NCBI RefSeq assembly: GCF_001440475.1
Contig: NZ_LLYB01000060.1
Span: forward strand, 263,451 to 327,450
Length of the DNA stretch: 64,000 bases
Source of the DNA: Bradyrhizobium lablabi
GTDB lineage: Bacteria; Pseudomonadota; Alphaproteobacteria; Rhizobiales; Xanthobacteraceae
Direction of reading: 5' to 3'
Shown: positions 1 to 64,000 of the stretch, piece after piece
Position numbering within the stretch: position 1 is the stretch's first letter
How the letters are laid out: each line of letters begins with the position of its first letter
Program-made: the position numbers and the translations under genes
The notes under the pieces: generated by a model
The model's database searches: none
What the model was told of the DNA's origin: nothing
Seen by the model: the letters and a program-made list of their open reading frames with translations, nothing else

Positions 1-460
1 CGCGCGCGATCCACAGCGTTGCCGGCTCATGCGCAAGCTCGGCAACATCGGCCACGACCTGAAGCCAGGTCGACGCAAGCTTTGGAGAGCGCGGCAAGTG
101 GTTCGCGATCTGCCGGCGAAACAGCTCACCGTCGGGCAGTCGCGCGATCGGACGCGCGAACGCCTCGGGGGATAGCTTCCGTAGCCACATCGGTAGCTGG
201 GCGGCCGCGGCCGCTTCGGCGAGGCCGGCACCGTCGATCACGCGCGCAAGCGCGAACGCCGGATCGAATCCGGGTCGCGGGACGGCCAGCGCAAAGAGCA
301 GCGCAGGAAAGCTCGCGGCGAGGTCCGCAATGCGCGAGTGCCGCATCGCCAGCGCACGCACCGCGGCCTGGAAGCGGGGATGATAGCGCCGAAGCCGACG
401 TTCCAGCAGATCGGAACGCCCGGCCCTCCGGCGAGGGGCCAGCACGAGAATCGAGGTCAT
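1..460 (-). CDS. Hypothetical protein, N-terminal part (gene continues beyond the window start)
   Basis: An open frame on the minus strand starts at ATG 460 and stays open to the first base, giving at least 153 residues that begin MTSILVLAPRRRAGRSDLLE. It is rich in Arg, Ala and Leu, with short helical stretches and no signal peptide or membrane segment. I do not recognise the family. The frame has natural third-position GC bias, while the overlapping plus-strand frame gives a low-complexity Arg/Ser protein, so the minus frame is the likely gene. The Shine-Dalgarno is weak (GGAA about 9 nt upstream), so the start is not certain. Confidence 0.5.
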   Translation of the reverse strand, partial: MTSILVLAPRRRAGRSDLLERRLRRYHPRFQAAVRALAMRHSRIADLAASFPALLFALAVPRPGFDPAFALARVIDGAGLAEAAAAAQLPMWLRKLSPEAFARPIARLPDGELFRRQIANHLPRSPKLASTWLQVVADVAELAHEPATLWIAR

Positions 461-791
461 GACAAAAATTCCGCAAGCGCGGACCAAAGACCCGCGGCAG
501 ACTGGATTCAGTTGAAAATTTTTAGGATCTCATCCGGGATCGTGTCCCGGAGCCGGCGCTAAATATCGCGCGTCGAACCCGGGAAGCGCGTTGTCGTAAA
601 CATGGTCGCCTCCAGTCATGCAGTTGCGGTGCAGCCCTGTAGCCCGGTTTCCGCCTATATGCAACCCGAGACTGCATCTTGTTGGCGCGTCATCGCTGGG
701 ATTTGCAGTGCCGCTACCGGGCATCCGCGTCAGGCGTGCTTGTCGCGGTGACGCTTAAGCGGGGGCAGATGCCGACGTCTGCGGGTTTTCC
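461..791. other. Intergenic stretch with no supported gene
   Basis: These roughly 330 bases lie between two minus-strand genes. Short open frames exist on both strands, the longest about 64 codons, but none has a convincing ribosome-binding site or a recognisable product. I see no clear promoter or terminator. Confidence 0.4.
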
Positions 792-1538
792 TCATGCCTG
801 CTCGCGGTGAACACGCGCGATCAGGGCTGCCCGATTGGGTATCTCGAGCTTCTCGAAAATATGATCCAGATGAGTCCGGACGGTCCAATAGCTGATCCCG
901 AGATCATGAGCGATGGTGCGGTCCGTCGAGCCGCGGGCGACGAGCGTGACGATCTGGTTTTCCCGGCTCGTGAGTTGCGGAAAGCCGCAGCTCACCGCTG
1001 TGCTGGTCCGATTATACAGACTTCTGGTCGCGCACAGCAGAACCGGCTGCAGCAACGTGAGCAAGGCCACCTCGCGAGACCCGACCGGGATGCCGCCCGG
1101 CGCGCGCCAGAAGCGAAAGTCGCCGACATTGGTCTCACCGTCATAGAGGTGGAGATCGATGCCGTCCGTCGTCTGGTAGACCCGCAGGAATTCATTGAAA
1201 TACCGCGTGCGCTCGAGCTCGGCGCGATTGATGACTGAATAAATCGGCGTCGGACCGCGGCGCGGACGCAGGCGCGGTGAGATCGGATCGCAGCGCTGGA
1301 ATTCCTCGACGTAAACGCGCGCCATGTCCGGCCCTCGTCCGGTGCATGCTGCATTCTCATAATGGCCGGTGCGCGGATTCCATCGCGTCGTGCCGATGAA
1401 ATCCATCGACAGCAGGCGCTGCAAGTCCGAAGCGAGGTCCGGTGCGGTCTGCAGCCAGTCGGCGCGCAACGGCTGCAGCAGCCCTTCGCTGACCCGCCTC
1501 AGCAGCGTCACTTCTCGATCGGAAAGCGAGATCGCCAT
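792..1538 (-). CDS. LuxR-family (helix-turn-helix) transcriptional regulator
   Basis: The 248-residue protein has a C-terminal LuxR/FixJ-type DNA-binding domain over about the last 65 residues. It contains the usual LTSRENQIVTLVARG opening, a DRTIAHDLGISYWTVRTH recognition region and a KLEIPNRAAL tail. The N-terminal 170 residues are not a phosphoreceiver and do not show the conserved Trp/Tyr/Asp pattern of an autoinducer-binding domain. They look like a GAF-like sensor common in soil proteobacteria. I chose ATG 1538, preceded by GAGG, over the adjacent GTG 1541. A perfect 20-bp palindrome lies 31 bp upstream, and the hydrolase gene at 1768 is divergent and may be a target. Confidence 0.8.
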   Translation of the reverse strand: MAISLSDREVTLLRRVSEGLLQPLRADWLQTAPDLASDLQRLLSMDFIGTTRWNPRTGHYENAACTGRGPDMARVYVEEFQRCDPISPRLRPRRGPTPIYSVINRAELERTRYFNEFLRVYQTTDGIDLHLYDGETNVGDFRFWRAPGGIPVGSREVALLTLLQPVLLCATRSLYNRTSTAVSCGFPQLTSRENQIVTLVARGSTDRTIAHDLGISYWTVRTHLDHIFEKLEIPNRAALIARVHREQA

Positions 1539-1569
1539 CACCGCCTCATGCCATCAACGAGACACCGGG

Positions 1570-1589
1570 TATCCCTGAAAACAGGGATA
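1570..1589. promoter_or_regulatory. Perfect 20-bp palindrome, candidate operator
   Basis: TATCCCTGAAAACAGGGATA has 8-bp arms around AAAA. It lies between the divergent LuxR-type regulator (start 1538) and the hydrolase (start 1768). It has the length of a lux box but CTG-N4-CAG rather than CTG-N10-CAG, so it is not a canonical one. Autoregulation by the LuxR protein is an inference. Confidence 0.45.
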
Positions 1590-1767
1590 GGCGGCGAATA
1601 GCTTGGAACATACGGTCCAAAGCGTCAAGCACGGCGCACATCGCTGACATCGCAGCGCCTGACAGATGCGCCTCGCATGCGGGGGCGCAAGGGGAGAGCA
1701 CGTCCATCATCGCCGCAACAAGCGGGATGATGAAGTTCATTCGTAACTGGATCGAAAGGGCGACCTC

Positions 1768-2814
1768 ATGGCGGGTTCAAAGCAGTTGGCCAACGGCCTT
1801 CGCGGCCAGGGACATGACGACGATGTCAGGTCGGATGATGGCTTTTTCCGCTGGGGTGATGCCGATCACCACTGGGATTTCCGCGGCCACGGCGACCACT
1901 GCGCCGTTCACAAGGACCTGGTTCTTTCGGTTTCTCCGACGGCAACGTCCGGCGACTTCAACATGCATGCGGTGCTGGATTCGCCCGGGCCGACCCAGGG
2001 ACGGCCGTTGCTGATCCTGGTGTCCGGGTTTTCCTACGACCACGAATATTGGGATCCTCCGGTCGGCGACGGCAAATATTCATTCGTCGATGCGGCCAAC
2101 CGCGCCGGATATGCGACCTTGAACCTCGACCGGCTGGGACAGGGGTCGAGCGACAATCCGCCGGCGGATCTGACATCGATACAGAACCAGGCCGACGAGC
2201 TGCATCAGATCATTCAGTCGATCAAGAGCGGTGCGTTGAGCAGCTACGGGTTCTCCGAGGTCATTCTTGTCGGCCATTCCGTGGGATCGGCCATCGTGCA
2301 AACCGAGGCCGGCATCTACAACGACGCGGATGCCCTGGTGCTCACGGGCTTTCGGCACGAGGTCAACCCGGCCGGTGCAGGTGAATTCATCAACAGCATC
2401 CACCCGGCGGCGGGGGAGCCCGATGGATACCTGACCGTCGACAACCGGAACATGTTCTATGATGTCGGCCATACCTCGCGCGACATCCTTGGCTGGGATG
2501 CTTCGCACATTGGCACCGGCACCGGCGCCGAGCTGAATTTTCAGTTCGCGCTCGATCCCGCGCGCTCAGTCGGAATAACGGCCCCGGTGTTGGAAGTCGT
2601 CGGCGATCACGACCTCCTGTTTCAGACTGATCCGTCAACCCTTGCAGCCGAACGCGCGTTCTATTCCAATTCGTCGGATTTCGAGCAGCTTATCGTCAAG
2701 AATGCCGGTCACGACGTTACGCTGGCGAAGAACGCGCATCAGACATTCGACCAGATCCTCGATTTCGTCGAGAAGGTCGCGCCGGTCAATCATCATCACG
2801 ATTTTCTGGTGTAA
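1768..2814 (+). CDS. Alpha/beta-fold hydrolase
   Basis: A 348-residue alpha/beta hydrolase. The nucleophile elbow GHSVGS is at residues 169-174 (Ser171), the probable acid Asp is in VVGDHD (about 280-282), and the catalytic His is in NAGHD (about 315). An oxyanion-hole region VSGFSYDH is near residue 85. The first 50 residues are rich in Asp and His and look unlike a normal hydrolase N-terminus, so the true start could be internal; there is no signal peptide. An AGGG precedes ATG 1768. It is divergent from the LuxR-type regulator. The substrate cannot be deduced. Confidence 0.75.
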   Translation: MAGSKQLANGLRGQGHDDDVRSDDGFFRWGDADHHWDFRGHGDHCAVHKDLVLSVSPTATSGDFNMHAVLDSPGPTQGRPLLILVSGFSYDHEYWDPPVGDGKYSFVDAANRAGYATLNLDRLGQGSSDNPPADLTSIQNQADELHQIIQSIKSGALSSYGFSEVILVGHSVGSAIVQTEAGIYNDADALVLTGFRHEVNPAGAGEFINSIHPAAGEPDGYLTVDNRNMFYDVGHTSRDILGWDASHIGTGTGAELNFQFALDPARSVGITAPVLEVVGDHDLLFQTDPSTLAAERAFYSNSSDFEQLIVKNAGHDVTLAKNAHQTFDQILDFVEKVAPVNHHHDFLV

Positions 2815-2840
2815 TCCGGCTCCGGCGCGGAGCGTCCGCC

Positions 2841-3368
2841 TCAGGTGTGCTTGTCGAGGCGGCGCTTCAGCAGGGTCAGATGTTGCAGCAGGTCCGACTG
2901 TGCGACCGGCGACAATTCGCCGATCAGGGCAATTACCCATTCCTCGTGCCGGCGCGCCATCCGACCGAATTCCTTGGCGCCTTCCTGCGACAGGCGCAAA
3001 CGGAACGTGCGGCGGTCCTCGGAATCGACCTCGCGATGGATGAAGCCGTCGGCTTCCAGCTTCTGCACCAGCGCGGTGATGGCGCCGTTTGAGACCATCA
3101 GAAGTTCGGAGACCTCGGACATGGTCGCGCCTTCCGGCTTGCGCGTGAGCTGCGCCAACAGGTCGAAGCGGGCCAGCGTGGTGTTGAACTCCTTGCGTAG
3201 CCGCGCGTTCAGCGCCTTCTCGATCCGGGTGGCGCAGGAGAGCAGCCGCAGCCAGATGCGCAGTTCGAGATGCGCGCCGTCGGATTCATGCGCCGGCTCG
3301 ACCGGCCGCAAAGGCTGCACGCGAGCGCCCTTCGGGGATCTGGCCTTTCGTTTGACTGTGGCATCCAT
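2841..3368 (-). CDS. MarR-family transcriptional regulator (last gene of the dioxygenase operon)
   Basis: The 175-residue protein has a winged-helix MarR core from about residue 35. It has a WLRLLSC dimerisation helix, LARFDLLAQL, the recognition region SEVSELLMVSNGAITALVQKLE and a DRRTFRLRLS wing. The basic N-terminal tail (KRKARSPKGAR) may contact DNA. It is downstream of the SDR with an 18-nt gap and probably co-transcribed with the catabolic genes. MarR proteins in aromatic clusters usually repress and are released by the substrate or a CoA ester. Related 16-bp sites at 10683 and 10840 in the divergent promoter region are its most obvious targets. It is a paralogue of the regulator at 32908. 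Confidence 0.85.
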   Translation of the reverse strand: MDATVKRKARSPKGARVQPLRPVEPAHESDGAHLELRIWLRLLSCATRIEKALNARLRKEFNTTLARFDLLAQLTRKPEGATMSEVSELLMVSNGAITALVQKLEADGFIHREVDSEDRRTFRLRLSQEGAKEFGRMARRHEEWVIALIGELSPVAQSDLLQHLTLLKRRLDKHT

Positions 3369-3386
3369 GGCTGGCGTCTCGCGATG

Positions 3387-4121
3387 CTAGATGGAAATCG
3401 ACCCGATGCTGGCTCCGCCGCAGACATAAAGGGTCTGTCCGGTGATGAAGTCGGCATCCGGTGAACTGAAGAAACTGACGGCACGCGCGACGTCGCCGGA
3501 CTCGCCGAGACGGCCGACCGGGATCGATTGCGCGAGCTTTTTTGCGCGCTCGGAGTCCGGCGACATCACGCTTCCGAACATCTCGGTGTCCGCGATCGGG
3601 CCGGGGGCCACGACGTTGACGGTGATGCCGTATGGAGCAAGCTCCAGCGCCCAGGTCCGCGCCATGCCGATGATGCCTGCCTTGGTCGCCGAATAGACAG
3701 TGCGTGTGGTGGCTCCCAGTGCGGCGCGGGAGGACAGCAGCACAATGCGGCCGAAGCGGGCCAGCTTCATGCTCGGCAGCGCCGCCTGCACCAGCGCAAT
3801 CCCTGCCCCGAAATGCAGTTGCGCCAATGCGCCGACATCCTCGTCAACAACCTCTTCCAGCGGCTTCGCTCGGATCGCACCAGCATTATGTACGACATGG
3901 GTGATCGCAGCCTTCGCCGCGATTTCCGACGCCACCTGCCGCGTCGCCGCCGCATCGAGCAAATCGACTTCGTACGACATGAATTGGGGATGGCTCCAGT
4001 CGGGTTTGCGCCGTGACAGCGAGATCACGTCGTAGCCGTCGGCGAGGAAGCCGCGGGCGATCGCAGCACCAATGCCGGTATTGCCGCCGCTGACGATTGC
4101 CGTGTAGGGAAGCGCGGGCAT
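3387..4121 (-). CDS. Short-chain dehydrogenase/reductase (SDR)
   Basis: A 244-residue classical SDR. The nucleotide-binding motif SGGNTGIG is near residue 10, NAGA near residue 90, and the catalytic Ser-Tyr-Lys set is in LLSSRAALG and YSATK. The C-terminus ends with the usual FITGQTLYVCGGAS substrate-loop segment. A GAGG precedes ATG 4121, and the dioxygenase beta-subunit gene ends only 6 nt upstream. In the proposed indole-acetate pathway an NAD(P)-dependent alcohol oxidation such as dioxindole to isatin would need such an enzyme. That role is inferred from position only. Confidence 0.85.
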   Translation of the reverse strand: MPALPYTAIVSGGNTGIGAAIARGFLADGYDVISLSRRKPDWSHPQFMSYEVDLLDAAATRQVASEIAAKAAITHVVHNAGAIRAKPLEEVVDEDVGALAQLHFGAGIALVQAALPSMKLARFGRIVLLSSRAALGATTRTVYSATKAGIIGMARTWALELAPYGITVNVVAPGPIADTEMFGSVMSPDSERAKKLAQSIPVGRLGESGDVARAVSFFSSPDADFITGQTLYVCGGASIGSISI

Positions 4122-4127
4122 CTCACC

Positions 4128-4640
4128 TCACATGAAGAGCTGGATGTTGCCGAAGGCAGCATCGCAATTGATCAGGTCGACACGCTTCAGCTTGATCTTC
4201 AGCTTGCCGTTCTCGACGCTGAGATGATGCGTGGCCCAGGCCGCATAGAGCGTCTGCTCTTCCAGTCGCGTCTCGACATAATGCATCGGGGTCCAGGTGA
4301 CATAACTGTTGGCGGCGGCGTCGCGTGAGTCCACCTGCGGTGTCTGCAGCACGTGATGGCAGCGGCTCTTCGGCTTCTGGCTGAAGGTGCGCGCGCCCTT
4401 GAGCCGCTCGACCCGGATCGAAAGCAGCAGCTTGTCCTCGTACATCAGCGAGCAGGTCAGCCGCGGATCGGTCTGATTCCATTCCAGCGGCATCCAGTAG
4501 TAGGCGTCGTCGGCGTAGAGATCGAGCCATTCGTCGAAACGCTGCTGGTCGATCAGCCGCGCCTCGCGGACCACGAAGTCGATCAATTCCTGATCAGTGG
4601 GAACCGCATTTTTCAGGGGAGCTTCAGCGACCATGCTCAT
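4128..4640 (-). CDS. Aromatic-ring-hydroxylating dioxygenase, beta subunit (IadE-like)
   Basis: A 170-residue small subunit of a Rieske oxygenase, with the SnoaL-like/cystatin-type fold typical of BenB/HcaF proteins. It has the early EARLIDQQRFDEWLDLYADDAYYWMP block and a TWTPMHYVETR middle block, and is of normal family length. It forms the alpha/beta hexamer with the product of the gene directly upstream (1 nt gap) and is structural rather than catalytic. Published IAA-degrading clusters (iad) of Variovorax and relatives contain an alpha/beta dioxygenase pair named IadD/IadE. I assign this protein to that type by context, not by alignment. Confidence 0.88.
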   Translation of the reverse strand: MSMVAEAPLKNAVPTDQELIDFVVREARLIDQQRFDEWLDLYADDAYYWMPLEWNQTDPRLTCSLMYEDKLLLSIRVERLKGARTFSQKPKSRCHHVLQTPQVDSRDAAANSYVTWTPMHYVETRLEEQTLYAAWATHHLSVENGKLKIKLKRVDLINCDAAFGNIQLFM

Positions 4641-4641
4641 G

Positions 4642-5955
4642 TCACATCCCCATCGTCATGAATTTGGTCCAGGCCCGGAACTGGTGGCGCATCGGCCACT
4701 CGCTGGTGCCGTTGACCGCCACGTTGGTCTGCCCGGCTTCATCGGGACTGTAGAGGCGCTGGAGGTTCACCCATTCATTGGCATTCGAGTGCAGGCCCTC
4801 CTGCGCGCGTTCGTACATTTCGAGATCGTCATGGCCGACGATGGAGGTCGGCGCGTTGATGAGGCGGTTGTACATCAGCGTGCGCTCCAGCAGCATGTCC
4901 GGGGCATCGACGAGCTGGAATGTCCAGGATTCCACCAGCGTCTTGTTGGCCGCGATCGGCTTGAAGTGCCGCAATAACTGGATCGGACCCTTGATCATGA
5001 TGTTGGGGAAATAGACGGTGTTGTGCCGGTTTTCGCCGAGGATCGCCTTGGCGCGTTTCTCGCCATAGGCCGCCGTCATCTTCTCGAAATAGCCCGGTAT
5101 GGCCGAATAGTCGGAATGGATCGAGTGGTGCACGCCGGTGTGGCCGTGGCCGTTATCCCAGATCCGGATACCCATGTTCTCGAAGAACTCGTACGGGCTC
5201 ATGAAGGGCGCGATGATCTCGACCGCCATCGGCTTCTTGGTGCCGGGCGGTGCCTTCTTCCAGACCTCGACCACGGTACCGGCGGAGGATTCATGCGCCA
5301 CCATCGGATGGCAGGTGTCAGTCTGGTTTTCGACCAGCATCTTCCAATTGCAATTGTGCATGTAGCGCAGCACGCCGCCGGCGACCTTGAGCTGGCCGAC
5401 TGGGGAGCGATCGATCATGTTGTCGAAACTCGACAGGCTTTCGCCAAAGAACTCCTCGAAGTCGAGGCCGCCGTCGTTGATCTTGGCGAACACGAAGCCG
5501 CGGTAGTTTCTGACATGGCGCACCGGCGCCATTCCGGTCGCGGCGTGGCTCTGCTCGAAGCCGGTGTTCTCGTAGCCCTTCTTCAGGGGGATCGCGAGCA
5601 GCGAGCCGTCGGTCTTGAAGCTCCAGGCGTGGTAGGGGCAGCGGAAGAATTTTCCGGTGTTGCCGCAGGTCTCGGAGGTGATGCGCGTGCCCTTGTGGGG
5701 GCAGCGGTTGTGCAGCACCTTCACCGTGCCGTCGGTGTGGCGGACCAGCAGGATCGGCTGCGTGCCGATCGTGGTACCGTAATAGTCGCCCGCGTTGGGG
5801 ACCTGGCTGTCGTGGCCGACATAGACCCAGCTATTCGGGAACATGTGCTCCATCTCGAGCTGGAACACCTCCTCGCTGACATAGACGTCGCGGTGAACCT
5901 CCTGGTCGCGGACCAGGGCGCGGAGCGCCGCGGCATCGCCGGCATATCGGGGCAT
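4642..5955 (-). CDS. Rieske-type aromatic-ring-hydroxylating dioxygenase, alpha subunit (IadD-like)
   Basis: The 437-residue catalytic subunit binds a Rieske 2Fe-2S cluster through C85-x-H87 and C106-x2-H109. It holds mononuclear iron through H216 and H221 of the NQTDTCHPMVAH motif plus Asp376 or Asp377 in GHDDLEMYE. D213 is the usual electron bridge between subunits. ATG 5955 is chosen because AAGGAGGA stands 5 nt upstream; the frame stays open further upstream to 6111 but overlaps the reductase gene. Electrons would come from the adjacent reductase (5967-6929). With the isatin-hydrolase-like gene at 27406, the best guess for the substrate is indole-3-acetate, oxidised towards dioxindole-3-acetate. 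Another aryl-acid substrate cannot be excluded. Confidence 0.9.
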   Translation of the reverse strand: MPRYAGDAAALRALVRDQEVHRDVYVSEEVFQLEMEHMFPNSWVYVGHDSQVPNAGDYYGTTIGTQPILLVRHTDGTVKVLHNRCPHKGTRITSETCGNTGKFFRCPYHAWSFKTDGSLLAIPLKKGYENTGFEQSHAATGMAPVRHVRNYRGFVFAKINDGGLDFEEFFGESLSSFDNMIDRSPVGQLKVAGGVLRYMHNCNWKMLVENQTDTCHPMVAHESSAGTVVEVWKKAPPGTKKPMAVEIIAPFMSPYEFFENMGIRIWDNGHGHTGVHHSIHSDYSAIPGYFEKMTAAYGEKRAKAILGENRHNTVYFPNIMIKGPIQLLRHFKPIAANKTLVESWTFQLVDAPDMLLERTLMYNRLINAPTSIVGHDDLEMYERAQEGLHSNANEWVNLQRLYSPDEAGQTNVAVNGTSEWPMRHQFRAWTKFMTMGM

Positions 5956-5966
5956 GCGTTCCTCCT

Positions 5967-6929
5967 TCACAGGTCGAGCACGAGTCGCTTGGTCTTCGCG
6001 CGCGATATACAGATCTGCATCACCTTGTTCGACGCCTTCTCGCTGTCGCTCAGGATGTAGTCGCGATGATCGGGGATGCCCTCGATCACAGCGGTCTGGC
6101 AGATGCCGCAATCGCCGCGCCTGCAGTCATGGATCGGGTCTTCGCCGGCCTCGATCAGCACATCGAGGATGGTCTTGCCGGCCGGAATCTCATAGACGCG
6201 CCCGCTGCTCTTGAGTTCGACCTCGAAACTGGCATCGCCGGATTTTTCTTCCGGGGCGCTGAAGATTTCGAAATGCAGCCGTCCCTGCGGCCAGTTCATC
6301 CGCTTGGCCAGCGCGATTGCGGCTTCGATCATCGGCAACGGGCCGCAGAGATAGAGCGGCACCTCGGGGGCGAGTCGGTTCATCAGGCCTTCGAGATCGA
6401 AAAAGCCGCCGGCTTCCTCGTCGGCATGGATGGTCGCGCCGGCGCCGGTCAGCCGCTCGATGTCGCCGAGAAAGGCGAGTTCGCTGCGGCTGCGTCCGGC
6501 GTAATAGAACGAGAACGGTCGCTTTGCCGCGCTCAATTCGCAGGCCATGGTGAGCAGCGGCGTCACGCCGATGCCGCCAGCGACCAGTGCGACTTCGCCG
6601 GCGCTCGCATGAAGCGGAAAATTGTTCGCCGGCGGCGAGATCGTCAGGCGATCGCCGGCCTTGAGGCCGTGCATGAAGGTGGAGCCGCCGTGGCTCTTGC
6701 TTTCCTGCAACACGGCAATGCGATAGGCGGTCGGATGTTCGGAGGCGCGGGGCGATGCGGTCTCGATCAGCGAATAGGAGCGCCGGCCGACATCGGGCAG
6801 GTGGATGTCGATATGGGCGCCAGCGGCCCAGCCCGGCATCGGCGCGCCGTTGGCGCGCGCCAGCACGAACTCACGGATGCGCGGCGTGAGCGCCTCGGCC
6901 TTCGACACCACGACTTCGAATTGATCCAT
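5967..6929 (-). CDS. Oxygenase reductase with C-terminal 2Fe-2S ferredoxin domain (phthalate dioxygenase reductase type)
   Basis: A 320-residue electron-transfer protein in three parts. The flavin-binding barrel has RSYSL at residues 50-54, the NAD domain has GGIGVTP at 118-124 and CGPLPM at 195-200, and the C-terminal plant-type ferredoxin has ligands C269, C274, C277 and C307 (CRRGDCGIC). This order matches class IA phthalate dioxygenase reductase or VanB, which use FMN. It sits 11 nt upstream of the dioxygenase alpha gene and 2 nt after the iorB-like gene, so its job is to pass electrons from NADH to the Rieske centre. Confidence 0.9.
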   Translation of the reverse strand: MDQFEVVVSKAEALTPRIREFVLARANGAPMPGWAAGAHIDIHLPDVGRRSYSLIETASPRASEHPTAYRIAVLQESKSHGGSTFMHGLKAGDRLTISPPANNFPLHASAGEVALVAGGIGVTPLLTMACELSAAKRPFSFYYAGRSRSELAFLGDIERLTGAGATIHADEEAGGFFDLEGLMNRLAPEVPLYLCGPLPMIEAAIALAKRMNWPQGRLHFEIFSAPEEKSGDASFEVELKSSGRVYEIPAGKTILDVLIEAGEDPIHDCRRGDCGICQTAVIEGIPDHRDYILSDSEKASNKVMQICISRAKTKRLVLDL

Positions 6930-6931
6930 CC

Positions 6932-8476
6932 TCAGGCGTCCTCAAACAGTGTCTCGACGGTGCGCAGCGCGCCGTCGAGCTCGGTGCCGTCGGCGTCCTT
7001 CAGTGCGACCTTGATCAGCCGTTGCACCCATTCGGCGGCGTCGGGCCGGCCGGCTAGGCGTTCTGATGCAAGCATGACCTTGTCGAACTTCGATTCGCCG
7101 CGGGAATGCGTGTCCGAGTAGCCGCCGACGAGACGGCGCGCCTCGCACACGGCGGTTGCGAGCGCGACATCGCTTGATGCGAATTTTCTGACGCGCTGTG
7201 CCCATTGGTCGAGATGGCGCATCTCGCGGGCGTGGCGCAGCGTGCGGCGGCGGAAGCGGCGCAGGCCGGCGACGCCGTACAGCATAAGGAACGCCAACGG
7301 CGAGGTCGTGCGCAGTTTCCGCCCCCGATCGATCAGCCGGGCGAGCCGTTCGCTGCGCTCGACCTTCTCACCGAGAAACGGCGGCAGCAGCCCCGCCATT
7401 TCCTCGATCCGCGGATGGAAGAACTCGGTGATGGCGAGAACCTGGCTATCGCCGACCCGCACCTCGCGGCGCACCCGGTCGAACCGTCCCGCGCGCGTTT
7501 TGAGATCCGCCACGCGGATCACATCGTCATAGGCCATCGCGACAGCGAGATATTTGGCAAACGCCTGCATCAACCCGGTGGCCTCGCGCGGCATCGCTTC
7601 CAGCCGGTCGAGATATTCGCCGCCATAGGCGACGTCCTGATAGTCGACGACGCGCTGCAGGCCGGCGGCGACGATACCATGCAGTTCCGGCGGCAATTGC
7701 CACGCCCGCGCGACCAGTGGATCATAGCCGGCATGGCCGATCGGTTCGAGGCGCGGAAAGCGTTTGGCGAGCGGCGGCTTCGCGGCGGGTTTGATCTTCG
7801 GATCCTGCTTGAGCGTGGCGACGGCCCGTTCGCGGCCGGCAGTGAAGGCGCGCAGGCTGGCATCGACGCCGACACCGGCAGCCCGGATCGTTTCTTCGAA
7901 ATCCTCGGTGGCAAAGGGCAGGGCGTTCGAGCCGGCAAGGGCGCCGAACAGCACCGAGGAGACCACGCTGCCGGTGGCCTCGGCGATCTCGGCCATGTCG
8001 AACGCGATGAAGCGGTTGGCGGCGACATTGGCCGCCTCGTAGACCTGCGATGCATCGGCGGTGCCGTCGCCGGGCGCGGTCTTCTCGATCACCGCCAACG
8101 AGCGATGCGAGGAGCCGATCAGCAGCGTGCGGTCGGGCGAGACCAATCCGCGCAGGATGGCGCGGCCGGCTTCCATCAATTCGGCGCCGATCACGATGTC
8201 GACCTTACCCGGCGCCGGCATTAGCGACAGCACGGGGTGACGGTCGGGCTTGCCGGCGTCAGGCGCGATCATCTCGATGTAATAGATCGTGGCGCCGGTG
8301 CGCTGGGCGACGCCGGGCACCGAGGTCGACTGCGCGAACCAGCCGCGCCGTTCGGCCAGTGCCACGATCCAGTCGACCAGCACGCCGCCGCCCTGGCCGC
8401 CCATCGCTAGCACCGCGACGGTGATGGGGCGAGCCTGGCTGAGGCCGACGGAGGAGGGCGCGACCGAGACGTTCAT
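6932..8476 (-). CDS. iorB: Indolepyruvate oxidoreductase subunit beta-like protein with DUF6537-type extension
   Basis: The 514-residue protein begins with the gamma-type domain of 2-oxoacid:ferredoxin oxidoreductases. A GGQGGGVLVDWI loop is near residue 25 and a VPGVAQRTGAT segment near residue 53. The domain extends to about residue 210. A long helical C-terminal half of about 300 residues is found in large alphaproteobacterial IorB relatives (annotated as DUF6537 from memory). Start and upstream stop overlap as ATGA with the iorA-like gene, so the two are translationally coupled and should form one enzyme. In archaea IorAB oxidises aryl-2-oxo acids to aryl-acyl-CoA. Here isatinate (2-aminophenylglyoxylate) is a fitting substrate, by inference. 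Confidence 0.82.
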   Translation of the reverse strand: MNVSVAPSSVGLSQARPITVAVLAMGGQGGGVLVDWIVALAERRGWFAQSTSVPGVAQRTGATIYYIEMIAPDAGKPDRHPVLSLMPAPGKVDIVIGAELMEAGRAILRGLVSPDRTLLIGSSHRSLAVIEKTAPGDGTADASQVYEAANVAANRFIAFDMAEIAEATGSVVSSVLFGALAGSNALPFATEDFEETIRAAGVGVDASLRAFTAGRERAVATLKQDPKIKPAAKPPLAKRFPRLEPIGHAGYDPLVARAWQLPPELHGIVAAGLQRVVDYQDVAYGGEYLDRLEAMPREATGLMQAFAKYLAVAMAYDDVIRVADLKTRAGRFDRVRREVRVGDSQVLAITEFFHPRIEEMAGLLPPFLGEKVERSERLARLIDRGRKLRTTSPLAFLMLYGVAGLRRFRRRTLRHAREMRHLDQWAQRVRKFASSDVALATAVCEARRLVGGYSDTHSRGESKFDKVMLASERLAGRPDAAEWVQRLIKVALKDADGTELDGALRTVETLFEDA

Positions 8477-10635
8477 GCCGCCTCCTGCTCGAACATGATC
8501 CGCCGTCCCGCCCGCCAGCGCTGCAACGCGCCGATCATCCGCTGCCAGAGCCGGTCGAGCCGGGCTTCGAATGCGGTCGGGTTAGAAACGACGTCGGCAC
8601 GATAGAAGGAGGGACACAGGACGGCTGCGTCCGCGACCTCGCCGCAATGGCCGCAGCCAACGCAGCTATTGTCGACGACGGCGACCGGATTGTCCTTCAG
8701 CGGATCGCTGGTCGGCTTCACCGACAGCGAGGGGCAGCCGGACAGGCGGATGCAGGCGTGGTCGCCGGAGCAGACGTCTTCATCGACGCCGAAGCGCTCG
8801 CGTACGATGCGCTCGCCGCGCTTGGCGGCCGCCGCCACCAGCGGCTTCACGCGCCGCTGCTTGTTCAGCATGCACTCCGACGAGGCGACGATGATCTTGG
8901 GGCCCTTCTCCTCCGTCGTCAGCGCCTCACGCAGCGTGTCGCGCATGCGCGAGACGTCGTAGGTGCGATCGATCTGGCGCACCCATTTGGCGCCGACGCC
9001 CTTTACCGCCTCGACGATCGGATGCTTGGTCGAGCGCGAACGGTTGTCGGCGCGCGAGGAGGGGATGTCCTGACCGCCGGTCGCCGCGGAATAGTAATTG
9101 TCGACCACGACGATCACGCCGTCGTGCTGGTTGAAGACGGCGTTGCCGACGCCGCTGGTCAGCCCGTTGTGCCAGAAGCCGCCGTCGCCCATCATCGAGA
9201 TCGGGCGCTTGCCCGCGGGCACGTTGAAGGCGGAGGCCGACGCCGGGCCGAGCCCGTAGCCCATGGTGGTGGCGCCGATATTGAACGGAGGCAGGATCGA
9301 GAACAGATGGCAGCCGATATCGGCGGCGACGTGGTGCGGGCCGAGCTCCTTTTCCACCAGCTTCATCGCGGAAAAGATCGGCCGCTCCGGACAGCCGGTG
9401 CAGAAGCCCGGCGGACGCGGCGGCACCACGGTCGCCAGTGCGCGGATTTTCTCATCGACCTCGGTGCGGTCGAGGTTCGGTGCGCGCGCGGCATCCGACA
9501 AGGCATCCGGCCGCCAGCGGCGGATGAAGGCGCCAATCGCTTCGCCCATCACCTGCGCGGTGTACTCGCCGGCCATCGGGAACAGGTCCTTGCCGTGCAG
9601 CTTGGCGGGAATGTCCGCGTTGCGCAGGATCTTGTGCAGCGCCTGCTCGATGAATTCGGGCTGGCCTTCCTCGACCATCAGCACGGCCTTCTTGTCGCGG
9701 CAGAAGTCGATCACCTCGCGGTCGACGATTGGGTAGGTCACGTTCATCACATAGAGCGGCACCCGCGTCTCGCCCCAGATGTCGGCAAGGCCGGCCTCGC
9801 GCAGCGCGGTGATGACGCCATTGTACATGCCGCCCTGCATGATGATGCCGATATCGTCGATGTCGCCGTCGAACGTCTCGTTCATGCCGCGCGCGTGAAT
9901 GAATTCGACCGCGGCGGGCCAGCGCTGCTCGATCTTCTCCTTCTCGTGCAGGAACGAGGCCGGCGGCAGCACGATGCGGTTGGTGTCGCGCGACGGCTGA
10001 TCCAGCGCGCGGGAAAGCGGAAAGGCAGGGCGGACGTTGTCGCGGGTGGCGAAGCGGCCATGGACATGGCAGGCGCGTATCCGCACCTCCAGCATCACGG
10101 GCGTATTCGACGCTTCCGACAGCTCAAATGAATCGTGCACGGCCTTGACGATGGAGGCCACGTTGGGCCGCGGATCGACCAGCCAGAGCTGCGACTTCAT
10201 CGCAAAGGCGTGCGAGCGCTCCTGCATGATGGAGGAGCCTTCGCCGTAATCCTCGCCGATGATGATGAGCGCGCCGCCGGTCACGCCGCCCGACGTCAGG
10301 TTGGCGAGCGCGTCGGACGCGACGTTGATGCCGACGGGGGCCTTGAAGGTGACCGCGCCACGAACCGGATACATCACCGAGGCGGCCAGCGTCGCAGCGG
10401 CGGTCGCCTCGCTGGCGCTGGATTCGAAATGCACGCCGAGGTCGGACAGGATATCCTGGGCGTCCGACAGCACGTCCATCAGATGCGAGATCGGCGCGCC
10501 CTGGTAGCCGGCGACATAGCTGACGCCGCATTCGAGCAAGGCCTTGGTGATGGCGAGGATGCCTTCACCGCGAAATTCCTGGCCGGCGCCGAGCTTGAGG
10601 TCCTCGACCTCGCGCGCGAAAGAGCGTTCTGCCAT
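8473..10635 (-). CDS. iorA: Indolepyruvate ferredoxin oxidoreductase alpha subunit-like, thiamine-diphosphate dependent
   Basis: This 720-residue protein joins a pyrimidine-binding domain (about 25-240, with APISHLMDV and FESSASEATAAATLAA), a hinge domain, and a thiamine-diphosphate domain. The last has TGCPERP near residue 415 and the GDGGFWHNG...VDNYYS motif near 490-525. A cysteine-rich ferredoxin-like tail (about 610-680: CSGDHAC, CVGCGHCGEV) binds Fe-S clusters. ATG 10635 follows GGAGG by 5 nt; an in-frame TTG at 10647 lies upstream of that site and is unlikely. It is the first gene of the minus-strand operon, behind a TTGACA/TAAAAT promoter. Together with IorB it would convert an aryl-2-oxo acid, CoA and an oxidant to an aryl-CoA and CO2. 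Confidence 0.85.
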   Translation of the reverse strand: MAERSFAREVEDLKLGAGQEFRGEGILAITKALLECGVSYVAGYQGAPISHLMDVLSDAQDILSDLGVHFESSASEATAAATLAASVMYPVRGAVTFKAPVGINVASDALANLTSGGVTGGALIIIGEDYGEGSSIMQERSHAFAMKSQLWLVDPRPNVASIVKAVHDSFELSEASNTPVMLEVRIRACHVHGRFATRDNVRPAFPLSRALDQPSRDTNRIVLPPASFLHEKEKIEQRWPAAVEFIHARGMNETFDGDIDDIGIIMQGGMYNGVITALREAGLADIWGETRVPLYVMNVTYPIVDREVIDFCRDKKAVLMVEEGQPEFIEQALHKILRNADIPAKLHGKDLFPMAGEYTAQVMGEAIGAFIRRWRPDALSDAARAPNLDRTEVDEKIRALATVVPPRPPGFCTGCPERPIFSAMKLVEKELGPHHVAADIGCHLFSILPPFNIGATTMGYGLGPASASAFNVPAGKRPISMMGDGGFWHNGLTSGVGNAVFNQHDGVIVVVDNYYSAATGGQDIPSSRADNRSRSTKHPIVEAVKGVGAKWVRQIDRTYDVSRMRDTLREALTTEEKGPKIIVASSECMLNKQRRVKPLVAAAAKRGERIVRERFGVDEDVCSGDHACIRLSGCPSLSVKPTSDPLKDNPVAVVDNSCVGCGHCGEVADAAVLCPSFYRADVVSNPTAFEARLDRLWQRMIGALQRWRAGRRIMFEQEAA

Positions 10636-10682
10636 GCTCGCCTCCAAGGCCTCGGTCCGGAACTCCCGGATGACCGAATATA

Positions 10683-10712
10683 ATTTTAGACATCAAACAA
10701 AAATGATGTCAA
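10683..10712 (-). promoter_or_regulatory. Promoter of the iorA-dioxygenase operon with overlapping operator
   Basis: On the minus strand TTGACA (10707-10712) and TAAAAT (10683-10688) are 18 nt apart, close to the sigma-70 consensus. The near-palindrome GTTTGATGTCTAAAAT (10683-10698) covers the -10 box, as expected of a repressor site. It matches the site in the divergent promoter in 14 of 16 positions. MarR as the binder is inferred. Confidence 0.6.
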
Positions 10713-10829
10713 TCGGGCTTGCGGGTTCACAGGCCGCAAAAGCGCCGCTCAAGCATTTTTGCGCGGTTTTCAGCCTGTTTCGCAGGCTTCGTGCACAGCT
10801 ATCGCGCTTCCGATAGGTGAGCGGCTCGC

Positions 10830-10860
10830 TTGACAGGATATTTTAGCCATGAAACATTAT
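10830..10860 (+). promoter_or_regulatory. Divergent promoter of the acyl-CoA dehydrogenase-gentisate operon with operator
   Basis: TTGACA at 10830-10835 is followed after 19 nt by a weak CATTAT at 10855-10860. Between them ATTTTAGCCATGAAAC (10840-10855) repeats the operator-like sequence seen in the opposing promoter (14/16 after reverse complement). The -10 box is poor, so the exact promoter is uncertain, but the shared site suggests joint control of both operons. Confidence 0.5.
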
Positions 10861-10916
10861 TGGGGCGCGCTGCTTCTGGCGGCGTGCGCGAAAAGCGGCC
10901 TTTGCGGGAGACAAGT

Positions 10917-12092
10917 ATGACTCCGGTTTCGCCATTACGCGGGCCGTCGCGCGAACATCTCGCGTGGCCATTCTTCGATTCCCGCCACAGCGAATACGCC
11001 GCCGCGCTCGATGCATTTGCCGCCGACCTTGGCGATACGCACGGCCATGACGTCGACGGAACCTGCCGTTCGCTGGTCCGCAGGCTTGGCGCCGCCGGAT
11101 TGCTGGAAGCGTCCGTGGCGGGCGACCAGCCCGATGCGGTGATCGATTCCCGGCTGATTTGCATCGCCCGCGAGACGCTGGCCTGGCACAGCGGGCTCGC
11201 CGATTTCGCCTTTGCGATGCAGGGGCTCGGCACGGGGGCGGTGGCGATTGCCGGCTCGCCCGAACTGCGCGCGCTGGTGTTGCCGAAGGCGCGGCGCGGC
11301 GAATGGGTCGCTGCCTTTGCCTTGTCGGAGAAAGAGGCCGGTTCCGACGTCGCGGCCATGGCCTGCAGCGCCCGACGCGAAGGCGACCGCTACATCCTGG
11401 ATGGCGAGAAGACCTGGATTTCCAACGGCGGCATCGCCGATGTCTATACGCTATTCGCGCGAACCGGCGAGGCGCCGGGTGCGCGCGGCATTTCGGCCTT
11501 TGTGGTGCTGCCGGACGATCCCGGTTTCTCGATTGCTGATCGCATCGACGTGATGGCGCCGCACCCGCTGGCGACGTTGCGCTTTGAAGGTTGCCGGATC
11601 CCGGCGGGCCGGCTGCTGGGCTCGCCGGGCGAAGGTTTCAAGATCGCGATGCGCACGCTCGACATCTTCCGTGCATCGGTCGCAGCCGCCGCGCTGGGCT
11701 TTGCCCGCCGCGCGCTCGATGAGGCCGTGGCGCATGCGAAGACCCGGCGGATGTTCGGTGGCGTGCTGGGCGACCAGCAATTGACGCAAGCTACCCTCGG
11801 CGACATGGCCGCCGATGTCGATGCCAGCGCGCTTCTGACCTATCGGGCGGCATGGCGGCGCGACGTGCAGAAGGCGTCTACGACGCGCGAAGCGGCGATG
11901 GCCAAGATGGTTGCGACCGAAGCCGCGCAGGCGGTGATCGACCGCGCCGTGCAGATGTTCGGCAGCCGCGGCGTGCGCTCGGGCGAGATCGTCGAGCAGC
12001 TCTATCGCGAAATTCGCGCGTTGCGCATCTATGAAGGCGCGACCGAAGTCCAGAAACTGATCATCGGGCGCGACGTCCTGAAGGCGATCTAG
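10917..12092 (+). CDS. Acyl-CoA dehydrogenase family protein
   Basis: A 391-residue flavoprotein with the full fold. It has the [15 protein letters not shown] signature near residue 135, [10 protein letters not shown] near 165, and the C-terminal helical domain with [34 protein letters not shown]. The Glu of IYEGATEVQ is the usual base position in many members. ATG 10917 is preceded by GGGAG 7 nt upstream. First gene of the plus-strand operon, divergent from iorA. It probably oxidises an acyl-CoA intermediate of the pathway; some relatives act as hydroxylases or oxidases, so the reaction is open. Confidence 0.88.
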
Positions 12093-12133
12093 CCGCACGG
12101 CGGTTCGGTCGCGTCCTGCTACGGGAGTTAAGA

Positions 12134-12529
12134 ATGTTCGAAGTCTTGCAGCCGCCCGGTTGGGCCAAGCCGAGCGGTTACGCAAACGGCATCGCTGCGC
12201 GCGGCAAGATGATCTTCATCGCCGGCCAGATCGGCTGGAACGAGCAATGCCAGTTCGAGTCGGACGATCTGGTGGCGCAGATCGGCCAGACGCTGAAGAA
12301 CGTCGATGCGGTCGTGCGCGCCGGCGGCGCCGCGCCCGAGCATATCGTGTCGATGACCTGGTTCCTGCTCGACCGCAAGGAATATTCGGCACGCCTGAAG
12401 GAAATCGGCGTGGTCTACCGCAACGTCATGGGCCGTCACTTTCCGACCATGACGGCGCTGCAGGTATCGGGGCTGGTCGAGGATCGCGCCAAGGTCGAGA
12501 TACAGGCGATTGCGATGATACCTGACTAG
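12134..12529 (+). CDS. RidA-family (YjgF/YER057c/UK114) protein
   Basis: A 131-residue RidA protein with the typical IFIAGQIGWN segment near residue 30 and the C-terminal LVEDRAKVEIQAIA block, whose Arg and Glu are the substrate-carboxylate and water-binding positions. The family hydrolyses enamines or imines, and 2-aminomuconate deaminase belongs to it. GGGAG lies 7 nt before ATG 12134. Placed directly before a gentisate-dioxygenase-like gene, it could deaminate an amino-substituted ring-cleavage product. That fits an anthranilate-derived substrate but is inferred. Confidence 0.87.
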   Translation: MFEVLQPPGWAKPSGYANGIAARGKMIFIAGQIGWNEQCQFESDDLVAQIGQTLKNVDAVVRAGGAAPEHIVSMTWFLLDRKEYSARLKEIGVVYRNVMGRHFPTMTALQVSGLVEDRAKVEIQAIAMIPD

Positions 12530-12578
12530 ATGAATTGACAGGCAAAGCCGGATACGGCGCCAGCTGCAGGAGGGCGAC

Positions 12579-13706
12579 ATGGCAACGAAAGCTCGTGAAA
12601 ACCACCGGGAAGACGTGGCCGGGCGGGCCAATGTCGAGGATACGCCGGAGCTGCTCGCCTATTACGACGAACTTGAAAGGCTGGAAGCGGGCGCGCTGTG
12701 GACAGTCGCGAACAAGATCGAGCCCTGGCAGCCAAAATCATCCTCCGTGCCGGTCTTGTGGCGCTATGAGGATCTCCGCGCGCACGTGTTACGCTCCGTT
12801 GAACTGGTGTCGCCCGAAAAGGCCGGGCGTCGCGTCATCTATCTGAACAATCCTGGCCGGCGTGACCACGCTGCCGCGGTCGGCTGGCTCTATTCCGGCC
12901 TGCAGGTGATGCACCCGGGCGAGGTCGCTTCCGCCCACGCCCATTCGGCCTCCGCGCTTCGCTTCATCATGGAAGGCGAGGGCGCCTATACCATCGTCGA
13001 CGGGCACAAGATGACGCTCGGCGCCAACGATTTCGTGCTGACGCCGAACGGCACCTGGCACGAGCACGGCGTCTCCAGCGACGGCACGCCCTGCATCTGG
13101 CAGGACGGCCTCGACATTCCCCTGGTGAACATGCTCGAAGCCAACTTCTATGTGGTTCACCCCGACCTGCAGCAGAGTGTCGGATATCCCGTCGACGATA
13201 TGACGCACGCCTGGGGAAGCCCCGGCCTGCGTCCGGCCGGCGCCGAATGGTCGAAGGGATACTCGCCGTTGCTGAAATATGAGTGGGGCCCGACGTACGA
13301 GGCGCTGCAGCGCTACGGCAAGGCCACCGATGGTTCGCCGTATGACGGCGTGCTCATGAACTATGTGAATCCGGTGACCGGGGGGCCGGTGATGCAGACG
13401 ATCGGCGCATCGATGCAGATGCTGCGGCCGGGCGAGAGCACCCGCGCGCACCGTCACACCGGCAGTTTCATCTATCAGGTCGCCAGGGGACGCGGTCACT
13501 CGATCATCGACGGCAAGCGATTCGACTGGAAGGAGCGGGACATTTTCTGTGTTCCGTCCTGGGCCTGGCACGAGCATGTGAATGGCTCAGCCAGCGAGGA
13601 TGCCTGCCTCTTCACCTTCAATGACCTGCCGGTGATGCAGGCGCTCGGCCTCTACCGCGAGGAAGCGTTCGGTGACAATGGCGGCCGCCAGCCGCTCGTA
13701 TCCTAG
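12579..13706 (+). CDS. Gentisate 1,2-dioxygenase-like cupin
   Basis: A 375-residue bicupin of the length of gentisate 1,2-dioxygenases. The first cupin shows HAHSASALRFIMEGEGAYT (about residues 108-126) and then GTWHEHG (about 152-158). The second shows RAHRHTGSFIYQV and SWAWHEH. The His residues of cupin 1 bind Fe(II). These enzymes open a ring between a hydroxylated carbon and the carboxylated neighbour. AGGAGG lies 6 nt before ATG 12579. With RidA before and the FAH hydrolase after it, the natural reading is a gentisate or 5-hydroxyanthranilate-type ring cleavage. Relatives also cleave salicylates, so the substrate is unsettled. Confidence 0.87.
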   Translation: MATKARENHREDVAGRANVEDTPELLAYYDELERLEAGALWTVANKIEPWQPKSSSVPVLWRYEDLRAHVLRSVELVSPEKAGRRVIYLNNPGRRDHAAAVGWLYSGLQVMHPGEVASAHAHSASALRFIMEGEGAYTIVDGHKMTLGANDFVLTPNGTWHEHGVSSDGTPCIWQDGLDIPLVNMLEANFYVVHPDLQQSVGYPVDDMTHAWGSPGLRPAGAEWSKGYSPLLKYEWGPTYEALQRYGKATDGSPYDGVLMNYVNPVTGGPVMQTIGASMQMLRPGESTRAHRHTGSFIYQVARGRGHSIIDGKRFDWKERDIFCVPSWAWHEHVNGSASEDACLFTFNDLPVMQALGLYREEAFGDNGGRQPLVS

Positions 13707-13716
13707 GAGAGCAGCA

Positions 13717-14628
13717 GTGCGTCTTGTTACCTATCGCAGCACGATCGAGGCTGCTGCCCGTCTTGGCGCGGTTGTCGACGATCTGGTCGTGGACGTCGAG
13801 GACGCCGGGCAGCATGCCGGGGTTTCCCTTCCGTCATCGATGCTCGATTTCATCGATCTCGGACCGCCGGCGTTGGCGGCGCTCAAGAAGGTATTGAACG
13901 AAGGCAAGGATGGCTGGCCGGTCGGCGCCGCATTGCCGCTGGCGAATGTCAGGCTGCTGGCGCCGATCCCGCGTCCGCGCAAGAACATCTTTGGCATTGG
14001 CCTGAACTACGTCGAGCACGTCGCGGAATCGTCGCGCGCCCTCGACACGGCGAAGGACCTGCCGAAACAGCCCGTCATCTTCTCGAAGCCGCCGACCAGC
14101 GTCATCGGACCGGACGAAGCCATCCATCACAACAAGGCGATCACGCAGCAACTCGACTGGGAAGTCGAGCTTGCGGTGGTGATGGGACGGACGGCGCGGC
14201 GCGTGTCGGAGGCGGATGCGCTCGGCTTCGTGTTCGGCTACAGCGTGATGATCGACGTCAGCGCCCGCGACAATCGCCGCGCCGGCCAATGGATCTATTC
14301 CAAGGGGCAGGACACCTACGCGCCGTTCGGGCCGTGTATCGTCACCGCAGACGAAATCACCGATCCGCACGCGCTCGACCTCTGGCTGACGGTGAACGGC
14401 GTCGAGAAGCAGCGCTCCAACACCCGTCACATGCTGTTCAAGGTACCGCTGCTGATCGCCGACATTTCAGCCGCGATGACGCTGGAGCCGGGCGACATCA
14501 TCGCGACAGGCACGCCCGAAGGCGTCGGCGCCGGGCGCTCTCCGCAGGAATGGCTGTGGCCGGGCGACATCGTGGAAGCCGAAGTGACCGGCATCGGCCG
14601 GCTCCGCCATCCGGTGGTGGCGATCTGA
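13717..14628 (+). CDS. Fumarylacetoacetate hydrolase (FAH) family protein
   Basis: A 303-residue FAH-fold enzyme. It has IFGIGLNYVEHV near residue 90, EVELAVVMG near 150 with metal-binding acid residues, DNRRAGQWIYSKGQDTYAPFGP near 187, and the C-terminal GDIIATGTPEGVGAG block. The start is GTG 13717, supported by AGGAG 7 nt before it and by the usual VRLVTYRS opening; frames reaching further upstream lie inside the dioxygenase gene. Members hydrolyse C-C bonds of acylpyruvates such as fumarylpyruvate. It follows the ring-cleaving cupin by 10 nt, so it should process that product. Confidence 0.88.
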   Translation: MRLVTYRSTIEAAARLGAVVDDLVVDVEDAGQHAGVSLPSSMLDFIDLGPPALAALKKVLNEGKDGWPVGAALPLANVRLLAPIPRPRKNIFGIGLNYVEHVAESSRALDTAKDLPKQPVIFSKPPTSVIGPDEAIHHNKAITQQLDWEVELAVVMGRTARRVSEADALGFVFGYSVMIDVSARDNRRAGQWIYSKGQDTYAPFGPCIVTADEITDPHALDLWLTVNGVEKQRSNTRHMLFKVPLLIADISAAMTLEPGDIIATGTPEGVGAGRSPQEWLWPGDIVEAEVTGIGRLRHPVVAI

Positions 14629-14637
14629 GAGGCCGCC

Positions 14638-15285
14638 ATGATCTACGACATGGAGACGCTGGAAGCGCAGAATCGCTACAAGATCCTGACGGCCACGGTG
14701 ACGCCGCGGCCGATCGCCTGGATCACCACGCTCTCCGCAAGCGGCGTGATCAATGCCGCGCCTTTCAGCTTCTTCAACGTGATGGGGCATGAGCCGCCTA
14801 CCGTCGCGATCGGGCTTCTTGCGGGCTCGGAACGCTTCAAGGACACGGCGGCGAACATCCTCGATACCGGGGAATTCGTCGTGAACCTCGTCGCCGAGAG
14901 CAACGCCGAGGCGATGAACATCACCTGCATCGATGCGCCGCCGGAGATCGACGAACTGAAGCTCGCCGGATTGACGCCGGCTGCCTCGCAGGCCGTGCGT
15001 CCGCCACGCATCGCGGAATCGCCCGTGTCGTTCGAATGCCGCGTCCTCACGTCGCTGGTGACGGGGCCCCGGCAAACCGCCGTCATCGGCCGCGTGCTCC
15101 GTGCCCATATCGACGATGCCGTGATCCTGGACAAAGAGCGTTGCCATATCGATACGCAGGCGCTGCACCTGATCGCGCGTATGCACGGCAGCGGCTGGTA
15201 CGCGCGCTCCAGCGACCTGTTCCAGATTGATCGGCCGACCTGGGCGGCGTGGCAGGAGAAGAACCTCAAGGTGAATCCCGCATAA
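14638..15285 (+). CDS. Flavin reductase-like protein (FMN-binding split barrel)
   Basis: A 215-residue split-barrel flavoprotein. It begins with the TVTPRPIAWITTLSASG segment that packs on FMN, followed by NAAPFSFFN and a TGEFVVNLV strand. Such proteins reduce flavin for two-component monooxygenases or act on aryl compounds themselves. No partner monooxygenase gene is visible in this operon, so it either serves an enzyme elsewhere or is catalytic on its own. GAGAGG is just upstream of ATG 14638, and the gap from the FAH gene is 9 nt. Confidence 0.83.
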   Translation: MIYDMETLEAQNRYKILTATVTPRPIAWITTLSASGVINAAPFSFFNVMGHEPPTVAIGLLAGSERFKDTAANILDTGEFVVNLVAESNAEAMNITCIDAPPEIDELKLAGLTPAASQAVRPPRIAESPVSFECRVLTSLVTGPRQTAVIGRVLRAHIDDAVILDKERCHIDTQALHLIARMHGSGWYARSSDLFQIDRPTWAAWQEKNLKVNPA

Positions 15286-15355
15286 CGATTTCCGATGCAC
15301 GTCGAGAGATGGCGCATCGATACCGAACCGGGCGACAACGAAGCTGGAGGTCATT

Positions 15356-16447
15356 TTGAAAATCGCAGTGTTGGGTGGGGGGAACGGTTCGTTCGCGGCG
15401 GCCGGCGACTTTGCGTTGGCCGGTCACGAAGTCCGGCTGTGGCGGCGAAATCCTGCCGACGTCGAGGCGCATCGGGCGGAGGGCGGTACGATAACGGTGA
15501 TCGACCGGTCCGGCCGCCGTGATGCCAGGCTCGCGGCGATCACGTCGTCGATCGCGGAAGCCATCGAAGCCGCGGATCTCATCCTGTGTCCGGCGCCAGC
15601 CTTCGCGCAAGGATCGATCGCCAAGCTGGCCGCGCCGCGCTTGCGCGACGGCCAGGTCGTGTTTCTGCCGCCCGGCACGTTCGGCTCCTACATCTTCGCG
15701 CGTGCCGCCCGCGACGCAGGCAACCGCGCGGAGATCGCAACCGCCGAGACCGGGACCTTGCCGTGGCTCGCGCGCAAGCAGGGCCCCTATGCGGTCCGCA
15801 TCTCGGGCCGGGGCGCGCGGCTGCCGACCGGGGTGTTTCCACAGCGTCTGGCCGAACATGCGCTCAGCGTGATCGAACGCGCATTTCCGAACGCCATCGA
15901 GCCATGCGGCGATGCGTTGTCGGGCGCGCTGATGAATGCGGGCCCGATCATTCATCCGCCGCTGATCACCATGAACGCCGGCCCGATTGAACATTTCGAG
16001 AAGTGGGACATCCACAAGGAAGGCACCCAGCCGGCGATCCGCCGCGTCACGGACGCGCTCGATGCCGAACGCATCGCCATTCGCGAGGCGCTTGGCTATG
16101 GAGCGCCGCATTTCCCTCTTGCCAACCACTATTCGAAGGACGGCGAACCCTGGATGTATGCGCGCGACGCGCACGACCAGCTTACCGATTCCGGCGATTG
16201 GTCCGAGCGGCTCATTCTTGTCGAGCACCGTTATATGCTGGAAGATTTGCGTCTCGGCCTGTCGTTCCTCGCTTCAGTAGCAGGTCTCGTCGGCGTGCAG
16301 ACGCCGCTCGTCAAGGCGTTCCTCGCGATCGGCTCTGCGATTACCGGCGAAGACTTTGCGGTGACGGGCCGCAGCCTGTCCTCGCTCGGCCTCGGCGATC
16401 TCGATCGGGCCGCACTGCAAAATCTCCTGGTCGAGGGCTTCAGATGA
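15356..16447 (+). CDS. NAD/NADP octopine/nopaline dehydrogenase family protein
   Basis: A 363-residue protein with an N-terminal Rossmann fold (KIAVLGGGNGSFAAAGDFALAGHEVRLWRR split over residues 2-31) and a C-terminal opine-dehydrogenase helical domain with NAGPIIHPP, NHYSKDGEPW and LVEHRYMLED. The start is TTG 15356, decided by GGAGG at 15346-15350 and the exact fold start. Opine dehydrogenases couple amino acids to 2-oxo acids; relatives reduce other 2-oxo or 3-oxo compounds. In this operon it could act on an oxo-acid intermediate. Its stop overlaps the next start as ATGA. Confidence 0.83.
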   Translation: MKIAVLGGGNGSFAAAGDFALAGHEVRLWRRNPADVEAHRAEGGTITVIDRSGRRDARLAAITSSIAEAIEAADLILCPAPAFAQGSIAKLAAPRLRDGQVVFLPPGTFGSYIFARAARDAGNRAEIATAETGTLPWLARKQGPYAVRISGRGARLPTGVFPQRLAEHALSVIERAFPNAIEPCGDALSGALMNAGPIIHPPLITMNAGPIEHFEKWDIHKEGTQPAIRRVTDALDAERIAIREALGYGAPHFPLANHYSKDGEPWMYARDAHDQLTDSGDWSERLILVEHRYMLEDLRLGLSFLASVAGLVGVQTPLVKAFLAIGSAITGEDFAVTGRSLSSLGLGDLDRAALQNLLVEGFR

Positions 16448-17421
16448 AACCGATGATCGGGTGTCTTGGCGCCGGGCGGATGGGGCGCGGCATTGCCGTC
16501 GTATTCGCGTTCGCCGGCCATCAGGTTGTCGTCGTCGACTTCAAGGAACGGGAAGCGGCAGCATTCGAGGCGTTAGCGGCGGAGGCCAAGGCGGAGATCC
16601 GCTCGACGCTCGAAATTCTCTCGCGGATCGATCTGCTGCCGCCGGAGCTTGTGCCCACAATCGCCGACCGGGTCACGATCGTGCCCCGGCAAGAGGCGGC
16701 TGCGGCGCTGCCACGATGTGATGTCATCTTCGAGGGGATGCCGGAGATTCTTGAGTTGAAGCAGGCGGCACTGGCGGAGGCCTCGCGGTTAGCAGGCGAG
16801 CGCCCGATCATTGCCTCGACCACCTCGACGATACTGGTCGACGATCTCTCCGGATCGATTGAGCACCCCGGCCGCTTCCTCAACGCGCATTGGCTCAATC
16901 CGGCCTATCTGGTGCCGCTGATCGAATTGTCGCCGGGGCGGCTCACCGCGCCGGAAGTTACGGCGCGGATGAAGGCGCTGCTCGAAGGCATCGGCAAGGT
17001 GCCGGTGGTTTGCGCGGCGCGGCCGGGCTTCATCGTTCCCAGAATTCAGTCGCTGGCCATGAACGAAGCCGCCCGTATGGTGGAGGAGGGCGTCGCCTCG
17101 GCGGAGGATATCGATAAGGCCGTCATCTATGGCTTCGGCTTCCGCTTCGCCGTGCTGGGCCTGCTCGAATTCATCGACTGGGGCGGCGGCGATATCCTGC
17201 ATCATGCCAGCCGCTATCTGGTCGAGGCGCTCGGCGACAGCCGTTACGCCGCACCTGCTATCATCGCGACGAATATGCGCGAGGGGCGCATCGGCATGAA
17301 GACCGGGCAGGGGTTCATGAATTACGAAGGCGTCGACCTCGCCGCCTATCGCGAGCAGCGGCTGGCCGCCTTTGCCTCGGCGCTGCGCGCCATGGGTCTC
17401 GCCCGCGAACCCGTCGCGTAA
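16444..17421 (+). CDS. 3-hydroxyacyl-CoA dehydrogenase family protein
   Basis: A 325-residue protein. The N-terminal NAD domain opens with IGCLGAGRMGRGIA, and a long helix runs to the FEGMPEILELKQ segment (the family ENxxxK-type region). The C-terminal domain has NAHWLNPAYLVPLIELSPG near residue 143 and the IGMKTGQGFMNY tail near 285. The catalytic His is His145 in NAHWLNP. It overlaps the preceding gene by 4 nt (ATGA). It should oxidise or reduce a 3-hydroxyacyl-CoA-like product of the pathway. It is the last gene of the operon before a terminator-like hairpin. Confidence 0.87.
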   Translation: MKPMIGCLGAGRMGRGIAVVFAFAGHQVVVVDFKEREAAAFEALAAEAKAEIRSTLEILSRIDLLPPELVPTIADRVTIVPRQEAAAALPRCDVIFEGMPEILELKQAALAEASRLAGERPIIASTTSTILVDDLSGSIEHPGRFLNAHWLNPAYLVPLIELSPGRLTAPEVTARMKALLEGIGKVPVVCAARPGFIVPRIQSLAMNEAARMVEEGVASAEDIDKAVIYGFGFRFAVLGLLEFIDWGGGDILHHASRYLVEALGDSRYAAPAIIATNMREGRIGMKTGQGFMNYEGVDLAAYREQRLAAFASALRAMGLAREPVA

Positions 17422-17471
17422 CGTGTGCGCTGTCCCGGCTACTAGATTTCGTGCGTTCGGATGATGCGAGG

Positions 17472-17501
17472 CCCCATTTCTACTTTGCATGGGGTTGTTT
17501 T
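17472..17501 (+). terminator. Probable rho-independent terminator of the plus-strand operon
   Basis: CCCCAT (17472-17477) and ATGGGG (17489-17494) can pair around an 11-nt loop, followed by TTGTTTT. It lies between convergent operons. The stem is short and the U run imperfect, so confidence is moderate. Confidence 0.45.
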
Positions 17502-17529
17502 CGCAATTTTGGTCCCGCCCTTGGTCGCT

Positions 17530-18239
<710 letters not shown>

Positions 18240-18243
<4 letters not shown>

Positions 18244-20009
18244 GCGACACCTCCGAGATAGGCTTCCTGGACACGGGCGTCGCTGCGGATCGCCGCCGGT
18301 TCGCCTTCGCAGAGCTTTGAGCCGAAATCGAGCACGACGATACGGTCGACCAGCGACATCACGAATTCCATGTCGTGCTCGACCAGCAGGATGGTCAGGT
18401 GTTCCGCGCGCAGCGACCGCAACAGTTCCGCAAGCTTCAGCTTCTCCTGCCGACGCAGGCCGGCCGCCGGCTCGTCGAGGACGAGCAGCGTCGGGTCGGC
18501 GGCGAGCGCGCGGGCGATTTCGAGCACACGCTGATTGCCGAGCGGCAAATTGCCGGCTAGCTCGAACGGCTTGTCGCCGAGCCCGACCCGCTCGAGCTGC
18601 ATCAGCGCCTCATAGCGGGCGCTGGCTTCTTCCGCCTGGTTCAGGCGCAGCGCGCCCGCGAACAGGCCGGTCCTGGTGCGCGAATAGGTGCCGAGCAGCA
18701 CGTTGTCGAGCAGCGTCATGCGCGGGCGCAGCTTGACGTGCTGGAAGGTGCGGGAGATGCCGGCGCGGGCGATGTGGAATTGCTGATCGCGGGTGATCGA
18801 GCGGCCTGCGAACGCGATCTCGCCGCTGTTGGTGCGCAGCGCCCCCGTCAGCAGGTTGAACATCGTGGTCTTGCCGGCGCCGTTCGGCCCGATCAGCCCG
18901 AGGATTTCGCCGGATTTAACTTCGAAGCTGACATTGTTGACGGCGACGAGGCCGCCAAATCGCCGCTGCGCTTCGCGCACCTTAAGAAGAAGTGTGCCGG
19001 GCTCCGGTTTGTCGCGGAGCGGCAACGGCTCGGCCACCTCCGGACGCGACTGCTTCAGATCAGGTAGAAAGCCTGCGAGGAACGGGACGATGCCTTGCCG
19101 TGCCCGTTGCAGGAACAGGATGAACAGCGCCGAGAACGCCACGATCTCGAGTTGGCCGGACGCACCCTTGGCGATCAGCGGCAGGTAATCCTGCACGGTA
19201 TTTTTCAGGAGTGTGACGATCGCGGCACCCACCACGCCGCCCAGTACGCTGCCGGCGCCGCCGACCATCGCCATCATCAGATATTCGATACCCATGCCGG
19301 CTTCGAACGGACCGGGGCTGACGAAGCGGCCGAGATGCGCATAGAGCCAGCCCGACAGTGCGCCAAGAAACGCGGCGATCACGAATGTCACCAGCTTGAT
19401 CTGGAACGCGCTGATCCCGAGGCTTTCGACCAGCGTATTGCCGCCGCGCAGCGCACGCATCGCGCGGCCGATGCGGGAGTCGAGCAGGTTGTAGCAGAGC
19501 AGGAGGACCGCGACGACGATGGCCCAGATCAGGAAATAGATTTGTTTGCTCTCGACCAGAGCGATCGGGCCGATAGAGATCGGCGGAATCCCCGAGATGC
19601 CGTTGTGCTGACCTAGCCCATTGATGTTGCCGAACAGGAACGCGATTGCCAGACCCCAGGCGACCGTGCTCAGCGACAGGAAATGGCCGCCCAGCCGCAG
19701 GGTCACGAAGCCGAGGATTGCCGCGATGCTGCAGGTCAGGACGACAGCCAGCACCAGCCCGAGCCAGGGCGAATAGCCGTTCAGCGCGGTGACCCACGCG
19801 GTCGAGTAGGCGGCGACGCCGACGAAAGCGGCCTGGCCGAACGACACGATACCGCCGACGCCAGTCAATAGCGCGAGTCCGATGGCCGCCAGCGAGTAGA
19901 TGCCGATATAGTTCAGCAAGGTGATGCTGAATGGATTGAGCACGAACGGCGCCGCGACGAGGCAGGCGATTGCCGCGGCGATGACGAGACGGATCTGCTG
20001 CAGGGTCAT
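18240..20009 (-). CDS. Fused Liv-type ABC permease and ATPase (LivM-LivG)
   Basis: A 589-residue single protein. Residues 1-310 form a LivM permease with about eight membrane segments and the family blocks LLTGVGGIVSFGQAAFVGVA and IEYLMMAMVGGAGSVLGG. A linker follows, and residues 335-589 form a LivG ATPase with Walker A GPNGAGKTT (about 375), LPLGNQRVLEIARAL and Walker B LLVLDEPAAGL. Both halves keep their key residues, and no stop or frameshift lies between them. Overlaps livH and livF by 4 nt on each side. Such fusions are known in alphaproteobacteria. Confidence 0.92.
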
Positions 20010-21049
20010 TCCTCGACTTCCTCTTCGGAATGCTGCGAGGCGAGCGAGCGCCAGAGCAGGACGGGGATCAGCAGCGAGAAGACGATGACGTCCTTTAACG
20101 TACTGCTCTGGAATGAGGCGAAGCTTTCGAGAAGGCCAACGCCGAATGCGCCGAGTGCAGCGCCCGGATAGCTCGTCATGCCGCCAATGATGGCGCCGAC
20201 GAAGGCTTTCAGGCCGAGCAGGAATCCGGAATCATAGAAGATCGTGTTGACCGGCGCGATCAGGACGCCGGATACGCCCGCCATAAGCGATCCCAGCAGA
20301 TAGGCGATGGTCCCGGCGCGTGCCGGCCTGATACCCATCAGCCGGGCGCCGGTCCGGTTCAGCGCGGTGGCGCGCAGCGCCTTGCCGATCAGCGTGAAGT
20401 CGAAGAAGGCAAACAGCAGGCCGCTGAACACCAGCGCGGCGGTGAGGATCAGCACCGTCTGTCCGGAAACGTGCACGCCGGCGATCTCTATCGCCATCGA
20501 CGTCAGCGGCTCGGTCCTGACGCCTTCGGGGCCGAAGAACAGCAGGCCGAGTCCGACCAGTGCGAAATGCAGCGCGACCGAGACCGTCAGGAGCAGGAGT
20601 ACCGAGGCGTCCGCGATCGGGCGAAATACGATCCGGTCGAGCAGCGGCGAGATCGGCATGATCAGGAGCAGCGCCAGCACGATCCGGACCGGCATCGGCG
20701 GATTGAAGCGCATCGTCAGCCAGACGATGCCGACGACGATCAGCGGCAACACGAGATAGCCGAGCACCGCCTTCGGAACGGAGCGAAGCTCGCCGGCACG
20801 CGCCAGCGAGACGACGTCCATGATGGTAGCCATGCACGCCAGCACGACAACCAGCCCGACCGTGCCGGGAAGCTGCTTGGCGTCGAGCGCCGCCAGCGTC
20901 AGCGCCGTGAAGGCGGCAATGTCGCCGAACGGAATGAAAATCACCCGCGTCACGGTGAAGATCAGCACGGTGCCGATCGCGACGAGGGCGTAGACCGCCC
21001 CGGTCGCTATTCCGTCGATCGCAAGGATCGCTGCGATGTCTGCCGTCAT
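20006..21049 (-). CDS. livH: Branched-chain-type ABC transporter permease LivH
   Basis: A 347-residue integral membrane protein with about eight hydrophobic segments. It has GIATGAVYALVAIGTVLIF at the N-terminus and the LivH block LKAFVGAIIGGMTSYPGAALGAFGVGLLE near residue 285. It is longer than typical LivH (about 290-310) because of an extra region around residues 85-140. It pairs with the LivM half of the fused protein encoded next. The start overlaps nothing; the binding-protein gene ends 38 nt upstream. Confidence 0.9.
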   Translation of the reverse strand: MTADIAAILAIDGIATGAVYALVAIGTVLIFTVTRVIFIPFGDIAAFTALTLAALDAKQLPGTVGLVVVLACMATIMDVVSLARAGELRSVPKAVLGYLVLPLIVVGIVWLTMRFNPPMPVRIVLALLLIMPISPLLDRIVFRPIADASVLLLLTVSVALHFALVGLGLLFFGPEGVRTEPLTSMAIEIAGVHVSGQTVLILTAALVFSGLLFAFFDFTLIGKALRATALNRTGARLMGIRPARAGTIAYLLGSLMAGVSGVLIAPVNTIFYDSGFLLGLKAFVGAIIGGMTSYPGAALGAFGVGLLESFASFQSSTLKDVIVFSLLIPVLLWRSLASQHSEEEVEE

Positions 21050-21087
21050 GCCGTCGGCCGTCCTTCCGTATTACGCCTCGATATCGC

Positions 21088-22236
21088 TCAGGGCTCGTAG
21101 GTCCAGGCACCGTTGTTGAGGCGGACGATCACCAGCGCGCGTTCGTCCACGCCGTGATAGGCGCCGGGCTTGAAGTTGTAGACCGCGTGCACGCCGGAGA
21201 GCTCCTTGGTGGCGAGGATCTCGTCGCGCAGGGCTTTTCGGAATTCGACGGTGCCGGGCTTGGCGGTCTTCAGCGCACGCTCGGCGGCAGAAGTAAAGAT
21301 TCTCCAGCCGTCGAAGGAGTAGGCCGAGAAGCCGTCCGTGGTCGGGACATTGTTGGCCTTCAGGAAGGCGGCGCGGAATTCAAGCGCCAGCTTCTTGGCA
21401 AAGTGGCTGTCGGGAAGCTGCTCGGCGACGATGACAGGACCGGCAGAAACCTGGATGCCTTCCGCGGACTTGCCGCCGACGCGCACGAAATCGGGATTGA
21501 CCAGCGCAACGGTGCCGTAGGTTTTGCCCTTGAAGCCGCGCTCGCCGAGCGCCAGCAGCGGCAGCGCGCCCTGCGTGCCCGATCCGCCGATCAGCACGGC
21601 ATCCGGACGCACGGCGAGAACCTTAAGGATCTGGCCGGTGACCGAGGTATCGACGCGCGCATAACGCTCGTTGGTCAGCACCTTGATGCCGTCCTCGGCT
21701 TCCACCGCCTTGGCGCCGTTATAGACGAGATCGCCCCAGGCATCGGAGAAGCCGATATAGCCGATGTTCTTCATCGCATCGCGCTTCATCCGGTCGGCAA
21801 CGACCTTGACCAGAAGCGAAGCGGGTTGCGGAACGGAAATGCCCCATTGATCGGCCGGATTCGGCTGCCCGATCACGGGAGAGACGGCGATCATCGGCAC
21901 CTTCAATTCGGTCGCGACCGCGAGCATCGCGATGGTCGATGGGGCGGTTGCGGTGCCGATCAGGAGGTCGACCTTCTCTTCCTCGATCAGCTTGCGCGCA
22001 TTGCGGGTCGCGGCAGAAGGATCGGAGCCGTCGTCGAGCTGGATCAGCTTGATCTTCTCGCCATTGACCTCGTTCTTGTATTCCATCGCGGCCTGGATAC
22101 CGCGGCCATACGGGATGCCGATCGAGGAGCCGGGTCCACTAAGCGAAGTGACGAAGCCGATCGTGATATCGGCCTGTGCGGTCGAGGCCGCGACGAGGCC
22201 GCCGATGAGGGCAGTCAAACCTAACATCTTGCGCAT
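21088..22236 (-). CDS. ABC transporter substrate-binding protein, LivK/periplasmic type I
   Basis: A 382-residue periplasmic binding protein with a signal peptide (MRKMLGLTALIGGLVAASTA, then QA). The type I two-lobe core has ITIGFVTSLSGPGSSIGIPYGRG and QLDDGSDPSAATRNARKLIE. GGGGA precedes ATG 22236. First gene of the transporter operon livK-livH-livMG-livF. It is clearly related to the second binding protein at 28219 (shared FVTxLSGPxSSIGxP and QLDDGSDPxAxTRNARKL). The ligand is unknown; the neighbourhood suggests an aromatic or indolic acid. Confidence 0.9.
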   Translation of the reverse strand: MRKMLGLTALIGGLVAASTAQADITIGFVTSLSGPGSSIGIPYGRGIQAAMEYKNEVNGEKIKLIQLDDGSDPSAATRNARKLIEEEKVDLLIGTATAPSTIAMLAVATELKVPMIAVSPVIGQPNPADQWGISVPQPASLLVKVVADRMKRDAMKNIGYIGFSDAWGDLVYNGAKAVEAEDGIKVLTNERYARVDTSVTGQILKVLAVRPDAVLIGGSGTQGALPLLALGERGFKGKTYGTVALVNPDFVRVGGKSAEGIQVSAGPVIVAEQLPDSHFAKKLALEFRAAFLKANNVPTTDGFSAYSFDGWRIFTSAAERALKTAKPGTVEFRKALRDEILATKELSGVHAVYNFKPGAYHGVDERALVIVRLNNGAWTYEP

Positions 22237-22378
22237 TGTATTCCCCTTGGTTGAAAACAGCCGCGACCTGAGCGAGATGTCAGCATGGATCGAGGTCGGA
22301 CCAGCACGATCGATGCCGCGATTGTCGCCGAAAGCAGGCGTGGACCCCTGGTGCCTGCATCCGGATGGGAGTTACCAA

Positions 22379-23200
22379 ATGAGTGCTACAAGAACCAGTT
22401 CCAGCGTCGAGCGTCGCTTTGTTACGATGCCTCTTGGGCGCATCCATGTCGCCATGGCGGGAACCGGCTTTCCCGTTCTCCTGCTGCACCAGACGCCCCG
22501 CTCGTGGAATGAATACCGCGACGTGCTGCCGCTGCTCGGCTGCGATTTCCGCGCGATCGCGATGGACACGCTCGGCTTCGGGGATTCCGACCGGCCGGCC
22601 GGCGAACCCTCGATCGAATTGTGGGCGCAGGGGGCGTTCGCGCTGCTCGACGCGCTGGATGAGCCGCGCGCCGCAGTCGTCGGTCATCATACCGGCGCGG
22701 CGATTGCGGTGGAGATGGCCGCTTCGGCGCCTGCGCGCGTGAGCGCCCTGGTGCTCTCGGCCTGTCCGTTCGTCGATGCGGCGCGCCGGGCCAAACACCA
22801 CGGTATGCGGGTGATCGATGATGTCGAGACGCGTACCGACGGCTCCCATCTCACCGAGCTCTGGGCGCGCCGGCAGCCGTTCTATCCCGCTGATGATACC
22901 GATCTGCTGCAGCGCTTCATGATCGACGCCCTGCGAGCCGGCGAGATGGCGGCGGAAGGCCACCGGGTGGTGAATCGCTATCGGATGGAGGATCGTCTGG
23001 GAAGCATCCAGTGTCCCACGCTGGTCATTGCTCCGACAGGCGATCCGCACGTTCATCCGGTGGCTCCAAAGGTTGCTGGAGCGATCAAGGGCAGTGTCTT
23101 GCGCGAGCTCTCAGGAGGCATGGTGCCGCTTCCCGATCAGATGCCGGAGGCTTTTGCCGGAATAGTCCGCGACTTCGTCGCCGCGGCGGCCAAGACTTAG
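22379..23200 (+). CDS. Alpha/beta-hydrolase-fold protein lacking the usual Ser nucleophile and His
   Basis: A 273-residue alpha/beta-hydrolase-fold protein with HQTPRSWNEYRDVLPLL (oxyanion region, about 37-53) and DTLGFGDSDRP. The nucleophile elbow reads GHHTG at residues 102-106, so His104 stands where Ser, Asp or Cys is expected. The C-terminal segment that should carry the catalytic His reads SGGMVPLPDQ (Met248). ATG 22379 follows GGGAG by 7 nt. It is divergent from the transporter operon and may form its own unit. The fold can support non-hydrolytic chemistry such as cofactor-free oxygenation or C-C lyase reactions; the reaction here is unknown. Confidence 0.8.
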   Translation: MSATRTSSSVERRFVTMPLGRIHVAMAGTGFPVLLLHQTPRSWNEYRDVLPLLGCDFRAIAMDTLGFGDSDRPAGEPSIELWAQGAFALLDALDEPRAAVVGHHTGAAIAVEMAASAPARVSALVLSACPFVDAARRAKHHGMRVIDDVETRTDGSHLTELWARRQPFYPADDTDLLQRFMIDALRAGEMAAEGHRVVNRYRMEDRLGSIQCPTLVIAPTGDPHVHPVAPKVAGAIKGSVLRELSGGMVPLPDQMPEAFAGIVRDFVAAAAKT

Positions 23201-23366
23201 ACGGCCAAGATCTGAAACGGCGGGGCCAGCCGCGGCGGATGCGAACCCGCCCGTAGCACGCGCTGTCCCGAGGTCGATGATCTCAGCCACGATTGAAGAA
23301 CCTTTATCAACGCAACCATCAGCGCGACGTGCATCTGTGCACGGCGGCGCCCACTCCCTGTCAATT

Positions 23367-23382
23367 GTTTAAAGCCTAAAGT
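23367..23382. promoter_or_regulatory. MarR-type operator candidate
   Basis: GTTTAAAGCCTAAAGT belongs to a set of related 16-mers found at 10683, 10840, 31102 and 33661. The CCTAAA core and preceding TTTA-like arm are shared. It lies in the leader region of the 23711-29376 operon. Confidence 0.5.
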
Positions 23383-23554
23383 ATTTCTTGGCGGCAGGTC
23401 AATACGCCAGATTCGCGCCCCGCGGAAAAAATTTACGGCACTGCGAGCCTCCGCGAGAGCCGAATTCGCTTATGCAAAAGGGTAAGGCGCAACCTGCCTG
23501 TCCTTTCGGCAAACCGATCCTGTCGTGCGCAGCGCGCGCCTGCGCGCGGTTCAA

Positions 23555-23584
23555 TTGACGCCAAAATTATTTTGTGGTTGAAAT
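23555..23584 (+). promoter_or_regulatory. Candidate promoter with AT-rich palindrome
   Basis: TTGACG (23555-23560) and TGAAAT (23579-23584) are 18 nt apart. Within the spacer CAAAATTATTTTG (23562-23574) is an inverted repeat with 5-bp arms. It is about 120 nt before the first gene of the operon. Prediction from sequence only. Confidence 0.35.
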
Positions 23585-23710
23585 ATTTCAGTCGATGGGA
23601 TGGCGCCACTCCATGATGCGCCTCTGCAACGACTGGCGTGTGCGTATCGTTACCCTCGTGCCGCGGGGGGCGAGGCTCCGCACACTTCGCCTGTGAACAG
23701 GATATCCGCT

Positions 23711-24508
23711 GTGCGCATCTTCTGGCAGAGCTTCGTCGACCAGGCTACGAGCGCGCCCTATATGGCGCGGCTGGCGGCCTATCTGAACGAGATCGCAGCA
23801 CCCGGCACCAGTGTTCATGTCGAGGGCATCACGCCCGCCGATCGCGACTTCGGCCGATTGGCCGAATTCCGCTGCGCGATCCAGGCCGTCGATAATGGCC
23901 TCGCGGCGCAGGAGAACGGCTTCGATGCCTATGTCATGGGCCACTTCCAGGATCCGGGATTGTACGAACTGCGCTCGGCGCTGACGATCCCGGTGGTCGG
24001 CGCCGGCGAGGCGACGCTGCTGGCGGCCTCGCAGCTTGGCCGTCGCCTTGGCCTTGTCACGCTCGATAGCGCTTTCGAGGTTTGGCATTACGAGCAGGCC
24101 GATCGTTACGGACTTTCCGGCCGCGTGGTGCATGTCACCGGCATGGGTTGCCGCCCCGAAGATTTCAGCGCAGCGTTCGCGGGCGATGCCGCGGCAAGGG
24201 AGCGCATGCTGAGCGACTTTACGGCGTGCGCGCAGCCGCTGGTCGATCGCGGCGCCGATGTCATCATCCCGGCCGGCGTGTTGCCTGGTCTCCTGATTGC
24301 GAGCGAGCATGGTTTCAAGATCGGTCATGCACCCGTGGTGAACTGCGCGGCGGTCGCACTGAAGAGCGCCGAGATGTGGGTGCAATTGCAGCGCCTCAAC
24401 GGCACCGAACCGAGCCGTGGGCCGAGTTTTGCGTTGGCCAATGACCGTGCCCGCCAGGATTTCCGCGCCATCGTCGCGCGCAGGCAAGCCGACAAACCCC
24501 AGGGATAG
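23711..24508 (+). CDS. Asp/Glu/hydantoin racemase-fold protein without the catalytic Cys pair
   Basis: A 265-residue protein of the Asp/Glu racemase superfamily. The opening VRIFWQSFVD matches hydantoin-racemase relatives, and YVMGHFQDPGL (residues 74-84) aligns with the canonical ACFDDPGL. The Cys there is His78. The second catalytic position, normally VLGCAGM, reads IIPAGVLPG (about 185-193), so that Cys is absent too. GTG 23711 has AGGA 9 nt upstream and gives the expected N-terminus; GTG 23693 is possible. Racemase activity is unlikely. Superfamily members without one Cys include arylmalonate decarboxylase, so a decarboxylase or lyase is conceivable. Confidence 0.75.
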   Translation: MRIFWQSFVDQATSAPYMARLAAYLNEIAAPGTSVHVEGITPADRDFGRLAEFRCAIQAVDNGLAAQENGFDAYVMGHFQDPGLYELRSALTIPVVGAGEATLLAASQLGRRLGLVTLDSAFEVWHYEQADRYGLSGRVVHVTGMGCRPEDFSAAFAGDAAARERMLSDFTACAQPLVDRGADVIIPAGVLPGLLIASEHGFKIGHAPVVNCAAVALKSAEMWVQLQRLNGTEPSRGPSFALANDRARQDFRAIVARRQADKPQG

Positions 24509-24511
24509 GAC

Positions 24512-24940
24512 ATGCTGCAGCCAGACAAGATTCTGTATGAAGCCGAGGTGACGGCAACCGGCGGCCGCGACGGCAAGGCCGCGAGCGACGACGGGCTGTT
24601 GTCGGTGGCGCTGTCGCTGCCGAAATCATTGGGTGGTCCGGGCGGGCCGGGCACCAATCCCGAGCAGCTTTTTGCTGCGGGCTATGCCGCGTGCTTCCTC
24701 GGCGCCGTAAAGCTCGTCGCGCGCACGCGCAAGATCACGCCGTCGGCGGAACCGACCGTCACCGCCAAGGTCGGTATGGGGCCGGTCGCGGTCGGCTACG
24801 CGCTGACGGTCGAGCTCAGGGTGGAACTCCCCGGGCTGGAGAAATCCGTGGCCGAAGAAGTCGTTGCCGGCGCGCATGAGCGCTGCCCTTATTCCAACGC
24901 AACGCGCGGCAATATCGACGTCAAGCTGACCGTGCTCTGA
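24512..24940 (+). CDS. Organic hydroperoxide resistance protein, Ohr/OsmC family
   Basis: A 142-residue thiol peroxidase with the Ohr pattern: TNPEQLFAAGYAACF with the peroxidatic Cys near residue 61, and HERCPYSNATRG with the resolving Cys near residue 126. Ohr proteins reduce organic hydroperoxides in the cytoplasm. Its presence in a dioxygenase regulon suggests protection from peroxidic by-products, or a co-opted role. It follows the racemase-fold gene by 3 nt with TAGGAC just before ATG 24512. I see no OhrR gene beside it, though the MarR regulators of the cluster belong to the same superfamily. Confidence 0.9.
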   Translation: MLQPDKILYEAEVTATGGRDGKAASDDGLLSVALSLPKSLGGPGGPGTNPEQLFAAGYAACFLGAVKLVARTRKITPSAEPTVTAKVGMGPVAVGYALTVELRVELPGLEKSVAEEVVAGAHERCPYSNATRGNIDVKLTVL

Positions 24941-24965
24941 ACGGCTCACAGGAACCGGCGGTCCG

Positions 24966-26144
24966 ATGCAGAACTCCATCCGCACACCTTACGACCGGGT
25001 CGTGATGGCAGTTCCGGTGACGATCCCCTACGTGCGCTACTCCATCGAGAGCGCGCAATGGTGGATGGGTCGCGCGCTGAAGGCGCTGGTCGATGGTGCC
25101 GGCATCACGCCGCGCGACATCGACGGCTTCTGCGTTTCGAGTTTCACGGCGGGGCTTGATAGCGGCATCGGGCTTACCCAGCATTTCGGCCTGTGCGTGC
25201 GCTGGGTCGACACCATTCCGCTCGGCGGCGCCAGCGCGATTGCCGCGCTCCGCCGCGCGGCGCGGGCGGTGCAGGCGGGTGACGCGCGCATCGTGGCCTG
25301 TGTCGCCGGCGACACCAACCATGTCGATTCCTTCCGCTACACGCTGGAGAATTTTTCGCGCTTCAACCAGGACGCCGTCTATCCCTATGGCGCCGGCGGC
25401 GCCAATGCGAGCTTTGCGCTGATCGCGCGCAACTACATGGGGACGTTCGGTGCAAAGCGCGAAGATTTTGGCAAGATCGCCGTCGCCCAGCGCAGCAACG
25501 CGCTTCGCAATCCCCATGCCCTGATGAAGACGCCGTTGACGATCGAGCAATACATGTTGGCGCGGCCGATTGCTGATCCGATCCATCTGTTCGACTGCGT
25601 GATGCCGTGCGCCGGCGCGGAAGCCTTCCTCGTCATGAGCGAAGACGTCGCCGCATCGCTGAAACTGCCCGCCGTCAAGATCCTCGCCACCATCGAGCGC
25701 CACAATGCGTTCGGCGACGATCCCGTTCAGGTGCGGGGCGGCTGGGCGATGGACGTCGACGAGCTCTACGCGATGGCTGGCGTCAAGCCTGACGATCTCG
25801 ATTTCGTCCAGACCTATGACGATTATCCCGTGATCTCGATGATGCAGTTCGAGGACCTCGGCTTCTGCAAGAAGGGCGAAGGGCCGGACTTTGTGCGGCA
25901 GCATGATCTCACGATCGACGGCAGCTTCCCGCACAACACCTCCGGCGGGCAGCTATCGGTCGGGCAGGCCGGCGCGGGCGGCGCCTATCTCGGGGTGGTC
26001 GAGGCGATGCGACAGGTACTTGGGCAGGCGGGTCCAACGCAGGTGAAGCATGCGCGCATCGGGTTGGCGTCGGGCTTTGGAATGATCAATTATGATCGTG
26101 GCCTCGCCTCGGGCGCGGCGATCCTCGCGGGAGCGGGCGCATGA
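24966..26144 (+). CDS. Thiolase-fold protein (SCP2/lipid-transfer-like), catalytic Cys positions not conserved
   Basis: A 392-residue thiolase-fold protein. The region where thiolases carry the acylated Cys reads TIPLGGASAIAAL (residues 83-95), with no Cys. The late NTSGGQLSVGQAGAGG block (about 322-337) is kept. The C-terminal motif normally holding the second Cys reads LASGFGMINYD. It is translationally coupled (ATGA) to a protein with a zinc-ribbon/OB domain, the partner arrangement seen in benzoylsuccinyl-CoA thiolase BbsAB and archaeal thiolase complexes. It likely binds a CoA thioester and makes or breaks a C-C bond, but standard thiolysis is doubtful. Confidence 0.8.
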   Translation: MQNSIRTPYDRVVMAVPVTIPYVRYSIESAQWWMGRALKALVDGAGITPRDIDGFCVSSFTAGLDSGIGLTQHFGLCVRWVDTIPLGGASAIAALRRAARAVQAGDARIVACVAGDTNHVDSFRYTLENFSRFNQDAVYPYGAGGANASFALIARNYMGTFGAKREDFGKIAVAQRSNALRNPHALMKTPLTIEQYMLARPIADPIHLFDCVMPCAGAEAFLVMSEDVAASLKLPAVKILATIERHNAFGDDPVQVRGGWAMDVDELYAMAGVKPDDLDFVQTYDDYPVISMMQFEDLGFCKKGEGPDFVRQHDLTIDGSFPHNTSGGQLSVGQAGAGGAYLGVVEAMRQVLGQAGPTQVKHARIGLASGFGMINYDRGLASGAAILAGAGA

Positions 26145-27382
26145 TCGAACCGATCGCAAAGCCGCGCCGGAAGAATCCGCTGCTACGCACGCGGCTGCCG
26201 ACGTCGCCGCCGCGCGCACGCAGCCGCGCGTCGCATGGCTTTACGCGGGCCGCCGCCGAAGGACGCTTCATGCTGCAGCGCTGCGGCGCCTGCGAAACAT
26301 TCTGCTATCCGGCGCGCGACGCCTGTCCGGCGTGCCTTTCCGCCGATCTCGTCTTCACCGACGCGCCGCGGCGCGGCACGCTGCTGTCCGAAACCACGCT
26401 GCACATTCCGGCCGACGTGCACTTCCGCGAACGCGCGCCGTGGCGCGTCGGCCTCGTCGCGATGGAATGCGGGCCGAAACTGGTGACGCACCTGCATGCC
26501 AATTGCGAAAAGGGCAAGCCGGTCGTGATGTCGTTTCAACTGGACAAGAGCGGGCAGGCCGTGGCCTTCGCCCATCCCGAACGGGAGACCTCCAACATGG
26601 CGGATGACAGGCAGTGGCGTGAGATGACCGCCGATCCGAAATTCCGGCGCGCTCTGGTGACGAACGGGCGGAGCATCGTCGGCCAGGAAGTGGTGGCCGC
26701 GTTGAAGGCGGCCGGCGCATCGATCGTGTTTGTCGGCGTCGCCGAGCCGTGGAAGCCGTTCCGCGGCGAGGAAACGTTGCGCGGGCTGGAGGGCGTCCAG
26801 ATCGTCCCGCTCGATATCGGCGACGAGAAGTCCGTCGCCGATCTGGCGGCCGATATCGGCGGCAAGGTCGATATCCTCGTCAACACCACTGAGCATGTTC
26901 GCTCCGGTGGGCTGCTCGATCGTCAGGGCACCAGCGTCGTGCGCGACGAGATCGACCAGACCTATCTCGGCTTCGTGCATCTGGCGCAGGCGTTCGGGCC
27001 GGCGATGCGGATGCGGGGCTCCGATGGCGTCAACAGCGCCGCCGCCTGGGTCAATATCCTGTCGGTCTATGCGCTGGCGAACTGGCCAATGTTCGGCGCG
27101 TATTCGGCGTCGCAGGCAGCCGCGCTTTCGTTGTCGCACTCCTTGCGCGCGGAGCTTCGGCCGGGCGGCGTCAAGGTGGTGAACGTGTTCACGGGCCCGC
27201 TCGATATCGAATGGTTCCAGACGGTGCCGCCGCCGAAGGTGGCGCCACGCGCGGTGGCGAATGCGATCGTGTCGGCGCTCAAGCGCGGCCTTGAAGATGT
27301 GTTCGTGGGCGATGTCGCCGAGGACATTCGCCAGCGCCTTGCGGCCAATCCCAAGGCGGTCGAGCGTGAACTTGGGGCATAG
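26141..27382 (+). CDS. Zn-ribbon/OB-fold (DUF35) protein fused to an SDR domain
   Basis: A 413-residue fusion. Residues 35-155 are a DUF35-type unit: a four-Cys zinc ribbon (CGAC, then CPAC, about residues 47-65) followed by an OB fold (RGTLLSETTLHIP...GLVAMECGPKLVTHL). Residues 165-413 form an SDR-like Rossmann domain with ALVTNGRSIVGQEV in place of TGxxxGIG, DILVNTTEH for NNAG, and YSASQ where YxxxK is expected. The catalytic Lys is thus Gln. The first 35 residues are basic. It overlaps the thiolase-fold gene by 4 nt, so the OB domain is probably its obligate partner. Confidence 0.82.
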   Translation: MIEPIAKPRRKNPLLRTRLPTSPPRARSRASHGFTRAAAEGRFMLQRCGACETFCYPARDACPACLSADLVFTDAPRRGTLLSETTLHIPADVHFRERAPWRVGLVAMECGPKLVTHLHANCEKGKPVVMSFQLDKSGQAVAFAHPERETSNMADDRQWREMTADPKFRRALVTNGRSIVGQEVVAALKAAGASIVFVGVAEPWKPFRGEETLRGLEGVQIVPLDIGDEKSVADLAADIGGKVDILVNTTEHVRSGGLLDRQGTSVVRDEIDQTYLGFVHLAQAFGPAMRMRGSDGVNSAAAWVNILSVYALANWPMFGAYSASQAAALSLSHSLRAELRPGGVKVVNVFTGPLDIEWFQTVPPPKVAPRAVANAIVSALKRGLEDVFVGDVAEDIRQRLAANPKAVERELGA

Positions 27383-27405
27383 ACGAGTGAAAGCGGGAGA
27401 AGCCA

Positions 27406-28191
27406 ATGGACAGCAACAGTCTCATGCAATTTGCCGGCGCGGTTGCATCCGGCGCGGTAAGCGTCGTCGATCTGACCTTTACGCTCAGTCCCGATTTTCC
27501 GGTCATCGTGCTGCCGCCGGAATTCGGCCAGGCCGCGCCGGTCCGCATCCAGCAGATTTCGCGCTACGATGCGAGTGGTCCCGCCTGGTACTGGAACAAC
27601 CTGACTTTCGGCGAACACACCGGCACGCATTTCGACGCGCCGATCCACTGGTTCACCGGCAAGGACCTGCCGAACAATTCGGTCGACACGCTGCCGGTGC
27701 GCGACATGATCGCGCCGGCCTGCGTGATCGATTGTTCGGCAGAGGCCGCAAAGGATGCGGATTTCCTTTTGACAATCCCGGTTGTCGAGGCCTGGGAAAA
27801 AAGCCACGGACGGATTCCCGAACGCCATTGGGTGTTGCTGCGCACCGACTGGTCGAAGAAAGGCTGGCGCGACTACGCTAACCTGAAAGACGACGGCGCG
27901 CATACGCCCGGGCCCGATGCTGCCGTGATGCGCTGGCTGGTCGAGGAGCGTGGCGTCATCGGCTTTGGCACCGAGACGATCGGGACCGATGCCGGCCAGG
28001 CCGGCCATCTCGATCCGCCCTATCCGGCGCATCATTTCCTGCACGGCGGCGGGCGTTACGGCCTGCAATGCCTGTGCAATCTTGATCAGCTCCCACCGAT
28101 CGGCGCGGTGATCGTCGCCGCGCCGCTGAAAATCCAGAACGGCTCCGGCAGTCCGCTGCGTGTCCTTGCGCTGGTGCCCGGGCAGGGTTGA
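27406..28191 (+). CDS. Cyclase-family metal hydrolase, probable isatin hydrolase
   Basis: A 261-residue protein of the cyclase/kynurenine-formamidase superfamily with the metal motif HTGTHFDAPIH (His71, His75, Asp77, with His81 as likely base). The known isatin hydrolases, including one from Bradyrhizobium japonicum, share this motif at nearly the same positions and the same length, and use Mn2+ to open isatin to isatinate. Further conserved features are HWFTGKDLPN and PAHHFLHGGGRYGLQCL near the C-terminus. Kynurenine formamidase is the main alternative, but no other kynurenine-pathway gene is present. It lies in an operon 23 nt after the OB/SDR gene. Confidence 0.75.
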   Translation: MDSNSLMQFAGAVASGAVSVVDLTFTLSPDFPVIVLPPEFGQAAPVRIQQISRYDASGPAWYWNNLTFGEHTGTHFDAPIHWFTGKDLPNNSVDTLPVRDMIAPACVIDCSAEAAKDADFLLTIPVVEAWEKSHGRIPERHWVLLRTDWSKKGWRDYANLKDDGAHTPGPDAAVMRWLVEERGVIGFGTETIGTDAGQAGHLDPPYPAHHFLHGGGRYGLQCLCNLDQLPPIGAVIVAAPLKIQNGSGSPLRVLALVPGQG

Positions 28192-28218
28192 GTTCTTTCG
28201 TCCACATCGAGTGAGATC

Positions 28219-29376
28219 ATGAAAAACAAAAAGACCTTGTTGATCGGTGCCGCCCTCTTGCTGGGTGCCATGGTCCCGGCACGTGCTGAAATTCTCGTCG
28301 GTTTCGTCACCGGCCTGAGCGGACCCGTGTCCTCGATCGGCGTGCCCAACGCGAAGGGATTGGCCGCGGGCCAGGCCTATCTCGGCGAGATCGATGGCGA
28401 GAAAGTCCGCGTCATCCAGCTCGATGACGGCTCGGATCCCGCCGCGTCGACGCGCAACGCGCGGAAGCTGGTCGAGCAGGAAAAGGTCGACTTCCTGATC
28501 GGCACATCAGGCGCGCCGCAGACGCTGGCGATGGCGACTGCGGCGATCGAGATGAAAGTGCCGATGGTCGCGGTCTCCCCGATCGCGCCGGTGCCGGCCG
28601 GGGAGGGTGGGCCGTGGGTGGTGCAGACGCCGCAGCCGACGCCGCTGCTCGTTCAGGGCATCGTCGATCACATGAAGAGCCGTAACGTGAAGACCGTGGC
28701 CTTCATCGGCTTCTCCGACGCTTTCGGCGACCTGATGTACAATTCGCTGCTGCAAAGCGCCGAGAAGGCCGGGATCAAGGTGATCGCGAATGAGCGCTAT
28801 GCGCGTTCGGATAACTCGGTCACCGCGCAGGTGTTGCGCGCGGTCTCCTTGCGTCCCGATGCGATCATGCTGGGCGGCACCGGAACGCCCGGCGCGCTGC
28901 CGGTGATTGCGCTGGCGGAGCGCGGATACAAGGGGCCGCTCTACGGCAATCACGGCATGATTAGCGCCGATTTCCTGCGGCTGGCTGGCAAATCGGCCGA
29001 GGGCATCATCTGCCCGACCGGCCCGGTGACGGCGGGCGAACAGCTTCCCGAGAGCAATCCGATCCGCAAGGTCGTTCTCGCGTTCCGCGCCGCCTACGAG
29101 AAGGCCAATGGCGAGGCGCCGGCCGATGCGTTTTCGCCCTATGCGTTCGATGGCTGGCTGGTGTTCATGGATGCCGCCAAGCGCGCCAAGGCGACGGGTG
29201 CAGCGCCCGGCACGCCCGCCTTCCGCAACGCGCTGCGCGAGGCGCTGTTCACGACCAAGGATGTGGTCGGCGCGCACGGCATCTACAGCTACACGCCGGC
29301 CGATCGTCACGGCGTCGATGACCGCGCACGTATCCTGGTCCAGATCGAAAACGGCAAATACAAGCTGCTGCCGTGA
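28219..29376 (+). CDS. Second Liv-type ABC substrate-binding protein
   Basis: A 385-residue periplasmic binding protein with a clear signal peptide (MKNKKTLLIGAALLLGAMVP, then ARA). The type I binding-protein core opens with ILVGFVTGLSGPVSSIGVPN and carries QLDDGSDPAASTRNARKLVE. It closely resembles the binding protein at 21088 but is encoded at the end of the isatin-hydrolase operon, without its own permease. It probably feeds the same LivHMGF importer with a different ligand or affinity. The gap to the isatin-hydrolase gene is 27 nt. Confidence 0.9.
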   Translation: MKNKKTLLIGAALLLGAMVPARAEILVGFVTGLSGPVSSIGVPNAKGLAAGQAYLGEIDGEKVRVIQLDDGSDPAASTRNARKLVEQEKVDFLIGTSGAPQTLAMATAAIEMKVPMVAVSPIAPVPAGEGGPWVVQTPQPTPLLVQGIVDHMKSRNVKTVAFIGFSDAFGDLMYNSLLQSAEKAGIKVIANERYARSDNSVTAQVLRAVSLRPDAIMLGGTGTPGALPVIALAERGYKGPLYGNHGMISADFLRLAGKSAEGIICPTGPVTAGEQLPESNPIRKVVLAFRAAYEKANGEAPADAFSPYAFDGWLVFMDAAKRAKATGAAPGTPAFRNALREALFTTKDVVGAHGIYSYTPADRHGVDDRARILVQIENGKYKLLP

Positions 29377-29386
29377 TAGCAGCAGC

Positions 29387-31018
29387 TCAGCCGTGGCGCA
29401 GCTTCGCCTTGAGCGCTCGCATGTCGATCGCGCGCTTGGCGCTGACGGCTTCTGCTGCCAGCGTCTTGATCTCGCCCCGGGCGAGTTTGCGCGTCGATGA
29501 CAGCGGAAGTTCATCGACGATGGCGATGTAACCGGGCACCTTGTGATAGGCGAGGCGCTCGGCGCAGGTCCTGACGATCGAGGCAGCGAGTTCCGCAGCA
29601 TCGTCGACCTTTGCGTTCGGCACGATGAACGCAAAAACTTCCTCGCCGCGGATGTCGTCGGGAACCGGCGTTACCGCGCATCCGCCGATGCGAGTGTCCA
29701 TGTGGAGCGCGCTTTCGACCTCGAGCACGCCGATGTTCTCGCCGCTGCGCCGTACAATGGTCTTCTTGCGATCGAAGAAGTACATCAGCCCGTCCTGGTC
29801 GGCGAAGACGAGGTCGCCGGTGTGGAACCAGCCACCTTGCCATGCCGCTTCGGTGGCTTCTTCGTCCTTCAGGTAGCCGCTGAAGAATCCGGCCCGGCTA
29901 TCATTGCCTTTGGCGCGGACCAGCAATTCGCCGGGTTTGCCGAGTGTGACATCGGCGCCCTGATCGTCGACGAGGCGATACTCCATGCCTTGAGACGGCC
30001 GGCCGACGCATCGCGCGTCAAAGCCTGCCGGCTCGCGCGACGTGGTGGTGGCCGCCGCGCCGCCGGTCTCGGTCATCGCCCACGCCTCGACGATCGGGAT
30101 GCGGTAACGCTCCTCGAAGGTGGCGCGGTGGCGGACATCGACGCCGGGCGCGAACGCGAAGCGCACGCGATGCTGCCGTTCGACCTCGGTCACCGGCAAT
30201 TGCAGCAGGATGGCGGGGATGACGCCGAGACAATGCACGACGGTGGCGCCGCTGTCGGCCACGCACTGCCACCAGCGATTGGCATGAAAGCGGTCGAGCG
30301 GCACCACGGCGCCGCCGAGCACCATCATGCCGACTGCGCTGCAGCCGAGCGCGTTCATGTGAAACATCGGCAGCGGCGTCAGGTTGATTTCGCGGTCCGG
30401 CTGCAGTTCGGCGACGCCGCCCTGCCCGAGATACCAGTCGGCGACCTGCAGGAAATAACGGTTCGAGAGCATGCAGCCCTTCGGCTTGCCGGTGCTGCCT
30501 GACGTGAACAGCAGCGCGCATTCGCCGTTGAACTCGGGGCTTTGGGCGGCGACATCAGTCTGGCATGGCGGAATGCGGCTATCGGTATCGATCAGGCGGG
30601 CGCGGCCGAGCGTGGCATCCTTGGTCACATGGATGCGATCGGGCGTTGCCACCAGCAGGTCCGCCTGCGACAGCTCAAGCTGGAACGACAGCTCGTCGGG
30701 GCGGACGTCCGGGTTGATCGGAACGATCGAAACCCCGAGCGCATTGAGCGCGAGCCAATGCAGGAAAAAGACCGGGCGGTTTTCCAGCAGCAAGGCGACC
30801 CGCGCGCCGCGTCCATAGCCGGCGGCCGCGTATTCGGCCTGAAGCCGATCGACCTCGGTCTTGAACGCGCCATATTCGATCCTGAATCCTTCCGGTGCGT
30901 AGGGCAGTTGCGCACTCGCGGGCGCCAGCAGGAACGGCGCGTCTGGCCGTCTCGTGGCCGAGGCTGCGAAGGCGTCGGATGGCGATCGATAGGGAGTGTC
31001 GAGGCTCATTGCGGACAT
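29387..31018 (-). CDS. AMP-dependent acyl-CoA synthetase/ligase
   Basis: A 543-residue adenylate-forming enzyme. The P-loop LLFTSGSTGKPKG is near residue 170, the AWAMTETGG motif near 315, and the hinge WFHTGDLVFADQDGLMYFFDRKK near 420. The C-terminal acceptor Lys lies in SSTRKLARGEI (about 518-528). An AGGAG precedes ATG 31018. It is divergent from a second ligase at 31214, with a MarR-type operator candidate between them. It would activate a carboxylate of the pathway (IAA, dioxindole-acetate or anthranilate) to its CoA thioester; the sequence does not tell which. Confidence 0.9.
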   Translation of the reverse strand: MSAMSLDTPYRSPSDAFAASATRRPDAPFLLAPASAQLPYAPEGFRIEYGAFKTEVDRLQAEYAAAGYGRGARVALLLENRPVFFLHWLALNALGVSIVPINPDVRPDELSFQLELSQADLLVATPDRIHVTKDATLGRARLIDTDSRIPPCQTDVAAQSPEFNGECALLFTSGSTGKPKGCMLSNRYFLQVADWYLGQGGVAELQPDREINLTPLPMFHMNALGCSAVGMMVLGGAVVPLDRFHANRWWQCVADSGATVVHCLGVIPAILLQLPVTEVERQHRVRFAFAPGVDVRHRATFEERYRIPIVEAWAMTETGGAAATTTSREPAGFDARCVGRPSQGMEYRLVDDQGADVTLGKPGELLVRAKGNDSRAGFFSGYLKDEEATEAAWQGGWFHTGDLVFADQDGLMYFFDRKKTIVRRSGENIGVLEVESALHMDTRIGGCAVTPVPDDIRGEEVFAFIVPNAKVDDAAELAASIVRTCAERLAYHKVPGYIAIVDELPLSSTRKLARGEIKTLAAEAVSAKRAIDMRALKAKLRHG

Positions 31019-31101
31019 CGCTCCTGTTCATTTCCTGTCGCCGCACGGGTAGAGGCCGGAAGTCCGCAACGCAGCCCTTGCTGCGGCGGTCTTCGCCGAA
31101 T

Positions 31102-31117
31102 ACTTTAAGCCTAAACT
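31102..31117. promoter_or_regulatory. MarR-type operator candidate between divergent ligase genes
   Basis: ACTTTAAGCCTAAACT is a near-palindrome with ACTTTA and TAAACT ends. It matches the site at 33661 (ACTTTATGCCTAAACT) in 15 of 16 bases. It lies between the ligase starts at 31018 and 31214, well placed to control both. Confidence 0.6.
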
Positions 31118-31213
31118 ATCTTGCCGGCCAAGTGCGATCTATCGCAGACCAGCCCGGCGAAGCTCGAAGATTGGGCTTGAAGTTGAACTTGGAAGTTGCC
31201 CTTGGAGGTGCGG

Positions 31214-32848
31214 ATGCAGGCAGGTAGTGGCAGCGCGGCCGGGCAGCGGCGGGGCGGCTCGATCTGGCCGCAGGCGGCCGGGCGTTTCCCGCCGGCGGAC
31301 CGGATTCTCTCGACCATTTTGACACGGCAGGCCGCGCAATATCGCGATCGCACACTGTTCGTCTTCGGCGAAACACGCTGGAGCTTCGCCGAAACGGCTT
31401 CGATCGCCGCTGCATCGGCTGGCCGCCTGACAAGGGCCGGAATTCGCGCCGGCGACCGGGTCGCGCTGATGTGCTCGAACCGGCCGGAATTTTTGGAAAT
31501 CTATCTCGGCTGCGCCTGGATGGGTGCCGTGACCGTGCCGATCAATACCGCGCTCCGCGGCATCCAGCTCAGCCACATCCTGCGCAACTCGACGCCGAAG
31601 CTGCTGGCCATCGAGGCGTGCTTCATGCCAGCCATCGAAACGCTGGAGAGCGACGTCGCGCCGCCGGATCTTGTCTGGACCATTGGCGAAGACGGCGCGC
31701 TGCCGGGATCGACCTCGCCGTTGCCAGCGCTCGGCGAGGCGGCCCCGCCCGCGCCGGTGCGGCCGGACGATACGGTCGCGATCCTCTATACGTCGGGCAC
31801 GACCGGTCCCTCCAAGGGCGTCTGCTGCCCGCAGGCGCAGATGTTCTGGTGGGGCGTCTATTCGGCGCGGGCGCTCGGGATCGTCGAAGGCGATGTGCTG
31901 TTCACGACGCTGCCCCTGTTTCACACCAACGCGCTGAACGCGTTCTATCAGGCGCTCCTGAACGGCTGCACCTATGTGCTCGAGCCGAAATTCTCCGCCT
32001 CCGGTTTCTGGGCGGCGGCGCGGCGGCATCAGGCGACCGTCGGCTATCTCCTCGGTGCGATGGCCGTGATGCTGCTGGCACAACCCCCATCGGCGAACGA
32101 CACCGCGCATTTCGTGCGTGTCGCGCTCGGTGGCGGCGTCCCCGGCCAGTTTCATGGTCCGTTTCTCGAACGCTTCGGCGTGCCGCTGCTCGACGGCTAC
32201 GGCTCGACCGAAACGAATTTCGTATTCGCCGGCACGATCCCGTCCGATCGTCCCGGCACCATGGGCTATCTCGCTGAGGGCGTTGAGGCCTGCATCGCTG
32301 GTCCCGACGACGAGCCGCTGCCCGACGGCGAGGCCGGCGAACTGCTGCTGCGCGCCGGCGAGCTGCTAGCGTTCGCGACCGGATATTTCGAGATGCCAGA
32401 CAAGACGGCGGAGGCTTGGCGCAATCGGTGGTTTCACACCGGCGACCGTGTCGTGCGCGATGCGGATGGCCACTATCGTTTCGTCGACCGGATGAAGGAT
32501 TCCATCCGCCGGCGCGGCGAGAACGTTTCATCCTGGGAGGTGGAACAGGTACTGCTGAAGCATCCGGCGATTGCGGCTTGCGCGATCTATCCACTGCCAT
32601 CCGAACTCGGCGAAGACGAGGTTGCGGCGGCGATCCAGCTCGAAGCCGGCCATGCGCTCGAGCCAATCGATGTCGTCCGGCACTGCGAGGGCAAGATGGC
32701 CTATTTCGCGGTTCCGCGATTTGTCCGCATCGTCAGCGAGATGCCGCTGACCGAGAACGGCAAGATACGAAAGGTCGCGCTGCGTGAGGCCGGCAGGACG
32801 CCTGACACCTGGGATCGCGACGCTGCCGGATACGAGCCGCGCCGCTAG
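31214..32848 (+). CDS. AMP-dependent acyl-CoA synthetase/ligase
   Basis: A 544-residue adenylate-forming enzyme with P-loop ILYTSGTTGPSKG near residue 190, GYGSTETNF near 325, the WFHTGDRVVRDADGHYRFVDRMKD hinge near 415 and C-terminal LTENGKIRKVALRE with the catalytic Lys. ATG 31214 is chosen because GGAGGT lies 4 nt upstream; an in-frame TTG at 31196 has no such site. It is divergent from the other ligase and only distantly similar to it, so the two probably activate different acids. Its stop codon overlaps a 49-bp inverted repeat. Confidence 0.9.
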   Translation: MQAGSGSAAGQRRGGSIWPQAAGRFPPADRILSTILTRQAAQYRDRTLFVFGETRWSFAETASIAAASAGRLTRAGIRAGDRVALMCSNRPEFLEIYLGCAWMGAVTVPINTALRGIQLSHILRNSTPKLLAIEACFMPAIETLESDVAPPDLVWTIGEDGALPGSTSPLPALGEAAPPAPVRPDDTVAILYTSGTTGPSKGVCCPQAQMFWWGVYSARALGIVEGDVLFTTLPLFHTNALNAFYQALLNGCTYVLEPKFSASGFWAAARRHQATVGYLLGAMAVMLLAQPPSANDTAHFVRVALGGGVPGQFHGPFLERFGVPLLDGYGSTETNFVFAGTIPSDRPGTMGYLAEGVEACIAGPDDEPLPDGEAGELLLRAGELLAFATGYFEMPDKTAEAWRNRWFHTGDRVVRDADGHYRFVDRMKDSIRRRGENVSSWEVEQVLLKHPAIAACAIYPLPSELGEDEVAAAIQLEAGHALEPIDVVRHCEGKMAYFAVPRFVRIVSEMPLTENGKIRKVALREAGRTPDTWDRDAAGYEPRR

Positions 32849-32896
32849 AGCATGATCCGGAAAAGTGGATACCGGTTTTCCGAAAGGATCATGCTC
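32848..32896. repeat. 49-bp palindromic intergenic repeat
   Basis: GAGCATGATCC at the left and GGATCATGCTC at the right are exact inverses. Between them GGAAAAGTGG and CCGGTTTTCC continue the imperfect inverted repeat. I recall closely similar elements scattered through Bradyrhizobium and Rhodopseudomonas genomes. It sits between convergent genes and could act as a bidirectional terminator or mRNA-stabilising hairpin. Confidence 0.75.
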
Positions 32897-32907
32897 AAAC
32901 AATAGGT

Positions 32908-33417
32908 TCAGGCGCGGGCTTCTTCCGTTGCGCGCTTCACGGCGTTCTTCAGGTCGTCGAGCTCCTTGACCAATCCGTCGAGCCGCGCTTTCGGAAATTC
33001 GGCAAGCAGCGAAGCCAGCCACAGGCTGTGCTTCTTCGCCATCCGTCTGAACGCCCTCCGGCCTTCGGCCGTCATGCAGACGATCTGCACGCGGCGGTCG
33101 AGCGGCGAGGGCGACCGCGTGATAAGGCCGTCTTCGACCAGGCGGTCCACGATTGGCGTCAGATTTCCGGCCGTGACCATCAGGCGCTTTGGCAGTTCAC
33201 CCAGCACCAGTCCGACAGGCTCGCGATCGAGCTGCGCCAGCACGTCAAAACGCGGCATCGTGAAGTCGAACTCTTCGCGGAACTGGCGCCGAAGCTCGGC
33301 GCCGATCAACGACGTACAGGCCAGCAGGCGCAGCCATACCCTGACCTGGGCGCGGTTATCCGCGTCCTCGCCGATGATGTTCTCCTCGTCGATCAGCGCG
33401 GGCTCCTTGCCGGCCAT
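32908..33417 (-). CDS. MarR-family transcriptional regulator
   Basis: A 169-residue MarR protein: VRVWLRLLACTSLIGAELRRQF dimer helix split over residues 26-47, MPRFDVLAQLDREP, recognition region LPKRLMVTAGNLTPIVDRLVE and a DRRVQIVCMT wing. ATG 33417 has GGGAG 10 nt upstream; ATG 33465 and 33468 are possible but lack a site. It resembles the regulator at 2841 and also has a WLRLL-C motif near the N-terminus, so the two probably bind similar ligands. Operator candidates at 31102 and 33661 flank it, suggesting control of the ligases and the thioesterase. Confidence 0.83.
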   Translation of the reverse strand: MAGKEPALIDEENIIGEDADNRAQVRVWLRLLACTSLIGAELRRQFREEFDFTMPRFDVLAQLDREPVGLVLGELPKRLMVTAGNLTPIVDRLVEDGLITRSPSPLDRRVQIVCMTAEGRRAFRRMAKKHSLWLASLLAEFPKARLDGLVKELDDLKNAVKRATEEARA

Positions 33418-33660
33418 CACTTCATATCTCCCGACGTTCCGTTGCGCAGCCGTGCGGACCGGCATCAAAGGTTCCGGCCTGCAATTCCTTTAGGGCCAAA
33501 TCAACTCTCGGCACAAGAAGGCCGAACGATACCACTCTCGGGGCCGGACGGTTTGCAGCGTCTGCGACCGTAACGGAGGATGCCGTCGCGGGGCAAGCGG
33601 GACGCGGCATACGCTGAACTTCAATGCTCGACTTTACAGGCCGGCGGCGATATAGAAAAT

Positions 33661-33676
33661 ACTTTATGCCTAAACT
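33661..33676. promoter_or_regulatory. MarR-type operator candidate before the thioesterase gene
   Basis: ACTTTATGCCTAAACT ends 3 nt before ATG 33679 and 244 nt from the divergent MarR start. A weak TTTACA/GAAAAT promoter (33633-33638 and 33655-33660) would place the site at the transcription start. The thioesterase mRNA might then be nearly leaderless. Confidence 0.55.
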
Positions 33677-33678
33677 AA

Positions 33679-34179
33679 ATGAGCCCATGCATGGCCCGTT
33701 TTGAACCCCTGACGCTCTCCGAACTGCCTGATGGCATCTGGCGCACGTGCCTGCCGGTGCGCTTCGGCTCCTGCGATCCGGCCGGAATCGTCTACACGCC
33801 GGAATATCTCAATCTGTTCAACGGCGTGATCGAGGATTGGTACGGCGAGGCGCTGGGACTGCCCTACCATGAGCTGGTCGGAACGCGGCGGACCGGCCTT
33901 GGCTATGCTCACGTCTCGGCGGATTTCGCCACACCAAGCAGGATGGGCGAGGTTCTCGACGTCGCGGTGATCGTGCGCGAGATTGGACGTACCTCGGTCA
34001 AACTCACGGTTCACGCGTTCAAGGATGGCGCTGAGTGCGTACGCGCGACCTTCGTGACCGTGACGACCTCGCTGGTGGATCACAAATCGATTGCGTTGCC
34101 CGACGACGTGCGCCTCGCCTTGAAGAACTACCAGGCGAGCTGCGACGGCTCGGTGAGCCTCGTCTCGCTGCCGGCCTGA
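33679..34179 (+). CDS. Hot-dog-fold acyl-CoA thioesterase (4-hydroxybenzoyl-CoA thioesterase type)
   Basis: A 166-residue hot-dog protein with the family motif RFGSCDPAGIVYTPEY. Asp33 is the catalytic residue of 4-hydroxybenzoyl-CoA thioesterases of the Pseudomonas type. It then has DWYGEALGLPYHELV and a TFVTVTTSLVD strand. No good ribosome-binding site precedes ATG 33679 or ATG 33691, so the start is uncertain. It would release a free aromatic acid from its CoA ester, for example anthranilate from 2-aminobenzoyl-CoA in the proposed pathway. It probably belongs to the regulon through the operator just upstream. Confidence 0.85.
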   Translation: MSPCMARFEPLTLSELPDGIWRTCLPVRFGSCDPAGIVYTPEYLNLFNGVIEDWYGEALGLPYHELVGTRRTGLGYAHVSADFATPSRMGEVLDVAVIVREIGRTSVKLTVHAFKDGAECVRATFVTVTTSLVDHKSIALPDDVRLALKNYQASCDGSVSLVSLPA

Positions 34180-34206
34180 CTGCCGCCAACAAGCCGCGTC
34201 AATCGC

Positions 34207-35451
34207 TCACGCGGACTGGCTGAACACGATGCAGACCGGGCTTCCGATCTGCACGACCGTGTCGGTCGCAACGATTGTGCCTTTGCCGATTTCGACGCGG
34301 AACATTTTGATGGTGTCGCTGTCCTCATTCGCCACGTAGACAAAGCGCTGCGATGGATGGATGGCAAAAAAGCGCGGCGTCTTTCCTTCGCTGGGCGGGC
34401 AGGCAATGGTGCGAAGCCGGCCCGTTTGCAAATCCCGCTCGAGCACGGCGACGCTGTCATAGCCGCGGTTTGAGGCGTAGACGAACCGTCCATCCGCCGA
34501 TATCGCGATTTCCGAAGCGCGGCTGTTCCCGGTGAAGCTTTCGGGCAGTGCCGAAATCACCTGGAAAGCTGCAAGCGCGCCACTCGTGGGATCGAAGCGG
34601 TAGGACGTGACCGTCGAGTCGAGTTCATTGACGACGTAGGCGAAACGGCCGCCCGGATCGAAGGCGACATGGCGTGGCCCGGAGCCCTCGCGCGCCGCGG
34701 CCGAACTCACGAGTTGCAGCTTTCCCTTCTCCGCATCCAGAGCATAGGTGAAGACCTGATCGAGGCCCTTGTCGGGCACGATGATGAAGCGGCCGGACGG
34801 GTCGAATTCGACCTGGTGCGGCTTTGCGAACGGTTGCTCGACGCGGTGGGGCCCGATCTTTCCCTCGAGCTTGACGAGATCGGATACTTCGCCGAGCGAT
34901 CCGTCCTCGCGACGGGGCAGCACCGCGAGCGTCGAGGTGATGTGGTTGGCGACGATGACATGCCGGTTGGTCGGATCGATCGCGAGGTGCACCGGGTTCT
35001 TGCCTTGGGTGCTTTGCCGGTTGATGACGCGCAGCATGCCGCTTTGCTTGTCGATGCCCATGGCGGTGATGTCGCTCAGATCGCCATGCACCGTGTAGAG
35101 AAAACGGCGCGAGCGATCGAACGTCAGGAACGACGGGTTGACGAGGTCGGCAAGAAGCTGGACATGCGTCCAGCCGCCGCTCGCGTTGTCCATGCGGTAG
35201 ACGTTGAGTCCATTGCCGCGGGCGTTCCGTCCTTTCGTTGTGCGCGCGCCGACATAGACGAAAGAAGCTGAACCTTCGGGCATGCTCCGGTCCTCTGATT
35301 TGCTGCGGTCTTGAGCTGTGGATTTGTGGCCTGACATCACCGCTGCAAAAGCACCGGCGGCGGCGAGATGGGCAAGCTTGCGGCGGGATATTCTGGACGC
35401 TGCGGCAGGGGCCGGCGTTATGCTGCCGTCGGGCGATGATCTGCTCCCCAC
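34207..35451 (-). CDS. Lactonase-family seven-bladed beta-propeller protein with Tat signal
   Basis: The 414-residue protein starts at GTG 35451 (GAGGAA 3 nt upstream) and carries a twin-arginine signal (SRRKLAHLAAAGAFAAVMSG, about residues 22-41). The rest is a 6-phosphogluconolactonase/YbhE-type propeller with repeated blades of the form RFxYVxNxxxxTV (such as GRFAYVVNELDSTVTSY, GRFVYASNRGYDSVAVL, QRFVYVANEDSDTIKMF). As a presumably periplasmic protein it is unlikely to be 6-phosphogluconolactonase itself; it may act on a sugar or acid lactone. It is divergent from the GntR gene, with that regulator's presumed operator between them. Confidence 0.85.
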   Translation of the reverse strand: MGSRSSPDGSITPAPAAASRISRRKLAHLAAAGAFAAVMSGHKSTAQDRSKSEDRSMPEGSASFVYVGARTTKGRNARGNGLNVYRMDNASGGWTHVQLLADLVNPSFLTFDRSRRFLYTVHGDLSDITAMGIDKQSGMLRVINRQSTQGKNPVHLAIDPTNRHVIVANHITSTLAVLPRREDGSLGEVSDLVKLEGKIGPHRVEQPFAKPHQVEFDPSGRFIIVPDKGLDQVFTYALDAEKGKLQLVSSAAAREGSGPRHVAFDPGGRFAYVVNELDSTVTSYRFDPTSGALAAFQVISALPESFTGNSRASEIAISADGRFVYASNRGYDSVAVLERDLQTGRLRTIACPPSEGKTPRFFAIHPSQRFVYVANEDSDTIKMFRVEIGKGTIVATDTVVQIGSPVCIVFSQSA

Positions 35452-35470
35452 GTCTTCCTCCCATATTGCT

Positions 35471-35485
35471 TTTTATAGTCTAAAA
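35471..35485. promoter_or_regulatory. GntR operator candidate (TTTTA-N5-TAAAA)
   Basis: TTTTATAGTCTAAAA lies between the divergent lactonase and GntR genes. The same TTTTA-N5-TAAAA arms recur at 36498-36512 in front of the MFS gene, which supports a common regulator. Confidence 0.55.
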
Positions 35486-35588
35486 CACAATTGTGGGCGA
35501 GAGGCAATGCCGGATGGTTTCGGCTTGCCGGCGCGGGATGTTCCGCGCCAAAACAGGCCTTGGATCGGACTGAAAGCAGAGGCGCCGA

Positions 35589-36476
35589 ATGCCACGTCCC
35601 AACCTTGCGGCCCAGCTCACGTCGCGGATCCTGGATTATATCCGGGCCAATGATCTTCAGCCTGACCAGCACCTGCCCAGCCAGACCCTCGCCGATGCCT
35701 TGCGGGTCTCACGCGCGCCGATCGGCGCCGCCCTGCAAATGCTCGAAGACATGAAGGTCGTGCGCTCGGAGCCCAATCGCGGCTTCTTCCTGGTGAAAGG
35801 GGCCGACGAGCTTCCCGACGTTGCGGCAAGCGCCGAGGCGATGGAGCCGGAGAACGAAGACGAGTGGTATTTTGCGATCGCCGAAGATCGCCTCGCCGGG
35901 AAACTTCCTGATCGCGTCAGTGAGAACGAGTTGATCCGGCGCTATGGATTGTCGCGAACGCGGCTGCTGAAGATTCTAACGAAAATAGCCGAGGAAGGCT
36001 GGATTGAGCGCCTTCCCGGCAATGGATGGGCCTTTGGGCAGCTTCTGACCTCCAAGGAGAGCTACCAGCACGGATACCAATTGAGGGTCGCCCTGGAGCC
36101 GCAGGCGGTGCTGCTGCCGGGTTTCCAGATCGATCGTGCGGCGTTCGCGGCAGCACGCGAGAAGCAGCAGTGGCTGCTCGACGGTGGCTACAAGCGTGCA
36201 TCGCGTTCCGAAATCTTTGCCGCCAATTCCGAGTTCCACGAAATGCTGGTCGGCTGCTCCGGCAATCCGTTCTTTCTCGACGCCTTGAAGCGGGTCAATC
36301 GGCTGCGCCGGCTGGTGGAATACCACATCACGGTGGATCGCAGCCGGCTGCCGCTGCAGTGTCGTGAGCACATCAACATTCTGACATTGCTCGAGAAGGG
36401 CCTGCGGCAGGAGGCGGCGGATTTCCTCCGCGTTCACATCGAAGGCGCCGGCCTGATCAAGATACCGCAGGTCTGA
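35589..36476 (+). CDS. GntR-family transcriptional regulator
   Basis: A 295-residue regulator. The N-terminal winged helix (LTSRILDYIRANDLQPDQHLPS, about residues 10-31, then DALRVSRAPIGAALQMLE) is followed by an apparent second helix-turn-helix-like stretch (VSENELIRRYGLSRTRLLKILTKIAEEGWIERLPGNGW, split near residues 110-147). The C-terminal helical domain of FCD type has HEMLVGCSGNPFFLDALKRVNRLRR. GAGG precedes ATG 35589 by 7 nt. It probably represses itself, the lactonase and the downstream transporter/aconitase genes, sensing a carboxylate. Confidence 0.85.
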   Translation: MPRPNLAAQLTSRILDYIRANDLQPDQHLPSQTLADALRVSRAPIGAALQMLEDMKVVRSEPNRGFFLVKGADELPDVAASAEAMEPENEDEWYFAIAEDRLAGKLPDRVSENELIRRYGLSRTRLLKILTKIAEEGWIERLPGNGWAFGQLLTSKESYQHGYQLRVALEPQAVLLPGFQIDRAAFAAAREKQQWLLDGGYKRASRSEIFAANSEFHEMLVGCSGNPFFLDALKRVNRLRRLVEYHITVDRSRLPLQCREHINILTLLEKGLRQEAADFLRVHIEGAGLIKIPQV

Positions 36477-36495
36477 CCGGCAAAATTCAGTATTA

Positions 36496-36514
36496 CATTT
36501 TATTTTATAAAATG
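36496..36514. promoter_or_regulatory. 19-bp palindrome before the MFS gene, GntR operator candidate
   Basis: CATTTTATTTTATAAAATG has perfect 7-bp arms (CATTTTA/TAAAATG) around 5 nt. It is 20 nt after the GntR stop and 72 nt before the MFS start, and shares TTTTA-N5-TAAAA with 35471-35485. Confidence 0.65.
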
Positions 36515-36585
36515 CGATTTGGCTCCCCATAAGCCGCTTGGGCGTTGAGCCGCGCGTCCATAACAACGCCGTTGGGAGGCGCCGC

Positions 36586-37905
36586 ATGTCCGGCACGACA
36601 TCAGCAGTCGAGCGATCCGCCACGCGCAAGGTGTTCTGGCGCATCGTTCCCTATTGCTTCGTTCTCTACGTGATCTCCTATCTCGACCGCGCCAATATCG
36701 GCTACGCGGCGCTGCAGATGAACAAGGAGCTGGCGCTGACCAGCGAGGCGTTCGGCTTCGCCCCGGGGATCTTCTTCATCGGCTATTTTCTGTTCGAGGT
36801 GCCGAGCAACGTCGCCCTCAACAAATACGGTGCGCGGATCTGGATCTCGCGCATCCTGATCACCTGGGGACTGGTCGCCGTCGGTACCGCCTTCGTTCAG
36901 ACGGCGACCCAGTTATACATCCTGCGCTTCCTGCTCGGTGTCGCCGAAGCCGGCTTCTTTCCCGGCATCATCATCTATCTGACCTATTGGTTCAGGGCCA
37001 AGGAACAGGCCACCACCGTCGCGCTGTTCACCGCGGCGATTCCGGTGTCCTACCTGTTGGGTGCGCCACTCAGCACCTGGATCATGGATCACGGTTCGGG
37101 CTTTGGCCTCAGCGGCTGGCGATGGATGCTGCTGCTCGAAGGCGCGCCGGCGGTGCTTGCCGGTGTCGTGAACTATTTCATCATGACCGATCGCCCCGAG
37201 CAGGCCAAATGGCTGACCGCGGAAGAACGTGACTGGCTTTCGGGAGAATTGCGTAGGGATCATGAGGCCCGCACCAACGTCGAACATCTCGGGGTGATCG
37301 CCGCGATTACCAATCCGAAGGTGCTGTTTTTGTCGGCGATCTATTTCATCTATCAGGTCGGCAATCTCGGCATCGGCCTCTGGATGCCGCAGATCATCAA
37401 GGGATTTGCGGGATCGTTGACCAATTTTGAGGTCGGCCTGGTCGCGATGTTCCCCTACGCCTTCGCGACGGTGGCGATGGTGCTGTGGTCGCGCAATTCC
37501 GACCGCACCGGCGAGCGGCAGAAGCACTCCGCCTTTCCGTTGCTATGCGCTGCGGTCGCACTGGCGCTGACCGGGCTGGTGCTGCAGCCGGTGATCGCCA
37601 TGGCATTGATCTCGTTTGCGCTCGCCGGGCTCTACGCTTTCAAGTCGCCGTTCTGGTCGCTGCCTGGCCTGTTTCTCAGCCGCTCCACCGCCGCGGTTTC
37701 AATTGCTGCGATCAATTCGATCGGCAATCTCGGCGGATTCGTCGGTCCTTATACAATCGGCGTCATCAAGGATTGGGCCGGTGGTGCCTATGGCGGGTTG
37801 TTGTTTCTCAGCGGTCTGCTCTTCATTTCATTCCTGATGACCCTGCTGGCAAGGATGGAGAATACGCTCGCGACCCGCGCAGAACCCGCCGAAGCGCGAG
37901 CATGA
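36586..37905 (+). CDS. MFS transporter, anion:cation symporter-like
   Basis: A 439-residue permease with about twelve membrane segments. Features typical of the ACS family (phthalate/tartrate/4-hydroxyphenylacetate transporters) are ISYLDRANIGYAALQMNKEL near residue 24, GYFLFEVPSNVALNKYGAR near 65, and RFLLGVAEAGFFPGIIIYLTYWF near 108. ATG 36586 follows GGGAGG by 6 nt. It lies between the GntR gene and an aconitase paralogue, so import of a tricarboxylate or hydroxy-acid used by that enzyme is plausible but not shown. Confidence 0.9.
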   Translation: MSGTTSAVERSATRKVFWRIVPYCFVLYVISYLDRANIGYAALQMNKELALTSEAFGFAPGIFFIGYFLFEVPSNVALNKYGARIWISRILITWGLVAVGTAFVQTATQLYILRFLLGVAEAGFFPGIIIYLTYWFRAKEQATTVALFTAAIPVSYLLGAPLSTWIMDHGSGFGLSGWRWMLLLEGAPAVLAGVVNYFIMTDRPEQAKWLTAEERDWLSGELRRDHEARTNVEHLGVIAAITNPKVLFLSAIYFIYQVGNLGIGLWMPQIIKGFAGSLTNFEVGLVAMFPYAFATVAMVLWSRNSDRTGERQKHSAFPLLCAAVALALTGLVLQPVIAMALISFALAGLYAFKSPFWSLPGLFLSRSTAAVSIAAINSIGNLGGFVGPYTIGVIKDWAGGAYGGLLFLSGLLFISFLMTLLARMENTLATRAEPAEARA

Positions 37906-37959
37906 GCGCTATGCGTGATCTGCCCCGTCGCGTTAGGGATGCCCGGAAGGATGGTCACC

Positions 37960-40599
37960 GTGTCTGCTGATAGCGTCACTCTGACGTGCGGGACACAAGT
38001 CTATCGCATCGCCGACATGGCCGGCGCCGCGGGAGACGATCTTGCGCGCCTGCCTGTCATTCTCCGGATCCTTCTGGAGAACGTACTGCGCAACACGGGT
38101 GAGGGCTGGGACGCCGCGGTCTCGGCGATCCGCGGCTGGCTCGAACACGGCCGAAGCGAACGCGAGATCGCCTTCCTGCCGTCGCGGGTCCTGATGCACG
38201 ACACGACTTGCGGCCCGGCCCTTGTCGACATCGCCGCGATGCGTTCCTCGCTCGCGGAAGCCGGCGGCGATCCGAACCGGCTCAATCCGGTGCTGCCGGT
38301 CGACGTCTCGACGGACCACTCGATTGGGGTCGATGTGTTCGGCCGCACGGATGCCTTGAAGCTCAACATCGAGCACGAATTCCAACGCAATGCCGAGCGC
38401 TACCGCTTCATGAAATGGGCGACCCATGCGCTCGACGGCGTCCGCGTGCATCCGCCCGGCACCGGCATCATGCACACGCTGAACCTCGAGCGACTCGCGA
38501 GCGTGGTGACGCGGTTCTCTCGCGACGGCGTTCAGTGGGCCGCGCCCGACACGCTGATCGGCACCGACAGCCATACCCCGATGATCAACGGGATCGGCGT
38601 TCTGGCCTGGGGCGTCGGCGGTCTTGAGGCCGAAAGCGTCATGTTCGGCATGCCTGTGACGATGAAGGTGCCGGACGTGGTCGGCGTGCACCTGACGGGC
38701 AGCCTCCGCGAAGGCGTGCTTGCGACGGATCTCGCGCTGACCGTCACCGAGCGCTTGCGGCAGATTGATCTGGCGGATCGTTTCGTCGAGTTCTTCGGAC
38801 CCGGCGTTTCCTCGCTCTCGGCCGGTGATCGTGCCGTGGTTGCGAACATGGCGCCCGAGTTCGGTGGCAATTCCGGCTTCTTTCCGATCGACCGCCGCAC
38901 GCTCGATTATCTGACACAGACCGGCCGTTCAGCGGAGCAGGTGGCCCTGGTCGAAGCCTATGCAAGGCGGCAAGGGCTGTGGTTCGATCCTGCCGCGACG
39001 CCGCGTTACACTTCCACCATCAGCATCGCGCTCGATGAAGTCGAGGTCAGCCTGGCCGGGCCGCGCCGCCCGCAGGACCTCATTCCCGCCGGAGCGACGG
39101 CAAGTGCGCTGGCGCCGCTGCTCGCCGGCGAACTCAATCCATCATCGGAAGCGCAGCAGCCGGGCGACGGCGCTGTTGCGATTGCGGCGATCACGAGTTG
39201 TACCAACACCTCCGATCCACGCTTGCTGATCGCGGCGGGCTTGCTCGCGCGCAAGGCACGCGCGCTCGGCCTTGCGGCGCCGCCATGGGTCAAGACCTCG
39301 CTGGCGCCGGGCTCGCCGACCGCCGAACGCTATCTGCAGCGCGCCGGTCTGTTGCAAGATCTGGAGGCGCTGGGTTTTGCCATCGTCGGCTATGGCTGCA
39401 CCACCTGCATCGGCAATTCCGGTCCGCTGACGCCGGCGATGTCGGCGGCGATCGCGGAACGGGAGATTGTCCCTGTCGCGGTGCTGTCGGGTAACCGCAA
39501 TTTCTCGGGCCGCGTCCATCCCCAGATCGATGCCGCGTTCCTGGCATCGCCGCCGCTCGTCGTCGCCTTCGCGCTCGCAGGTGACGCCGTTCGCGACGTG
39601 CTTCACGACCCGATCGGACGCACGAGCACTGGTATCGATGTTCGTCTCGCAGACATCTGGCCCACCGGCGCAGAGATCGATACCGCGCTGGCGCTGGCGC
39701 GCAGGCCGGAAGATTACGGCGCAGCGTATGATGCGGCCGAAGCCAGCGCTGATTGGGCGAAATTCGATGCGCCCGCGAGCGTGCTGTTTCCCTGGGACGA
39801 AGCCTCGACCTATATCCGGCGCCCGCCATTCGCGAGTTCTGGCGCCGGCTCCCGGCTCGGAAACTACGCGGCAACTCCGCTTCTCGTGCTCGGTGACGAC
39901 ATCACGACGGACCATATATCACCGGCCGGTGCGCTCGCGCCCGACAGCGAAGCGGCGGAGTATCTCGTGGCGCGCGGCGAGGATCGGCGAAACCTGAACG
40001 TCTTCGCGTCGCGCCGCGGAAACTGGGAAGTCATGCTGCGCGGCCTCTTCACCAACAAGAACGTGCGCAACCTGCTCGCGCCCGATCTGGCGCCGGGGAC
40101 GACCATTCATGCCGGCTCGGGCGAGCGCATGGCGCTCTGGCGTGCGGCCGAGCTCTACGCCAGGCAAGAGCGATCGGTGACCCTGTTGGCCGGCGAACGT
40201 TACGGCATGGGCTCGTCGCGCGATTGGGCAGCCAAAGGCGCGGCATTGCTCGGCATCCGCGCGGTACTGGCGCTCGGCTTTGAGCGCATCCACCGTTCGA
40301 ACCTGATCGGGATGGGGATATTGCCTCTGCGGTTGCCGGCGGATCGCCGGCCTGAGGATCTCGGCCTCGGGCCCGATGACACCGTAGAGATCGACGCGAC
40401 GCCCGAACAAATACACCCGCGCACGTCGATTCGGGTTCGAATTGGCAGAGGTGGAGTTTACGACAGTTTCGAAGCAGTTGCGGCCGTCGAAACCGGTCTC
40501 GAATGCGAAATTCTGAAAGCCGGCGGCTTGCTGCCTCTGATCTTGCGCCGCGCCCACGCCGCGGATGCCGCTAATGGATCGTCCGCTCCGGTCTCTTGA
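37960..40599 (+). CDS. acnA: Aconitase A-family hydratase (aconitate hydratase paralogue)
   Basis: A protein of about 879 residues with all aconitase landmarks: VDVSTDHSIGVDVFG, EFQRNAERYRFMKWA, TDSHTPMINGIGVLAWGVGG, cluster ligands in SCTNTSDP and GYGCTTCIGNSGPL, and the swivel-domain GMGSSRDWAAKG. GTG 37960 is preferred (GGAAGG 9 nt upstream); ATG 37951 would touch the same site. It isomerises citrate or a related tricarboxylate by dehydration and rehydration. Because it is tied to a GntR regulator and an MFS permease, it may be a substrate-specific paralogue rather than the TCA-cycle copy. Confidence 0.87.
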   Translation: MSADSVTLTCGTQVYRIADMAGAAGDDLARLPVILRILLENVLRNTGEGWDAAVSAIRGWLEHGRSEREIAFLPSRVLMHDTTCGPALVDIAAMRSSLAEAGGDPNRLNPVLPVDVSTDHSIGVDVFGRTDALKLNIEHEFQRNAERYRFMKWATHALDGVRVHPPGTGIMHTLNLERLASVVTRFSRDGVQWAAPDTLIGTDSHTPMINGIGVLAWGVGGLEAESVMFGMPVTMKVPDVVGVHLTGSLREGVLATDLALTVTERLRQIDLADRFVEFFGPGVSSLSAGDRAVVANMAPEFGGNSGFFPIDRRTLDYLTQTGRSAEQVALVEAYARRQGLWFDPAATPRYTSTISIALDEVEVSLAGPRRPQDLIPAGATASALAPLLAGELNPSSEAQQPGDGAVAIAAITSCTNTSDPRLLIAAGLLARKARALGLAAPPWVKTSLAPGSPTAERYLQRAGLLQDLEALGFAIVGYGCTTCIGNSGPLTPAMSAAIAEREIVPVAVLSGNRNFSGRVHPQIDAAFLASPPLVVAFALAGDAVRDVLHDPIGRTSTGIDVRLADIWPTGAEIDTALALARRPEDYGAAYDAAEASADWAKFDAPASVLFPWDEASTYIRRPPFASSGAGSRLGNYAATPLLVLGDDITTDHISPAGALAPDSEAAEYLVARGEDRRNLNVFASRRGNWEVMLRGLFTNKNVRNLLAPDLAPGTTIHAGSGERMALWRAAELYARQERSVTLLAGERYGMGSSRDWAAKGAALLGIRAVLALGFERIHRSNLIGMGILPLRLPADRRPEDLGLGPDDTVEIDATPEQIHPRTSIRVRIGRGGVYDSFEAVAAVETGLECEILKAGGLLPLILRRAHAADAANGSSAPVS

Positions 40600-40734
40600 G
40601 GGGAATGAAATTCAGCCGAACGACTACCCCGTGGTAAGCTCTTCTCCGGCATTATCCGCCCGCAAGTAATCGACTATACGCGGCAGCACTTTTCCGCGAT
40701 CGTTTGCTTGTCGGCCTGTCCCGAAGGAGACCAA

Positions 40735-40989
40735 ATGCGCGTACCGGCTTGTATGATTTTGATGATCGGAACGATGGTGGCCGCCGTGCCTGCGCGGGCC
40801 CAGACCTATGATCCAGGCTACCCGGTTTGCCTGCAAACCTACGGCATCGACGGCAGTTACATCGAGTGCAGCTTTAGTTCGCTGGCGCAGTGCGCCGCGT
40901 CCGCTTCGGGGCGCTCGGCCCAGTGCCTGAACAATCCGTATTTCGCGCATGGCGACAGGAAACCGCCTCGCCAACGCGGCGTTTACTAG
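40735..40989 (+). CDS. Small secreted DUF3551-family protein
   Basis: An 84-residue protein with a signal peptide (MRVPACMILMIGTMVAAVPA, then RA). The mature part has four Cys and the motif YPVCLQTYG...YIECSFSSLAQCAASASGRSAQC, characteristic of the DUF3551 family that is abundant in Bradyrhizobium. Two disulfides are likely. GAAGGAGA precedes ATG 40735 by 4-5 nt. Function of the family is unknown to me. It stands alone between the aconitase and phosphoglucomutase genes. Confidence 0.8.
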   Translation: MRVPACMILMIGTMVAAVPARAQTYDPGYPVCLQTYGIDGSYIECSFSSLAQCAASASGRSAQCLNNPYFAHGDRKPPRQRGVY

Positions 40990-41079
40990 GGCGGCATTGG
41001 CTTGCGTCGTCACGCACGATTTTGCCCGCACCATCGCCTGCACCTATAATCCGGCGAAACCACCATTCCGTGAGGTCAT

Positions 41080-42720
41080 GTGACTGCCCCCAATCCTGCC
41101 GCCGGCAAGCCGGTCGATCCCGCCTCCCTCGTCAACGTACCGCAATTGGTAACGGCCTATTTTGCGTGCAAGCCGGATCCCTCCGATCCCGCCCAGCGCG
41201 TTGCGTTCGGAACCTCGGGCCATCGCGGGACGTCGCTGAAGAACTCGTTCAACGAAAATCATATCCTGGCGACGACCCAGGCGATCTGCGATCATCGCCG
41301 CGAGACCGGGCTCACCGGCCCGCTGTTCATCGGCATCGATACCCATGCGCTGGCCGAGCCGGCGCTCGCGAGCGCGGTGGAGGTGTTTGCCGCCAACGGC
41401 GTCGACATCATGATCGACGAGCGCGGCGGCTACACGCCGACGCCGGTCATCTCGCATGCGATCCTGAGCTACAACAAGGGCCGAACGAGCGGGCTCGCCG
41501 ACGGCGTCGTCATCACGCCCTCGCACAATCCGCCCGAAGACGGTGGCTACAAATATAACCCGCCGCATGGCGGCCCGGCCGATACCGACGTGACGGCCAA
41601 GGTCGAAAAGGCCGCCAACGCCTACATGGAGGCCGGCATGCAGGGCGTTGCGCGGATGCCGTATGCGCGCGCCCGCAAGGCGCCGTCGACACATCTGCAC
41701 GACTACATCCGTCCCTATGTCGCCGATCTCGGCAATGCCGTGGACATGGCGCTGATCAAATCATCCGGCGTGAAAATCGGGATCGATCCATTGGGCGGCG
41801 CCGCCGTACATTACTGGCAGCCGCTGATCGAGCACTACGGGATCAACGCGACGGTTGTGAACAATGCCGTCGACCCGACATTCCGTTTCATGACCGCCGA
41901 CTGGGACGGAAAAATCCGGATGGATTGTTCTTCACCTTTCGCGATGGCGAGCCTGATCCAGATGCGCGACAGGTTCGATGTCGCCTTCGCCAACGATACC
42001 GATGCCGACCGGCATGGCATCGTCACGCGCACGGGCGGCCTGATGAATCCGAACCATTTTCTTGCGACGGCGATCGCCTATCTGTTCGAGCATCGGCCGC
42101 AATGGGGCAGGGAGGCCGCAATCGGCAAGACCATTGTCTCCAGTTCGATCATCGACCGTGTCGCCAAAAAGCTGAACCGCAAGCTGGTCGAAACTCCCGT
42201 CGGCTTCAAATGGTTCGTCGAAGGCCTCGGCACCGGCGCGTTCGGTTTTGCGGGCGAGGAAAGCGCCGGCGCATCGTTCCTCAAGCGTGATGGCTCGGTC
42301 TGGACGACCGACAAGGACGGCATGGTGATGGGGCTGCTCGCCGCCGAAATCCTCGGTCGTACCGGCCGCGACCCGAGCCAGTTGTTTGCCGGACTGACGG
42401 CCGAACTCGGCGTGCCCTTCTACGAGCGGATCGACGTGCCGGCGACACCGAAGCAGAAGAGTGCGCTGAAGGCGCTCGGACCGGAGCAACTCGACATGCG
42501 CCAGCTTGCCGGTGAACCGGTCAGCGCGATACGGACGCGCGCACCTGGCAATGACCAGTCGTTCGGCGGCATCAAGGTGGAGTCCGAGGCAGGATGGTTC
42601 GCCGCGCGACCATCGGGCACCGAAGACGTCTACAAGATCTACGCCGAAAGTTTCCGGGATCAGAATCATCTGAAGACGATTCAGCAGGACGCCCAACGCG
42701 CGATCGCGAAGGCTTTCTGA
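41080..42720 (+). CDS. pgm: Phosphoglucomutase (alpha-D-glucose phosphate-specific)
   Basis: A 546-residue alpha-D-phosphohexomutase, the same length as the E. coli enzyme. It contains FGTSGHRGTS near residue 45, the phosphoserine loop TPSHNPPEDGG near 146, the metal loop NDTDADRHG near 305, the sugar loop GEESAGASFL near 390 and the phosphate-binding ARPSGTED near 510. It interconverts glucose 1- and 6-phosphate for glycogen and polysaccharide synthesis. The start is GTG 41080 with GAGGT 3 nt upstream; the overlapping ATG at 41078 is followed at once by a stop. Confidence 0.95.
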   Translation: MTAPNPAAGKPVDPASLVNVPQLVTAYFACKPDPSDPAQRVAFGTSGHRGTSLKNSFNENHILATTQAICDHRRETGLTGPLFIGIDTHALAEPALASAVEVFAANGVDIMIDERGGYTPTPVISHAILSYNKGRTSGLADGVVITPSHNPPEDGGYKYNPPHGGPADTDVTAKVEKAANAYMEAGMQGVARMPYARARKAPSTHLHDYIRPYVADLGNAVDMALIKSSGVKIGIDPLGGAAVHYWQPLIEHYGINATVVNNAVDPTFRFMTADWDGKIRMDCSSPFAMASLIQMRDRFDVAFANDTDADRHGIVTRTGGLMNPNHFLATAIAYLFEHRPQWGREAAIGKTIVSSSIIDRVAKKLNRKLVETPVGFKWFVEGLGTGAFGFAGEESAGASFLKRDGSVWTTDKDGMVMGLLAAEILGRTGRDPSQLFAGLTAELGVPFYERIDVPATPKQKSALKALGPEQLDMRQLAGEPVSAIRTRAPGNDQSFGGIKVESEAGWFAARPSGTEDVYKIYAESFRDQNHLKTIQQDAQRAIAKAF

Positions 42721-42976
42721 ATTTCAGGTGAGATAGGTCGAAAGTCGATAACGAGAAACGCCGAAATCAGGCGCAGCGTAAGAATATTGCGCCTGACCAC
42801 ATCAGTTCGGCACAGTCTTGCCGACGGGAACAGCGGAACTGAAGCTTAAGCGCCCGGCGACTTGCGATCACGCTGAAATCACGAAGGCCCAAGCAGTGTT
42901 AGGCTCGGGAGTTAGCTGCCAGAAAGTTCGTTCCGAACAGCAATCTGTCAGCTATCGCGAGGTACCGGGGGATGAA

Positions 42977-43303
42977 ATGAGTGCTGAATCGGTCGTCTAC
43001 TATCTGAATCGCGTGCCTGAGAGCGATCCGAATGACCAAACCGAATGGCTTGTAACGGCGTTGGGACAATACACCGGCGCGGAACTGCGCGAACTGCTCT
43101 ATGTGGCGGAAGAGCCTGGCTTCTTTGAACTGATGCGCGGGCTGTTTGCGCTCCCGGACGAGAGTCGTGCTGCCCTGCAGCATTTTCTCGAAACCGGTCA
43201 TCCTCCGGCCATGAAGGCGGGGGTCGACGCGAAGGGACGGTTGACGATCGAGCACGTCACCGACGAGCAACGGGTGAAGCTGCTTCCTGGGATCGCAAAT
43301 TAG
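42977..43303 (+). CDS. Small hypothetical protein
   Basis: A 108-residue acidic protein starting at ATG 42977 behind a GGGGGA stretch (42966-42971). It is predicted helical (LNRVPES, WLVTALGQYTGAELRELLYVAEEPGFFELMRGLFAL) with no signal, no Cys and no membrane segment. I do not recognise the family. Longer upstream reading to 42818 has poor composition. It lies 65 nt before an XRE-type regulator on the same strand. Confidence 0.6.
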   Translation: MSAESVVYYLNRVPESDPNDQTEWLVTALGQYTGAELRELLYVAEEPGFFELMRGLFALPDESRAALQHFLETGHPPAMKAGVDAKGRLTIEHVTDEQRVKLLPGIAN

Positions 43304-43368
43304 CGTCTGTATCTCCTTGAGGTTGTGCTAGGGTCTCCCAGCTTGAAACAGCCCGGGGGAGTCTGCCG

Positions 43369-43818
43369 ATGGCGACGAGAAAGTCTGGCCCGCTCGATGC
43401 GATGGTGGGCACCAGGATTCGGATGTTTCGGATCAACCGCGGCATGAGCCAAGCCCTGCTCGCGGAACGAATTGGCGTTACCTTTCAGCAACTGCAGAAA
43501 TATGAGCGGGGCGTCAACCGGGTCGGCGCCAGCCGGTTGTCGCAAATCGCTTCCGTGCTGGGCGTTTCGGTCGGCGAGTTGTTCGAATCTGTCGGGCCAG
43601 GATCTTCCGGCTTGAATTCGGCGGCTAACTTGCTCGCCGAGCCGGGCGCCTTGCGCGTTCTCAAGGCCTATGCGCGCACGACCAGCCCGCGCGTGAGGCT
43701 CTGCATCGCGAAGCTGGTTGAAAGCATCGCCGATCGAGCGCCCGCGGCGAAGGCCACGCTTGCGCTTTTGAATACTGTCGATCGCGATGAGCGGCGAAGG
43801 TTTCCTTCGCGGGGATAG
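43369..43818 (+). CDS. XRE-family helix-turn-helix regulator
   Basis: A 149-residue protein with one HTH_3 domain at residues 13-70 (RIRMFRINRGMSQALLAERIGV, then TFQQLQKYERGVNRVG and LSQIASVLGVSVGELFE). This is the compact form common in rhizobia (relatives of SinR-like regulators). The C-terminal 75 residues (LKAYARTTSPRVRLCIAKLVESIA) form a helical tail seen in those proteins. The regulator precedes the YcaO/peroxidase region but on its own transcript. Targets are unknown. Confidence 0.85.
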   Translation: MATRKSGPLDAMVGTRIRMFRINRGMSQALLAERIGVTFQQLQKYERGVNRVGASRLSQIASVLGVSVGELFESVGPGSSGLNSAANLLAEPGALRVLKAYARTTSPRVRLCIAKLVESIADRAPAAKATLALLNTVDRDERRRFPSRG

Positions 43819-43877
43819 TCGTCGTCAAGCAAGACGAGCGGCAATCGCTGCCGTCTATTCAATTCGGTGTCGCCGCG

Positions 43878-44432
43878 TCAGCCGGTCGCGCGAATCGCAA
43901 GCCGCTCCGGCGGCCTGCTGCCCGGAATGAACTCGCCGATCCAGTCGCGGCGCGTCGCCTCGATATGCCAGGACATCGCCTCGGCCGAATAGGGCGCCGG
44001 ATCAGGAATGTCCTTGCGAATCTCCTTGCCGTCGAGCCAGCCGCAACTATGCGAGTAGCGCGCGTTGCAGAGGAGGTGGATATCGCCGTGGTCCTGCAGC
44101 AGGACATAGCCATCGGCCGGGAAAAACGTGCCGGCAAGTTCGATCGCACCGGGCAACTGACGTACCAACAGGAACGTGCTGGTGGATTGCTTTTCCGACT
44201 CGGAGACCAGCACGCCGACCAGGCTGTGAATTGGCGTTATCGACTGTGGTGCAACCAGCGCGAGAGGCTCCGTGATCGGGCCGGCCGTCGCAATCGAAAG
44301 ATACTCCCCTTCAGGTCCCCAACGGCAGGCGATCAGCCATTCGCGGCTGCGGCCACGAATCAAGGTCGGCTTGGCATAGTCCGATCGGGCAATATCTGCT
44401 GCCATGGCTATGACTAAGGCTTTCGCGAGCAT
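43878..44432 (-). CDS. Hypothetical protein divergent from the YcaO gene, possibly secreted
   Basis: A 184-residue protein starting at ATG 44432 with GGAGG 6 nt upstream. The first 20 residues (MLAKALVIAMAADIARSDYA) could be a weak signal peptide. The body contains an LSIATAGPITEPLALVAPQS strand region, LVSESEKQSTSTFLLVRQLPG and CNARYSHSCGWLDG with two Cys. The family is not recognised. Its start region overlaps nothing, and the YcaO start at 44503 is only 70 nt away on the other strand, so a shared control region is likely. Confidence 0.6.
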   Translation of the reverse strand: MLAKALVIAMAADIARSDYAKPTLIRGRSREWLIACRWGPEGEYLSIATAGPITEPLALVAPQSITPIHSLVGVLVSESEKQSTSTFLLVRQLPGAIELAGTFFPADGYVLLQDHGDIHLLCNARYSHSCGWLDGKEIRKDIPDPAPYSAEAMSWHIEATRRDWIGEFIPGSRPPERLAIRATG

Positions 44433-44502
44433 AAGTTTCCTCCAGGGCGAAGGCGGGACTTGCCTTACGCTTGGAGTCTGCCCGTCAAGTCGTGAGGTCA
44501 CC

Positions 44503-45864
44503 GTGAGCGGTACCGAAAATTCGATGCAAAATTTGTTTGCACGCGCGGCAGCGTTGCTTCTTGGCAACGAATCGGACGCAGGCAGCGATCACGATGCCGA
44601 ACTTGTGCTGCAGGCGCTGGAATATGGCGTTAAATCCAGTGGCCCGATTGATTCGGAGACCGCGAATCGCGCCCATTTGCTGATCGCCGCCTCGCGATTT
44701 TCGCGTGTGTTCGAATTGGCCGCGCCCGATGCGCCTGGCCTGATCAGCTTTGGTGCGCAATTCGATCCGGCACTTGCCGATCCCTTGCATGACGAAAGCC
44801 CCATGGTCGGCGTTTCCGGCGTCGGTCTGACGTTGCAGGAAGCATTCCAGGGCTGCATCGGCGAGGGAATAGAGTATCTCTCTCAATTGCAGACCGGTAC
44901 CGACCTGTTGCACAGGCCCGGCATCGACGATTGGGCCGGGAAACTCGGTCCGAAGACGCTGGAATTGGTCGCCGTGCTTTCGGAACGAAGCATGCAACCG
45001 GGGCGGGTGCAGTCCTGGTTTCGCGCAACGCGCGTAACTGACGGCGGCGAGGTGTTGCTTCCGGCGGATATCTGCCTGCGGCGTCCGCCGGCCGACCGCG
45101 ACTTCGCGCCGCCATATCCCTTGAGCATCGGCTCGGCCGCTGGTCCGTCGCGGGACGCCGCGGCGCTGCACGGCCTGCTGGAATTGATCGAACGCGATGC
45201 GGCCAGCCTGTGGTGGAGAGGCGGTCAGTTGCCGCGATCGATTCCGGTGCAGCATAAAGCCGGCCTCGTGGCGGAAGAGTTGTTGCAGAGGCTTCGCCAA
45301 GGCGCCGCAGCGCAGCGCCGGACATGGCTACTCGATATCACGACGGATATCGGCGTGCCCTGCGTCGCGGCGGTCTCCTGCCTCTCGGATGGTTCAGGTT
45401 TTGCCTTCGGTCTCGCCGCGCGGCCGGCGCTCGAAGCTGCGGTCCGCTCCGCGATTGTGGAAATGTGCCAGCTCGAACTGGCCGATGCCGTCGTCGCAAC
45501 CAAACGCAACGAGCGCGGTGACGGCGCGCTCAACGCACAGGACCGCATCCACCTGCAGCGCGCGGCCATCGATGCCGACCGGTGCAGGCTGCTGCAGCCG
45601 GTGGCCGAGCACGGAGCCCATCTGCCCCTTCCGGCAACTGAAGCGAGCGTTATATTTGGATTGATCGTTGAGCGTTTGGAAAAATTGGGAATCGAGACGT
45701 TTTGTATCGAACTCACGCGCGGGCGCTTCGCCGTTCCGGTGATCCGCGTGATCGCTCCCGGCCTGCAACTCGAGCCATCCGAAATCGTCACGGCCAGGCT
45801 GCAGGATGCGATAGCGCGAACCGGCGGCGGCGCAACCTATACCGGGGGTGTCGCTTTGATATAG
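44503..45864 (+). CDS. YcaO-domain protein
   Basis: A 453-residue YcaO-family protein. ATP-binding acids are in the GEGIEYL motif (Glu121, Glu124) and in LLELIERDA (Glu227, Glu230, Asp232), followed by AVRSAIVEMCQLELADA later. The C-terminus ends TYTGGVALI and lacks the PxPxP tail of azoline-forming cyclodehydratases, so backbone thioamidation, another ATP-dependent reaction, or a partner-dependent role is possible. GTG 44503 follows TGAGGT by 4 nt; ATG 44524 is an alternative. No E1-like or TfuA partner is nearby. A leader-like small protein at 48014 is the candidate substrate. Confidence 0.82.
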   Translation: MSGTENSMQNLFARAAALLLGNESDAGSDHDAELVLQALEYGVKSSGPIDSETANRAHLLIAASRFSRVFELAAPDAPGLISFGAQFDPALADPLHDESPMVGVSGVGLTLQEAFQGCIGEGIEYLSQLQTGTDLLHRPGIDDWAGKLGPKTLELVAVLSERSMQPGRVQSWFRATRVTDGGEVLLPADICLRRPPADRDFAPPYPLSIGSAAGPSRDAAALHGLLELIERDAASLWWRGGQLPRSIPVQHKAGLVAEELLQRLRQGAAAQRRTWLLDITTDIGVPCVAAVSCLSDGSGFAFGLAARPALEAAVRSAIVEMCQLELADAVVATKRNERGDGALNAQDRIHLQRAAIDADRCRLLQPVAEHGAHLPLPATEASVIFGLIVERLEKLGIETFCIELTRGRFAVPVIRVIAPGLQLEPSEIVTARLQDAIARTGGGATYTGGVALI

Positions 45865-45897
45865 ACTGGCCGGTATTAGCCAACCGGTTCCAGAAAC

Positions 45898-48009
45898 ATG
45901 CCGGCCATTGCCAACGCCATGACATCAAACAACGCCGCGGCGGCGCCCGAAAGCGCGCCGCGTCTGTCGGTATCGCTGGTCGGTCGGTTCGGCGTCCGGT
46001 TCAACGGCCGTGCGGTCGAACTGCGAACCCGCAAGGCCGGCGCCGTCCTGAGTTACCTCGCGCTATCGGAGGCGAAGCAGGAGAGCCGCGAGCGGCTGGT
46101 CGGTCTGCTCTGGAGCCGTTCGGACGAGGAAAAGGCGCGTGCATCGCTGCGTCAGGTCGTGCGTGAACTGCGGTCCACGCTCGAGCAGGCCGGCTATGAC
46201 GGCTTCGTCGCGGAACGGCTGCTGGTCGGCCTCGACACCGGGCGAATCGAAGTCGACATCGAAAGCGTGATTCAACTCGCCGAAACCGGGCGCGTTCACC
46301 CGCTGCTGCTCGATACGCCGCAGCTCGACGGCCGGCTGCTCGAAGGGATGGACGATCTCGACCCCTCGTTCCGGGTCTGGGTGCTGGCCAAGCGACAGAC
46401 CATCCATGAACGGCTGATGCGCAGTCTCGACGAAGGCCTGACCTCTGCGAGCGTGCCTGCCGATGCCAAAAAGCGGATCGCGGCCGCGATCGTCAATCTC
46501 GATCCGACCCATGAATATGCCTGCCGCTATCTGATGCGGGCGCATGCGGAAGAGGGCGATACTGCCGGTGCGTTGCGCATCTACAAGGCGCTGTGGGATC
46601 TGCTGGATCGCGACTACGCGATGGAGCCGTCGTCGGCCACCGAAGAACTCGTCGCCAACATCAAGCTCGGCATTCTGGAGCGCGCGCCGGCCGATCGGGC
46701 CGCGTCGGCGGCGAATGACGAATTCGCCGTCAGAATGATCAGAGCGACCGCCGTTCAGCCGGCAGTCCCGATGTCATCAGCGGTCAATGCATCTGCCAAG
46801 ACGCGCCTCGTGCTGCGCCCCTTTGCCATGCATGGCGTCGATGAGGATCACAGCCATCTGGTGCAGGGGTTCTCCCAGCATCTCGCCGCCTGTCTCGTGC
46901 GTTTTCGCGAATGGAGCGTGGTCGACCGTCCGCCGGCTGCGGTCGTGCTTCCCGCGCCGGACTCAGCGCCGCAGTACTGCATCGAGACCACGGCCTATCA
47001 GGCCGGCGCCGAAATCAATATCGTGATGGTGCTCCGCGACGACACCACGGGAATCTATATCTGGAGCGAAAGCTTCCGCCTCGGCCTCGGCAACTGGTTT
47101 GAAACGCAGCAGCGCATCATCCGCCGGATCGCGACGTCGTTGAACGTGCAGTTGTCGACGGAACGGCTGATGCGGCTTGCCGGCGAGCCGGACGTGTCGC
47201 TCGATCTGCACGACCGCTGGCTGCGCGGACAGAATCTCATGTCGAAATTCGATCCCGAAAGCTGGCGGCGGGCGGTCGCGATCTTCCGCGATGCGATCCG
47301 CGACAATCCGGGATTCTCGCCCTGCTACAGCAGCCTTGTGCAGATCAACAACATCGAGCATCTGGTGCATCCCGGGGTGTTTCGCGATCTCGACAAGGCC
47401 AAGGCGACGCTCGAACTGGCGAAGACCGCCGTTCAGCTGGACCCGGTCGATTCCAGGGCACATCTGTGCTGCGGCTGGTCCTATGTGCTGGCGCTTCGCG
47501 AGACGGAGGCTGCCGCGCACATTGAGCTGGCATGTGAGCTCAACGACAATGATCCATGGACGTTGCTATCCAGCGCTCACTACTCGGCGCTTTGCGGATC
47601 GATCGAGGAGGCGCGCCTTCGCGCCGAGCGGTCGCTGGCGCTGTCACCTGCGCCCTCCTATCTGGAATGGGCCTATCACAGCACTGTCCGGTTCTTCTGC
47701 GGAGATTATGAAGGCACCATCGAGGCATGCGATCGCGCGCAGGGCATCAACAAGATCCTGCCGATATGGCGCGCGGCTGCGTTGTTCCAGCTCGGGGAAC
47801 GCGTGCTGGCGCAACAGGAAATCCAGCGCTTTGTGAACGGCCTGCGTTCATTCTGGGTCGGTTCGTCCACGCCGACGGACGAGGCGGCGGCGCGCTGGGT
47901 GATGCAGGCCCACCCGATCAGCGTGAAGGAAAGGTGGGAAGCCCTGCGCCAAAGTTTGCGTGGCGGAGGGCTTCCGGTCGATGGCATCGTTCACCTGACG
48001 CGCAACTAG
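45898..48009 (+). CDS. BTAD/SARP-type transcriptional regulator with C-terminal TPR region
   Basis: A 703-residue regulator. Residues 22-100 form an OmpR-like winged helix (LSVSLVGRFGVRFNGRAVELRTRKAGAVLSYLAL split over residues 23-56), and residues 110-260 the bacterial transcriptional activation domain with helical repeats. Then a domain (LVLRPFAMHGVDEDHSHLVQGFSQHLAACL) seen in adenylate-cyclase-like TPR regulators, and TPR repeats to the end. It has no receiver or kinase. It starts 33 nt after the YcaO stop on the same strand and converges on the peroxidase operon. SARP-type activators often drive natural-product clusters, which supports the RiPP-like reading of this locus. Confidence 0.8.
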   Translation: MPAIANAMTSNNAAAAPESAPRLSVSLVGRFGVRFNGRAVELRTRKAGAVLSYLALSEAKQESRERLVGLLWSRSDEEKARASLRQVVRELRSTLEQAGYDGFVAERLLVGLDTGRIEVDIESVIQLAETGRVHPLLLDTPQLDGRLLEGMDDLDPSFRVWVLAKRQTIHERLMRSLDEGLTSASVPADAKKRIAAAIVNLDPTHEYACRYLMRAHAEEGDTAGALRIYKALWDLLDRDYAMEPSSATEELVANIKLGILERAPADRAASAANDEFAVRMIRATAVQPAVPMSSAVNASAKTRLVLRPFAMHGVDEDHSHLVQGFSQHLAACLVRFREWSVVDRPPAAVVLPAPDSAPQYCIETTAYQAGAEINIVMVLRDDTTGIYIWSESFRLGLGNWFETQQRIIRRIATSLNVQLSTERLMRLAGEPDVSLDLHDRWLRGQNLMSKFDPESWRRAVAIFRDAIRDNPGFSPCYSSLVQINNIEHLVHPGVFRDLDKAKATLELAKTAVQLDPVDSRAHLCCGWSYVLALRETEAAAHIELACELNDNDPWTLLSSAHYSALCGSIEEARLRAERSLALSPAPSYLEWAYHSTVRFFCGDYEGTIEACDRAQGINKILPIWRAAALFQLGERVLAQQEIQRFVNGLRSFWVGSSTPTDEAAARWVMQAHPISVKERWEALRQSLRGGGLPVDGIVHLTRN

Positions 48010-48013
48010 ATCA

Positions 48014-48424
48014 TCAGGCACAGTAGCTGATGGTGTAGTCGCCGACGCGTTCGGCATGTACGCGGAACTTGTCGCTCTCCGGAATGACCGGATCCAGGCC
48101 GTTGAACAGGCGCTTGTAGAACGGCGGAAGCGGATAGGTCGCGCCGGGTTTTTTGAGATTTTCTTCCGAGTCTGCGATCATCACTGCGGGAGGCAGGCGC
48201 ACCACAATCGTGTCCATCTCCTGCTCGATGAATTTTACTTTCTTGAACCGATCGGGGACCGTCATGAACACCTGGGCTTTGGCGAGTTGCTCCTTGAACT
48301 CGTCAACGGTGGTCGGGATCGGGTACTCGTTGTCGTCGTCCAGATAGTTCTTTCCGGTGGACCAGGTCTTCACCAGATTGCCCCAGCGCTCGTGGTTGGT
48401 CACTTGCATTCTTTCGATTGCCAT
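48014..48424 (-). CDS. Small protein with nitrile-hydratase-like leader features, possible RiPP precursor
   Basis: A 136-residue protein starting at ATG 48424 with GGAGAG 7 nt upstream. Residues 40-80 (VDEFKEQLAKA, then VKFIEQEMDTIVVRLPP) resemble the end of NHLP leader peptides, where VVENTxDTxxLVLPP is typical. There is a single Cys, the penultimate residue, in the tail GDYTISYCA. No GG cleavage site is seen. It follows the haem-peroxidase gene by 39 nt on the same strand. The alternative is an uncharacterised peroxidase accessory protein, so the precursor role is a hypothesis. Confidence 0.6.
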   Translation of the reverse strand: MAIERMQVTNHERWGNLVKTWSTGKNYLDDDNEYPIPTTVDEFKEQLAKAQVFMTVPDRFKKVKFIEQEMDTIVVRLPPAVMIADSEENLKKPGATYPLPPFYKRLFNGLDPVIPESDKFRVHAERVGDYTISYCA

Positions 48425-48463
48425 AGCTTCGCTCTCCGGGTTGCGTGAGACGGACTATTCCGC

Positions 48464-50209
48464 TCACAGAAATGCCGGCACGGCTTGCTGTAGTTCAGCA
48501 ATTTCGGTGGTGAACTCCACCAACTGCGCCATGCTTGAGATGTCTGGAATTTCCTGAAGTACGTTTGCCGGATAAAATTCGCGGGAAATGCTTGCCAGCC
48601 GTTCCGCAAGCGAGTTGCCATCGGCCGATCGCGGGTCGCAGGCGAGCGCGCCGAAAATCACTTCCGAAACGATGATCGAACCCAGCGGCCCGAGATGCAT
48701 GCCTTCGGCTTGCGATTGCTGCATCGCCTCGAACAGGATGAAGAACGGAAGCGGCGGGTCGTTCGAAAGCGTCTCGATCTCGTCGGCCGAGAGCGCGCCA
48801 TAGGCCGGTGCGGCCGTCAGCCATTCGCGGAGCATGCCGACGCGATAGGCGCGATCGGCCAGAAGCCGCGACATGGCGATCAATTGCGGCCTGCGATTGC
48901 TGATCTCGTCAATCAGCGCGTCCACCGACCACATGCCGGCGAGCCCCGCGCCGAGCAGGTCGCGATAGAGCAGGCCTACGCGCTCGGTCTCGTCGAACGC
49001 CGGAAAGATCTGGTCGTTCCCCAGTCCGTCGCTGAGATACGGTCCGATGCGGCGGCTGAAATTCGGTCTCGATCCGTTGATCTCGAAGAAGCGCGACCAC
49101 TGCACCATCCATGTCTCGTCGAGCGGCATGTTGACGGGATCGTTGGCCGAAGACTTCTCGAGCGTGTTGTTGAGATCGTGCAGCGACAGATCGTTGATGC
49201 GATATTCGTGGCGCACCATGGCGTGGCCGAAACGAAACGCGCCGTGCGAGAATTCGAACGGGATTTCCCAGTCGCCGATCGCAAAGCCTTCCGGAGCAGA
49301 GCGATCGATGAAATCCGGATTTGGACCTTCATAGACCCGGTAGATCGCCGGATGGATCACCCGGCGCATCAGGTCCTTGCGGAGGATGTTGTGATAGATC
49401 GCCGTCAAGGCCTCGCGGGCGCAGAGGAAGCGCTTGTAGGCGGCGCCGAACCTGGCGTTCGGCCCGGCGCTGTCTTCCTGGCGGCGAATGATATCGACCA
49501 GCCCATTGTGCAGCAGCGCGAATAGCGCCGTGAGCTGCGACATGACGGCATGATCGTCATTGCGCGGATCGGCAACCAGCGCCTCGGTGAGCGCAACGCG
49601 TACTCCCGTAATGCTACGGTCAATGCCCGTTACGTTTTCGGCGGCGCTGCGTGCGATGTCGCGAAACGGGCAGCCGGTCGCAGGCTCGTTTTCTTTCCAG
49701 CGCATGCGCCCGAGCCGCAGCTTGGTCCGGCGATCGTCGTTCGGCGCATCGAGCGCGTAGATGTGCGGCGATCCGACGGGGCCGTTTCCGAACAGGGTTT
49801 CCAGTCGAAGCGGCGTGCGGCGGGCGTTGGCGGTGCCGCCGCCGAGGCCGCCGGCAACCGAGAGAGGGATCGCCGAATGCACCAGATCGTGCGCAACGAA
49901 CTGCAGCAGGTAGGTATACCCGGAGGGCATCCGCGGGTTTTCCCAATACTCGGCCGACCCGTCGGCATGCGAGGGCCAGCGTATTGCGGCGTCCATCCGT
50001 CGCGACAGGCGGTGCATCAGCCTTCGCAGGTCCGGCACGATCGCGGGCGAACTTAGGGGATCGACACCGAAGGCGCGGAAGCGCTGCGAGGGGGCAGGAC
50101 TGCCAAGGAAATGGCGAAAGCCGGGCGCTGCTGGCGATCGAACAAAACCGCATGCATCGATTTCGGAAGTCCGCAGAGATGATGCTTCAGAGACTTGCTG
50201 CACAGCCAT
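48464..50209 (-). CDS. Animal-type haem peroxidase
   Basis: A 581-residue protein of the peroxidase-cyclooxygenase superfamily. The distal motif LLQFVAHDLVHS carries His107, the catalytic Arg is in VADPRNDDH (Arg216), and the proximal motif FRFGHAMV carries His329. The long helical C-terminal half ends with the family-like block SIIVSEVIFGALACDPRSAD. ATG 50209 is chosen; upstream extension to 50308 lacks support, and the ribosome-binding site is weak. No signal peptide is apparent, so a cytoplasmic or non-classically secreted enzyme is suggested. It is the first gene of a two-gene operon with the leader-like small protein. Confidence 0.87.
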   Translation of the reverse strand: MAVQQVSEASSLRTSEIDACGFVRSPAAPGFRHFLGSPAPSQRFRAFGVDPLSSPAIVPDLRRLMHRLSRRMDAAIRWPSHADGSAEYWENPRMPSGYTYLLQFVAHDLVHSAIPLSVAGGLGGGTANARRTPLRLETLFGNGPVGSPHIYALDAPNDDRRTKLRLGRMRWKENEPATGCPFRDIARSAAENVTGIDRSITGVRVALTEALVADPRNDDHAVMSQLTALFALLHNGLVDIIRRQEDSAGPNARFGAAYKRFLCAREALTAIYHNILRKDLMRRVIHPAIYRVYEGPNPDFIDRSAPEGFAIGDWEIPFEFSHGAFRFGHAMVRHEYRINDLSLHDLNNTLEKSSANDPVNMPLDETWMVQWSRFFEINGSRPNFSRRIGPYLSDGLGNDQIFPAFDETERVGLLYRDLLGAGLAGMWSVDALIDEISNRRPQLIAMSRLLADRAYRVGMLREWLTAAPAYGALSADEIETLSNDPPLPFFILFEAMQQSQAEGMHLGPLGSIIVSEVIFGALACDPRSADGNSLAERLASISREFYPANVLQEIPDISSMAQLVEFTTEIAELQQAVPAFL

Positions 50210-50699
50210 CGAGGTCTCTCGCGACAGTCTCGCCCATTGGCCCCGATACGAGACTGCGAAGAAAGTCGTGAAATTATCGTGAGTGAAATCGTTAGAACCT
50301 GTGAACAAGTGTGGACATCTTTTTGCCGGCGCCGCAGCCTAATACTGCGCAACGCAGCGCCTTCCGGCAGTTTCCGGCGAGCGGTGCGGCAATATGATCC
50401 GGCATCTCGCAAGAGCGGCTGGCGTAGGCGCATGCGCGCGCGGGCGGGAAGCACCCTGGGAGCGATATCTCGGCGGAATGCTCGCGGTGATGATTGTTGT
50501 TCTGCGCGCGGGCTAAAGCGGACGCCGAGCGTCTCGTGTCTTGCGTTGTCGAAGTAATCGACATCGAGATGCGCTGCCGGCGATTGATGTTTCGCGACCG
50601 CAAATGATGGAGACACGCCGAGCGTTTTTCGGAAACGTTGCTTTGCCCGACCGTTCCGGATAGCCATGGCGGAGTTTCCGCGCGAGGCATGCTTTCACC
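50210..50699. other. Intergenic region between peroxidase and DapA-family genes
   Basis: About 490 bases between divergent genes. Several overlapping frames of 60-140 codons exist on both strands, but they are Arg/Ser-rich and lack ribosome-binding sites. I support no gene here. Promoters for both flanking genes should lie inside. Confidence 0.4.
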
Positions 50700-51575
50700 A
50701 TGGCTGATTTCCACGGCGTCTTTCCCTATCTGGTATCACCCCTCGATGTATCAGGCGAAATTCGCACCGATGTGCTGGGCAGGCTATGCGACGATCTCAT
50801 CAAGGCGGGCGTGCATGGGCTGACGCCGCTCGGGTCGACCGGCGAGTTCGCCTATCTCGACCAGGCGCAGCGCGCGAGCGTGGTACAGGCAACGATCGAG
50901 GCGGCGAGGGGCCGCGTGCCTGTCATCGCCGGTGTCGCCTCGACGTCGACGGCGGATGCGGTGGCGCAGGCGAGGGCGCATCAAAAGCTCGGCGCCGACG
51001 GCATCCTCGCGATCATGGAGGCGTATTTTCCGATCGCCGATGCGCAGGTCGAATCCTACTTCCGCGCCATTGCCGACGCCGTCGACATTCCCGTCGTGAT
51101 CTACACCAATCCGCAATTTCAGCGGTCCGATCTCACGCTCGATGTCATCGAACGGCTCGCGACGCACCCGCGCATCGGCCACATCAAGGATGCCTCCACC
51201 AATACCGGCCGCTTGCTGTCGATCATGAATCGTTGCGGGGACAGCATCAAGGTCTTCTCCGCTTCCGCCCATATTCCGGCGGCGGTGATGCTGATCGGCG
51301 GGCTCGGCTGGATGGCAGGCCCCGCCTGTATCATTCCGCGGCAGAGCGTCGAGCTCTACAATCTCTGCAAGGCGGCGCGCTGGGATGAGGCGATGGCGCT
51401 GCAACGCAGGCTCTGGCGCATCAATGAGGCCTTTGCGCGCTTCAATCTCGCTGCCTGCATCAAGGCCGGACTCGAGATTCAGGGCTATCCGGTCGGCGAC
51501 CCGGTCCCGCCGCAGGCGGCGTTGACGGTCGACCAGCGGAAGGTGGTCGAGGTGGCCCTGCGCGATCTCGGCTAG
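50700..51575 (+). CDS. Dihydrodipicolinate synthase (DapA)-family aldolase/lyase
   Basis: A 291-residue TIM barrel. It has [11 protein letters not shown] near residue 40 (pyruvate-carboxylate loop), Tyr135 in VIYTNP and the Schiff-base Lys163 in HIKDAS. It matches the length and motifs of the DapA/NanA superfamily, but sequence alone does not separate true DapA from other 2-oxo-acid aldolases or dehydratases. No lysine-pathway neighbours are present, so a catabolic aldolase is more likely. The ribosome-binding site before ATG 50700 is poor. Confidence 0.85.
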
Positions 51576-51720
51576 GAGACGGTCAGGTCACATCCCCAAT
51601 CGCCGCAGGAAACCTCCGGCTGGCTGGAACGTTGCATACGCGGTTCCGAACGGCTGAAGGGCCGGCCTGCTCGCGGCATCATCCCTGGCACGCGGCTGGC
51701 ATGGCCAAGGGGAGTAATCG

Positions 51721-52815
51721 ATGAACCGTCGCTTCATGCTCTTTGCAGCCATTGTCGCAGGCGTGTTGGTGGCGCTGACCGCTTCCAACATCCGCTACAG
51801 TCCCTGGACCAACACGGTGGCTCGAACCGTCGATCAGCGCGGGCCGCTGGCCGATGCCGAACGCGCCAATATCGAGCTGTTCGAGCGGGTTTCGCCGTCG
51901 GTGGTGCAGGTCGCCGCACGCTCCGCCGCCGCCAATCCGCTGGCCGAGGATGAAGGCGGAGGCGCCGGGGCCGCCTCGGGCACCGGCTTCGTCTGGGACA
52001 ATGACGGTCATGTCGTCACCAACAACCACGTCGTGCAAAACGGCAGCGAAGTCGCGGTTCGCTTTGCCTCGGGCGAGGTGGCGCAGGCAGAAATCATCGG
52101 CGCCGCGCCCAACTACGATCTCGCGGTGTTGCGGATCAGGAGCGCTCGCAAGATGCCGCCGCCGGTCGCGCTGGGCAGTTCAAGCGAGCTCAAGGTCGGT
52201 CAATCGGCCTTTGCGATCGGCAATCCCTTCGGCCTCGATCAATCGCTGACCAGCGGCATCATCAGCGCGCTCAAGCGCCGGCTGCCGACCAGCAGCGGCC
52301 GCGAGATCACCAACGTGATCCAGACCGACACCGCGATCAATCCCGGCAATTCGGGAGGGCCCTTGCTGGATTCGGCGGGACGGCTGATCGGTGTCAACAC
52401 GGCGATCATCTCGCCGTCGGGGTCCAGCGCCGGCATCGGGTTTGCGGTCCCCGTCGATATCGTCAATCGCGTGGTCCCCGAGTTGATCAAGAACGGCCGC
52501 GTGCCGACGCCTGGCATCGGCATCATCGCCGCCAGCGAGGCCGTTGCGACCAGGTTGGGCGTCGAAGGAGTGATCATCGTGCGCACCGCGCCCGGGAGCC
52601 CGGCCGAACGCGCCGGCATTCGCGGGGTCGATTTCAACTCGGGTGCGCTGGGCGACGTCATTGTCCAGGTCGACGGCAAGCCGGTGCACCGGCTCTCCGA
52701 CCTGACCGATCAGATCGAGCTGGTAGGCGCCGGCAAGAGCATCCGCATCGGCCTGAAACGCGGTTCGCAGGCACGCGATATCACCATCGATATTGTCGAC
52801 ATCAGCCGTAGCTGA
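51721..52815 (+). CDS. HtrA/Deg-type serine protease with one PDZ domain
   Basis: A 364-residue protein with an N-terminal hydrophobic segment (residues 5-21) acting as signal or anchor. A trypsin-like domain follows with the triad His103 (TNNHVV), Asp133 (NYDLAVL) and Ser211 (NPGNSGGPL). One PDZ domain covers residues 265-360 (GVEGVIIVRTAPGSPAERAGI). It should work in the periplasm as a quality-control protease, nearer to DegS-like single-PDZ forms than to DegP, which has two. GGGGAG lies before ATG 51721. No rseA/rpoE genes are nearby. Confidence 0.9.
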   Translation: MNRRFMLFAAIVAGVLVALTASNIRYSPWTNTVARTVDQRGPLADAERANIELFERVSPSVVQVAARSAAANPLAEDEGGGAGAASGTGFVWDNDGHVVTNNHVVQNGSEVAVRFASGEVAQAEIIGAAPNYDLAVLRIRSARKMPPPVALGSSSELKVGQSAFAIGNPFGLDQSLTSGIISALKRRLPTSSGREITNVIQTDTAINPGNSGGPLLDSAGRLIGVNTAIISPSGSSAGIGFAVPVDIVNRVVPELIKNGRVPTPGIGIIAASEAVATRLGVEGVIIVRTAPGSPAERAGIRGVDFNSGALGDVIVQVDGKPVHRLSDLTDQIELVGAGKSIRIGLKRGSQARDITIDIVDISRS

Positions 52816-52884
52816 CATTCCTCTATTTAACGGCAGGATCATACCCCGCTTGCGGCCGGCCACGCTGGGCGCGCTGGCGCATTA

Positions 52885-52905
52885 ATTGCAAGCATTTATT
52901 GCAAT
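52885..52905. promoter_or_regulatory. Tandem ATTGCAA repeats before the CoxL-like gene
   Basis: ATTGCAA occurs at 52885-52891 and again within ATTGCAAT at 52898-52905, a 13-bp period, about 80 nt before ATG 52982. This could be a regulator or promoter site. No known factor is assigned. Confidence 0.3.
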
Positions 52906-52981
52906 GAATTGAATGCGTTGCCTCCCGCGCAAAAACCGCTAAAACCCCGCCCAATCCGACAGAAGCTTTAAGGACAAACTG

Positions 52982-55306
52982 ATGAACATCCTTCCCGGCA
53001 ATATGCGTTTTGGTGCGGGCCAGCCGGTCAAGCGTTTGGAAGACCAGAGACTGCTCACCGGGAAGGGACAGTTCATCGACGACAAGCCGGAGGAGGGGGC
53101 GCTGTGGCTCTATTTGCTGCGCTCGCCCCATGCCCACGCGAAGATCGTCTCGATCGATACGGCTGATGCCGCCGGGATGCCCGGCGTCGCCGCCATCTAC
53201 ACCGGCGCCGACCTGATCAAGGACGATATCGGCACCATCCCGACGCTCGCGATCTTCAAGCGGCCGGACGGCACGGCAATGACGGTGCCGCCGCGGCGGC
53301 TGCTCGCGCATGACATCGTGCGTTATGCCGGCGAGGCCGTCGTCGCCGTGGTCGCGACATCGCGGGTGCAGGCGCAGACCGCCGCCGAAGCGATCGCCGT
53401 TGAATACGAGGTGCTGCCCTCGGTGGTCGATCCCGTCGAGGCGGTGAAGCCCGGCGCGCCGGTGGTGTGGCCCGAGGCGCCCGACAACATCGTGGCCGCC
53501 ATGAGCTACGGCGACGCGGCCAAGGTCGAAGAAGCCTTCGCCAATGCCGCGCATAAAGTCTCGCTCGATCTGGTCAGCCAGCGGCTGGTGCCGTCAGCGA
53601 TGGAGCCGCGCTCGACGATTGCCGAGATCGAGAAGAAGACCGGCCGGTTGATCCTGCACGTGCAGTCGCAGACTCCCGGCTCTACCCGGGACCTGCTCGC
53701 GGAATCGATTCTGAAGCGGCCGAAGGACAGCGTGCGCGTGCTGGTCGGCGATATCGGTGGCGGCTTCGGCCAGAAGACCAGCCTCTATCCCGAAGACGGC
53801 ATCGTCGCTTACGCCGCAACCAAGCTGAACAAGAAGATCCGCTGGCGCGGCGAGCGCACCGATGAGTTCGTCGGCGGTACCCATGGCCGCGATCTCACCT
53901 CGACCGGCGAATTCGCGCTCGACGCCAAGGGGCGCGTACTCGCCTATCGCGTGCGCTCGATCGGCGGTACCGGGGCATATTCGTCGGGGACCGCGAATAT
54001 CATTCCGCTGGTGCTCGGCCCGTTCGTGCAGACCGGCGTCTACGATTTGCCGCTGGTGCATTTCGAGGTGAAGTCGGTGATGACCAACACCGCGCCGGTC
54101 GGCGCCTATCGTGGCGCGGGGCGCCCCGAGGCCGTGTTCATCGTCGAGCGGCTGATGGATGCTGCCGCGCGCCAGATCGACATGGACCCGCGCACCATCC
54201 GCAAGGTGAACTACATCAAGCCGGCGCAGCTCCCCTACACCAACGCCGTCGGCCAGGTGTACGATTCCGGCGCCTTCGCGCACATGCTGTCGCGCGCCGC
54301 GGAGCTTTCGGATTGGGACGGTTTTGCCGCGCGCAAGAAGGCGGCGAAGAAGAAGGGGCTGCTCTACGGACGCGGCCTCACCAGCTATATCGAATGGACC
54401 GGCGGGCGCGCGCACACCGAAAAGGTCAGCCTGCATGCCACGGCAGAAGGCCGCATCATCCTGCATTCCGGCACCATGGCGATGGGGCAGGGCCTGCAGA
54501 CCACCTACACTCAGATGATCTCTGAGTCGCTCGGCATTCCCCTGGACCAGATCGACGTCGTGCAGGGCGATACCGATCTTGCCACCGGCTTCGGGAGCGT
54601 CGGCTCGCGCTCGCTGTTCGTCGGCGGCACGGCGGTCGCGGTCTCCAGCAACGACATGATCCAGAAGGCGCGCGAGAAGGCGTCGAACGTGCTGGAGACG
54701 TCGGTCGGAGATATCGAGTATCGCGACGGCTGGTTGACGGTGGTCGGCACCGACAGGCGCATCAGCCTGTTCGAGATCGCGAAGAACGAGGACGGCGCGC
54801 GGCTCTCCGTCGATAGCGAAGGCGAGGTCGATGGACCGAGCTGGCCGAACGGCACGCATATCTGCGAGGTCGAGATCGATCCCGAGACAGGTGTCAGCAA
54901 GGTGGTGCGCTACACCACGGTCGACGACGTCGGCATCGCAGTCAATCCGATGCTGGTGACCGGCCAGGTGCACGGCGGTGTCGCGCAGGGAATTGGGCAG
55001 GCGCTCTATGAAGGCGTCGCCTACAGTGAGGAAGGGCAGCTACTGACTGCGAGCTACCAAGACTACTGCGTGCCGCGCGCCGATGACATTCCGCCGATCG
55101 TGGTGACGCTGGATGATTCCGCGCCCTGCCGCACCAATCCCTTGGGCGCCAAGGGCTGCGGCGAGTCTGGCGCGATCGGCGGCCCGCCGTGTGTCACCAA
55201 CGGCGTGATGGATGCGCTGAGCGAACTCGGCATCAAGCAACTCAACACCCCGCTGACGCCCGCCAAAGTGTGGCAGGCGATCCGGGATGCGAGGGCGGCG
55301 GGATAA
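52982..55306 (+). CDS. Xanthine dehydrogenase-family molybdopterin-binding subunit (CoxL form II-like)
   Basis: A 774-residue large subunit of a molybdenum hydroxylase. It has the N-terminal a/b hammerhead (RLLTGKGQFIDDKPEEG), IGGGFGQKTSLYPED near residue 258, and AYRGAGRPE near residue 375. The AYRGAGR loop marks form II, while true CO dehydrogenase has AYRCSFR. The C-terminal GAKGCGESGAIGGPP carries the catalytic Glu region. Oxidation of an aldehyde or N-heterocycle is more likely than CO. The small 2Fe-2S and FAD subunits are not in this window beside it, so it needs partners from elsewhere. AAGGA precedes ATG 52982. Confidence 0.88.
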   Translation: MNILPGNMRFGAGQPVKRLEDQRLLTGKGQFIDDKPEEGALWLYLLRSPHAHAKIVSIDTADAAGMPGVAAIYTGADLIKDDIGTIPTLAIFKRPDGTAMTVPPRRLLAHDIVRYAGEAVVAVVATSRVQAQTAAEAIAVEYEVLPSVVDPVEAVKPGAPVVWPEAPDNIVAAMSYGDAAKVEEAFANAAHKVSLDLVSQRLVPSAMEPRSTIAEIEKKTGRLILHVQSQTPGSTRDLLAESILKRPKDSVRVLVGDIGGGFGQKTSLYPEDGIVAYAATKLNKKIRWRGERTDEFVGGTHGRDLTSTGEFALDAKGRVLAYRVRSIGGTGAYSSGTANIIPLVLGPFVQTGVYDLPLVHFEVKSVMTNTAPVGAYRGAGRPEAVFIVERLMDAAARQIDMDPRTIRKVNYIKPAQLPYTNAVGQVYDSGAFAHMLSRAAELSDWDGFAARKKAAKKKGLLYGRGLTSYIEWTGGRAHTEKVSLHATAEGRIILHSGTMAMGQGLQTTYTQMISESLGIPLDQIDVVQGDTDLATGFGSVGSRSLFVGGTAVAVSSNDMIQKAREKASNVLETSVGDIEYRDGWLTVVGTDRRISLFEIAKNEDGARLSVDSEGEVDGPSWPNGTHICEVEIDPETGVSKVVRYTTVDDVGIAVNPMLVTGQVHGGVAQGIGQALYEGVAYSEEGQLLTASYQDYCVPRADDIPPIVVTLDDSAPCRTNPLGAKGCGESGAIGGPPCVTNGVMDALSELGIKQLNTPLTPAKVWQAIRDARAAG

Positions 55307-55320
55307 AGATGCTGGCGCTT

Positions 55321-55470
55321 CCCACCCTCCCCTGGAGGGGGAGGGTCGGCACGCATCGCAAGATGCGTGACGGGGCGGGGTGATCTCTCAACTCGGGCAC
55401 TGTTGGATGTGGAGAGACCGTCACCCCACCCCGCCGCTTCGCGTCGACCCTCCCCTCCAGGGGAGGGTAA
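55321..55470. repeat. About 150-bp imperfect inverted repeat
   Basis: The left part (CCCACCCTCCCCTGGAGGGG and GACGGGGCGGGGTGA) is mirrored on the right (TCACCCCACCCCG and CCCTCCCCTCCAGGGGAGGG). It lies between convergent genes. I recall such CCCTCCCC...GGGGTGA elements as common intergenic repeats in Bradyrhizobium. It may serve as a terminator for both sides. Confidence 0.7.
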
Positions 55471-55488
55471 GCAAAGCAGCGCCGGCCG

Positions 55489-56685
55489 CTACAACCCCAA
55501 CACCATCTTCGCCACGATCTCCCGCTGGATCTCCGACGAACCGCCGAAGATCGTGTAGGCACGGCCGTTGAGATATTCCGGCACTACCGGCAGCAGCTCC
55601 TCGGGAATTCCCGGCGTCTCGTTCAGCCGGTACAGCGGCCGCACCGGCTCGACATAGAGGCCGTCATTGCCGATCACGTCGACGCCGAGCCGCGTCACCG
55701 CCTGGCGTATTTCGCTATTTCGCAGCTTTAGCAGTGACGACACGGCGCCGGGATTTTGCCCGGTCTGCAATGCCGAGAGCACGCGCAGTTCGGTCATCTC
55801 CAGCGTATCGATATCGACCTCGATCTCGGACATCCGTACCGCGATATCGGGATCGTCGATGGCGCGGCCGGTGACTTCGGATTCGGCAAGCTCCGCAATC
55901 GTCTTCAGGACGTCGCGCAGCTTGGCCGAGGCAATGCCGGCACCGCGCTCGAACTCGAGCAGGTATTTTCCGTAGGTCCAGCCCTTGCCTTCCTCGCCGA
56001 CGCGGTTGGCGACGGGCACGCGCACGTCGTCGAAAAACACCTGGTTGACCTCGTGGTCGCCACCGATGGTGAGGATCGGCCGCGTCGTGATACCCGGCGT
56101 CTTCATGTCGATCAGGATGAAAGAGATGCCGTCCTGCTGCCGCTCGGTTTCGTTGGTGCGCACCAGCGCGAACATGCGGTTGGCGTGATGGGCGTGGGTG
56201 GTCCAGATCTTGGTGCCGTTGATGATGTAGTCGTCGCCGTCGCGCACCGCGCGGGTTTTCAGCGAGGCGAGGTCGGAGCCGGAGCCCGGCTCGGAATAGC
56301 CCTGGCACCAGTAATCCTCGCCGGAGAGAATCCGTGGCAGATAAAAATTCTTCTGCTCGGGCGAGCCGAAGCCGATGATGACGGGGCCGACCATCTTCAC
56401 GCCCATGACGTTCACATTCGGTACGCCGGCGCGGGCGCATTCGGCTTCAAAAATCCAGCGCTGTGCCGGGGTCCAGTCGGGCCCGCCATGGTCCACCGGC
56501 CAGCCCGGTGCGCCCCAGCCCTTTTTGTGCAGGGCACGCTGCCAGGCCATGCCGATGTCGGGGTCGGAGAACACCGACGGCGTCAGCGCGGTGGCGCGTT
56601 TCATTTCCGGCGTGAGGTTGGCCGCGATGAAGTCGCGGACTTCCTGCTCGAAGGCGCGCTCTTCGGCATTGAAAGTGAGATCCAT
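55489..56685 (-). CDS. Acyl-CoA dehydrogenase
   Basis: A 398-residue acyl-CoA dehydrogenase of the long FadE17/IpdE-like group. It has QGYSEPGSGSDLASLKTRA near residue 135, GTKIWTTHAHHANRMFALVRT, and the C-terminal YTIFGGSSEIQREIVAKMVLGL. ATG 56685 is chosen for AGGAG upstream; reading further upstream enters the next gene. It is encoded 14 nt after the other acyl-CoA dehydrogenase. Such side-by-side pairs often form alpha2beta2 enzymes acting on bulky (for example steroid or aromatic) acyl-CoAs. The substrate is unknown. Confidence 0.9.
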   Translation of the reverse strand: MDLTFNAEERAFEQEVRDFIAANLTPEMKRATALTPSVFSDPDIGMAWQRALHKKGWGAPGWPVDHGGPDWTPAQRWIFEAECARAGVPNVNVMGVKMVGPVIIGFGSPEQKNFYLPRILSGEDYWCQGYSEPGSGSDLASLKTRAVRDGDDYIINGTKIWTTHAHHANRMFALVRTNETERQQDGISFILIDMKTPGITTRPILTIGGDHEVNQVFFDDVRVPVANRVGEEGKGWTYGKYLLEFERGAGIASAKLRDVLKTIAELAESEVTGRAIDDPDIAVRMSEIEVDIDTLEMTELRVLSALQTGQNPGAVSSLLKLRNSEIRQAVTRLGVDVIGNDGLYVEPVRPLYRLNETPGIPEELLPVVPEYLNGRAYTIFGGSSEIQREIVAKMVLGL

Positions 56686-56699
56686 GGATAGGCTCCTGT

Positions 56700-57833
56700 T
56701 CAGGCCTGAACGGCACGGCCGCCGAGGGCGGCATGACGGCGATAATGGTGGCCGCTGTTGCCGAACAGCGTGTCGAAGGCAAGCAGCCGTTTGAAATAGG
56801 AGCCGATGTCGAGCTCTTCGGTGACGCCCATGGCACCGTGAAGCTGCACCGATTGCTCGGCGACGAAGCGCGCGCATTTGCCGATCTTGGCCTTTGCGCC
56901 CGAAGCGGCACGGCCGCGCGCGACCGGCTCGGCATCGGCCATCAGCGCGGCGCGCAATGCCATTGAACGCGCTTCGTCGCATTGCATCGCCATGTCGGCG
57001 AGGCGATGGCGGATCACCTGATTGGCGGATAGCGGCCGCCCGAACTGCTTTCGGATTTTTGTGTATTCGAGTGTCTGGTCGAGCAGGGTCTGCATGATGC
57101 CGACGGCCTCTGCCCCAAGCGCCGCCATCGCGCGATCGACAACGGCTTCGATCGCGGGCAGCGCGTCGCTGCCGTCGCCGAACACGGCCTCGGCGGGAAG
57201 CTGCACGCCGTTGAGATCAAGGTTGCTGGCCCGGCCGCCGCCGAGGCGAGGATAGTCGCGCGAGGTAAGCCCGGTTGCGCCGCGGGGCATGAGGAAGAGC
57301 CCGATCTTGCCACCATCGTCGCGCGCCGAGACGATGATCTGCCCGGCGGCGTTACCGTCGAGCACGGCGGTCTTCTGTCCATCGAGACGCCAGCCGTCCG
57401 GCGTTTTCTTCGCCGTGGTCTTAACATCAGAGAGATCGAAGCGTGCCTGACGTTCCGAATGCGCGAACGCCAGAATCAACGAGCCGTCGGCGATCTTTGG
57501 CAGCAGCTCATGCTTCTGCGCGTCAGTGCCGCATTCCGAGATCAGCGATGCACCGATCACGACGGTGGAAAGATACGGCTCGGAAACGAGGCCGCGCCCG
57601 AACGCTTCCATCAGAATTCCAATCTCGATGGCGCCGCCGCCGAGGCCGCCATAGGTTTCCGAAATCGGCAGCGCGAGCCAGCCGAGATCGGCGAACTGCT
57701 TCCAGATATCGGCGCTGAAGCCGAGTGGATCGCTTGCGATCTTGCGGCGGTGATCGGCGGTATAGGTGTCGCTGATAAAGCGGTCGGCACTTTCGCGCAA
57801 CAACCGCTGCTCGTCGCTCAAGGTGAGGTCCAT
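56700..57833 (-). CDS. Acyl-CoA dehydrogenase
   Basis: A 377-residue acyl-CoA dehydrogenase of the FadE18-like group. It starts MDLTLSDEQRLLRESADRFI, with LAFAHSERQARFDLSDVKTTA where the flavin-binding loop is expected, and GAMGVTEELDIGSYFKRLLAFDTLFGN at the end. Several positions usual for an active FAD-binding partner are altered, as in the supportive half of heteromeric dehydrogenases. It lies between the enoyl-CoA hydratase and the second dehydrogenase in a three-gene minus-strand operon (57865-58713, this, 55489-56685). Confidence 0.88.
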   Translation of the reverse strand: MDLTLSDEQRLLRESADRFISDTYTADHRRKIASDPLGFSADIWKQFADLGWLALPISETYGGLGGGAIEIGILMEAFGRGLVSEPYLSTVVIGASLISECGTDAQKHELLPKIADGSLILAFAHSERQARFDLSDVKTTAKKTPDGWRLDGQKTAVLDGNAAGQIIVSARDDGGKIGLFLMPRGATGLTSRDYPRLGGGRASNLDLNGVQLPAEAVFGDGSDALPAIEAVVDRAMAALGAEAVGIMQTLLDQTLEYTKIRKQFGRPLSANQVIRHRLADMAMQCDEARSMALRAALMADAEPVARGRAASGAKAKIGKCARFVAEQSVQLHGAMGVTEELDIGSYFKRLLAFDTLFGNSGHHYRRHAALGGRAVQA

Positions 57834-57864
57834 CTGATCTTCTTTGCCTGTTCTATTTGCTTTT

Positions 57865-58713
57865 TTATTTTGCTTGGGCGGGTTTGCGGACCGAGGGGTG
57901 TAGACCTGCCGGATCCACGATCATTCCGAATTCCTGCAAATTGTGCGCGTGGCAAAGCTGATGCAGCGCGAATGCCTGCTCGATCGCCGCGGGCTGCCCC
58001 ATCACGTCGACCGAACGATTGACGGCCTCTTTTGTCAGTTTCAGCGCGAACGAAGGCTTGGCCGCGATCCGTTCCGCGAGCTGCATCACGAAGGAGGAAA
58101 GTTCATTCCGCGGCACCACGTGATTGACCATGCCGAGCCGGTGCGCTTCCTCCGCGCTCCAGACGTCTGCGGTAAACAGCAATTCCTTGGCCTTGCGCGG
58201 GCCCAACTCCCAGGGATGCACGAACCATTCGACGCCGCAGACGCCCATAGTCACGACCGGATCGCAGAACTCGGCATCACTGCTCGCGACAATCAGGTCA
58301 CACGCCCAGGCCAGCATCAGCCCGCCGGCGATGCACTTGCCATGCACCTCGGCAATTGTCGGTTTGGCGAGGTTGCGCCAGCGCCGGGTGATCTGCAGAT
58401 AGATTTCCTGCTCGCGCGCGAAGCGGCCGTGGGCATTGGGCTCGGCGAACCCGCCCCAGTTTCCGACCGGCGGAAAATCCACGCCGGCGGTGTTCTTGGC
58501 CCCGGGCCGCAGATCATGCCCCGACGAAAAATGCGGGCCATTGCCGGCGAGGATGATGACCTTGACCGCATCGTCCTGCACCGCCTGGTCGAAGGCGGCG
58601 TTGAGGTCGTAGGTCATCTGCAGGTTCTGCGCGTTGCGCGCCTCGGGGCGGTTCATCACGATCCGCGCGATCCGCGGGTCGGGCCGCTCCACGACGATGG
58701 TTTCGAACTCCAT
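57865..58713 (-). CDS. Enoyl-CoA hydratase/isomerase family protein
   Basis: A 282-residue crotonase-fold protein. It has MNRPEARNAQNLQM near residue 19, the oxyanion-hole segments HFSSGHDLRPG (about 61-71) and VHGKCIAGGLMLAWACDLIVAS (about 122-143), and the EWFVHPWELGPRKAKELLFT block. Residue identities at the acid/base positions suggest it could be a hydratase or another crotonase activity. First gene of an operon with two acyl-CoA dehydrogenases, so a beta-oxidation step of a shared acyl-CoA is likely. Confidence 0.88.
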   Translation of the reverse strand: MEFETIVVERPDPRIARIVMNRPEARNAQNLQMTYDLNAAFDQAVQDDAVKVIILAGNGPHFSSGHDLRPGAKNTAGVDFPPVGNWGGFAEPNAHGRFAREQEIYLQITRRWRNLAKPTIAEVHGKCIAGGLMLAWACDLIVASSDAEFCDPVVTMGVCGVEWFVHPWELGPRKAKELLFTADVWSAEEAHRLGMVNHVVPRNELSSFVMQLAERIAAKPSFALKLTKEAVNRSVDVMGQPAAIEQAFALHQLCHAHNLQEFGMIVDPAGLHPSVRKPAQAK

Positions 58714-58876
58714 GGCGCCCTCGCGTTTCCTTTTTGTTGGCGGTCATGTTGTTATTTCGGCAAATGATACGCAAGGGCCGTCGCCTGCAAAATCGACCTG
58801 AGGTGGGCTCGCGCCTGCATACCGGACGCAACCAATCTGCTATGCTGGCGTTGGACTTTTCATTTGGGAGAGTTCG

Positions 58877-59485
58877 ATGCGCAGATTTTGGAGCGTGCTG
58901 GCGACCCTGTCGTGCCTGAGCCTGACCAATTGTGGCTACAATGCCATCCAGACCACTGACGAGCAGGTCAAGTCGGGCTGGTCTGAAGTGGTCAACCAGT
59001 ATCAGCGCCGTGCTGATCTGGTGCCCAATCTCGTCAATTCCGTGAAGGGCTTTGCGCAGCAGGAAAAGGACGTCCTGCTGGGCGTCACCAATGCCCGCGC
59101 CAAGGTGGGCAGCATCCAGGCGACGCCCGAGGTGCTGAACGATCCCGCCGCCTTCCAGAAATTCCAGGCGGCCCAGGGCGAACTCTCCAGCGCGCTGTCG
59201 CGGCTGCTGGTGGTGACCGAGAACTATCCGCAGCTCAAGTCGGACGCGCTGTTCCGCGACCTGATGGCGCAGCTCGAAGGCACCGAAAACCGCATCACGG
59301 TAGCGCGCAATCGCTACATCAAGGCGGTGCAGGACTATAACGTCGGCATCCGCACCTTTCCGAACAATCTGACGGCGATGGCGTTCGGCTACAAGGAGAA
59401 GCCGAACTTCACGGTCGAGGACGAGAAGGCAATCTCGACCGCGCCGAAGGTGGACTTCAATCCGACGCCGGCGCCCGCGAAGTAG
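58877..59485 (+). CDS. lemA: LemA-family lipoprotein
   Basis: A 202-residue LemA protein with a lipoprotein signal (SCLSLTNCG, lipid-modified Cys19). The helical core carries the family pattern WSEVVNQYQRRADLVPNLVNSVKG, split near residues 35-58, then ARAKVG and RNRYIKAVQDYN. GGGAG lies 8 nt before ATG 58877. It is followed 9 nt later by a TPM-domain membrane protein, the classical lemA-ygcG pair. The cellular role of LemA is unclear; it is thought to be an envelope protein. Confidence 0.92.
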   Translation: MRRFWSVLATLSCLSLTNCGYNAIQTTDEQVKSGWSEVVNQYQRRADLVPNLVNSVKGFAQQEKDVLLGVTNARAKVGSIQATPEVLNDPAAFQKFQAAQGELSSALSRLLVVTENYPQLKSDALFRDLMAQLEGTENRITVARNRYIKAVQDYNVGIRTFPNNLTAMAFGYKEKPNFTVEDEKAISTAPKVDFNPTPAPAK

Positions 59486-59494
59486 CGGACGAAA

Positions 59495-60391
59495 ATGCGC
59501 GCGGCAAGGGCCTCTCTTCTTGCACTGCTGCTGTGCTGGGCCGCTTCGGCGCTGGCGCTCGTCGCGGTGCCACAGCTGACGGGCCGCGTCGTCGACCAGA
59601 CCGGCACGCTCTCGGCTGCCGATATTGCCGCGCTGACGCAGACATTGCGGGATCTGGAGACGCGAAAGGGTAGCCAGATCGCGGTGCTGATGGTGCCGAC
59701 GACGGACGGCGAGGCCATCGAGCAGTTCGCGCTGCGGGTCGCGGAAGCCTGGAAGATAGGCCGCAAGAAGATCGACGACGGCGCGCTGCTCGTCATCGCC
59801 AAGAACGACCGCCATTTGCGCGTCGAGGTCGGCTACGGCCTAGAGGGCGCGCTGACCGATGCCACCACGAAGCGCATCATCGACGAAGACATCACGCCGA
59901 AATTCAAGACCGGCGATTTCGCAGGCGGCGTTTCCGCGGGCGTCACCCGGATCGTCCGGGTCGCCGACGGTGAAAAATTGCCGGAGCCGGCGCCGCCGCA
60001 TTGGCAGGGTTCAGGCCTGTCCAACGATATCGATCCGTTCAATCCCTTTATCCTCGTCTTCGTCTTCATTGTCGGCGCGGTGTTGAGGGCCTTGTTTGGC
60101 CGGTTCATCGGCGCGGCGGCAACCGGGGGCATTGTCGGGAGCTTCAGTTGGTTCCTTGTAGGATCGCTCGCGGCTGCGATCGTCGTCGGCCTTATCGGTT
60201 TCGTCGTGACGTTCCTCTTCCAGAACATGGGCGCCATGGGACCAAGCGTGGGACGCCGCGGCAGGGACAATGGATGGGTCATGGGCGGCGGCGGTGGCTC
60301 GTGGTCCGGCGGTAGCAGTTCCAGCGACAGTGGCAGTTTCAGCGGAGGCGGCGGCAGTTTCGGCGGCGGCGGCGCGTCGGGGAGCTGGTAA
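59495..60391 (+). CDS. TPM-domain membrane protein (YgcG family)
   Basis: A 298-residue protein. A signal peptide covers residues 1-22, and a TPM (TLP18.3/Psb32/MOLO-1) domain covers about 28-150 (LTGRVVDQTGTLSAADIAAL, DDGALLVIAKNDRHLRVEVGYGLEGALTD). Two membrane spans follow at about 187-205 and 215-250. The C-terminal tail of Gly and Ser (GGGGSWSGGSSSSDSGSFSG...) is typical of the family. Second gene of the lemA operon, 9 nt after lemA. Function in the envelope is not established. Confidence 0.9.
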   Translation: MRAARASLLALLLCWAASALALVAVPQLTGRVVDQTGTLSAADIAALTQTLRDLETRKGSQIAVLMVPTTDGEAIEQFALRVAEAWKIGRKKIDDGALLVIAKNDRHLRVEVGYGLEGALTDATTKRIIDEDITPKFKTGDFAGGVSAGVTRIVRVADGEKLPEPAPPHWQGSGLSNDIDPFNPFILVFVFIVGAVLRALFGRFIGAAATGGIVGSFSWFLVGSLAAAIVVGLIGFVVTFLFQNMGAMGPSVGRRGRDNGWVMGGGGGSWSGGSSSSDSGSFSGGGGSFGGGGASGSW

Positions 60392-60393
60392 CC

Positions 60394-60891
60394 ATGAGCA
60401 TCGCACGTATCACCAGGCACCTGCTCCAGCATCACTGGCGCCGCCGGCGCAATTTCCCGCCAGTCCTCCTGGCGAAGATCGAACAGGCGATCAATGCCGG
60501 CGAGGCCACCCATTCCGGGCAGATTCGTTTCGTGGTCGAAGGTGCGCTCGACGGTGCGCCGCTGTTTCGTAACCAGTCCGCGCGGGAGCGGGCGCTGGAC
60601 GTCTTTTCTCATTTGCGGATCTGGGACACCGCGAATAATAACGGCGTGCTGATTTATCTCCTGCTCGCCGACCGCGACGTCGAGATCGTTGCCGATCGCG
60701 GCATCGACGCCAAGGTCGGCGCTGAAGGCTGGGAGAAGATCTGCAAGGAGATGGAAATCGATTTCAGGGCGGGCGACTTCGAGCGCGGTGTGATCAAGGG
60801 CGTCGAGGCGGTGTCGCGCGAACTGGCGACGCATTTCCCGAGAGCTGGCGGGGGAACGAATGAACTACCCGATGCGCCGGTGGTGCTGTAA
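60394..60891 (+). CDS. TPM-domain protein without membrane anchor
   Basis: A 165-residue protein made of one TPM domain, with LLAKIEQAINAGEATHSGQIRFVVEGAL early, the DTANNNGVLIYLLLADRDVEIVADRGIDAKVG core and a FERGVIKGVEAVSRELATHFP end. No signal peptide or Gly-rich tail. It lies 2 nt after the YgcG-like gene, completing a lemA-TPM-TPM operon. A soluble partner of the membrane TPM protein is a reasonable guess. Confidence 0.9.
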   Translation: MSIARITRHLLQHHWRRRRNFPPVLLAKIEQAINAGEATHSGQIRFVVEGALDGAPLFRNQSARERALDVFSHLRIWDTANNNGVLIYLLLADRDVEIVADRGIDAKVGAEGWEKICKEMEIDFRAGDFERGVIKGVEAVSRELATHFPRAGGGTNELPDAPVVL

Positions 60892-61086
60892 TGCACTACC
60901 ACCGCCCCAAACCAAGGGATAGTCGGCTCAATCCGTTTGCACAGTGTGAGCCTACCTCAAGACGGTTTGGCCATACCTGCATGCAATGGCCTCAGCCCGC
61001 GCCGGGTGTTACCAATCAAGGTAGATAGTGAGCGGAATGCAAGCAACGGAACCGGACTCCCGAGCCGGCAGTTGCAAGATGAGGTC

Positions 61087-61114
61087 GGCGGCGTAACGCC
61101 CGCCGGCCTTTTTC
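61087..61114 (+). terminator. Probable rho-independent terminator after the lemA-TPM operon
   Basis: GGCGGCGTAACGCCCGCC folds with one bulge and is followed by GGCCTTTTTCTT. It lies about 200 nt after the TPM stop and just before the convergent GST gene end. A 247-nt gene-free spacer (60892-61138) contains it. Confidence 0.55.
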
Positions 61115-61138
61115 TTGAGCGGTGAGCTAACTGCTCCG

Positions 61139-61753
61139 TTACGCCTTCGCCGAAGGCCGCTCGGCCACCCGCGCCATCCACGCCACGATGTTGGCATTCG
61201 CCGTATCGAGCGGCTGGCCGACCTGGCCGGCGAAATCTAACCAGCCGTAGAGCAGAATATCGGCCAGCGTGAAACGCTTGCCGCAGAGGTAGTCGCGGCC
61301 ATCGGCCATCTGGCCGTCGAGCCATTGCAGGCGATTGGCGGCGATCATCTTCAGCCCGGGCGAAGCCTCGGGCGCGCAGGGAATTCGCTTCTCGAAAAAC
61401 TTCAGGCCCTCGCCGAAGCGGAAGCCGTTGCCCATATGCTCGCAGATGTTGAGATCGACGCGGCGCGTCCACATCCGGCATTCGGCGCGCTCTTCCGGCG
61501 TCGCCCCGATCATCGGCGGGGCCGGGTGCTTCTCTTCGAGATATTCGCAGATCGCGGTGATCTCGGACAAATAGTTGCCGTCGTCGAGTTCGAGCGTCGG
61601 CATCTGGCCGTGCGGGTTGCGCTTCAAATGCTCGGCCTCGCGGTTCTCGCCCTTGCGCAGATCGACGGTCTGCTTCGGCATCTCGATGCCCTTCTCCGCC
61701 ATGAACATGCGGACGATGCGCGGGTTCGGTCCGACCGAGTCGTAGAACTTCAT
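61139..61753 (-). CDS. Glutathione S-transferase family protein
   Basis: A 204-residue cytosolic GST. The N-terminal thioredoxin-like half starts MKFYDSVGPNPRIVRMFMAE with HGQMPTLELDDGNYLSEITAICEYLEE (about 50-76), including the cis-Pro and the glutathione-binding Glu/Ser pair. The C-terminal helical half has GRDYLCGKRFTLADILLYGWLDF, the usual helix-capping Asp. Ser6 in YDSVGPN or a neighbour is the likely thiol-activating residue. It is transcribed alone. Substrate unknown. Confidence 0.9.
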   Translation of the reverse strand: MKFYDSVGPNPRIVRMFMAEKGIEMPKQTVDLRKGENREAEHLKRNPHGQMPTLELDDGNYLSEITAICEYLEEKHPAPPMIGATPEERAECRMWTRRVDLNICEHMGNGFRFGEGLKFFEKRIPCAPEASPGLKMIAANRLQWLDGQMADGRDYLCGKRFTLADILLYGWLDFAGQVGQPLDTANANIVAWMARVAERPSAKA

Positions 61754-61880
61754 GGTGCTGTCTCTCCCTGTTTTCTTTTGACGTCATGGTTGTTGGGAGC
61801 TGTTGAACAGGCGGCCGCAGCGTTTGTCAAATGGCTGGATTACATTCGGCGCGGCGGAATATCCTGCGGGCCGTTCTCCC

Positions 61881-62022
61881 CGTCATTGTCTGCGACAAAC
61901 GCGAAGCGTTTGCGCAAGGAAGCGACGAAGCAATCCATCTCTCCTCATTCGCGGATGGATGGATTGCTTCCGCCTTCGCTCTTCGAGCTACGGCGGACAA
62001 GTCGCTTCGCTTGCCAATGACG
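61881..62022. repeat. About 140-bp inverted repeat bounded by CGTCATTG/CAATGACG
   Basis: CGTCATTG at 61881-61888 and CAATGACG at 62015-62022 close an imperfect inverted repeat. GAAGCAATCCATC on the left is mirrored by GATGGATTGCTTC on the right. This resembles the abundant GAAGCAATCCA intergenic repeat family of Bradyrhizobium and relatives (from memory). It ends 2 nt before the stop of the MBL gene. Confidence 0.75.
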
Positions 62023-62024
62023 GA

Positions 62025-62834
62025 CTAATCATCGAGCTTGTTGAGATCGCGCACCGACTGCATGATCGGCTCGAAATTCGCTCGCGCATCGAGCGCGTCG
62101 AACAGTTGCGCGGTGTCCGACAGCAATGCGTGCGAGCGCTGGATCGCGATCCGCACGTCGTCCTGTGGCGTATCGGACAGCCGCCCGTGGCCCGATAGCA
62201 GGATCTTCGAGTTCAGGCCCTTCAGCCGCTCCAGCGACTGGATGTAGTCGGCAATGCTGCCGGAGCCGAACACGCCGCCCATCACGCCGCCGGGCATCAG
62301 CGTATCGGAGGCGAACAGCAATCCCTTGTCCTGGTCGAACAGCGTGATGCAGGCCGAGGTGTGACCCGGCGTGTACATCACGGTGAGGCGAAAATTGCCG
62401 AGGTCGATCAAATTGCCTTCTTCCAGCCAGAGATCGATATTGATCGGCACGTTCGGCTCGTTGAACATCTTGCGCAGCATCGAGAAGTCGTCGCGCAGCA
62501 TGATCTTGTTGGCGGCGAGCCGATGCGCGGCGATGAAGGCGCGGCCGTGGAAATGATAGGCCGCGCCGATATGGTCGAGATGCTCGTGGCTCAGCACCAC
62601 CATGTCGATATCGTCGGGCTTGACGCCGAGATGGTCGAGACACGTCAAGAGGTGCGGATAATTCGAGGACAGTCCGACATCGATCATGATGGTGCGCGAG
62701 CTGCCGCGCACCAGATAGGCGTTCGCCGCGCGGTTCTTGAAGCGGACCTGATAGACGTCCTCGGCCGCCTCGATCAGCGTGCAAACGTCGCTATCAAGCA
62801 GAGTCTTGAAAGGGCTCGGCTTGCGATCGCTCAT
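62025..62834 (-). CDS. MBL-fold metallo-hydrolase
   Basis: A 269-residue metallo-beta-lactamase-fold protein with the metal motif SHEHLDHIG (His83, His85, Asp87, His88), then TPGHTSACITLF with the next His, FASDTLMPGG with the bridging Asp, and LSGHGRLSD with the last His. A dinuclear metal site is therefore complete. It may hydrolyse a thioester, lactone or phosphodiester. It is coupled to the upstream cyclic-nucleotide-binding protein gene by an ATGA overlap, so the two probably work together. Confidence 0.9.
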   Translation of the reverse strand: MSDRKPSPFKTLLDSDVCTLIEAAEDVYQVRFKNRAANAYLVRGSSRTIMIDVGLSSNYPHLLTCLDHLGVKPDDIDMVVLSHEHLDHIGAAYHFHGRAFIAAHRLAANKIMLRDDFSMLRKMFNEPNVPINIDLWLEEGNLIDLGNFRLTVMYTPGHTSACITLFDQDKGLLFASDTLMPGGVMGGVFGSGSIADYIQSLERLKGLNSKILLSGHGRLSDTPQDDVRIAIQRSHALLSDTAQLFDALDARANFEPIMQSVRDLNKLDD

Positions 62835-63205
62835 GAACTGCCCGCGGCCCGGAAGGCGACCGTATTGGAGGCCCGCAGTCGTTTGCTGAGCGCATCCATG
62901 ATCATCAGCGCAAAGGCCGGCTGCTGGCTCACCAGATAGACGAAGCGGGCGTGATTGATCCGCATCACGCGGGTGTTGGGCGCGGCGGCAATGGCCGTTG
63001 CCGAGCGGGACGAGCCGTCGATCACGGCCATCTCGCCGAAGAACTCGCCCTTGCCGAGGGTGACGATCACGGTCTTGCTGGCGCCGTTCATCTTGGCGAT
63101 CTCGACCTTGCCGTCGAGCACGACGAAGAGTTCCCGCCCGGTCGAGCCTTCCTCAAAAATGACGTCATCTACACCAAACTCGTTGATGCATTTTTCGATG
63201 GTCAT
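62831..63205 (-). CDS. Stand-alone cyclic-nucleotide-binding (Crp-like) domain protein
   Basis: A 124-residue protein that is one cNMP-binding beta-barrel: VIFEEGSTGRELFVVLDGKVEIAK, LGKGEFFGEMAVIDGSSRSATAIAA (the phosphate-binding cassette with GEMA and RSATA) and a final helix. The usual DNA-binding HTH of Crp/Fnr is missing. ATG 63205 follows AGGAGGT by 5 nt. It overlaps the MBL hydrolase start by 4 nt (ATGA). A regulator of that hydrolase or an adaptor is inferred. Confidence 0.85.
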   Translation of the reverse strand: MTIEKCINEFGVDDVIFEEGSTGRELFVVLDGKVEIAKMNGASKTVIVTLGKGEFFGEMAVIDGSSRSATAIAAAPNTRVMRINHARFVYLVSQQPAFALMIMDALSKRLRASNTVAFRAAGSS

Positions 63206-63444
63206 GGCGGACCTCCTGCCTTTCTGGCTGGTCGGTCGTTCCATGTTAATCGGGAAATAGGCCGGCGCAAATGGAACGACGGCTGCCGCAGGGCAGCATG
63301 CAGGAGCCGGGGCAAGGACGGCCGGCATATGGCGCCCAAAGCCGGCTCGGATGAGTTCCTAAAATTTCGGTAAGGCCGGCGCCGGTAACGATTTGGCAAG
63401 CAATAAAAGTTACCAAATGGTCAATCAATTCTGGAGAATCCAAC

Positions 63445-64000
63445 GTGAGCGATCAGCAATCCCAGCCCACCAGCGGTGAAGCCGGAACTCCTGGCGCCGC
63501 GCCGGCTGCTCCCGGCGCGGCTGCGACGGGCGAGCCGGTAGCGGCCGCGGCAGAGGTCGAGACGGCCAAGCTCTCACCCGAACAGGAAGAGACCGCGCCC
63601 AAGGTGGAGGCTGTCGGCATGGAAGCGCCGAAGGTCGAGACGCCAAAGGCTGACGCCCCCAAGATTGACGCTCCCAAGATCGATGCCGTGAAGCCGGAAG
63701 CGCCGCGCTTCCCCAGCAATGTGATGATCATGTCGCCCGGCGACCGGGTCGGCACCGAGGCGAAGGCTGCGCCGGCGGAGGCTTCGTCCGGCAAGCGCAG
63801 GTTCGGGGCAATGGCCGCCGTGGTGGCGCTGGCGACGGTGGCGGGTGCGCTTGGCGGCGCGCTGGCAACCGCGGGGATCGGGAAGTTGATGGCCCAGGAT
63901 ACGGCCGCGGCCCCAGTCGCCGCAGCCCCAGTCAAGGACAGCGCGCTGGAAGCCTCGGTGGCGCGGATCGATGCCGAGATCGTTGCGCTGAAGGCCAGCC
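63445..64000 (+). CDS. Hypothetical Pro/Ala-rich membrane protein, N-terminal part (runs off the window end)
   Basis: An open frame from GTG 63445 (GGAGA 7 nt upstream) continues past the last base, giving at least 185 residues. The first 115 are disordered, rich in Ala, Pro, Lys and Glu, with short repeats such as APKVETPKADAPKIDAPKID. A single membrane segment (about residues 128-150, AAVVALATVAGALGGALATA) follows, then KDSALEASVARIDAEIVALKAS, the start of a probable coiled coil. This layout fits a membrane-anchored, periplasmic coiled-coil protein. The family is not recognised. Confidence 0.7.
   Translation, partial: MSDQQSQPTSGEAGTPGAAPAAPGAAATGEPVAAAAEVETAKLSPEQEETAPKVEAVGMEAPKVETPKADAPKIDAPKIDAVKPEAPRFPSNVMIMSPGDRVGTEAKAAPAEASSGKRRFGAMAAVVALATVAGALGGALATAGIGKLMAQDTAAAPVAAAPVKDSALEASVARIDAEIVALKAS

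Follow-up and report, generated by a model that had tools for sequence, protein, structure and literature searches.

A YcaO protein, an animal-type haem peroxidase and a small protein with an invariant cysteine tail point to an undescribed chemical remodeling of a protein C-terminus

Results

Gene content of the locus

The stretch of DNA analyzed here (the window, 64,000 nucleotides of the Bradyrhizobium lablabi genome) encodes a YcaO protein, a SARP/BTAD activator, an animal-type haem peroxidase and a 136-residue protein, and all four lie together exactly where a first-pass annotation of the same DNA had placed them. The stand-alone YcaO protein (453 aa, 44,503–45,864, plus strand) matches PF02624 on a longer frame with an E-value of 9.1e-48. 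The gene for a SARP-type regulator of 703 aa (45,898–48,009, plus strand) starts 33 bases downstream and comprises a winged helix, a BTAD domain (E 1.1e-9, 39.2 bits) and a HilA/CadC-like C-terminal part. Winged helix and BTAD, the combination that marks SARP regulators, are both found, though the Trans_reg_C score of 23.4 bits falls short of the required 26.2; matches to the HilA family (E 2e-5) and CadC (E 3e-3) are far under their cut-offs. On the minus strand, the peroxidase gene (48,464–50,209, ATG at 50,209) is followed after 39 bases by the gene for the small folded protein (48,014–48,424), whose C-terminal tail, RVGDYTISYCA-stop, occupies 48,014–48,049.

An accessory gene (43,878–44,432, minus strand, ATG at 44,432) diverges from YcaO across 70 intergenic bases (44,433–44,502), probably a regulatory region to judge by position. 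Its 184-aa product, predicted to be all-beta, has no Pfam or NCBIfam match; AlphaFold2 gave a best model with pLDDT 80 (range over five models 45–80), and a fold search for its identity returned generic barrels only (best Z 8.2). The gene accompanies the cassette in 13/13 close-relative loci (L028–L040), in L043 and L045, and in five of seven Acetobacteraceae loci, there across the other side of the peroxidase. It is missing from L041, L042, L044, L046–L048, L074, L077, L080 and L083.

Conservation and spread of the cassette

The cassette is conserved in Bradyrhizobium, in other families of its order and in Acetobacteraceae. The small protein is encoded in 23 of 100 searched genomes, the source genome counted: 18 of 59 other genomes of the genus and four of 40 from other families. 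From 25 matched places, 22 were retrieved with flanks. All 21 loci L028–L048 contain YcaO and a peroxidase, and 20 of them the SARP regulator (L042 lacks it), while L049 is a 7.9-kb contig that stops within the SARP gene, with no YcaO visible. Among 33 loci from named records, a set sharing some strains with the 22, a peroxidase occurs in 33, SARP in 32 and YcaO in 31, the two loci without YcaO being contigs of 7–8 kb that stop within SARP. Co-occurrence in other genomes, which the first-pass annotation had proposed looking for, is therefore borne out.

In every locus that shows both, the cassette peroxidase gene has the small gene immediately on its 3' side. L043 and L082 are one contig that starts 61 bases before the small gene. 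Its cassette peroxidase would therefore lie beyond the contig edge, and the one entered in the counts belongs to the unlinked type. In a class sample of 385 genomes the small protein was found in four, and peroxidases of the top tier, scoring at least 591.5 bits, in the same four; in a phylum sample of 398 genomes the small protein and top-tier peroxidases of at least 419.8 bits were found in the same six. This score gap arises partly by construction, as profile A5 includes rows from the window, G330, G192, G195 and G725, and since at most three peroxidase candidates were scored per genome, lower-tier counts are lower bounds.

YcaO is disrupted in three of 68 loci, all from single-contig or near-complete genomes: it is split into two frames in L034 and L038 and reduced to remnants in L097, with small protein and peroxidase still open. 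ORF calling across nine regions revealed only cassette families recurring in more than two of them, hence no constant protease or exporter; four further families are each shared by just two regions, and for two of the four these regions are copies from one genome present twice. Searching plasmids with the small protein gave no match, and a diverged homologue on plasmid NZ_CP139859.1 was reached via YcaO and peroxidase.

An invariant C-terminal cysteine tail

As the first-pass annotation had noted, the sole Cys of the small protein is penultimate (residue 135 of 136). R126, Y130 and C135 are invariant in 46/46 distinct homologues and the Cys is penultimate in 45 of them; T131 falls short of this, as the M. 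huakuii homologue has the C-terminus RLGDYVMSRCK. AlphaFold2 predicts a folded protein (mean pLDDT 87) with helices at 11–23, 40–49, 80–91, 101–107 and 116–132. Comparison of 12 family members with Pfam and NCBIfam at E ≤ 10 yielded nothing meaningful (best E 0.08 and 0.18). A fold search of the PDB gave ten matches at E ≤ 10, none meaningful (best E 3.8), and none of 26 chains compared structurally reached Z ≥ 2. With its invariant C-terminal tail and a gene adjoining that of the peroxidase, the small protein looks like a substrate.

A YcaO protein without detected TOMM partners

The nearest solved relatives of the YcaO protein by sequence are TruD (E 2.3e-16) and LynD (E 3.6e-14), both azoline-forming YcaO enzymes. 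A segment SxGxAAG...EL.ERD..LWW aligns to TruD and is largely invariant across 14 cassette YcaOs. The PF02624 domain and the TruD/LynD kinship agree with the cyclodehydratase of TOMM clusters, with TIGR03604 (SagD) at 112 bits, under its cut-off of 219. We propose from these similarities that the protein is an ATP-dependent backbone-activating enzyme.

TOMM YcaOs usually have an RRE-type leader-binding partner. Tblastn with four TOMM leader-binding sequences, which recover their own loci plus up to two or three others, gave no such partner, E1-like/ocin-ThiF or leader-binding, in 69 cassette loci, a search that a very diverged RRE could escape. Many TOMM clusters, though not every one, also have an FMN dehydrogenase of the SagB type. 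Four SagB queries and one of the nitroreductase family detected no dehydrogenase in the 69 loci; the SagB queries matched all six ordinary loci searched, four of these matches being the queries' own loci and L252 and L259 cross-matches. With a P450 query taken from L252, the one match among cassette loci was L048. In six of nine ordinary YcaO loci, annotation or similarity identifies an enzyme of the SagB/ThcOx or nitroreductase type, and the remaining three show no dehydrogenase in the stretch covered or are without annotation. Like such ordinary TOMM loci (Bradyrhizobium sp. 155, Methylovirgula, R. leguminosarum, L. plantarum), the cassette places a YcaO superfamily protein beside an oxidoreductase, yet theirs is a SagB/ThcOx-type oxidase, a flavin enzyme, whereas here it is a haem peroxidase. 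Some YcaOs of ordinary loci also sit within a protein annotated as TOMM leader-binding, unlike the cassette YcaO. TfuA, whose gene adjoins YcaO in thioamidated RiPP clusters, was not among the Pfam matches of the ten window proteins scanned near YcaO.

Absence of the haem-ester Asp from most YcaO-linked peroxidases

The peroxidase scores 23.3 bits against An_peroxidase (PF03098) on a longer frame, just below the Pfam cut-off of 25, and a 15-row profile matches lactoperoxidase, EPO and MPO of the peroxidase-cyclooxygenase superfamily at E-values from 2e-9 to 7e-3. It keeps Q103, H107, D108, R216 and H329 and, like these enzymes, has the distal Gln/His, the catalytic Arg and the proximal His. 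In the mammalian enzymes an Asp and a Glu esterify the haem; the window peroxidase, by contrast, carries Ala106 at the Asp site and Asp219 at the Glu site. It shows no N-terminal signal peptide by eye and is therefore probably cytosolic, in which it would also differ from lactoperoxidase, EPO and MPO.

In the alignment, the haem-ester Asp is missing from 20 of 21 YcaO-linked rows and present in 25 of 27 unlinked ones. By set, it occurs in one of 16 type A rows, none of three type B and neither of two type C rows (types B and C are described below), the single Asp-bearing type A row being an unlinked-type neighbor. Asp-bearing second peroxidases adjoin the cassette in L095 and in L043/L082, and the tree places them with the unlinked type. 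The ester Glu is kept in all three type B peroxidases.

Two further YcaO–peroxidase sets

Peroxidases of lower similarity led to two more sets that combine YcaO with a peroxidase, types B and C. Across 29 neighborhoods of lower-tier peroxidases, some on short contigs, YcaO was found only in L201 and L246. Type B, present in three of seven searched genomes of one family, adds a short protein ending in [CS]CxxC, with a tail of the form HLIR[CS]CxxC that has no Tyr near its Cys. Type C, present in L246 and on plasmid CP023455.1, adds a protein ending in RCR, encoded directly 3' of the peroxidase gene; the closest Tyr of this protein stands ten residues ahead of the Cys. L246 carries a cyclase/BTAD/TPR regulator, and the regulator on CP023455.1, named by eye, is cyclase-like. 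When relatives of the type C short protein were sought among 111 genomes of its family, only the protein itself came up.

Possible NHLP kinship of the small protein

The resemblance to NHLP leaders that the first-pass annotation had seen in the center of the small protein stands at the level of profile similarity, while the comparison it had suggested with TIGR03793, the NHLP precursor model, gave no match to the product of 48,014–48,424 nor, at E ≤ 10, to any of 12 family members. Aligned directly with 41 NHLP sequences, the small family reaches an hhalign P of 0.0028–0.0029 (one of 500 shuffles as high), and with a smaller set of 11 sequences P is 0.062. The path via type B is stronger, with P 2.6e-4 between window family and type B, spanning residues 17–86, and P 1.3e-9 between type B and NHLP, no shuffle among 200 scoring as high in either comparison. 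The NHLP-like stretch thus covers about residues 17–86. These profile comparisons suggest descent from NHLP, weakly when direct and more strongly through type B. One of the three type B proteins, L208, was not matched by the NHLP HMM on its own, and the type C proteins resemble neither NHLP nor the window family. Foldseek found no NHLP or nitrile-hydratase fold for the small protein, though such structures exist in the PDB. The idea of a RiPP-type locus had been made to depend on conserved linkage of YcaO with the peroxidase and on NHLP similarity in a profile search; the linkage is conserved, and the profile similarity is there, weak when direct and stronger by way of type B.

TIGR03793 itself matches twice in the source genome, on another contig and inside one frame of 224 aa. 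It matches weakly in 80 of 150 genomes of the order, over cut-off in two, mostly in open frames longer than 200 aa, as would be expected if they encode nitrile hydratase alpha subunits.

Discussion

Proposed maturation of the small protein

On balance, and with modest confidence, we favor a RiPP-type maturation in which a small folded protein is the substrate, YcaO acts at its C-terminal Cys and the peroxidase oxidizes the product. The N-terminal two thirds of the small protein would form a diverged NHLP-like leader domain and its last ten residues the modification site. Using ATP, YcaO would activate the backbone amide before Cys135, most simply yielding a thiazoline across residues 134 and 135; with H2O2, the peroxidase would then convert this thiazoline to a thiazole or carry out another Cys-centered oxidation of the YcaO product. 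The peroxidase would thereby replace the flavin dehydrogenase of ordinary TOMM clusters, the SARP regulator would control the cassette and the all-beta protein would be accessory. The tail would not necessarily be released. This view draws on the four-gene linkage, the invariant tail, the failure to detect a flavin dehydrogenase, the missing ester Asp, the TruD/LynD kinship of YcaO, the NHLP-like profile and the two further sets, whose short proteins also end in Cys or Cys-x.

Several observations count against such a maturation: the disruption of YcaO in three of 68 loci, the lack of an RRE-type partner, the weak direct NHLP similarity (P 0.0029), the type C proteins without such similarity, the type B protein L208 missed by the NHLP HMM, the fold search without an NHLP or nitrile-hydratase match, the lower-tier peroxidases, most of which lack a neighboring YcaO, the peroxidase score gap that is partly built into the profile, the P450 match in L048, the three of nine ordinary loci in which no dehydrogenase was seen or annotation is missing, the ester Glu kept in type B, and a near-invariant tail set against NHLP cores that are termed hypervariable in PMC4603692. 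In place of a variable core after a GG-type site, the tail has its R, Y and C invariant in all 46 homologues, and the 136-aa protein has no GG.

Alternatively, a tyrosyl radical made by the peroxidase might crosslink Tyr130 to Cys135 as a thioether, or dimerize the protein via dityrosine, the change made by YcaO being separate. Both residues are invariant in the 46 homologues and five residues apart, and Tyr oxidation is classical for the animal haem peroxidase superfamily. In type B tails, however, Tyr is missing from the vicinity of the Cys, and in type C the nearest one is ten residues before it. We consider this crosslink unlikely, and Tyr, which the first-pass annotation had named with Cys as a possible target of oxidation, is weakened as a necessary one because of the type B tails.

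Rather than an azol(in)e, the cassette might yield a protein-bound thioamide, a sulfenate or another Cys-centered metal site on a permanently folded protein, resembling nitrile hydratase, for which oxidized Cys ligands are described in PMC2887384. A tail adjoining a folded domain and the nine regions devoid of a constant protease or exporter would suit such a product. Its low probability in our estimate reflects a YcaO whose nearest solved relatives form azolines, and the lack of TfuA among the ten proteins scanned.

More doubtful still is that the locus serves oxidative stress and that the small protein, instead of being a substrate, binds, inhibits or senses for the peroxidase, with YcaO acting on something else and dispensable. 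The fixed position of the small gene directly 3' of the peroxidase gene, the three of 68 loci in which YcaO is disrupted and the other two genes stay open, and the frequent service of peroxidases in peroxide defense would fit. Left unexplained would be why an invariant Cys stands at the very C-terminus, why YcaO is otherwise constant and why unrelated partner proteins also have a C-terminal Cys.

Relation to known systems

Among described systems, NHLP-type TOMM clusters such as MprC/MprE come nearest; there, according to PMC12455567, YcaO works with a long folded NHLP leader via protein-protein contacts. Like such clusters, the cassette has a folded, possibly NHLP-derived domain before the putative site. 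Unlike them, it has an animal-type peroxidase in place of a detected TOMM leader-binding protein or SagB dehydrogenase, and its small protein shows an invariant rather than hypervariable tail and no TIGR03793 match. Pearlin/3-thiaglutamate scaffolds also undergo chemistry at a C-terminal Cys on a scaffold protein. In those scaffolds a PEARL enzyme adds the Cys, whereas the cassette protein has it encoded and is accompanied by YcaO and peroxidase. Members of the myeloperoxidase superfamily of haem peroxidases are known for making oxidants and for crosslinking.

The first-pass annotation had found the pairing of YcaO with such a peroxidase unfamiliar, and in the open-access literature searched we likewise found no paper that joins the two. 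The word peroxidase is missing from the available parts of the TOMM/NHLP papers PMC2887384, PMC4603692 and PMC12455567, and the part of PMC8776678 available does not describe such a set.

A bolder reading, which we put forward tentatively and with more doubt than belief, is that of an undescribed YcaO class in which an animal-type haem peroxidase, not a flavin dehydrogenase, completes the modification of a C-terminal Cys, and the folded protein is kept as a working protein with a bound prosthetic group. The partnership would have arisen on at least two occasions, the haem-ester Asp being lost in each. If RiPP-type maturation by the cassette is correct, an H2O2-driven oxidation step joins YcaO chemistry, some bacterial animal-type peroxidases gain a role, and a small three-protein system becomes available that modifies a folded protein at a C-terminal Cys encoded in its gene. 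More such systems could then be sought as YcaO plus peroxidase plus a neighbor ending in Cys or Cys-x. The type B and C short proteins end in this way in 5/5 cases, compared with 4/222 other gene-like ORFs of 90–200 aa (48/266 minus the 44 cassette proteins counted in that ORF list).

A conserved YcaO-peroxidase cassette in Bradyrhizobium and Acetobacteraceae

The four genes that the first-pass annotation had grouped together are all open frames: YcaO (44503-45864, + strand), a SARP-type regulator (45898-48009, +), a 136-aa small protein (48014-48424, -) and an animal-type haem peroxidase (48464-50209, -). This set is referred to as the cassette, or type A. The genome carrying it measures 8.8 Mb, and among named records the small protein is closest to Bradyrhizobium sequences, with 98-99% identity to B. 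valentinum and two other strains. A fifth open frame divergent from YcaO (43878-44432, -), new relative to that annotation and encoding an all-beta protein by prediction, accompanies the cassette in L028-L040 (13 loci of close relatives), L043, L045 and 5 of the 7 Acetobacteraceae loci, and is missing from several distant ones. In most Bradyrhizobium loci the cassette is also flanked by an HTH gene and a gene for a small conserved protein (42818-43818 in the window); neither was detected next to distant cassettes.

The small protein is encoded by 23 of 100 searched genomes, its own included. Conserved co-occurrence with the enzymes, suggested earlier as a check, was evident: among 22 of its places fetched with flanks, YcaO and peroxidase are present in 21 (L028-L048) and SARP in 20, the 22nd place being a short contig. 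A scan of named records yielded 33 small-protein loci from Bradyrhizobium, from Belnapia, Rhodovarius and Craurococcus (which we take to be Acetobacteraceae) and from MAGs, with peroxidase in 33, SARP in 32 and YcaO in 31; both YcaO misses are contigs ending inside SARP. All four genes also find matches in seven more loci, four of which come from distant genomes; the collections overlap in strains, and counts across them are not independent. Of 68 loci, 61 have YcaO as a single open frame that covers 75% or more of the model. The others comprise three short contigs without YcaO, one gene cut by a contig end and three disrupted genes (two frames in L034 and L038, remnants in L097), beside which small protein and peroxidase stay open. 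Two assemblies hold two divergent copies each (L042 on G022:C16 and L045 on G022:C12; L040 and L043 in G034), and the L042 copy, found again in Bradyrhizobium betae (L080), lacks SARP.

In even samples, the small protein occurs in 4 of 385 class genomes and 6 of 398 phylum genomes. The top peroxidase tier consists of the same 4 (at least 591.5 bits, next 236.2) and the same 6 genomes (at least 419.8 bits, next 297.0), a gap that arises in part by construction, as the profile includes rows of the window, G192, G195, G330 and G725; G099 (419.8 bits), G655, G671 and G737 are outside it.

The small protein and its relation to NHLP leaders

Across 46 distinct sequences (of 63), R126, Y130, C135, P37, P78, Y97, P100 and Y103 are invariant. 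In 45 of these the final Cys is the penultimate residue, in one it is followed by two more residues, and 36 contain no further Cys. A Mesorhizobium huakuii plasmid encodes a more diverged homologue, itself labelled a hypothetical protein, between a SARP-like "hypothetical protein" and an annotated "peroxidase family protein", past which a "YcaO-like family protein" is encoded. This homologue ends RLGDYVMSRCK, and Thr131 is therefore dispensable. For the small protein, prediction gives a confident, chiefly helical fold (mean pLDDT 87, last block 69), and its comparison with the PDB gave no match.

The NHLP-like centre suggested by the first-pass annotation is only partly upheld. Searches of 12 diverse members against NCBIfam and Pfam at E<=10 returned no meaningful match, so that by family model (TIGR03793) the resemblance fails, but profile comparisons detect similarity, weak when direct and stronger via the type B proteins described below. 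In hhalign, comparison with a profile built from 41 NHLP leaders assembled for this analysis gave P 0.0028-0.0029 over ~27 residues, with 1 of 500 column-shuffled controls scoring as high; a smaller, earlier profile of 11 leaders gave P 0.062. Type B matches NHLP with 96% probability (P 1.3e-9) and the window family with 42% probability (P 2.6e-4, residues 17-86), 0 of 200 shuffles scoring as high in either case. Judged from these profiles, the small protein probably descends from an NHLP-type leader. TIGR03793 itself has 11-13 matches in each of five genomes of genus g523 (L129-L132 of G903, and relatives), scattered over several contigs in most of them.

Two further YcaO-peroxidase sets encode short proteins with C-terminal Cys

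Lower-similarity peroxidases are common and mostly without YcaO, which was detected in 2 (L201 and L246) of 29 neighbourhoods fetched around them, a sample that includes some short contigs. Of 33 plasmid records carrying such a peroxidase, only CP023455.1 and NZ_CP139859.1 place YcaO no more than 5 kb from it, taking the best place of each record. Type B (L201, L204, L208) is present in 3 of 7 genomes of one family, with YcaO followed by peroxidase, and with a divergently encoded short protein whose tail is HLIR[CS]CxxC; an NHLP HMM built here matches 2 of the 3 short proteins on their own. In L201, the set is adjoined by a cyclase-TPR regulator with a sub-cut-off match to TIGR04510, "putative peptide modification system cyclase". 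Type C, represented by L246 and by plasmid CP023455.1 from a Rhodobacteraceae strain of paddy soil, has a short protein ending RCR directly after the peroxidase, and YcaO and a regulator nearby; the latter contains cyclase, BTAD and TPR domains (Pfam) in L246 and is cyclase-like by eye in CP023455.1. The two type C proteins are alike (30%, E 2e-4) and resemble neither type A nor type B.

All five type B and C short proteins end in Cys or Cys-x, compared with 4 of 222 control gene-like ORFs of 90-200 aa from the fetched loci, one of them an NHLP precursor; this control count was obtained by subtraction of cassette proteins, and ORFs from related loci are not independent. The tails were viewed with Cys in mind, so that the support they lend is not blind. 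L246 also carries, within a few kb of its type C set, a formylglycine-generating-enzyme-like (SUMF1) gene (4063-5055, -; PF03781, E 8.3e-81), which may be unrelated to that set.

Cassette peroxidases lack the haem-ester Asp

The cassette peroxidase keeps distal Gln and His, catalytic Arg and proximal His. The residue before the distal His corresponds to what we take to be the Asp esterifying haem in mammalian enzymes (QxxDHD motif). Asp occupies this site in 25 of 27 aligned relatives without adjacent YcaO (unlinked peroxidases), compared with Ala, Thr, Gly or Phe in 15 of 16 type A rows, Asn or Thr in 3 of 3 type B rows and Phe or Ala in 2 of 2 type C rows. The sole Asp-bearing type A row clusters with unlinked peroxidases, and its contig ends before the proper gene. 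Glu, the second ester residue, is retained by 26 of 27 unlinked, 3 of 3 type B, 2 of 16 type A and 0 of 2 type C rows. Haem ester bonds and their part in redox properties are treated in PMC9138014.

A tree rooted at the midpoint, with uncertain placement of the long rows A_L251, A_L094 and C_L250, brings 14 type A rows together and sets type B among unlinked peroxidases; the partnership with YcaO and the Asp loss therefore probably arose more than once, as far as alignment and tree can tell. Second, Asp-bearing peroxidases of the unlinked kind lie beside YcaO in L095 (G725:C40, 13011-14855, +) and L043/L082 (~4936-6390, +), and cluster in the tree with that of G574:C100 (L233).

A peroxidase proposed to take the place of the TOMM dehydrogenase

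The cassette YcaO keeps the signature segment, and its closest solved proteins by sequence are TruD and LynD, which are azoline-forming. In the YcaO tree, type A is separate (80/52) and type B lies near ordinary TOMM YcaOs (87/62), both supports being weak. Types A, B and C share YcaO, a peroxidase lacking the ester Asp and a short protein that bears a C-terminal Cys. In the most economical account of these parts, YcaO would activate the amide preceding the C-terminal Cys and close a thiazoline, which the peroxidase would oxidize with H2O2, replacing the SagB dehydrogenase of ordinary TOMM loci. A Tyr130-Cys135 crosslink is possible in type A but would not be general across the sets, and azoline formation followed by peroxidase oxidation is the chemistry we propose. 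No protease or exporter is constant to the set, since in a comparison of nine regions no family outside the cassette turned up in more than two; the modified Cys may work while still attached to the protein.

NHLP-TOMM systems combine a folded leader with YcaO, and the cassette may work in a similar way. However, two of their usual features, the leader-binding partner and the flavin dehydrogenase, were not detected and the NHLP model cut-off is not reached, so we do not class the cassette with them. Queries for SagB, nitroreductase and TOMM leader binding matched 0 of 69 cassette loci, although a strongly diverged RRE could escape, and 4 of the 6 positive control loci for SagB-type queries were the queries' own. 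A search of open-access papers found none pairing YcaO with "heme peroxidase" and no description of the gene set; by that measure, the cassette appears to be a previously undescribed variation on YcaO systems.

Among nine ordinary YcaO loci used for comparison, annotation gives a SagB/ThcOx dehydrogenase in four and a nitroreductase-family protein in one; two show no dehydrogenase in the stretch seen, one lacks annotation, and L252 (Thalassospira marina plasmid NZ_CP024200.1) shows SagB similarity by tblastn. L252 also encodes LanM, a thiocillin-family RiPP, a YcaO/leader-binding protein and an annotated cytochrome P450 in a row, and the P450 query matches one cassette locus, L048.
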